In this document: one piece after another, positions 1-37,705 of the stretch
How positions within the stretch are numbered: position 1 is the first letter of the stretch
Layout: each line of letters starts with the position of its first letter
Origin: Candidatus Nealsoniibacteriota bacterium
Lineage (GTDB): Bacteria; Patescibacteriota; Minisyncoccia; Minisyncoccales; RBG-13-42-11
Assembly: GCA_026396115.1 (NCBI GenBank)
Contig: JAPLXL010000008.1
Span: 1-37,705 of the forward strand
Length of the DNA stretch: 37,705 nt
Direction: 5' to 3'
The notes under the pieces: model-generated
The model's database searches: none
Told to the model about the DNA's origin: nothing
The model's input: the letters and a program-made list of their open reading frames with translations, nothing else
Position numbers and translations under genes: made by a program

Positions 1-231
1 GCCAGTGGCGTTTTTGAAATCTACAATGTTACCTGTGCCTGATTGGATGACGGTGAGAGCGGGAGCGGAAGAGGAAATTGAAATTTCTTTCTTTTCTTCT
101 AACTTTACGGTGGTAGTGTCCAAATTATAATAAAAATTGGCAGCAAAAACCAAACCAAAGACGACCAATCCGGGCAAGATAGCTAAAAGGATATTTCTTA
201 CTTTATTTGGTTTTAAACTGATTTTACTCAT
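1..231 (-). CDS. Partial membrane-anchored surface/tail-fibre-like protein (C-terminus runs off the window)
   Basis: Minus-strand ATG at 231 (cat 229-231). Translation MSKISLKPNKVRNILLAILPGLVVFGLVFAANFYYNLDT...VIQSGTGNIVDFKNATG is open to base 1. The TM segment plus FAANFYYNLDT resembles the N-terminus of the 2415-4118 protein (FAANMYYNIDT). Confidence 0.7.
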   Translation of the reverse strand, partial: MSKISLKPNKVRNILLAILPGLVVFGLVFAANFYYNLDTTTVKLEEKKEISISSSAPALTVIQSGTGNIVDFKNATG

Positions 232-255
232 AAACCTAATTCTTAATTTTCGCGG

Positions 256-1353
256 TTATTTCAGTATCACTCCTCCTTTGATCCGGATGCTGCCTTTTAA
301 GTAGGGAGAATGGAAAAGATTGTAATTGAGGATAATTTCATTCAAAACCGGGCTCAGGCCTGCTTCATTAGTTTCAAATTTCATCTTGTAATAAAAATTG
401 TGGCCCGACCAATTCAGATTGTATAAAATGAATTTTGCCTGGCCATCGGACACAAAAGTCCAGACATCTTGCACTCCGTCAGCCGAATACCAAATCTCGC
501 TGGTGGTGCTAAATTGAACCCAGAGAGCAGTACCAGCCGGAACAGTGGAAGAAGCATAAAAATTATTAATAATCACGACCTCCTCCCCAGAAAAAAGATT
601 CTTTGAAATTAAGGTTCCTGAGGAGTAGTAGCTGAGGGCATCAGTCGTGAAGCTTACATAAGAGCCGTAAGAAGTTCCTTTCCCATTAGTAGCATGAGCT
701 CTAACATAATAGGTAGTATTTGGTTCTAAATTAGTTAGATTTAAAGAATAAGCCCCCTCACCAAAACTTCCTGTTTCAGAAACGCTCCAAGTATCTGTTT
801 CAGTTAAACCATATTTGAAACCTCTAGTGGTAACGATTCCGCCACCATCATCAGTAACATTGCCATTAGCTACAGCACTTCTTACATAAACCGGAGAAGT
901 AGTAGCAGTAGTCACTGTCGGAGCAGTTCCCTGGGTCCAATAAACTCTTATCTCATCTAAGACCGGGGTAGTACTGGTATCTGAGGTTTCAAATTGCATT
1001 TTGTAATAGAAATTAGGCTCTGCTGACCAGCCGGACAAACTAATTGCATCCCCTGTTGCCAGATGGTTACCATTAGAAAGAGTATTCCAGACCCCGGCAG
1101 TATGAGTAGCTGAATACCAATTGCTATTGTCCTGGCTGAATTGAACTTTTAAGGTTGTAGTAGCGGTGGTAGTGCAGTTGTAGCCAAAATAATCTATACT
1201 GCCCACCACATCTGAGGTTGAGAAAAGATTCTTTGAAATCAAAGTGCCGGTGGCATAATAAGTCTGAGCCCTTACTTCGTTATTAAAACTAAGGCCGATT
1301 ATGACTATAACCGTGGCCAGAAGAATTAAAATAACCTTTTTATTACCGGTCAT
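256..1353 (-). CDS. Secreted protein with two copies of a beta-rich module flanking a fibronectin-III-like domain
   Basis: N-terminal hydrophobic segment. GTLISKNLFS...VQFS...WYSA...FYYKM.FET....PVL.EI occurs twice. Central NLEPNTTYYVRAHATNGKGTSYGSYVSFTT is Fn3-like. Confidence 0.75.
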   Translation of the reverse strand: MTGNKKVILILLATVIVIIGLSFNNEVRAQTYYATGTLISKNLFSTSDVVGSIDYFGYNCTTTATTTLKVQFSQDNSNWYSATHTAGVWNTLSNGNHLATGDAISLSGWSAEPNFYYKMQFETSDTSTTPVLDEIRVYWTQGTAPTVTTATTSPVYVRSAVANGNVTDDGGGIVTTRGFKYGLTETDTWSVSETGSFGEGAYSLNLTNLEPNTTYYVRAHATNGKGTSYGSYVSFTTDALSYYSSGTLISKNLFSGEEVVIINNFYASSTVPAGTALWVQFSTTSEIWYSADGVQDVWTFVSDGQAKFILYNLNWSGHNFYYKMKFETNEAGLSPVLNEIILNYNLFHSPYLKGSIRIKGGVILK

Positions 1354-1441
1354 GATTTTATCCTCAATGAAAAATATTGAATTTTTGGCAAAAATTTTTC
1401 AAATTCCAAATTCCAAATTATCTATCTCAAAGGAAAAATAT

Positions 1442-2263
1442 CTATTGCCCGCGAACGCAACGCACGGAGTAGCTGTTGGTCTCAGCGGCGTTGAAGACAC
1501 TGCCAGTGCCGAACTGCAGGACGCAGACATAGCCCGCACCGAACTCAGAAGAAGACCAGTAGTAGTTGGTAGAAATACCGGGAAGGCGGGAATACGGCGA
1601 AGAACCTTTTGCTTGATCACGGATGCTATCTAATTCCAAAATAGTGGGCAATCTCCAGGCACTTCCTTTGGCTTTACAGGCATCCATCGCCAGAAAAGTA
1701 CCGGCAGCTGAGGTATAATATCTTTCTAACCAATGCTGAGCTCCGATAGCAGTGTTATCTTTACCAATCTTCAAACTTGAATCATGGGTTCCTCCAATAT
1801 CTCCTCCGCTAATAGGTGTGGCAGGACCCCAGGTTTTTGTTCCACTTACATCTGTTTTTGACCAAAGTAGATTAGCATAGACATTGCTATCAGTAGCAAT
1901 ACAAACGGCAGCAGTAGGAGTGGCAGCCGCATTTGGTAAAAGGATACAATTGTAATCATCGCAGAAAATCTTTTTAGTGGTGGTTGCTAAAGCATTAGAA
2001 AGGTTGCTAATATCACGGACGATAGTCGTAGTTGACCAGTTCCAGGAAGGATTGGGAGAATAGCACTCAGCCAATTTAACCTGACCGGTAGTAGTCGCAA
2101 TCTCTACTTTTTCTGTCCCCTTACCAATTTTTGTCTCATTAGTAAAAGAATCGCTGATAGAATCAGGGTTAGCTCTAACCACCAGAAAACTAATCACTCC
2201 CACAACAATGATAATGGCAAAAACTACCAAAATTTTGTAAGACTTAAGATTTTTATATTTCAT
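1442..2263 (-). CDS. Membrane-anchored/secreted protein with C-terminal Lcl/DUF1566-like (C-type-lectin-like) domain; candidate DGR target
   Basis: N-terminal TM. C-terminus AWRLPTILELDSIRD...YYWSSSEFGAGYVCVLQFGTGSVFNAAETNSYSVRCVRGQ matches the WRLPT...YWSS...VRCVR pattern of DUF1566/Lcl domains. Confidence 0.8.
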   Translation of the reverse strand: MKYKNLKSYKILVVFAIIIVVGVISFLVVRANPDSISDSFTNETKIGKGTEKVEIATTTGQVKLAECYSPNPSWNWSTTTIVRDISNLSNALATTTKKIFCDDYNCILLPNAAATPTAAVCIATDSNVYANLLWSKTDVSGTKTWGPATPISGGDIGGTHDSSLKIGKDNTAIGAQHWLERYYTSAAGTFLAMDACKAKGSAWRLPTILELDSIRDQAKGSSPYSRLPGISTNYYWSSSEFGAGYVCVLQFGTGSVFNAAETNSYSVRCVRGQ

Positions 2264-2414
2264 TTTAAATTTTAGGTTGAATTAAAATTCGACCTTTACG
2301 AATGACAGCTAAAACAACCCTTTTCCAGGTTCTTAACTTGTAGAGTTTAGGCATGCTCCTAGGCATGTTTATAATATATATGGATACCCTTGTTATACGT
2401 TATACATTTCACGC

Positions 2415-4118
2415 TTACTTGATTTGGTCGTAGGCAGCAAGGAGAATCTCATAAATCTGAATCGTGACACCTGCTGGAACCTGAACTCGGAGACTCCAAT
2501 CATTAGTATTAGTCGGAATAGTTACTGCCGGAGTAATATAAACTTCGCCCTTACTTAAGTCAATTGAAGCAGAGGCAGGAACTGTGAAGGTAGCGGTTGT
2601 GGTAGCACCGGTCTCGTTCCAAACCGTCCAGGTTGAAGAAGCAGTGGTGGTACTATCAGCATAGCGAATGACAAACTTATGAATTCGGTCCGTACCGGCT
2701 GCCGCAGCAGAAAACGGATAATCCTCAATAGTTCGAGAAACAGTCGTGGCGGTTTGACAAGCGGTACTGCAGCGAGTCGGCAAATCAAAGCCGAAAATTG
2801 GAATCATCTCTCTCAAAACTTCTATTCCGCCTTTGCCAATTTGATATCCTTGATAAGTTTCAATCCAATCACCCGATGCCAGAATTATTTTGCCTGAGGC
2901 TGGGTCTAAAATAATACCTCCTGTGCCTGAACCAATGGTGGTGGTGGCAGTAGAAGTATATAAGGCTGAAGTAATTCCTCCAGCTCCGCTAATGGTGAGC
3001 GTTCCTGTAGTAGTAGCCCAACTAAAATTAGTGTCCCCAGCAATGGTATTTTGATCAACAAAGAAAGAGACCTGTCCGGCTACAGGCGTACCCTGTTTCT
3101 GTACTCCGCCAGCACCAACCACCGACTGCCAAGTCAAACCACCTGAGCCATCAGTGGTTAAAACATAATTATTCGTACCGGTGCTTGTAGGCCAAGTGTA
3201 GGTGGTAGTAGCGGCCATTGAGGCATGGGGTTGGAAAACAAGACCGTAGCCACTATTGTTTGAGATTATAATTTGACCGGCTGTTCCACTTCTACCTGAT
3301 CTAATTGCTCCGAATACATCAAGAGGATAACCAGGAGTATTGGTTTTTATACCAAGTCTTCCGGTACTGGTAGCCCAAAAAAGATTGGTGGCATCTTGAA
3401 CAATCAAACCAGCGCCATCAGCCAAAAGAACACCTCCGGCAGTTAATGTGGTCGTTGCTTGCAGAGCGACAACACCGCTTAAATTAGGAAGGGTGTAGGT
3501 TGTTGTTGCGCTTAAATCGGCTATTGTCAATTTCCCTCTACCTTGCGCATCATAAAACCAAAGGCTTGTTCCTTGGGTTCCGCCCGAAGTAAAAGCATCT
3601 CCTAAAGTAACATCACCAACAGCAGTTATATCTCCAGCTCCTGCCGTACTAGTTACTGATTTCCATGTAAGCTGATCTCCGGCTTGGTAAGTCAAAACAT
3701 AATCAGCAGAAGGTGGAGTTATGCCATGCTGGGGCAAGATATAGGTTTTGGTTGAAGTTACAGTGGTCGGTGCTTGAAAGCCAACATAATAGCTAGTGCC
3801 TCCGGTAAATCTTAATACCTGATTTGCTCCAGATAAACTTACGGTTCCGGTGGCGACTTCTAATGTCACTCCCGCAGCAGGGTTTTGACTGGACGTTCCA
3901 CCAACAATAAGACTAGCTGTTGCTCTGATAGTACCGGTAACTCTTTGAATTTCCTCCATCACTATTTCTCCAGTATCAATGTTGTAGTACATATTGGCAG
4001 CAAAAAGAACTCCGGCAGCAATTATTACTGAAAAAGCAATAAACAAGAAAGAAACAAATCGCGTACCTCTAACCAACTTTAGTTTCGGTTTAAATATTTT
4101 TTTTAATGGATTTTTCAT
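2415..4118 (-). CDS. Membrane-anchored tail-fibre/adhesin-like surface protein
   Basis: N-terminal TM (FLFIAFSVIIAAGVLFAANMYYNIDTGE). Repeated LTYQAGDQLTWKSV / LTTDGSGGLTWQSV and WATSTGRLGI fibre-like motifs. C-terminus NDWSLRVQVP...EILLAAYDQIK. Confidence 0.8.
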   Translation of the reverse strand: MKNPLKKIFKPKLKLVRGTRFVSFLFIAFSVIIAAGVLFAANMYYNIDTGEIVMEEIQRVTGTIRATASLIVGGTSSQNPAAGVTLEVATGTVSLSGANQVLRFTGGTSYYVGFQAPTTVTSTKTYILPQHGITPPSADYVLTYQAGDQLTWKSVTSTAGAGDITAVGDVTLGDAFTSGGTQGTSLWFYDAQGRGKLTIADLSATTTYTLPNLSGVVALQATTTLTAGGVLLADGAGLIVQDATNLFWATSTGRLGIKTNTPGYPLDVFGAIRSGRSGTAGQIIISNNSGYGLVFQPHASMAATTTYTWPTSTGTNNYVLTTDGSGGLTWQSVVGAGGVQKQGTPVAGQVSFFVDQNTIAGDTNFSWATTTGTLTISGAGGITSALYTSTATTTIGSGTGGIILDPASGKIILASGDWIETYQGYQIGKGGIEVLREMIPIFGFDLPTRCSTACQTATTVSRTIEDYPFSAAAAGTDRIHKFVIRYADSTTTASSTWTVWNETGATTTATFTVPASASIDLSKGEVYITPAVTIPTNTNDWSLRVQVPAGVTIQIYEILLAAYDQIK

Positions 4119-4159
4119 AATTAGTTAATTGTTAATAATGAATTCGACCTTTATAATTA

Positions 4160-4194
4160 ATTGTTGATTGTTGATTGTTGATTGTTGATTGTTG
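4160..4194. repeat. Tandem heptamer (ATTGTTG)x5
   Basis: Five perfect copies followed by ATTCGACC, upstream of the 4118 start (minus strand). Confidence 0.97.
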
Positions 4195-4240
4195 ATTCGA
4201 CCTTTTCCACCACCACTTTTTAACAAAAAGTGGTGGGGAG

Positions 4241-6430
4241 TTAATTTATTTGATCAAATGTTAAAAGAAAAATGTTAAAAATTCGGATGGTACTATCTGA
4301 TGGAACTTTTACTTCCAATTGCCAATCATTTTCAGGAAGAGTATAGAAACTGCTCAAATGAGAAACTCCTTCTTCCAATGAAGAAAGGTTTTGGCCGGAA
4401 AAATCAAAACTGATAGATGTTGTACTGTTAGCCGGACGATAAACTCTCCAATATGATTGAGAACTGGTGGCAATGTCATCGGCAAAATTTATAAGGAAAG
4501 CGAATTTTCGGTTTGTTCCCGAGAGAGGAGAAGGAAGAAAGTTTAAAAAATCAGAAAAATATTTTGAAACTCTGACAAATTCTATAGTTGAAGTGGTTTG
4601 GGCCGGAAAGGAAAATCTAAAAATAGGAGTGCTACTTTGTAAAATTAATTCTCCGGTTTTTCTTACCGTCGCGTCGTCAGCGGCTGAAATAAAAGTCGCT
4701 CCTTTTATGGTAGCTGAAGAGGCATCAAAAAGATTAACACCACCAGCCAACCTAATTTCACCGGTTAAAGAATTTATTATCATTGTTTTTGAAGATAAAA
4801 GTTCTGTTTGGCTTCCGCTAATGGAAAATTTTAAATAATTATCATCATCATATTTCAAAACTAATTGGTCTAATGTAGAAGTAGTTATAGTAAGAGGACC
4901 TTGAAAAAATCCGCTTCCGGCAACAGTAAGAGTCGCTAAAGTAGAAGTGGTACCAATTCCAATTGCCGAACCGGTATTGTAAAGAAAAGAGTCGGCTATC
5001 CAATTTGTGCCATTATATCTTAGAGTTTGACCACTGAACTCTCCTGAAGGAAGAACGCCTGAAGGCGCGGATTGCCAGGTTCCAAAACCGGAAGCATCTG
5101 AGGTTAAAATATAACCTGAAGTGGCATTGGTCGGAAGTTGAAAACCAAGTATCTTTATTGTTCCAGCCACATCTAATTTTTGAGCCGGAGTAATGGTACC
5201 TATGCCAATATTCCCATTGGTTTGATAAAGAATAGAATTTACCAAACTGGTAGCCCCGGTCCAGATCGGAAAATAATTGGCAGAACCCGAACCAGTAATA
5301 CCACTAACCGCCCCTCCTCCTCTTCTTCCTCCTCCTCCCACCGGCAAGGTACTCAAACACCTTCCTCCTGCCAAATCAGTGCAGATATCACCGGTCGCCT
5401 GGATTCTTCCTCCAACATGAAGAGCATAAGCCGGATCTTCTTTCCCTATACCAACATTCCCTGTCGGAGCGATGGTAATTAAAATTCCCTGATAAAGGTC
5501 AATGATAGAAGAATCATCAATCCTTTGAGGGCTAATAAATTTAGCTAATCTATTTAGAGTCCCGCCGCCAGCAAGAACCTCTCCTCCCAGCCCGACACAA
5601 TTACCGGTGGAAAGGCAAACTATGCCTGATTGGTTTGGAAAAGTATAAGTTCTATCGCTAGTAAGAGTGGCAGTAATAAGAGTTCCTTTAAAATCTCCTT
5701 CATCTATTATAAAAGCCGGCGAACTGACAAACTCTTTCACATTTAAGGAAGAGTTAATAGCAGTTTCGGCATTGATAGTAAGATAAGGTTCAACAGCAAG
5801 AATGCCAAAAACTTCTCCGTGAGAAGGAGGGGGTGGCAACTGAGCTAACTTTCTAAATTCACTTATGTTGGCTAAAAAATAGTAAATCGAATCTACAAAA
5901 TTAATTTTTGCATTGATAAAGAAAACAATTAAGCCAAAAATTAAAACTATAAATACTGGTTTGAGAAAAACGGATAATTTGAAAGATGGTTTTAGTTTTT
6001 TTTCGGGTTGAAATTCTTCCTCAATTCCAGAAAGTAAACGAGAAGGTGTATCATAAGGTGTATCATATATATGTATAGGCAAAGACGGAGCAAAAGGCGT
6101 TTTAAATAATCTTTCCTCTAAACCTTTTTCCCTTTTCTCTTTTTTTTCTTTCTCTTCTTTTATTTCTCTTTTTATTGCTTGAATACTTTTTCCAGCTTTT
6201 ATTTTCCTATTAATTTCAAACAATAACCCGACCACATCTTTTGAATAAGCTCCTTCGGGAGAATTATTATTAAAACATTTTCTTCGGGCATGAGGTAAAA
6301 GCCCAATTTTGACATAATAACGCAAGCGGTTCCGAGGATCTCCATTCCCAAAATTAACTCCTAAATCTTGAACCTGGCGAATAACTTCATCAATACTTAT
6401 TAAATTTTCATTTTCTCTCCCAATATACAT
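4241..6430 (-). CDS. Transmembrane MerR-like HTH protein with large fibre-like ectodomain
   Basis: N-terminus NRLRYYVKIGLLPHARRK...GAYSKDVVGLLFEINRKIKAGKSIQAIKREI resembles a MerR winged HTH. TM FIVLIFGLIVFFINAKI. Ectodomain contains GNVGIGKEDPAYALHVGGRIQATGD and NIGIGTITPAQKLDVAGTI fibre motifs. Confidence 0.8.
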   Translation of the reverse strand: MYIGRENENLISIDEVIRQVQDLGVNFGNGDPRNRLRYYVKIGLLPHARRKCFNNNSPEGAYSKDVVGLLFEINRKIKAGKSIQAIKREIKEEKEKKEKREKGLEERLFKTPFAPSLPIHIYDTPYDTPSRLLSGIEEEFQPEKKLKPSFKLSVFLKPVFIVLIFGLIVFFINAKINFVDSIYYFLANISEFRKLAQLPPPPSHGEVFGILAVEPYLTINAETAINSSLNVKEFVSSPAFIIDEGDFKGTLITATLTSDRTYTFPNQSGIVCLSTGNCVGLGGEVLAGGGTLNRLAKFISPQRIDDSSIIDLYQGILITIAPTGNVGIGKEDPAYALHVGGRIQATGDICTDLAGGRCLSTLPVGGGGRRGGGAVSGITGSGSANYFPIWTGATSLVNSILYQTNGNIGIGTITPAQKLDVAGTIKILGFQLPTNATSGYILTSDASGFGTWQSAPSGVLPSGEFSGQTLRYNGTNWIADSFLYNTGSAIGIGTTSTLATLTVAGSGFFQGPLTITTSTLDQLVLKYDDDNYLKFSISGSQTELLSSKTMIINSLTGEIRLAGGVNLFDASSATIKGATFISAADDATVRKTGELILQSSTPIFRFSFPAQTTSTIEFVRVSKYFSDFLNFLPSPLSGTNRKFAFLINFADDIATSSQSYWRVYRPANSTTSISFDFSGQNLSSLEEGVSHLSSFYTLPENDWQLEVKVPSDSTIRIFNIFLLTFDQIN

Positions 6431-6939
6431 ATTGAACGTGAGGATTTGATAAACCTTTTGGTTTTTTTATACGATTAAATATAGACTCCCTATAGATATA
6501 CTTCCGAGAAATTTTTCCCGTCACGGGAAATTTCTATATTATTTCATTATCTTTGAAGCAAACACCCTTGTCAAGAGCTACAATTGTGGAAAACTTAGAG
6601 CTAAAATGAATTGACCCGTAAGCGGCGATTCTCAATGATTGGGCCTGATATTGAAAAGGGATAACTTCATTTAGATGGAGCAGTAAAATTAAAATAATCC
6701 TCAAAACAATACGATTATTTGAAAAAATAAGATTAATTGTTATTTATAATCTTTATTAATGTTTATTAGTGTTTATTACATATTTTTCAGGACATTTTAG
6801 AGTCAAGACGCAATAATCAGAACAAAATCCTGATAACAACTCGAACTTTTTTGTGAAAAGGGCTTTTTTGTTTTAAAATTCAAAATAAAAGGCCCTTTAT
6901 CCGTTTTAGGAAATTTAAACCAACTTGTTCCTTTCTAGG

Positions 6940-7030
6940 CGAAGAGAACTTTGTTCTCTTCTTAACCTTCGCCTCCATAGTCGAAAGAGAATTTCATTCT
7001 CTTTCTCACCTTCACTTCCTTCGGAAGCTC
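6940..7030. repeat. Interspersed palindromic element, three consecutive hairpins
   Basis: GAAGAGAAC-TTT-GTTCTCTTC (6941-6961), GAAAGAGAAT-TTC-ATTCTCTTTC (6983-7005), CTTCC-TTC-GGAAG (7015-7027). Confidence 0.85.
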
Positions 7031-7060
7031 GGTAATGGAAGCTCGGTAATTGAAATTAGC

Positions 7061-7848
<788 letters not shown>

Positions 7849-7851
7849 GTT

Positions 7852-7914
7852 GAAGAGATAAATCTCTTCTCCACTCTTCATTGCGATTTGAGTAGTCTAA
7901 GAGATAAATCTCTT
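7852..7914. repeat. Interspersed palindromic element (two hairpins)
   Basis: GAAGAGAT-AA-ATCTCTTC (7852-7869) and AAGAGAT-AA-ATCTCTT (7899-7914). Confidence 0.8.
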
Positions 7915-7941
7915 CTTAATCCTTCATTATCATTCAAATAT

Positions 7942-8580
7942 ATGGATAATCAAATTTTCTTTATTATTTTAATTGGTTTTGGCGTTTTGGCAATAATTTT
8001 ATTCGGCCTAGATATTTATTATTTAGCGAGAAAACCTAAAGAAGAAAAGGGCGTCCTGTCTTTAAAATTTTCTGAAAAGTTCTTGCCAGAATTAGAAAAA
8101 ATAATTAATCAAGAGATGAAAAGAGCTATTTCGGAAATCAATCAAAAAGTTACCAATGAAGCAATGGAATCTTATAAAAAACAAATGGCCACTTTTTCCC
8201 AGGAAGCAGAAAACAAGATGGCCGGTTGGGATGAAATAACTAAAAAGGAAATTTTAAAATTTAGCAATACCTGTTCTCGGGCCGAAGATTTAATATTGCA
8301 AGAAGCAAAGAGTAAAACGAATGAATTAAGTAAGGGTCTGGATGAAAAAATCGATCGGATTTGCCAATTAGCGACAGAATCTATAAACCAAAAAATTGCC
8401 AAAACCGAAAAGAATATCGAAGATTATAAAAAAGAAAAATTAAAAGAGATAGACCAAAAAATTTACCAAATGATAGGAGAAATAGCAAAAAAAATAATCG
8501 GAAGAGCAATTGACCTTTCTACTCATGAGAAATTGGTGATAGAAACTCTCCAAAAAGCAAAAAAAGAAGGAATTTTTTAG
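7942..8580 (+). CDS. atpF: F-type ATPase b-like peripheral-stalk subunit
   Basis: Single N-terminal TM, long coiled coil, C-terminus IYQMIGEIAKKIIGRAIDLSTHEKLVIETLQ resembling b subunits. Start placed at the internal ATG 7942 rather than the ORF-track start 7888, which lies in a repeat element. Confidence 0.8.
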   Translation: MDNQIFFIILIGFGVLAIILFGLDIYYLARKPKEEKGVLSLKFSEKFLPELEKIINQEMKRAISEINQKVTNEAMESYKKQMATFSQEAENKMAGWDEITKKEILKFSNTCSRAEDLILQEAKSKTNELSKGLDEKIDRICQLATESINQKIAKTEKNIEDYKKEKLKEIDQKIYQMIGEIAKKIIGRAIDLSTHEKLVIETLQKAKKEGIF

Positions 8581-8587
8581 AGTCAAT

Positions 8588-9061
8588 ATGAAAAAAATCT
8601 TTGAGGATTTCGCAAAAAAAATAAAAACAAAAGAAGAGTTGATATTTTATCTAGAGGAAATTGCTCAAATTAGACAAATTATTTTTAAAGATAAAGATAT
8701 ACCACTAAGCAAAAAAGTGGAAAGAAAAGTAGACGGAGAATTCAGAAAGTTTCTTGAAATATCAGAAAAAGAAGAGGTAATTTCTAAAAACCCAGGGCAA
8801 CAATCTTCTTTTTTTCAAGAATTAGAAAAATATCTTCAATCTCTACCAGAAATTAAATTAGAAATTGCTTTTTCCCCCGATGATAATTCTCTTGACCGAA
8901 TTAGTCAATGGTTTGAAAAAGAACTTGGTCAAAAAATTATTTTAGACCTAATCATAAATCCCAGAGTTGTTGGTGGGGCAATAATAGACTATCGCGGAAA
9001 TTGGCGCGATTTCTCTTTGGCAAAAAAAATAGACCAATTAATTTCTCAAAAAAATCAATAA
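8588..9061 (+). CDS. atpH: F-type ATPase delta-like subunit (short)
   Basis: C-terminus LGQKIILDLIINPRVVGGAIIDYRGNWRDFSLAKKIDQL matches the delta/OSCP signature; position is between b and alpha. Confidence 0.85.
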   Translation: MKKIFEDFAKKIKTKEELIFYLEEIAQIRQIIFKDKDIPLSKKVERKVDGEFRKFLEISEKEEVISKNPGQQSSFFQELEKYLQSLPEIKLEIAFSPDDNSLDRISQWFEKELGQKIILDLIINPRVVGGAIIDYRGNWRDFSLAKKIDQLISQKNQ

Positions 9062-9063
9062 TT

Positions 9064-10542
9064 ATGATGGAAGATTTTAGAAACTATTTAGAAGAAACGG
9101 GGGAAATAGGTCATATCGTCGCCCTCAGCCACTTCGTTGTTTATGTCTCCGGTCTTCCCACCCTGAAACCGGAGGAAATGATAATCACCGAGAATGGAAA
9201 AAGTGGCATGGTCTACGGATTAGACAAAGAGATAGCTGAAGTTTTAATGTTCGATGCTGAAAAATTAAAAGTTGGAGGAGAGATAGCCAGAACTAATAAA
9301 TCCTTTCAAATTCCAATTTCTCAAGAATTTTTGGGACGAATAATTAATCCCCTTTGTCAACCGATAGATGGTTTAGGTCCTATACTCGGAGAAAAAAAAT
9401 ATTTAAACATCAAAAGAGAAGCTCCTGGCATCACCCAAAGAATAAGAATAAATAAACCTTTGGAAACCGGAGTAATGGCAGTGGATTTATTGGTCCCTAT
9501 TGGATGCGGCCAAAGAGAGTTGGTTATCGGCGATGCCAAAACCGGCAAAACCACGTTTCTTTTGCAAACAATGGTCAGCCAGGCAAAAAAAGGAGCAATC
9601 TGTATTTATGTTGGAACTGGAAAAGAAACCTCGGCAATAAAGGCGGTTGAAAATTATTTAAAAGAAATGAATGTTTTTGATAAAACAGTAATGGTAATTG
9701 CTACTTCTGAAAATCCGGCAACTATAAACTACCTCTCCCCTTTTTCTGGAATGACTATTGCTGAATACTTTTGTGACAGGGGCGAGAGGGTAGTAATTAT
9801 TTTTGATGACCTTACCAGCCACGCTAAATTTTATCGGGAGATCTCTCTTTTAATAAAAAGAATTCCCGGCCGAGCTTCCTATCCCGGGGATATCTTTCAT
9901 ATCCAGGCAGCATTGCTTGAGCGGGCGGCAAACATCAAAACTTCAGACAATAAAGAGGTAAGTATTACCGCTTTACCGGTGGCTGAAACTTTAGAAAATG
10001 ATATTTCAGGTTATATTCAAACCAATCTGATGGCGATGACCGATGGCCATATTTTTTTTGATATTAATAATTTCAGAAAAGGTCAACGGCCGGCTATTAA
10101 TGCTTTCCTTTCGGTCTCAAGAGTAGGGAATCAAACCAAAGAACCTTTGGATCAAGCTTTAGCCGGTTGGATAAGAAAAAAATTAGTTGAATATCAAAGA
10201 CTAATGGAATTTTCGCAGTTTGGGGTAGAATTGTCTCGAGAAACTCAAAAATTTCTCGATTTAGGAAAGAAATTAGAGATTCTTTTTAATCAGGGTTCAA
10301 AAACAATAATCCCTCGCTCCCTTCAATTATTTCTTTTTGGTTTACTATTTTACGGTTTTTGGGAAGATAAACCTCAAAATATAATGGAAATGGAAATTGA
10401 TGAAATATTGAAAAATTATAATGAAGGGGTCTTCTCTGAAGTAGAGAGCGAAATCAAAAAAATAAAAAATTTAGATGAGCTTAAAACTTTTACTCAAAAT
10501 ATTATTCCAAAAGTCAATGAAATTTTATATCTCCCCCTCTAA
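9064..10542 (+). CDS. atpA: F-type ATPase alpha subunit
   Basis: P-loop GDAKTGKTT; IIFDDLTSHAKFYREISLLIKRIPGRASYPGDIFHIQAALLERAA; ITALPVAETLENDISGYIQTNLMAMTDGHIFF; arginine finger SVSRVG. Start at ATG 9064, after the delta stop. Confidence 0.97.
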   Translation: MMEDFRNYLEETGEIGHIVALSHFVVYVSGLPTLKPEEMIITENGKSGMVYGLDKEIAEVLMFDAEKLKVGGEIARTNKSFQIPISQEFLGRIINPLCQPIDGLGPILGEKKYLNIKREAPGITQRIRINKPLETGVMAVDLLVPIGCGQRELVIGDAKTGKTTFLLQTMVSQAKKGAICIYVGTGKETSAIKAVENYLKEMNVFDKTVMVIATSENPATINYLSPFSGMTIAEYFCDRGERVVIIFDDLTSHAKFYREISLLIKRIPGRASYPGDIFHIQAALLERAANIKTSDNKEVSITALPVAETLENDISGYIQTNLMAMTDGHIFFDINNFRKGQRPAINAFLSVSRVGNQTKEPLDQALAGWIRKKLVEYQRLMEFSQFGVELSRETQKFLDLGKKLEILFNQGSKTIIPRSLQLFLFGLLFYGFWEDKPQNIMEMEIDEILKNYNEGVFSEVESEIKKIKNLDELKTFTQNIIPKVNEILYLPL

Positions 10543-10545
10543 ATT

Positions 10546-12782
<2,237 letters not shown>

Positions 12783-12809
12783 TTTAAATATGCCCAGAAA
12801 TACGACTTC

Positions 12810-13073
12810 ATGAAAAAAAAACCACTTCTTGAGGTAAGAGTCTTTTGCTCGCCGGTCATTGAAAAAGAATCTTTTGAAGGAGAAGCTGAGGCTGTTTCTT
12901 CCCAAAATAGATTGGGTAAATTTGATATTCTTCCGGAACACACCAATTTTATTACTCTTATTTTTGGAACCTTAACCATTCATACTCCTGATAAAAAAAA
13001 TTTCGCCTACCAATTTGAAAGAGGAGTATTAGAGGTAAGTGAAAATAAAGTAAATGTTTTTTTGGGATTGTGA
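12810..13073 (+). CDS. atpC: F-type ATPase epsilon-like subunit, beta-sandwich domain only
   Basis: EGEAEAVSSQNRLGKFDILPEHTNFITLIFGTLTI matches the epsilon N-terminal domain. The protein ends at 87 aa, before a C-terminal helical domain. Confidence 0.85.
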   Translation: MKKKPLLEVRVFCSPVIEKESFEGEAEAVSSQNRLGKFDILPEHTNFITLIFGTLTIHTPDKKNFAYQFERGVLEVSENKVNVFLGL

Positions 13074-13100
13074 AGAGACTGTGCTAAAATCATTAAAAGA

Positions 13101-13493
13101 ATGAAACCGAAAATTCTTATAATTGAAGACGATAAACCAACTATTAATCTTTTTGAAGAAGTTTTCTCAATGGCTGGATTTGAAATTGAAGTTTTGGACT
13201 TAGGCCAAAAAGCAATTGAGAGACTGAAAGAAATTAGGGAAGGAAAAAAGGAAAAACCGGATTTAATTTTATTAGATTTAATTTTGCCGGATATGAATGG
13301 TATTTCAGTTTTAAAAGAAGCCAGAAAATATCCAGAAACGAAAAACCTTAAAATCTATGCCTTAACTAACTATAGCAGCCCCGAATCCAATCAAGAACTT
13401 ACCAACGAAGGAATTGATAAAATTTTAATTAAAGTTCAATATTCCCTCAATGAGTTAATTGAAATAATTAAAGAAGGCTTGAAATCAAAATAA
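13101..13493 (+). CDS. Stand-alone response-regulator receiver domain
   Basis: ILIIEDDKPTINLFEEVF...PDLILLDLILPDMNGISVLKEAR...KIYALTNY; no output domain. Confidence 0.92.
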   Translation: MKPKILIIEDDKPTINLFEEVFSMAGFEIEVLDLGQKAIERLKEIREGKKEKPDLILLDLILPDMNGISVLKEARKYPETKNLKIYALTNYSSPESNQELTNEGIDKILIKVQYSLNELIEIIKEGLKSK

Positions 13494-13512
13494 TAAAAAT
13501 TCTTTACTTTTC

Positions 13513-15081
13513 ATGCAAAAAGAATATTTAATTCTATTTTCTATTTTAATAAGTTTTATAATAGGATTATTTGTATATTTAAAAGAGAGAAATAGACAAA
13601 CTGGGTCTCATTTTCTAATTTTTGCTATTATTATAACCCTATGGTCCATCTCTTTATATTTTTATAATAATCCTATTTTACTGAGCGCATTTGAATGGTT
13701 GAAAATAACCTTATCTCTGACGATTGTTGGTATTTTTGAACTTTTTTGTTTTATTATTGTTATTTCCAATATTTCCTTTAAAAAATTTAAGATTCCTTTA
13801 ATTATATCTTTTATTTTAAGTGCAACTATAATTTTAGCGCTTTTTGTAAGTGGTTTGATGATTGAGGAAAAAAGCTATTTAATGATGCTCCATCCCCAAT
13901 CGGCAATCTTTTTTTTATTACTTTTTATCTACGGAGCTTTTGGAACAGCAATTTTATTTGAAAGGTCCCTTAAAAGTTCAGGTATCGAACATTTACAGGC
14001 TATGTATATATTGGTTGGGTTTGGGTTCTTTATAATCTCTATAACCTGCTTAAATGTTTTTATTCCTTTACTCACCGGGTCAAGAGAGTATCTTTGGCTG
14101 GGTCCTATTTTTGCTCTTTTTTTAGTTGGTTCTTTAGCTTTTGCTATTATTCGTTATTATCTTTCTGAAACCAGGGTCATTTTGATGAAGTTGTTTGTGG
14201 GGGCGATAGGAACAACTTTGCTAATCTTACCTTTTTTAATACCAAGTTTTAACTTAAAAATTCTTACTACTATTATTTTTCTTTTATTCTGCATTTTGGG
14301 GTATTATTTAATTAAAATAACTCATGAAGAATCTAAAAGAAGAGAAGAAGCAGAAAGATTAGCAAGAGAATGGGAAAAATTAGCTCGAGCAAAAAATCAA
14401 TTCTTATTGTCGCTTCAACACCATCTAAGAACCCCTCTTACTCCAATTAAAGGATATTTAGAGAGGATTTTAGAGGGAACTTATGGCAGAGAGGAAAATC
14501 CCGTCATTAAAGAAAAACTTATTGAGATAAAAAAATTAGCTGACACCTTGTATTCTCTAATGGAAGGTTTATTAGATGTCCAAGGGCTGAAAGTGGGGAA
14601 AAGAACTTTGAATTTAGAAGATTGCCAAATTGGAAATTTAATTGAAGGCATAGTTGAAGAATTAAGACCGCAAGCAGAACAAAAAAGTCTTTATCTAAAA
14701 TTTGAAAGAGCTTCTTTGCCAACGATGAAGTTAGACAAAAATAGAATCAGAGAGGCAATCTGGAACTTAGTTGATAATGCCATTAAATACACAAACCGAG
14801 GAGGGGTTACTATCACATCAAAAATTGAAGATGAAAAATTAAAGATTGCTATTTCTGACACCGGGATTGGTATGGATAAAGAAGAAATTGATTATTTTTT
14901 GCAAGGAAAACTCTTTGAAAGAGGAGAGATGACTAAAAAACTTTATGGCCCCGGCAGAGGAATGGGCTTAAATCTATCTATCGAATTTATTAAAACACAC
15001 GGTGGCAAAATCTGGGCAGAATCGGGGGGTCGGGGTAAGGGAACAACTTTTTGGATTGGATTACCAATTAAAGTAGAGTAG
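13513..15081 (+). CDS. Membrane sensor histidine kinase with multi-TM N-terminus
   Basis: About 8 hydrophobic segments, H-box LSLQHHLRTPLTPIKGYLERI, N-box REAIWNLVDNAIKYT, DTGIGMD, GPGRGMGLNLSIEFIKTHGGKIW. Confidence 0.95.
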   Translation: MQKEYLILFSILISFIIGLFVYLKERNRQTGSHFLIFAIIITLWSISLYFYNNPILLSAFEWLKITLSLTIVGIFELFCFIIVISNISFKKFKIPLIISFILSATIILALFVSGLMIEEKSYLMMLHPQSAIFFLLLFIYGAFGTAILFERSLKSSGIEHLQAMYILVGFGFFIISITCLNVFIPLLTGSREYLWLGPIFALFLVGSLAFAIIRYYLSETRVILMKLFVGAIGTTLLILPFLIPSFNLKILTTIIFLLFCILGYYLIKITHEESKRREEAERLAREWEKLARAKNQFLLSLQHHLRTPLTPIKGYLERILEGTYGREENPVIKEKLIEIKKLADTLYSLMEGLLDVQGLKVGKRTLNLEDCQIGNLIEGIVEELRPQAEQKSLYLKFERASLPTMKLDKNRIREAIWNLVDNAIKYTNRGGVTITSKIEDEKLKIAISDTGIGMDKEEIDYFLQGKLFERGEMTKKLYGPGRGMGLNLSIEFIKTHGGKIWAESGGRGKGTTFWIGLPIKVE

Positions 15082-15107
15082 GGGGGTGAACTCCTATTTA
15101 CCCTGTT

Positions 15108-15133
15108 AAAAAACCCCGCCCTTTTGGGTGGGG
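15108..15133 (-). terminator. Intrinsic terminator for the 15169-17496 gene
   Basis: Hairpin CCCCGCCC-tttt-GGGTGGGG with AAAAAA at 15108-15113, a U-tract on the minus strand just past the stop at 15169. Confidence 0.75.
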
Positions 15134-15168
15134 ATGAATATAATCCTATTTTCTTTTTCTGATAGGGT

Positions 15169-17496
15169 TTATTTTTGAATCTCAATTTCGGGTGGAGTTT
15201 CTTGGATAGGAGGTTGGGAAAGAGTTACTCCTTCTAAAGCTGGTAAACCTTTTTCAAGATTTTCTAAAATTTTCTTTATCTCTTGGTTTTGGGGATTTAA
15301 AACTACTAATGTCTCAAATTCATGTTTGGCTTTTTCTTCTTCTCCCCTTTTATCATAAACTAAGCCCAACATATATCTAGCATTAGAATAATTGGGATTT
15401 AAATTCACTGCCCTCTCAAATTCTACTTGGGCTTCTTTCGTTTTTTCTTCCCGCCAATAAAGTAAACCTAACTGAAAGGCTACTCCGGGATCTTGAGGAG
15501 AAATCATCTTTGTCTCTTCCAACTTTGAAATTGCCTCATCTAATTTTCCTTGCTGATCATAAGCTACTGCCAAAAGATAATGGGCAGGAGCATAATCAGA
15601 TTTTAACTCAATAGCGGCCCTTAGATTTTCGAGCGCTAAATCAAGATTTTTTATGCGAAGCTCATCTTCTCCTTTTTGTGCAAAATCTTGAGCTATTAAA
15701 ATATAAACTCTTCCCTTTTCCCCGAAAACGAAGGGAGAAGCAGGCTCTAATTGGATTGCTTTTTGATATGAGGATAAAGAAAGATCTCCTGCTCCCTCAA
15801 TTCCAATTAGGTTTCGGTAAAAGAATCCTCTCACATTCCAATTAGCCACATTCATTGGAGCCACATTTATAGCTTGATTTATGGCTTCAGCCCCATTGAC
15901 AATTGCTAGATTGGCCAATCTTCTTTTTTCCTCGGAAGACAAATTAGGGTCTTGAGAAATTAAATTGGCTTTAACTAAAAAGAGTTGAGAGAGATCTCTC
16001 CAATAAATATCTAAAGAGGGATTTAAATTTCCTGCCACCTGAATATAGTTAATAGCTCGATCGAAGTTTCCGACTTGAGAAGCCTCTATTCCTTTTAAAT
16101 ATTTCATTTCAGCAAAATATTTTTGCCCCTGAAGAAAAAATAAACTCAAGCTGAAAATAATAACTACCACCAAAATTAAGTTTGCTGAAACCATTCTCAA
16201 AGGAGAGGATAAATTTATCTGTCTTAATTTTGGGCTAAAAAAGAGTATAAATCCAGCCACTAAAAACCAGAAGGTAAAATAAAGCACAAAATTAAAAGGA
16301 TAAATAAAGCTGGCACAAATTAAACCTAAAATTCCAGCAGAGAGTCCAAGTTTTATCTCGTAGAAATTTTTAACTTCGGTTTTTTCTAAATATCTAAAAA
16401 TAAAATAGATTATTAAAAAGTAAAGAAAAAGCAAGGTTATTCCCATCAATATTCCTTTGGTTAAAATCCAATCTGAAAAAGATGAATTTCCGTCTGAAAA
16501 TCTTGTTCCCCAAAATAGCGTTTGGTTAAGGAGGGGAGAACGATATTTAGAATAATTAAAAATGAAAGTTCCGGGCCCTGTTCCTAAAATTATATTTTTA
16601 ATTCCTTCGCCAAAAGCTCCTTTTAAAATATAAATTTCTGAATTAAAACTAAGGGAAACTTCGGGAGGTAAAACGGGGAATCCCGGTAAGTGAACAGGAA
16701 AAAAATAAAAAAAGACAGAAAGAATTAACCCCGCCATCAGTAAAATTGCCCAACCTGCCGTGATTTTCTTTTTTTGATTTCCAAAACCGAAGATAAATAA
16801 AACTAAAATGCCAACTATTAAAACAACCCAGGCAGTTTTAAAATTTACTAAAATAACATTGCCAATAAGAATAAAAGAAATTATTCCTAAAATTATTTTT
16901 AAAAAACCTTTTGATATGAAAGTCAAAACTAAAGATATTGGCAAAAGGGCAGCTCCAAAGAGAGCTAAAGCATTTGTAGTCCCAACGGTATTGAAAGAAA
17001 GGGTTTTTGTAAAATCAAATGGGAAGGGAAAAATTCCATAAAGTTGAAGGATATTTAGAATTCCGGCAATTGCCGCTGATAAAAGGAAGAGGAACAAAAA
17101 AGGAAGAAATTCGGTTTCTTCTTTAAAAGAATTAATAACGAGAAATACTAAAATCAAAAACAAAAGGAAAGTCAGAAAACTATCTGTAATATCTAAGGGA
17201 TAACCAAAAAAAGAGGTTTTTAGCGAAAGAGAAAAAATGGAAGAAAATAAAAAAGAAAAAAAGATTAAAAAGAAAGCTAGATAGAAAATTTTATTTCCTC
17301 TTAATACTAAACCCCCTTCAAATATCTTTTTCCCCAACCAACCAATTAAACTTAAAAAAATTAAAATCAAAGCCAAAATTTGTTTTGGAAAATCCAAAAC
17401 ATTTTGAGTAAGAGGTAGAAAGAAAATGGGGATTAAAAATAAAAGTAAATAAAGAGGGATTTTATTTAATTTATCAAAAAAGAGAATCAAGTCCAT
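15169..17496 (-). CDS. O-antigen ligase/Wzy-like polytopic membrane protein with C-terminal TPR repeats
   Basis: Many TM segments with a central loop of O-antigen-ligase type, then repeated TPR units (APAHYLLAVAYDQQGKLDEAISKLEE...VAFQLGLLYWREEKTKEAQVEFERAVNLNPNYSNARYMLGLVYDKRGEEEKAKHEFE). Confidence 0.85.
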   Translation of the reverse strand: MDLILFFDKLNKIPLYLLLFLIPIFFLPLTQNVLDFPKQILALILIFLSLIGWLGKKIFEGGLVLRGNKIFYLAFFLIFFSFLFSSIFSLSLKTSFFGYPLDITDSFLTFLLFLILVFLVINSFKEETEFLPFLFLFLLSAAIAGILNILQLYGIFPFPFDFTKTLSFNTVGTTNALALFGAALLPISLVLTFISKGFLKIILGIISFILIGNVILVNFKTAWVVLIVGILVLFIFGFGNQKKKITAGWAILLMAGLILSVFFYFFPVHLPGFPVLPPEVSLSFNSEIYILKGAFGEGIKNIILGTGPGTFIFNYSKYRSPLLNQTLFWGTRFSDGNSSFSDWILTKGILMGITLLFLYFLIIYFIFRYLEKTEVKNFYEIKLGLSAGILGLICASFIYPFNFVLYFTFWFLVAGFILFFSPKLRQINLSSPLRMVSANLILVVVIIFSLSLFFLQGQKYFAEMKYLKGIEASQVGNFDRAINYIQVAGNLNPSLDIYWRDLSQLFLVKANLISQDPNLSSEEKRRLANLAIVNGAEAINQAINVAPMNVANWNVRGFFYRNLIGIEGAGDLSLSSYQKAIQLEPASPFVFGEKGRVYILIAQDFAQKGEDELRIKNLDLALENLRAAIELKSDYAPAHYLLAVAYDQQGKLDEAISKLEETKMISPQDPGVAFQLGLLYWREEKTKEAQVEFERAVNLNPNYSNARYMLGLVYDKRGEEEKAKHEFETLVVLNPQNQEIKKILENLEKGLPALEGVTLSQPPIQETPPEIEIQK

Positions 17497-17586
17497 GTAG
17501 TTTATATTATACTTTAATTTTAATACTATGCAAACAGGGTGTCAAGCTACCATTTTAAACAGTTTGACATTATTTTTTAATTCAAC

Positions 17587-18668
17587 CTATCGGTGGGTTT
17601 TAATATTTTGCAAAATTCCTAGTCCAACAAAGGTAGCAATCAAACTCGACCCTCCATAGCTAATCAATGGCAAGGGTATGCCAATTATGGGTAAAATGCC
17701 CAGATTCATGCCAATATGGATAAAAATCTGAGAAATTAAAATAATAACTAAACCGATACTAAAAAGACGGGGAAAATTACTTTGACTATTTACGGCAATT
17801 TTGAGGATTCGCCAGATTAAAATTAAAAAAAGCAACAATAAAATTGAAACCCCAATTAAGCCCGTTTCTTCAGCAATTGCAGAGAAAATGAAATCTGTCT
17901 GAGGCTCTGGTAAAAAACCGTATTGGGTTTGAGAACCTTTAAATAAACCTTGGCCAAAAATTCCTCCGGCTCCAATGGCAATTTTTGCCTGATTCTGGCT
18001 CCAGCCAGCACCCAAAGGATCGGTCGGAAAAATAAAACTAACAATCCTTTCTTTTTGATAATCCCTCATCAAAAAAACCCAGGTAAGGGAAAAAATTAAA
18101 AGACCGCAAAGAAACAAAATTAAAAAATGACGCAGTTTTATCCCGGAAACAATTAATACCCCAAGCCATAGAGCAATTAAAATTATTATTGAACCGAAAT
18201 CCGGCTGAAAAAAGATTAGACTGACAGGCAGAAAAACATAAAAACCCGAAAGCAGAATATGCTTAACCTGATACATTTCAATGTGTCTCATTGAAAAATA
18301 TTTTGCCAACAGAATTATCAAAATAATTTTTGTAAATTCTATCGGGTCAATTGAAACAAGACCTAATTTATACCATCTCTGCACTCCTCTGATTTCCGGG
18401 GCGAAAAAGAAAAGACCTACCAAGCTTAACAAGCAAAACAAATATAAAATTAAAATTAAATAAGTGTTTTCGCGAAAAATTCTCCAATCAAAAAAACAAA
18501 AAAGGAACATTAAAAAAATTCCTATACCAAAAAAAACGATTTGCTTTTTAAGGTTAAAAAAATCTTCTCTGCCCAAAGAACTGCTGTAAATAGATAAAAG
18601 CCCAATTTTTACCAATAAAAAAGCAGAAATAATAAGAATCCAGTCTAATTGTTTTAAATGGCGCAACA

Positions 18669-18669
<1 letters not shown>
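17587..18669 (-). CDS. rodA: RodA/FtsW (SEDS) family protein, RodA type
   Basis: Polytopic; QTQYGFLPEPQTDFIFSAIAEETGLIG and GIPLPLISYGGSSLIATFVGLGILQNIKTHR. Confidence 0.93.
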
Positions 18670-21142
<2,473 letters not shown>

Positions 21143-21143
21143 T

Positions 21144-21728
21144 TTAATATATACGATTTGGATTGCGCTGGGAAATTGTTGTTTGAATCTTTATTAAAGG
21201 TTGAAGCTCGGGTTTTTGCCCTTTTCCTCTTATTTCCAAAGAGAAGGTGACTCGTGGTTGCGTTTTTTGTTCTTGACCCCATGAATCAGAAGGACCAAGT
21301 AAGAAAGAGATTACTTCTAAATTAAGGGGGGTTAAAGACAAAGGTGCTTCAAAACTGGCGGCGCTATTGTTTGTTGATTTGCGTTCTTTTAATTGATTTC
21401 CGTCTAAGAAAAATTCCTGGCATTTATCCTGATAATTTAAAAATGTTATTCTGTTTCTTTCTGCATTGGTTTCATAATTATATTTTGCCCCAACGGTAGT
21501 CAGACAGCTTCCCGCCATATCCTTTCTGGCCATTCTTATGGCTCTACTCATATATTCTAAGTTATAAGAAACATTATCTATTAATTCTTGCGAAGCTAAA
21601 GCTTTTCGCTGTGCTTGAACGGCGCTAAGAAAAAACCCGGTAAAAGTGGTAAGCAATATCGCAAAAATAGCCACGGCCACCATTATTTCTATTAAAGTGA
21701 AGGCATTTTTTCTCATATTTATTGCCAC
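21144..21728 (-). CDS. PilW/GspJ-like minor prepilin
   Basis: Prepilin N-terminus MRKNAFTLIEIMVAVAIFAILLTTFTGFFL. Confidence 0.85.
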   Translation of the reverse strand: MAINMRKNAFTLIEIMVAVAIFAILLTTFTGFFLSAVQAQRKALASQELIDNVSYNLEYMSRAIRMARKDMAGSCLTTVGAKYNYETNAERNRITFLNYQDKCQEFFLDGNQLKERKSTNNSAASFEAPLSLTPLNLEVISFLLGPSDSWGQEQKTQPRVTFSLEIRGKGQKPELQPLIKIQTTISQRNPNRIY

Positions 21729-22216
21729 TTGTATAAATGATTTATAACTTTTGTATTATGCTCCATCCCCCGCTCGCTCCATTCAACAATAACTTTAACT
21801 TCTAAATATAAATAGCCATCTCCATCTATTGATTCAGTAACAAGAATTTTTCTTTTAAATTTTGTTTCAATGCCGCTTATGTAATTATAAAATCCATTAG
21901 TATCAATTTTTAAATATCGCCCCAGGTAACTTTCTAAGGTCGTTGATTGATAATCAGCTTCCTGTTCTCCATCTCCTACGGCCAAGCCCGTAGTCCATTC
22001 CTCCCCCTGATGAAGCCAGTTTGTGTCTCTAATGTTTCTGACAATTTCAACTCCTTCCTGAGCAAGATAATAAGCAATTAATTTTGATTGGTTTAAAGAA
22101 ACCCCAACCACGGTCTGCTGAATTAAAGAAAAACTGGCAAAAGCAGCTACGGTTAAAATAAAAATTGCTAAAATTACTTCCAATATGGTAAAACTTTTAT
22201 TATTTGAATTAGTCAT
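21719..22216 (-). CDS. PilV/GspI-like minor prepilin
   Basis: Prepilin-like N-terminus NNKSFTILEVILAIFILTVAAFASFSLIQQ; YYLAQEGVEIVRNIRDTNWL. Confidence 0.85.
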   Translation of the reverse strand: MTNSNNKSFTILEVILAIFILTVAAFASFSLIQQTVVGVSLNQSKLIAYYLAQEGVEIVRNIRDTNWLHQGEEWTTGLAVGDGEQEADYQSTTLESYLGRYLKIDTNGFYNYISGIETKFKRKILVTESIDGDGYLYLEVKVIVEWSERGMEHNTKVINHLYKWQ

Positions 22217-22223
22217 TTACTGA

Positions 22224-22272
22224 GCTTTCGTGTAGCGAAAGCGAAAGTGGAAAAGAATACGAAGTATTCTTT
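22224..22272. repeat. Interspersed palindromic element
   Basis: GCTTTCG...CGAAAGC followed by AAAGAATAC-GAA-GTATTCTTT. Confidence 0.8.
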
Positions 22273-22278
22273 GACCTA

Positions 22279-22791
22279 TTATTCAATTTCAATTAGGCCG
22301 GCTTTATTAACTCTTATTTTTTTTGTTTTTGAAGTATCGGTTTTTGAGGCAAGAGTAATTTCTATCTCATTCTGTTCCTCTAAATCTGTTTCTGGGTCGG
22401 GAGGATAGAAAAAGATATTAAGAGGAGTGGTTGTTAAACTGAATATTTTTACTCCCTCTTCTAAATTTATTGGGTCTCCAATAGTTCTATTATCATAACT
22501 ACCAGGATTTGCTTCATCTTCGCATCGTACCTTTAAAAGATAGTAATCGTTATCTCTAATTAGATTTATTCCATAACCTTTCATTCTCCAGCCCACTCCG
22601 CAGTCATAACTTGCTGCTTCCATGGCCATTGACTGGGCTCTTCTGATGTCTTGAGCCAATTTATGAGCTGACCTTTGAAGAGCAAATTGTTTCTCGCCTG
22701 CCCGGTAATTGGCAAAAACAACAACGGAAAGCAAACCGATAATTGAAACTGTTACCATTAATTCTACCAAAGTGAAACCTTTATTTTTCAT
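22279..22791 (-). CDS. GspH/FimT-like minor prepilin
   Basis: MKNKGFTLVELMVTVSIIGLLSVVVFANYR. Start re-called at ATG 22791 because the upstream 17 codons lie in an interspersed palindromic repeat. Confidence 0.85.
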   Translation of the reverse strand: MKNKGFTLVELMVTVSIIGLLSVVVFANYRAGEKQFALQRSAHKLAQDIRRAQSMAMEAASYDCGVGWRMKGYGINLIRDNDYYLLKVRCEDEANPGSYDNRTIGDPINLEEGVKIFSLTTTPLNIFFYPPDPETDLEEQNEIEITLASKTDTSKTKKIRVNKAGLIEIE

Positions 22792-22792
22792 A

Positions 22793-22893
22793 TACCGAGC
22801 TTCCGAAGGAAGCGAAATCGAAGAAGATTCCTTCTTCTCCACCTCAGCTGAAGCTTCGGTAGGTGAAGAAGAAGAAGACGAAGTCCTCTTTGC
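22793..22893. repeat. Interspersed palindromic element between pilD and the GspH-like gene
   Basis: accgagcttccgaaggaagcgaa...gaagacgaagtcctctttgcc; same layout as 23394-23450. Confidence 0.75.
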
Positions 22894-22900
22894 CTTACTT

Positions 22901-23755
22901 TTATTTTACCAGAAATAACGCCTGATACCAACTAATCAACTCGTTTCCCCAAAATAAAGCCAGAAAAGTTCCGGTTACCAAAAAAGGGCCGAAAGGAATC
23001 TCTGATTTCAAGGTTTTTTTATTAGAAATTATTAGTCCTATGCCAACTGTAGCGCCAATAAAAAAAGCTAAAAACAAAGCAAGTAAAATATTGGGCCAAC
23101 TTAAAATCAATCCCATGAAAAAAGCAAGTTTGATATCTCCTACTCCCATCCACTTTCCCCGCGAGATTAAAACTATCGCTAAAAAAAATACCGCTGCCCC
23201 AATGGCCGAGTATATGGTATCTAGTGTATAAAGATTAAAAAAAATACCAGATACCAGATACCAGATACCGGATACCAAAATAGCGGGATAAATAACCTGA
23301 TCGGGAATAATATAGTGTTTCAAATCATAAACAAAAATAACAATTAAAAATGAGGCGATTGTCCAATAATAAATTAGATTTAGAAAATTGAAAACCGAGC
23401 TTCCATTTGTGGAAGCGAAGTTGAAGAAGAGGACGAAGTCCTCTTCGCCTATTGAAAATTGATTGAAAATCAATAGAAACATCAGCCCCGTTGATATTTC
23501 TACGATTGGATATTGTAAAGAGATTGGCTTTTGGCAGTAGCGGCATTTTCCTTTCAGAAACATAAAGCTGAAAATTGGAATTAAATCCTGCCAGGATAAA
23601 AGGTGCTTGCAATTAGGACAATAAGAACGGTTTTTTAGCCCACCTAAATTTTTCAAAGAAAAATTTGGGAGGGAAAGACGATAAATTACGCAATTCAAAA
23701 AAGAGCCGACGATTAAACCCAAAAGAAAAACAATAAAATTAACAAAAAATACCAT
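22901..23755 (-). CDS. pilD: Prepilin peptidase/N-methyltransferase PilD
   Basis: CPNCKHLLSWQDLIPIFSFMFLKGKCRYCQKPISLQYP zinc motif; YDLKHYIIPD and GVGDIKLAFFMG catalytic Asp motifs. Confidence 0.95.
   Translation of the reverse strand: MVFFVNFIVFLLGLIVGSFLNCVIYRLSLPNFSLKNLGGLKNRSYCPNCKHLLSWQDLIPIFSFMFLKGKCRYCQKPISLQYPIVEISTGLMFLLIFNQFSIGEEDFVLFFNFASTNGSSVFNFLNLIYYWTIASFLIVIFVYDLKHYIIPDQVIYPAILVSGIWYLVSGIFFNLYTLDTIYSAIGAAVFFLAIVLISRGKWMGVGDIKLAFFMGLILSWPNILLALFLAFFIGATVGIGLIISNKKTLKSEIPFGPFLVTGTFLALFWGNELISWYQALFLVK
23244..23278. repeat. Tandem heptamer (ATACCAG)x3 + ATACCGG + ATACCAA inside pilD
   Basis: Direct reading of aaaataccagataccagataccagataccggataccaaaa. Confidence 0.95.
23394..23450. 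repeat. Interspersed palindromic element overlapping the pilD coding region
   Basis: accgagcttccatttgtggaagcgaag then GAAGAGGAC-GAA-GTCCTCTTC (23426-23446). Confidence 0.8.
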
Positions 23756-23778
23756 TACTAAATTATATCACAAAAAAA

Positions 23779-23805
23779 CCCGGCGTTGAACGTTTAAACG
23801 TCGGG
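23779..23805 (-). terminator. Bidirectional-looking intrinsic terminator after the 23842-24267 pilin gene
   Basis: CCCGGCGTT-...-AACGTCGGG hairpin with A7 on one side (U7 on minus) and TTTT on the other. Confidence 0.7.
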
Positions 23806-23841
23806 TTTTGATTATCGGGTTTTAATCCAATCAATTGCCTA

Positions 23842-24267
23842 TTACCAACAATCAAGAAGAGTAGGCGCTGTGGTGGTCACTTGTTTGGTTCCTTTGTGAG
23901 ATGCGGCAAAATATCCGGCGTTGGGGGCTTCAAGAGTAGCAAAAGTGCAATATTTGGAGCTAGTGGAAACGTTAGTTATCCATCCGTAAGAAGCGCCTTG
24001 GGGATCTTTTGGAACCACAGGAAGATAATTTGTGATTGTTGTGGGCATAGTTGCGGAAGTCAAATAAGCCTGACCCTCGTCATAATACATTTCCATAGCC
24101 AAGGAAATCTGCCTGATGTCTGACTGTCTTCTCGCATCCCTGGCTTTAGCTCTTGCTCCACCCAGGGAAACCAAAACAATGCTGGCCAAAATTCCAATAA
24201 TGGCAATAACTACCAACAACTCAATCAAGGTGAAACCGCGATGTTCTTTGGTAAAATACTGAATCAT
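23842..24267 (-). CDS. pilA: Type IV major-type prepilin
   Basis: EHRGFTLIELLVVIAIIGILASIVLVSLGGARAKARDARRQSDIRQI. Confidence 0.93.
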   Translation of the reverse strand: MIQYFTKEHRGFTLIELLVVIAIIGILASIVLVSLGGARAKARDARRQSDIRQISLAMEMYYDEGQAYLTSATMPTTITNYLPVVPKDPQGASYGWITNVSTSSKYCTFATLEAPNAGYFAASHKGTKQVTTTAPTLLDCW

Positions 24268-24331
24268 GATATTTAGTTATTTTTTATCCTTAAAAGAAAA
24301 ATATTCGACCTTTTTAATTTTTAATTAAAAA

Positions 24332-24793
24332 TTAAAAATTGGGGCAAGCAGCAGAAGAAGTACTAGTTTGACAACTCCTATAACTGCAGGTGAAATATCC
24401 TGATTTTGCTTCGTACTTAAAATAAACGCAGAATTTCTGACCAACTCCATCATCATACCAATAATAACTTTGTTTACCATTGCTAATAGGAACAGGGTTC
24501 AAATAAGGACTTAATAAAGCATTTGCGCTAGGAATAACACTACCAGGAGCCGCGTTCGGTATTACGGCGCCGCTACCATCAGGGTAAACCATCTTATCAG
24601 TATATTTCATTTCAAAAGCATTCATAATTTGCTTAATTTCTGTTTCGCCCTTTGCATCCCTGGCTTTTTGCCTGGGCCGTCCCAAAGAAACCAAAACAAT
24701 GGAAGCCAACAAGCCAATTATAGCAATAACCACCAAAAGTTCAATCAAGGTGAAACCAGTTGCATTTTTATTCATGGAAAAACTTTTTAACAT
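24332..24793 (-). CDS. Second type IV major-type prepilin
   Basis: NATGFTLIELLVVIAIIGLLASIVLVSLGRPRQKARDAKGETEIKQI. A start at the internal Met (MNKNATGF) is also possible. Confidence 0.92.
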   Translation of the reverse strand: MLKSFSMNKNATGFTLIELLVVIAIIGLLASIVLVSLGRPRQKARDAKGETEIKQIMNAFEMKYTDKMVYPDGSGAVIPNAAPGSVIPSANALLSPYLNPVPISNGKQSYYWYDDGVGQKFCVYFKYEAKSGYFTCSYRSCQTSTSSAACPNF

Positions 24794-24875
24794 ATTTTTA
24801 TCTTTCGCTAATCCAACCTTTTTTATCTTACCATATTATGGTCAAGATGTAACTGTGGAAAAGTCAAGGCGTCCC

Positions 24876-26078
24876 CTACAGGGCGATTGTCTGGTAGAGC
24901 GGCATTAAAATTGAAAGCATTAGGCCAGCAACAATAAAACCCAAAAAAACAATCAAAGCCGGCTCTAAAATACCTAAGATATTATCAATTGTTCTGTCCA
25001 CTTCTTTTTGATAAAAATCAACGATATACATCAAAGTAGTGTCTAATGTCCCGGTTCTTTCCCCAACTAAAACCATTTGGATAAAAACAGGCGGAAAAAG
25101 TTCGGGAGCCCTGCTCAATGTAGAAGAAACCATTTCTCCTTTTTTCACTTCCTCTCTGATTTTTAGAATTACTTCTTTGTAAGAAACATTGCCAATAATA
25201 TCTCCGACTATCTCTAAGGCTTGAACAATGGGTAAGCCGCTCGAAATTAATGTTGAAAGATTTTCAGCAAAACGGGCAAGGTAAATCATTTGCAAAAATA
25301 GGCCCAAAATTGGAATTTTAAGAATTATTCTGTCAAAAAAGTTTCTGCCGCTTTCGGTTGAACGATATTTAAAAAAGAATAATATCAACAGAATTATCAG
25401 CGAAAAAATCAGCCACCACCAACTTCTAAAAAAATCGGCCAGGGCTATAACAATCTTAGTAGAAGTGGGGAAAGACTGACCGCTCGCCTCGAAAATTTCA
25501 ATTAAATTGGGGAGAACAAAAAAAACTAATAATGTTAAAACCAATAGAGCAACAACAATAACCAAGCAAGGATAAATTAAGGCCCCTCTGGCTTTGGCTG
25601 TGAGATGATACTCTCTTTCTAAGTGATCGGCTAAATAATTTAAAACTTCGGAAAGCTTGCCGGAAGCTTCGCCGGATTTTACCATGGCAACATAGAAAAA
25701 AGAAAAAATTTTGGGGTAACGAGCCAGAGCTTGTGAAAAAGAGGTCCCCCCTTCTACTTCTTCTGATATTTTTAAAATCTTTTCTTTAAAATCAACATTT
25801 TTAGTTTGAATGGATAATACTCTCAGGGATTCAATAAGGGGAACTCTGGACCTAAACATAATTGCCAGTTGCCGGGAAAACAGCACTATATCTTTTTTTG
25901 TAATTTTTCCAAAAAACTCTATCCTTCTGGCATAAACAGGAGCCGCGACTTCTTCAAGAAAAGTCACGTATAACCCGCGCTCCCGCAAAATGGTAACGGC
26001 AGATTCCTTGGAAGAAGTTTCAACAGAACCAGTATGAACATCTCCCTTTTTGGTACGAGCTTGATAATTAAACTTCAT
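24876..26078 (-). CDS. pilC: Type IV pilus inner-membrane platform protein PilC
   Basis: FNYQARTKKGDVHTGSVE N-terminus; two GspF-like repeats; FSRQLAIMFRSRVPLIESL and FAENLSTLISSGLPIVQALEIV. Confidence 0.95.
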   Translation of the reverse strand: MKFNYQARTKKGDVHTGSVETSSKESAVTILRERGLYVTFLEEVAAPVYARRIEFFGKITKKDIVLFSRQLAIMFRSRVPLIESLRVLSIQTKNVDFKEKILKISEEVEGGTSFSQALARYPKIFSFFYVAMVKSGEASGKLSEVLNYLADHLEREYHLTAKARGALIYPCLVIVVALLVLTLLVFFVLPNLIEIFEASGQSFPTSTKIVIALADFFRSWWWLIFSLIILLILFFFKYRSTESGRNFFDRIILKIPILGLFLQMIYLARFAENLSTLISSGLPIVQALEIVGDIIGNVSYKEVILKIREEVKKGEMVSSTLSRAPELFPPVFIQMVLVGERTGTLDTTLMYIVDFYQKEVDRTIDNILGILEPALIVFLGFIVAGLMLSILMPLYQTIAL

Positions 26079-26083
26079 TTACC

Positions 26084-26219
26084 GAGTTTTTATTTATAAG
26101 TTCGATGAGATAAATCTCATCTCTCGCTCAATTTATATTTATCCATCGAACGTCGAAATGAAATAAATATTTCATTGAGCAAACGAAGGTGAAGAAGAGG
26201 ACGAAGTCCTCTTCGCCTT
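26084..26219. repeat. Interspersed palindromic element cluster
   Basis: GATGAGAT-AA-ATCTCATC, ATGAAATA-AA-TATTTCAT, GAAGAGGAC-GAA-GTCCTCTTC; last hairpin identical to 23426-23446. Confidence 0.8.
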
Positions 26220-27288
26220 AACGAATAAGCATTTTTAATTCAACCGGATTAAGAGAATAACTAAGAGCATTTTCTAAGGAAACCTCCCTGTTTTTGATCA
26301 GATTGGCTAATGACCTATTCAAAGAAATCATTCCCCTCTCTGCAGAAGTTTCAATCACTAAAGGCAGTTCATGAACTTTATTTTCTCTAATCAGGTTTGC
26401 CACGGCCGGCGTAGAAATCATTACTTCGCAGGCAGGAATAAGGCCTCCTTTAATTCTGGGAATTAAACGTTGAGAGACTACTCCAAGCAGAGAACCGGAT
26501 AATTGAGCTCTAATCTGATTATGTTGTCCTGATGGAAAAGAATCAACAATTCTGTGAATGGTCTGGCTGGCAGAATTAGTATGCAAAGTGGCAAAAACCA
26601 AGTGCCCGGTTTCAGCTGCCGTAATAGCAGTGACCATGGTTTCAGAGTCTCTCATTTCTCCAACCATAATTACGTCAGGATCCTGCCGAAAAGTAGACCT
26701 CAGGGCTTTGGCGAAACTTAAGGTATCCTGATAAAGCTCTCTTTGATCAACAATACTTCTATCGCCTTCAAAAATATACTCAATTGGGTCTTCAATGGTA
26801 ATTATGTGGTCGGTTCTGGTATGATTTATTTCATCTATTATGGCGGCCAAAGTAGTAGATTTTCCCTGGCTGGAAGGACCGGTAACCAAAACAAAGCCTT
26901 GGGTAGCTTTTGTAAATTCATGCAAAATCGAAGGAAGGTTTAATTCTTCAATTGTACTAATTTTTGTCGGAATAAACCGAAGAGCAATTGAAATTTTTCC
27001 TTTTTGAAAAAAAATATTCACTCTGAAACGGGCCTTATCTTTAAAATTATACGAGAAATCAATTTCTTTTTCTTTTAAAAATCTCTCATATTGCTCCTCT
27101 TGCATCAGGGTCTGAGCTAAGCCCTGAGTGTCTTTTGAAGACAGTTTTTCCTTTTTTAAAAGGGGAACCAATCTGCCAGCCATCCTCAGCGTCGGCTGAC
27201 AATTAAAAGATAAATGCAGATCTGAGGCCTGTTCTTTTATTATAAATTCGAGTAATTCTTCTAATTGATTTAAATAATCGTTGTCCAT
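26218..27288 (-). CDS. pilT: Type IV pilus retraction ATPase PilT
   Basis: Walker A GPSSQGKSTT; ITIEDPIEYIF; QDPDVIMVGEMRDSETM; TGHLVFATLHTNSASQTIHRIVDSFP; ANLIRENK (AIRNLIRE-like). Confidence 0.95.
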   Translation of the reverse strand: MDNDYLNQLEELLEFIIKEQASDLHLSFNCQPTLRMAGRLVPLLKKEKLSSKDTQGLAQTLMQEEQYERFLKEKEIDFSYNFKDKARFRVNIFFQKGKISIALRFIPTKISTIEELNLPSILHEFTKATQGFVLVTGPSSQGKSTTLAAIIDEINHTRTDHIITIEDPIEYIFEGDRSIVDQRELYQDTLSFAKALRSTFRQDPDVIMVGEMRDSETMVTAITAAETGHLVFATLHTNSASQTIHRIVDSFPSGQHNQIRAQLSGSLLGVVSQRLIPRIKGGLIPACEVMISTPAVANLIRENKVHELPLVIETSAERGMISLNRSLANLIKNREVSLENALSYSLNPVELKMLIR

Positions 27289-27301
27289 AGTATATTAATA
27301 A

Positions 27302-27664
27302 TTATATTATTTCTTTTATTTCTTCGACTACTTGCGAGGGAGTATAATGGGCTTTAATTAAATATTTCATTGATCCTAAATTTATTCCTCTTTTCACCTC
27401 TTCTTTCTGGCTGAGATTAGAAAGAATAATTACTTTCAGGTCTTTTAGTCCCGGGGCAGATTTAATTTTTCTAAGAATCTCCCAACCATCGATTTGGGGC
27501 AAAACAATATCTAAAATAACTAAGTCCGGTTTTTTTTCTTCAAGGTATCTGAGAGCTGATTCTCCATCATTTGCCACTTCAACTGAAAAACCGGATTCTT
27601 TAAACTTTGTAACATAAATATCTATTAAAAAAGGGTCATCTTCAATTAGTAAAATTGTTTTCAT
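27302..27664 (-). CDS. Stand-alone response-regulator receiver domain in the pilus operon
   Basis: TILLIEDDPFLIDIYVTKF...PDLVILDIVLPQIDGWEILRKIK...KVIILSNL. Confidence 0.93.
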   Translation of the reverse strand: MKTILLIEDDPFLIDIYVTKFKESGFSVEVANDGESALRYLEEKKPDLVILDIVLPQIDGWEILRKIKSAPGLKDLKVIILSNLSQKEEVKRGINLGSMKYLIKAHYTPSQVVEEIKEII

Positions 27665-27707
27665 GATAGTAACCTCAGCTTAGTTGTTTAACTAAACTAA
27701 ACAACGC

Positions 27708-29432
27708 TCATTTTTCTTCGGCTACCCGCAAAACCTCTTCTATCGTCGTTATGCCATTCAATACTTTCAAGATGCCGTCTTGTTTCATTGTAATCATTCC
27801 CTGGTTTTCTGCTTCTTTTTTAATCATGGTTTCGGATGGCTCTTTTAAAATAATGTCAGAAAGAGATTCGGTCATTGTTAAAATCTCAAAAACTCCAATC
27901 CGGCCGGAAAATCCTGTATTGCTACATTTTGGACAACCTTTATTGGTAAAAATACTTAATGGTTTTTCTATTTTAAGAGATTTTTTAATTACTGGAGGAA
28001 AATTTTCAATTTCTTTCAAAATAAGGTTCTGAATTTCCGATCCAGGTTTTATTTTTTTCTTGCAGTTATCACACAATCTCCTGATCAATCTTTGAGCTAT
28101 GGCCAATTGAAGGACAGGGGGAATTAAATAGGGTTTAACACCCATATCAATCAGCCTGGGAATCACCCCCAATGCATTGGATGTATGCAGGGTTGATAAA
28201 ACAATGTGGCCGGTTAGGGCGGCATGAATGACCAAACTGGCTGTTTCTTCGTCTCTAATTTCTCCAACCATAACAACATCCGGATCTTGCCTTAAAATAT
28301 GGCGAAGACCGATTGGAAAATCATAACCAATTTCCGGTTTTACCTGAGACTGATTAACCCCTTCAATAAAATACTCTGCCGGGTCTTCCAAAGTTACTAC
28401 ATTCACCTCCTCTTTGTTTAATAGTTGTAAAATTGCATAGAGAGTAGTTGTTTTTCCACAACCGGTGGGACCAGTAGATAAAATTAAACCGTATGGTTTT
28501 GAAATACCCTCTTTTATTGCTTTTAGGTTTCTGCTTTCAATACCTAACTCTTCAAAGGTTTTAAACCCGGTTGTCGGATCCAGCACTCTTATAGCCACTT
28601 TTTCTCCTAAGGTAGTGGGGAAAGTAGAAACACGAAAATCAATGGATTTTCCGTTAACTTTGGTGGAAAATCTGCCGTCTTGAGGAATTCTGGTTTCATC
28701 AATTTTTAAATTAGAAATAATTTTTATTCTGGCGACAACGGCCATATGAACTCCCAGCGGCAAAAATATTGACGAGTACAAAGCCCCCAGGAACCTGAAT
28801 CTGATTCTTAATTTTTCTTTTGTTGGCTCAATGTGAACATCCGAAGCTTTACCCTCTACGGCATGCTTCAAAATAACAGCCACAATTTTTGTAATAGGTG
28901 CCTCTTCAGCCATTCTTTCAAATTCAGCCGATGTCCGAGGCTTTATTCCAACTTCTTCTTTCATCTCTGTTTCTAATTCTTCCAAAGCCATACCCACTTC
29001 TCTTTTCAAGGTTCTATATTGTTTTAAGAGATTTTTAAAAGTAGTGAGGGTAATTAAAAAAACTTTGTAATCAAAGTTTCCTTGTCTGGCAAAGAACTTC
29101 AAAGCCTCTTGAGCCTTTAAATCCTCGGGATAAACCATTCCTACTTCCAAAAATTTTTCTGTTTTTTGGATAGGAATCATCTGATAATATTTGGCCGTTT
29201 CTTCGGAAATTAATTCCAAAGTTTCTAAAGAAACCTGATCAACAGATATTTCTTTCAGAGGTATTTTTAAATTTTCACTTTTAAAGTCAAATAAAACTCT
29301 TTCCGGAACAATTCCTTCTCCTAAAATTACTTCCTCTTCTTTTCTGCCGGATTCTTTAATTTCATGTTCCAAAAAAGCAACTTTTTCTTTATTTAATAAT
29401 CCTTTTTGAACAAGCTGTTTTAGCAATGACAT
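27708..29432 (-). CDS. pilB: Type IV pilus assembly ATPase PilB
   Basis: GPTGCGKTTTLYAIL; VTLEDPAEYFIEGVNQSQV; QDPDVVMVGEIRDEETA; tetracysteine CDNCKKK...CPKCSNTGF. Confidence 0.96.
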   Translation of the reverse strand: MSLLKQLVQKGLLNKEKVAFLEHEIKESGRKEEEVILGEGIVPERVLFDFKSENLKIPLKEISVDQVSLETLELISEETAKYYQMIPIQKTEKFLEVGMVYPEDLKAQEALKFFARQGNFDYKVFLITLTTFKNLLKQYRTLKREVGMALEELETEMKEEVGIKPRTSAEFERMAEEAPITKIVAVILKHAVEGKASDVHIEPTKEKLRIRFRFLGALYSSIFLPLGVHMAVVARIKIISNLKIDETRIPQDGRFSTKVNGKSIDFRVSTFPTTLGEKVAIRVLDPTTGFKTFEELGIESRNLKAIKEGISKPYGLILSTGPTGCGKTTTLYAILQLLNKEEVNVVTLEDPAEYFIEGVNQSQVKPEIGYDFPIGLRHILRQDPDVVMVGEIRDEETASLVIHAALTGHIVLSTLHTSNALGVIPRLIDMGVKPYLIPPVLQLAIAQRLIRRLCDNCKKKIKPGSEIQNLILKEIENFPPVIKKSLKIEKPLSIFTNKGCPKCSNTGFSGRIGVFEILTMTESLSDIILKEPSETMIKKEAENQGMITMKQDGILKVLNGITTIEEVLRVAEEK

Positions 29433-29437
29433 ATATA

Positions 29438-29530
29438 GTCGAAGAGATAAATCTCTTCTTCATCTTCGTTTACCGAGTTTCCAAAGGAAACGAAGGTGAG
29501 AAAGAAAATGAAATCCTCTTTCGATTTGCT
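29438..29530. repeat. Interspersed palindromic element cluster
   Basis: tcgaagagataaatctcttcttcatcttcgtttaccgagtttccaaaggaaacgaaggtgag. Confidence 0.75.
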
Positions 29531-29544
29531 ACGCGAAAACTTGA

Positions 29545-29850
29545 TTAATAAGGTAAAAATGGATTTTCTCTTCCTATTTTCTTTCCTGGCTCGTTTTCCG
29601 TCGGAGGAACTTCTTTAAATGGCTCAATTTCTGTGAAGGGTTGCAGCTCCTTTAACTTCGGGTTTTCAAGAATTTCAAAATTAATTTTTATTTCTTTTGG
29701 GGCAGGTCTAAAAACTTCTTCGGGAAAGACCGGAGTTTCTTTTTCAAAAAATCCCTGCCAAAGAACAATAATGATAATTATAACTACAAAGGCAAGAACT
29801 ATAATTAAAGTGCTTTGTTTCTTTTTTTGTTTAGTAAAAACAATTGCCAT
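29545..29850 (-). CDS. Small TM protein, PilP-like position
   Basis: Single N-terminal TM; C-terminal KKIGRENPFLPY; lies directly downstream of pilO. Confidence 0.5.
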   Translation of the reverse strand: MAIVFTKQKKKQSTLIIVLAFVVIIIIIVLWQGFFEKETPVFPEEVFRPAPKEIKINFEILENPKLKELQPFTEIEPFKEVPPTENEPGKKIGRENPFLPY

Positions 29851-29851
29851 G

Positions 29852-30403
29852 TTAATACGAATATACTTTGAGTTTTAAATCAAAAACAAAGGATTCCTTT
29901 TCTTCCGGCGAAGAAAAAGAAATATTTTCTACTTCAATTAATCTGGATGATTTTTCTAAAATTGAAAGGAGGTTTTTGAAAGAAGAATAGGAACCCGTAA
30001 CTTCAATGTTAAAAACAGTTTCTTGAAGATTTGGGAAGTCTTTGGAAAAAGAAACGGTGAAAGGACTTATTTTTTCTAAAACCAAACCCAACTCAGAAGA
30101 AGTTTTTTGAAGATAGTTAAATAAAGAAGGAAGGGAAGGGTCGTCCGGTAAAGCAGAATTAATTCGAGATACCTCTTCTTGGTATCCTTCTAGCTTAGTT
30201 TTGGTTTCACTAAGTTTCAATAAATATTCTTCTTTTGTTTGAAGTTCTAGTCTTTTTTCTTCTCTGTTTTCCTGAATAATTTTTAATTCTTGAAACTTGG
30301 GCCATAAAATCGCAACTGTTATAACTATAACAATGAGAAAGGAAACGATAGTAATAATCGATGCATACTCAATTAAATTGGTTCGAGAATTAAATTTGTT
30401 CAT
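29852..30403 (-). CDS. pilO: PilO-like pilus assembly protein
   Basis: N-terminal TM, coiled coil, then a ferredoxin-like domain (VFNIEVTGSYSSFKNLLSILEKSSRLIEVENISF). Confidence 0.8.
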   Translation of the reverse strand: MNKFNSRTNLIEYASIITIVSFLIVIVITVAILWPKFQELKIIQENREEKRLELQTKEEYLLKLSETKTKLEGYQEEVSRINSALPDDPSLPSLFNYLQKTSSELGLVLEKISPFTVSFSKDFPNLQETVFNIEVTGSYSSFKNLLSILEKSSRLIEVENISFSSPEEKESFVFDLKLKVYSY

Positions 30404-30968
30404 TGTCCTTTGAAAATGTCGGGGTTAAAAAAAGTGATAAATCAAAATTAATTTTTCCTTCTTTGCCTATTGAAACTGTTTCTAAGTTGACTTTGTTTAT
30501 TACTGCCTCCCCTCTTAAAATAAGAATCTGCTGTCCCAGAGTTTCGAAATTTTGAGTTTCACCGAAAATTTTAAGCGCTCCCTGCCGAGAATTCAAATCA
30601 AATTTAGAAAACAATACTTGAGGATGAGTTATTTTTTGGATAATTTCAAAAATTCTTGAAACTTCTAAATGCTGTTCAATTAAATAAGAAAAATCGTCAA
30701 TTTTATTTTTAGAGGCTAAAATTTCTTTCTCAAGAGAAATTTTTTCTGGCGACATTTCTCTAGTTAAATCTAATTCTAAAACTGTTATTTCTGCTTCTGC
30801 CTTTTTCAACGAACTGTTTAATACAAAATAACTAATAACACAAATACACAAAAGAAAAATAGCAAGATAAAACAAAATATTTGATCCTGTTGATAGTTTT
30901 GGGGGTTCTCTGGGAATGATTTCAACCATATTATTATCTGGCGAAGAGAACTTCGTCTTCTTCTTCAC
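30390..30968 (-). CDS. pilN: PilN-like pilus assembly protein
   Basis: N-terminal TM, coiled coil and alpha/beta domain between pilO and pilM. Confidence 0.75.
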   Translation of the reverse strand: MKKKTKFSSPDNNMVEIIPREPPKLSTGSNILFYLAIFLLCICVISYFVLNSSLKKAEAEITVLELDLTREMSPEKISLEKEILASKNKIDDFSYLIEQHLEVSRIFEIIQKITHPQVLFSKFDLNSRQGALKIFGETQNFETLGQQILILRGEAVINKVNLETVSIGKEGKINFDLSLFLTPTFSKDNEQI

Positions 30969-31037
30969 CTACCCGAGTCGCAACGAAGGGTAGAGAAGAA
31001 CGAATCTTCTTCGACTTCGCTTCCTGCGGAAGCTCGG
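30942..31037. repeat. Interspersed palindromic element cluster
   Basis: cgaagagaacttcgtcttcttcttcacctacccgagtcgcaacgaagggtagagaagaacgaatcttcttcgacttcgcttcctgcggaagctcgg. Confidence 0.75.
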
Positions 31038-31065
31038 TTATTAATTAAACCATACCATATATTAG

Positions 31066-32166
31066 TTAATGTTCCAATCCCCTAAGAGCGGAACCTATAG
31101 CAATGGCAAAGCTCGGACCTATCTCAGTCAAGGTTTTTTCTAAAATGGACGGGTAAAAAATATTGGAAAAGGGATTGCCAATTTTCACTTCTTTATTATC
31201 AAGAGATTCTTTAAAATACTCTTTTAAGCCTGGAAGTAAAGCTGTGCTGCCAGCAATTATAACTTTTTCAACCTCTTTTCTTTCTTGCTGGTAAAAATTA
31301 TTTAAAATTTCCTTAATTTCCCTTAAAATAACATCAATTAAAGGAAGTAAGATTTCTCTGATAGTTTGACCGTTTCTTCCTATCGTGTCATTCCTTAGAC
31401 CCTCAATGCCATATTGTTTTTTTAATTTTTCGGCCTCGTCAAAACTAATATCTAATCCTTTTGTAAGTGTTGCAGTAAGATCGTTACCTGATATATCAAA
31501 ACTGTGGGATGTCTTCAAAATTCTTTTATCAATAATACTACAAGTCGTGCTTCGAACGCCAATATCTATTAAAGCAATTGGTTTCTTTTCATTTTCATCA
31601 ACCAAAGATCTCATAAGACTGAAGGCTTCGGCTTCTAAAGCAAATAATTCTAAGTGAGAAATTCGGGCAATTTCTTGGTATTGATTAACAACTTCATTGG
31701 GCACGGCCACCAAAAGAATTTTAAAACTTGTCTTTTTGTCGTCCAAAGGCCTGCTTTCAATTACCTGCCAGTCAAGGGACACCTCTGCTAAGGGAAGGGG
31801 GATATGCTGCCTCGCTTCATATTTAACCGCCTGGGGCAATTCTTCTTTGGTCATTGGCGGAAGTTCAAAATTGGTAAAAAGGGAGGAGAAATCTGGAATG
31901 GAAAAAACAACTTGTCTGGTTTTAATTCCTGCTTCTTCTATTATTGCTTTTACTGCTTTGATAATGTCCTGATTGGAAAGCAAAAGGGTGTTTTTTTCCA
32001 ATGTTCTGAAGGGCTTCTCATAAAAAGCAGAGGCGGAAAGCTGACCATAATTTTCTAATTTCTTTTTATGACCAGATTTAGAAATCTCAACTATTTTAAT
32101 GTAAGATGTCCCGATATCTATTCCCAAAAAATTTTTGGGCAACAATGTTTTGAAAGGATTCCACAT
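31066..32166 (-). CDS. pilM: Pilus assembly ATPase-fold protein PilM
   Basis: LGIDIGTSYIKIVEIS; EELPQAVKYEARQHIPLPLAEVSLDWQVI; ALIDIGVRSTTCSII; VIIAGSTALLPGLKEYF. Confidence 0.94.
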   Translation of the reverse strand: MWNPFKTLLPKNFLGIDIGTSYIKIVEISKSGHKKKLENYGQLSASAFYEKPFRTLEKNTLLLSNQDIIKAVKAIIEEAGIKTRQVVFSIPDFSSLFTNFELPPMTKEELPQAVKYEARQHIPLPLAEVSLDWQVIESRPLDDKKTSFKILLVAVPNEVVNQYQEIARISHLELFALEAEAFSLMRSLVDENEKKPIALIDIGVRSTTCSIIDKRILKTSHSFDISGNDLTATLTKGLDISFDEAEKLKKQYGIEGLRNDTIGRNGQTIREILLPLIDVILREIKEILNNFYQQERKEVEKVIIAGSTALLPGLKEYFKESLDNKEVKIGNPFSNIFYPSILEKTLTEIGPSFAIAIGSALRGLEH

Positions 32167-32205
32167 AGTATTTTTCTTATTATACTATATTATAAAGAAA
32201 CAGTC

Positions 32206-32946
32206 ATGTGGATAAAGATTAAAAACCTTATTCTTGATATTTTTTTTCCCAAATTCTGTTTTAACTGTGAAAAAGAAGGAAACTATCTTTGCCAAGATTG
32301 TCAAGAACTGCTTGAAATATCCGGCTTCCATCGAAATTATTCTACTCAGAATCTTGACGATTTATATTTTGCTGTTGATTATAAAAATCCTTTAATTAAA
32401 AAATTAATTCAGCGTTTTAAATATGAACCTTTTGTCAAAAAACTTGCTAAATCTCTTTCTTATTTAATTATAACTCACTTTCAATTAATGGACAACAAGC
32501 CTAATTTTCTTCCCCAACCCGAGCCGCAGCGAAGAGTGGAGAAGAACGAACACGTTCTTCGAGAAGCTTTGGACCCGAGAACCTCTAATGGGGCTGATTT
32601 TATTTTAATTCCTGTACCCTTAGACAAAAAGAGATTAAGGTGGAGAGGATTCAATCAAGCAGAGGAACTAAGCAAAGAATTAGCTAAATTTTTAAAAATT
32701 CCTTCAATTCCAAACTCCCTAACAAAAATAAAAGAAACTTTTCCTCAAATTAAGCTTTCCGACAAAGAAAGAAAAGAAAATGTAAGAGGGGTATTTTTAA
32801 TAAAAGACAGAGAACTGATCAAAAACAAAAATATTCTATTGGTTGATGATGTTTATACAACCGGGGCCACTATGGAAGAATGCGCTATAGTTTTAAAGAA
32901 AGCTGGCGCCAAAGACATCATCGGAGTCGTTGTTGCTCGCGGTTAA
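32206..32946 (+). CDS. comF: ComF-family phosphoribosyltransferase
   Basis: Zinc-finger motif FPKFCFNCEKEGNYLCQDC; ILIPVPLDKKRLRWRGFNQAEELSKELA; NILLVDDVYTTGATMEECA. ATG at 32206 preferred to the ORF-track start 32068. Confidence 0.92.
   Translation: MWIKIKNLILDIFFPKFCFNCEKEGNYLCQDCQELLEISGFHRNYSTQNLDDLYFAVDYKNPLIKKLIQRFKYEPFVKKLAKSLSYLIITHFQLMDNKPNFLPQPEPQRRVEKNEHVLREALDPRTSNGADFILIPVPLDKKRLRWRGFNQAEELSKELAKFLKIPSIPNSLTKIKETFPQIKLSDKERKENVRGVFLIKDRELIKNKNILLVDDVYTTGATMEECAIVLKKAGAKDIIGVVVARG
32516..32586. repeat. Interspersed palindromic element inside comF
   Basis: acccgagccgcagcgaagagtggagaagaacgaacacgttcttcg, similar to acccgagtcgcaacgaagggtagagaagaacgaatcttcttcg at about 30992; hairpin GAAGAACG-AACA-CGTTCTTC. 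Confidence 0.75.
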
Positions 32947-32949
32947 TCA

Positions 32950-32977
32950 AAAAATTCCGCTTGGACGGAATTTTTTA
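32950..32977 (+). terminator. Intrinsic terminator after comF
   Basis: AAAAAATTCCG-cttgga-CGGAATTTTTT right after the comF stop. Confidence 0.7.
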
Positions 32978-32979
32978 AT

Positions 32980-33070
32980 TGGCGGAGGGGGTGAGATTCG
33001 AACTCACGAGGGACATTTCTGCCCTACCGCATTTCAAGTGCGGCCGATTCAACCGCTCTCGCACCCCTCC
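32980..33070 (-). tRNA. tRNA-Ser(UGA)
   Basis: Minus strand GGAGGGGTGCGAGAGCGGTTGAATCGGCCGCACTTGAAATGCGG...GAGTTCGAATCTCACCCCCTCCGCCA. Anticodon loop CTTGAAA, long variable arm, CCA encoded. Confidence 0.95.
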
Positions 33071-33212
33071 AAGAAGCAAAATATTTTAAAATTAAAGCGG
33101 AACATCGTGGACAATGTTAGAACCATAATTCAACAACAAACAGAGTATATTTATATCCCAGATTTACGACCCGAGAAACTAATTCCGGAATCTTGCAAGT
33201 CTATTTAATATA

Positions 33213-33575
33213 TTATAATTCTATTTTTCTGAATTTATATGCGTAGGCAAAAACTGGCGTATTATTGTTAATTTTATAGGCAGGATTATGACGCTTAAAT
33301 GCTTTTATAAGTTCCTGTCTGTTTTTATATGTTTTATAGTGAGTTTTATCCCTTAGGTCTATCTGTCCGACAGTTGTTATGATAACTTTTGTTATTTCTC
33401 CGAATCCAAAGATTTCTTCTGTCTGGCTATTTTCAAAAGCCACAACATCGCCTTTTTTTAACTTATGGTCCCTAAGTCTCCAAGTGCTTATTTTCCCATC
33501 AAAAACTTGTGGCACAACACTCTCGTGAAACCCCATTTTTGGTAAACAAATTTTTTTATCAATTAACTTAGTCAT
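33213..33575 (-). CDS. ASCH/PUA-like domain protein
   Basis: DGKISTWRLRDHKLKKGDVVAFENSQTEEIFGFGEITKV resembles the ASCH/PUA-like fold. Confidence 0.55.
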   Translation of the reverse strand: MTKLIDKKICLPKMGFHESVVPQVFDGKISTWRLRDHKLKKGDVVAFENSQTEEIFGFGEITKVIITTVGQIDLRDKTHYKTYKNRQELIKAFKRHNPAYKINNNTPVFAYAYKFRKIEL

Positions 33576-33683
33576 ATTTTTATCGTTTCAAAAAATTTCT
33601 AAAAAGGCAACTTTTAACGACACTGTGGATTAGAACCAGATTTAAGCACAAATTTCACAACCAAATTTTATTTTGTTCGTAAG

Positions 33684-33776
33684 CGGAGAGGGTGGGATTC
33701 GAACCCACGATAGAGCTATTACACCCTATAGAAGTTTAGCAAACTTCCCCTTTCAACCAGGCTCAGGCACCTCTCC
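33684..33776 (-). tRNA. tRNA-Ser(GCU)
   Basis: Minus strand GGAGAGGTGCCTGAGCCTGGTTGAAAGGGGAAGTTTGCTAAACTTC...GGGTTCGAATCCCACCCTCTCCG. Anticodon loop TTGCTAA, long variable arm, CCA not encoded. Confidence 0.95.
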
Positions 33777-33904
33777 AATTGTTTTTATTTTACCTTCAAG
33801 CTTGATTAAAGTCAATTTAAATTTATTTGAATTTGAGCTAAATTTATGCTATTTTAGACTAACCCTGAATAGTTTGTACCCGTAGCCCAACCCCACCCTT
33901 TTAT

Positions 33905-33977
33905 GTCCCTGTAGCTTAATGGATAAAGCGTCTCCCTGCGGAGGAGAAGAGTGGCTGTTCGACTCAGCCCAGGGACA
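33905..33977 (+). tRNA. tRNA-Arg(GCG)
   Basis: GTCCCTG TA GCTT AATGGATA AAGC G TCTCC CTGCGGA GGAGA AGAGT GGCTG TTCGACT CAGCC CAGGGAC A: complete cloverleaf, anticodon GCG, A20 present. Confidence 0.93.
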
Positions 33978-33978
33978 C

Positions 33979-36105
33979 ATGTATCTATCTACTCCAATTG
34001 AAGAAATTCCTCGTGTTGGTCCTCAATACCAAAAAAAATTAAAAAAACTGGGGATTGAAACTGTTGGCCAACTTATTTTTCATTTTCCTCACCGCTATGA
34101 GGATTTTTCCGATATAATTCCGATTTCAAAGGCGGAACCCGGAAAAATCGTTTGCGTACAGGGAAAAATTACTGAAATCAGAAACATCAGAATTTTCAGA
34201 AGAAGAATGTACATAACCGAAGCGAAAATAAACGACGAGTCCGGGGGGATTCGAGCCGTCTGGTTCAATCAGCCGTATCTAATAAACACCTTGAAAAAGA
34301 GTGATTTTGTTTTTTTGGCCGGCAAAATGGTTTCAAAAAACGGAAAAAAATATTTATCAAGCCCGGCTTATGAAAAAATTCCCGCTCAATTTGTTGAATC
34401 TTTGGAAAACGGAAAAAGATATGACTCGGTCCATACCGGAAGAATAATTCCGGTTTATCCTGAAACCGAAGGAATGTCCTCACGCTGGCTAAGGTTTATT
34501 ATTAAACCGCTTTTAACAAAAATAAAAGATAAAATTCCAGAAACCCTGCCGAAGAATGAAGTATTGAAAAAACACGAGCTTTTGCCGATTAAAGAAGCAA
34601 TTTGGCAAATTCATTTTCCCGATACCTTAGAAAAAGCTGAATTGGCAAAAAAAAGATTTGTTTTTGAAGAACTTTTTGACCTATCTTTAGCTATTCTCTC
34701 TGAAAAAATAAGATTAGCCAAAGAAAAAGCAATCCTTATTCCCATTAACCTTGAATCAGTCAAAAAATTTGTAGAGAAACTACCTTTTAAACTAACTCTC
34801 GACCAGAGAAAAGCAGCTTGGCAAATTTTAAAAGATTTGGAAAAAACAAAGCCAATGAACCGGCTTTTGGACGGCGATGTGGGTTCTGGAAAAACAGTGG
34901 TGGCCACCATGGCAGCCCTGAACACGGCCAAATCCGAACTTCAAATTGCTTTTATGGTGCCGACCGAAATTTTAGCAAAACAGCATTTCAAGACCATAAG
35001 TACTTTACTAAAAGGATTTAGGATAAAAATTGGCTTAATTACGGGTAAAGAAAATTTTTCTAACGGAAGAAAAATCAAAAGAAAAGAAATTATAGAAAAA
35101 ATAAAGCAGGGTAAGGTGGATATTTTGATCGGCACCCACGCTTTAATTCAAGAAAAAGTAAAATTCAAAAAACTGGGGCTGGTAATTATTGACGAACAGC
35201 ACCGTTTTGGAATAGAACAAAGAGCAAAATTATGCCGCAAACAAAAATATATTCCCCACCTTCTTTCAATGTCAGCCACCCCCATCCCCAGAACGCTGAC
35301 TTTGACAATTTACGGAGATTTGGATTTATCTTTGATAAAAGAAATGCCCAAAGGAAGGAAAAAAATAATCACTGAAATCATACGGCCAGAAAAAAGACAA
35401 CAAGCTTACGATTTTATTAGAAAAGAGGTGAAATCCGGCAAACAAGTGTTTGTGGCTTGCCCGAGAATTGAACCATCCACCAAAAATAATGGTGTGGGGC
35501 AGGCCCTCATTGCTCTGAGTTGGGCGGAAGTAAAAGCAGTAAAGGAAGAATACGAAAAATTATCGAAAAATATTTTTCCTGATTTGAATATTGGAATGCT
35601 CCACGGCAAAATGAAAACAGAAGAAAAAGAAAAAGTGCTTAAAAGTTTTGAAAACAGAAAAACCGACATCCTCGTTTCAACTTCGGTTATAGAAGTAGGA
35701 ATTGATTTTCCGAACGCCACAATAATGATGATTGAGGGTGCTGATAAATTCGGATTAGCTCAACTCCATCAGTTTAGAGGAAGAGTAGGAAGGAGCAAAT
35801 ACCAGTCATACTGCTTTTTGCTTTCCGAATTTCCAAACAATCCGCGATTAAAAGCAATGATAAAATTTCAAGACGGCTTTGAGTTGGCGGAAAAAGATTT
35901 AAAATTAAGGGGACCCGGAGACCTAACCGGCCAAAGACAGTGGGGCGTACCTGATTTTGTTATGGCTTCTTTGAAAAATATTGAATTAGTTGAAAAAACA
36001 AGAATAGCTGCCAAAGAGGTTTTACAAATCGACCCGGAATTAAAAAATTATCCCGGATTGCGGACCAAATTAAAAGAATTTCAACAAAGAATACACCTTG
36101 AATAA
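33979..36105 (+). CDS. recG: ATP-dependent DNA helicase RecG
   Basis: LLDGDVGSGKTVVA, DEQHRFG, SMSATPIPRTL, STSVIEVGIDFPNATIMMIEGADKFGLAQLHQFRGRVGR. Start at ATG 33979; the ORF-track extension (MDKASPCGG...) is tRNA-Arg sequence. Confidence 0.96.
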   Translation: MYLSTPIEEIPRVGPQYQKKLKKLGIETVGQLIFHFPHRYEDFSDIIPISKAEPGKIVCVQGKITEIRNIRIFRRRMYITEAKINDESGGIRAVWFNQPYLINTLKKSDFVFLAGKMVSKNGKKYLSSPAYEKIPAQFVESLENGKRYDSVHTGRIIPVYPETEGMSSRWLRFIIKPLLTKIKDKIPETLPKNEVLKKHELLPIKEAIWQIHFPDTLEKAELAKKRFVFEELFDLSLAILSEKIRLAKEKAILIPINLESVKKFVEKLPFKLTLDQRKAAWQILKDLEKTKPMNRLLDGDVGSGKTVVATMAALNTAKSELQIAFMVPTEILAKQHFKTISTLLKGFRIKIGLITGKENFSNGRKIKRKEIIEKIKQGKVDILIGTHALIQEKVKFKKLGLVIIDEQHRFGIEQRAKLCRKQKYIPHLLSMSATPIPRTLTLTIYGDLDLSLIKEMPKGRKKIITEIIRPEKRQQAYDFIRKEVKSGKQVFVACPRIEPSTKNNGVGQALIALSWAEVKAVKEEYEKLSKNIFPDLNIGMLHGKMKTEEKEKVLKSFENRKTDILVSTSVIEVGIDFPNATIMMIEGADKFGLAQLHQFRGRVGRSKYQSYCFLLSEFPNNPRLKAMIKFQDGFELAEKDLKLRGPGDLTGQRQWGVPDFVMASLKNIELVEKTRIAAKEVLQIDPELKNYPGLRTKLKEFQQRIHLE

Positions 36106-36109
36106 TCCC

Positions 36110-37705
36110 TCACTTTTTGGCACTCGAAGAGATAAATCTCTTCTTTATCTTCGCTTCCTTCGGAAGCTCGATAAATGGTGGGGGGCTAAATTTTTCCGTC
36201 ACCCAAAACCCCAGATATTTTCCCAAAGCCAATCTTAATTGAGCTTCTAAAGCCGGAAAAGCCCCAAAAATAATCAGGGTAAAGGGCAATAATAACCACT
36301 GAAAAATCATTGAAAGATTTTTCCACTTACTAAAATTCTTGGGCCGAGGCGGCAACAAAAATATGCTCAAAATAGCTGAAACTATCATTCCAATCATAGC
36401 TATTGTCATAATTCTACTGGTCAACTTCGGTAAGTTATAAGACAAAAGGGTAACCTGAAAATCCCCACCGCCGAGTATCAAAGGAAGCCAACCCAATAAA
36501 AAAATAAGGAGAGCGGCCACTGCCCAAGACCAAAAACCTTCTAAAATAACAAAAGTGTGGCGAATTTTCTCTTTTAAGGGAATTTTTTTATTTTTTAAAA
36601 AACCATAAAAAATATAAGGAATATTCTCGCAGCCCCAAGCCCATCTTCTTTGTTGTTTGTATTGATTTATTATTGTCTTTAATAAATTTTTAGCCATTAC
36701 CGCATCCATTGAAACCGGATAGTAGAGAGGTACAACTTTATAATCTCCATTATAAGCAAGATAAGATTTCCAAAAAATGCGTGAATCATCAGAAACAATA
36801 TTTTGAGGATAGCCAATCTCAATTATCGCTTTAAAGGGCATGGAATGCGAAGAATAACTTACCAATTGTTCCGGCCTTGCTTGCTGCATCATTTGCCAAA
36901 AAGTGCCAGAAGTTGCAATTATTCTGGAAAAGGCAGGAGCTAACCAGATATTATTGTTATAAATTGGGATTGGCTGATAGCTACATTTTAAAGGATTTTC
37001 AGCAGTTAGATAATGCCAGGTTAAAACCGCAAAATATTGATGATAAGGTCTGGTATCAATGTCAAAATTAGAAACAATAACATTTTCATAGGGCAAAGAA
37101 AATAAATTTTCTTCTTCCCCTTTCGCTGTCGCTCGGGAGGGAAACGACAATTTATCAATTATTAATTCTTTTGCTTTTTTAATAGCCCAGGCTACATTTG
37201 AGCCTTTTCCGGCAATCTCGCCCGGGATGTCTTCTGGATGAGTAGTAATTAAAAATTGAAAAAATTTTTTAGCAAACTCCTTTTCTATTTCTTTGGCCAC
37301 TTTTTTTGCCTCCTCCCCTCCTCTTTCTTCAACTGCCAAAACTACAATCATCTTATTTTTTGGATAGCTCGAATCTATTAACAAGGACTGAAGCGAAGAT
37401 CTGACGACGTTAATTTCTTCTTTGTACATTGGCAAAACAATCAAATGATAAATATTTTGCCAATTTTTTAGTTTTTTGATTTTTTCTAGCCAATTAATTG
37501 AAAGATTTTCTTTCATCAACTTATAGCCGGCTGATTGATAAAAAGATAAATAAAAAATCTTCAACATCCAAAAACAGTCAAAAATAACAATAAAAATAGC
37601 CACCACCGTAGGGACCAACCAAGATAAAATGAAAACTAAAAAAAGAGTCCCCCAAGAAAGAAAGGCAGGCAAAATCTCAAAGCATCTATAAATAATCCTC
37701 TCTTT
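36110..37705 (-). CDS. GT2-family membrane glycosyltransferase (N-terminus probably truncated by the window)
   Basis: YHLIVLPMYKEEINVVRSSLQSL; SNFDIDTRP; QYKQQRRWAWGCENIPY; flanking TM segments. The frame stays open to 37705 (KERIIYRCFEIL upstream of the proposed TTG start). Confidence 0.85.
   Translation of the reverse strand, partial: KERIIYRCFEILPAFLSWGTLFLVFILSWLVPTVVAIFIVIFDCFWMLKIFYLSFYQSAGYKLMKENLSINWLEKIKKLKNWQNIYHLIVLPMYKEEINVVRSSLQSLLIDSSYPKNKMIVVLAVEERGGEEAKKVAKEIEKEFAKKFFQFLITTHPEDIPGEIAGKGSNVAWAIKKAKELIIDKLSFPSRATAKGEEENLFSLPYENVIVSNFDIDTRPYHQYFAVLTWHYLTAENPLKCSYQPIPIYNNNIWLAPAFSRIIATSGTFWQMMQQARPEQLVSYSSHSMPFKAIIEIGYPQNIVSDDSRIFWKSYLAYNGDYKVVPLYYPVSMDAVMAKNLLKTIINQYKQQRRWAWGCENIPYIFYGFLKNKKIPLKEKIRHTFVILEGFWSWAVAALLIFLLGWLPLILGGGDFQVTLLSYNLPKLTSRIMTIAMIGMIVSAILSIFLLPPRPKNFSKWKNLSMIFQWLLLPFTLIIFGAFPALEAQLRLALGKYLGFWVTEKFSPPPFIELPKEAKIKKRFISSSAKK
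36124..36173. repeat. Interspersed palindromic element between recG and the GT2
   Basis: tcgaagagataaatctcttctttatcttcgcttccttcggaagctcg: two hairpins in the same order as other copies. Confidence 0.8.

Follow-up and report, generated by a model that had tools for sequence, protein, structure and literature searches.

Among the targets of diversity-generating retroelements (DGRs), DUF1566/Lcl_C is reported to be the commonest Pfam domain (PMC6642488). Cellular DGRs of clade 2 are found in Patescibacteria/CPR and act on C-type-lectin-like targets with a C-terminal variable region (VR), usually without a recognisable conserved domain (Roux et al. 2021, PMC8144416). In Bordetella phage BPP-1, the VR likewise occupies the 3′ end of its gene and has an identical GC-rich tail, and homing requires a hairpin/cruciform after the VR (PMC3240598). 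Targets parted from their machinery have also been described: Treponema denticola isolates without core DGRs keep remnant target genes (PMC4891356), and the cyanobacterial paralogue all3226 has kept TR-VR homology with no reverse transcriptase (RT) nearby (PMC7517822).

The gene considered here lies in the window, i.e., the whole stretch of 37,705 nucleotides that was analysed, which is the entire contig C5 of its assembly. Its product (VP, variable protein) has the same C-terminal domain as DUF1566/Lcl_C DGR targets (PMC4159848, PMC6642488), yet the cassette is absent from the window. The locus is like clade 2 in its CPR host, C-terminal VR and C-type-lectin-like target, and the orthologous VPs of two intact relatives lie in cassettes that would be of this kind. 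It differs in that VP bears a recognisable domain, Lcl_C, and in that the RT, template repeat (TR) and Avd were not found in this assembly. The GC-rich end of the window VR occupies a position analogous to the BPP-1 IMH (PMC3240598), but the hairpin/cruciform that follows the VR in the phage is not seen. The Treponema remnants and all3226 resemble VP in that a VR-bearing target persists with RT and TR either lost or not close by. Both belong to other phyla. The intact DGRs of T. denticola are in other strains of that species, and those related to the window belong to a different family within its order. VP would be a further orphaned DGR target, an incremental addition to those described in other phyla; no report was found for this CPR lineage.

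The probable target gene and its orthologues in complete cassettes

The gene and its C-terminal end, YYWSSSEFGAGYVCVLQFGTGSVFNAAETNSYSVRCVRGQ*, are as an earlier note on this DNA described them. The protein consists of an N-terminal transmembrane/signal segment, a novel middle region and a C-terminal Lcl_C domain (PF07603/DUF1566; E=1.4e-13, over the Pfam cut-off). The C-terminus carrying the VR is predicted to adopt a C-type-lectin-like fold; an AlphaFold2 model from a 4-row alignment had a pLDDT of 36 and was unusable for the fold. VP is a putative surface protein of a tiny uncultured bacterium, and its orthologues head DGR cassettes in relatives.

A homologue search of the genome contigs with an alignment query found four loci. 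Single-sequence VP searches of genome contigs and viral contigs gave no matches, the alignment query found no VP homologue in the viral contigs, and none of the phage records encodes a VP relative. In two Staskawiczbacteria of the same order as the window genome, L059 (CAINMG010000130.1) and L060 (MHPJ01000002.1, Candidatus Staskawiczbacteria RIFOXYB1_FULL_37_44), the VP orthologue heads a complete DGR composed of VR, TR, Avd and a DGR-type RT (Table 1). VP is 51-54% identical to these two proteins and 69-71% identical to its homologue at a third locus, L058. The Avd and RT of both cassettes were confirmed by matches to bAvd, DivGenRetAVD (just under cut-off) and RVT_1. Their RTs bear the motifs IGNYSSQ and YVDD, and [IVL]GxxxSQ is a mark of DGR RTs. 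The best solved structure match of the L060 RT is 8ub7, 'Reverse transcriptase' (E=1.7e-36), which we take to be the BPP-1 DGR RT. All VR/TR mismatches fall on TR adenines. Over the 132 bp of L060, these number 11 of 11; in L059, where the pair differs in length by one codon, the two overlapping pieces have 11 of 11 and 7 of 7. The VPs of both relatives thus have TR-VR pairs, with the VR at the same place as in the window gene. An order-wide profile search recovers both genomes, with their TRs as second matches.

Table 1. Features of the window and of the complete DGRs of two relatives
Locus	Feature	Position	Strand	Basis or remark
Window	DGR target (variable) protein gene, VP	1442..2263	(-)	ORF, 273 aa
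Window	Variable region (VR), codons 230-272, by probable origin	1448..1576 (approx.)	(-)	codon-level mapping of the VR/TR pairs in L059 and L060
Window	GC-rich conserved VR 3′ end, GTGCGTTGCGTTCGCGGG, IMH-like	1448..1465	(-)	1 base off matching L059 TR end
Window	AT-rich spacer after VP, 88 bp, without GC-rich hairpin	1354..1441	(-)	hairpin z-scores, inverted repeats
Window	fn3-like secreted repeat protein	256..1353	(-)	BLASTP 41% over 142 aa, E=2e-26 to L060 homologue
L060	VP	up to 822		partial at locus edge
L060	TR	1211-1342
L060	Avd	1396-1752
L060	RT	2553-3776
L060	fn3-like secreted protein	4065-8021		directly after RT
L059	VP	820-1689
L059	TR	1970-2104
L059	Avd	2136-2537
L059	RT	from 3192 to contig end

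Composition and footprint of the probable variable region

The earlier note had been drawn to the 3′ end of the gene by its richness in GC and NNY codons, and this peculiarity is real. The last 50 codons of VP have a GC content of 0.567, and no fifty-codon segment, out of 8702 drawn from 26 other window genes, attains their GC or NNY fraction. NNY codons number 41 of 50 against 31.0 expected, and GC3 34 of 50 against 15.7 expected for the same protein under the codon usage of the window; none of the 5000 simulations was as high in either measure. The GC-rich, A-poor and NNY-rich composition covers the final ~45 codons, with A-content falling from 0.284 to 0.147 (28% to 15%) at the VR, and a GC-rich, A-poor VR is common to the window and the intact relatives. 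The NNY excess alone is weak evidence for a VR, because part of it comes from obligate-NNY residues (F, Y, N, C) and conserved framework residues; the templates of the relatives carry the case.

The window VR was aligned codon by codon to the TRs of L059 and L060, with the conserved segment upstream of the VR in these genes as control. These two comparisons are not independent, as they have the window sequence in common and the relatives are related to each other. Read in this indirect way against the templates of relatives, the VR has mismatches at 18 of 35 and 19 of 34 template A sites, against 24 of 94 and 22 of 95 non-A sites (Fisher p=0.010 and 0.001). In the upstream control, A sites are not favoured (p=0.45 and 0.82). 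Counted at codon positions 1, 2 and 3, the mismatches number 11, 13, 8 and 13, 13, 8 in the VR, and 4, 2, 20 and 5, 5, 21 upstream; when positions 1 and 2 are set against position 3, the ratios are 24:8 and 26:8 in the VR and 6:20 and 10:21 upstream (p=1.6e-4 and 4.6e-4). At template AAY codons, the window VR keeps the third base at 9 of 12 and 10 of 12 sites. With AAY templates, mutagenic retrohoming is expected to turn over the first two bases and to keep the third, as seen here; ordinary divergence does the opposite. Because the reference templates are those of relatives, some of the differences must stem from divergence between the TRs, for example a CAG at one of the AAY sites and TGC in place of TTC. 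An origin of the signal in codon usage only is rejected on the simulations together with this footprint.

The segment at about 1448-1576 is very probably a DGR variable region by origin, as the earlier note had proposed: the orthologues in L059 and L060 are DGR targets with A-specific VR/TR mismatches, and the same footprint is found here. The interval then drawn, 1442-1600, was too wide, as comparison with the intact relatives leaves 1576-1600 outside the VR. The 5′ boundary used here is the start of VR/TR homology in L060. At the opposite end, VR and TR are identical in L059.

Machinery, downstream flank and competing readings

The assembly comprises 792,029 bp in 8 contigs, with an estimated completeness of 100%, and is not closed. 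It contains no match to PF00078, a domain matched in 41 of 147 relatives' genomes, and the RT and Avd of L060, used as queries, found no match in it up to E=10. BLASTN of the VR over the assembly, also to E=10, revealed no template; an A-tolerant 51-bp pattern with 3 mismatches allowed matched the VR itself only; and profile A2, which detects the TRs of both intact relatives, detected none. The expectation of the earlier note that an RT and a template would lie elsewhere in the genome finds no support: the search it proposed, for a DGR RT and an adenine-rich near-copy, revealed neither in the eight unclosed contigs, by means that detect both elements in relatives.

The cassette of L060 is flanked by VP on one side and an fn3-like gene on the other, whereas in the window 88 bp separate VP from the fn3-like homologue; the synteny case for a deletion depends on this one relative. 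No convincing paralogue of the fn3-like gene was found elsewhere in this genome. In L059 and L060, the VR is followed by strong hairpins with a 4-nt loop (z-scores of -5.3 and -8.7) and then by TR, Avd and RT, while no GC-rich hairpin/cruciform stands just 3′ of the window VR (z=+0.62). The missing hairpin is not decisive, because G012, a genome in which a DGR-type RT adjoins the VP, has none at that place either. Within the spacer, 1400-1423 resembles, by eye, the L060 sequence after its hairpin (3 mismatches in 24), and the spacer may be the scar of cassette loss.

The VR has homology to those of intact DGRs and carries their footprint, and the machinery is absent from the assembly. We hold with moderate confidence that VP was once a DGR target and lost its cassette through a deletion. 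TR, Avd and RT would be gone and the last variant frozen, so that the gene is probably what remains, in fixed form, of a system that once diversified itself. In the ancestor, an RT-Avd complex would have copied a TR just downstream of VP, randomising adenines of the template (for the most part those of AAC/AAT codons), and the mutated cDNA would have replaced the VR, presumably diversifying the ligand-binding face of the C-type-lectin-like domain. The cassette (hairpin, TR, Avd and RT), located between VP and the next secreted-protein gene, would then have been deleted in this lineage, leaving the last variant frozen and VP to evolve, as we infer, like an ordinary gene.

The main rival, possible but rather doubtful, is that the DGR is active and the VR a living target, with TR, Avd and RT on an unassembled or unbinned piece past a contig end. 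A displaced cassette could sit in an assembly gap, because the eight contigs have unjoined ends and C5 ends 1.4 kb beyond the VR; there are seven other contigs, most ends are without overlaps, and the contig-end comparison found no overlap that joins either end of C5. Moreover, repeats such as a VR/TR pair, and hypervariation in the population, cause assemblies to break, as seen in L058 and in G012, two contigs of which start with the same VP sequence. Against this stand the estimated completeness, an assembly that passed through the VR unbroken, and the place immediately 3′ of VP, which holds the cassette in both intact relatives and is here contiguous and occupied by another gene, without their hairpin. 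Because VP adjoins the fn3-like gene here, with the cassette between the two in L060 and the hairpin absent, we lean towards cassette loss over an assembly gap. Part of the assembly is joinable: the starts of contigs C4 and C8 have an exact 141-bp terminal overlap, and the two ends of C7 have 105 bp in common.

It is very unlikely that the gene has no DGR ancestry, with ordinary mutation, recombination and selection behind the diversity of its ligand-binding Lcl_C face, and with codon usage, or else a tip gained by horizontal transfer, behind its GC-rich, NNY-rich end. Lcl_C domains do occur outside DGRs, obligatory NNY residues account for some of the NNY excess, and G024 has a VP homologue without RT; but the direct orthologues are DGR targets with similarly GC-rich, A-poor VRs, template adenines are enriched in mismatches while upstream controls are flat, and changes fall on codon positions 1-2 with third bases kept, opposite to the upstream part. 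Finally, VP might be a remote target on which a DGR acts in trans, from a different replicon or from within a partner cell. Treponema offers examples of such targets without core components nearby (PMC4891356), but this reading is hardly credible here, as TR and RT were found nowhere in the assembly, there is no sign of a mobile replicon and no phage record holds a VP relative.

If VP is indeed an orphaned target, it provides a test case for the fate of hypervariable proteins after loss of their mutator. With intact relatives for comparison, the VR alone suffices to recognise a DGR target, and surveys centred on the RT would miss such genes.

Other homologues and neighbouring genes

L058 (QNCD01000078.1), the nearest relative, is syntenic with the window from VP to 7848, with proteins 49-71% identical. 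Its contig breaks off after about 9 nt of the VR, which a VR/TR repeat or a variable population would lead one to expect. The contig is titled Omnitrophota, yet it is syntenic with 1442-7848 of a Patescibacteria window and is probably misbinned. Upstream of VP, the window encodes two adjacent large secreted proteins with C-termini related to each other (2415-6430(-)), the second of which has an N-terminal MerR-like match below cut-off; the pair is kept beside VP in L058.

The VP of G024 (locus L061) is 50-53% identical, has a TGA inside its VR and belongs to a genome without RT; it is perhaps a second orphaned or decayed target. The TGA stands in place of the TGG of YYWSS (L041, about 3440-3600), and the frame runs on into a very large surface protein. 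It seems to us unlikely that Patescibacteria repeatedly shed the DGR cassette and kept the target on a useful variant, with this genome and G024 as independent losses; DGRs would then serve the surface proteins of CPR only for a time, as devices that 'search then freeze'.

The RT of G007, a genome of the same family, was ruled out as a DGR RT, having no DGR partners and no TR/VR pair within 6.5 kb. Repeat pairs lie near other Lcl_C homologues in G028 and G560 (L065, L066); they are not typical TR/VR pairs, as their mismatches are spread over more than one base. In G012, contigs C10 and C6 carry the same Lcl_C gene fragment at their start (L039 1-357, L040 1-357). These fragments diverge almost only in the last ~150 bp and one is followed by a DGR-type RT; the pattern in G012 suggests a DGR with two targets that caused the assembly to break.
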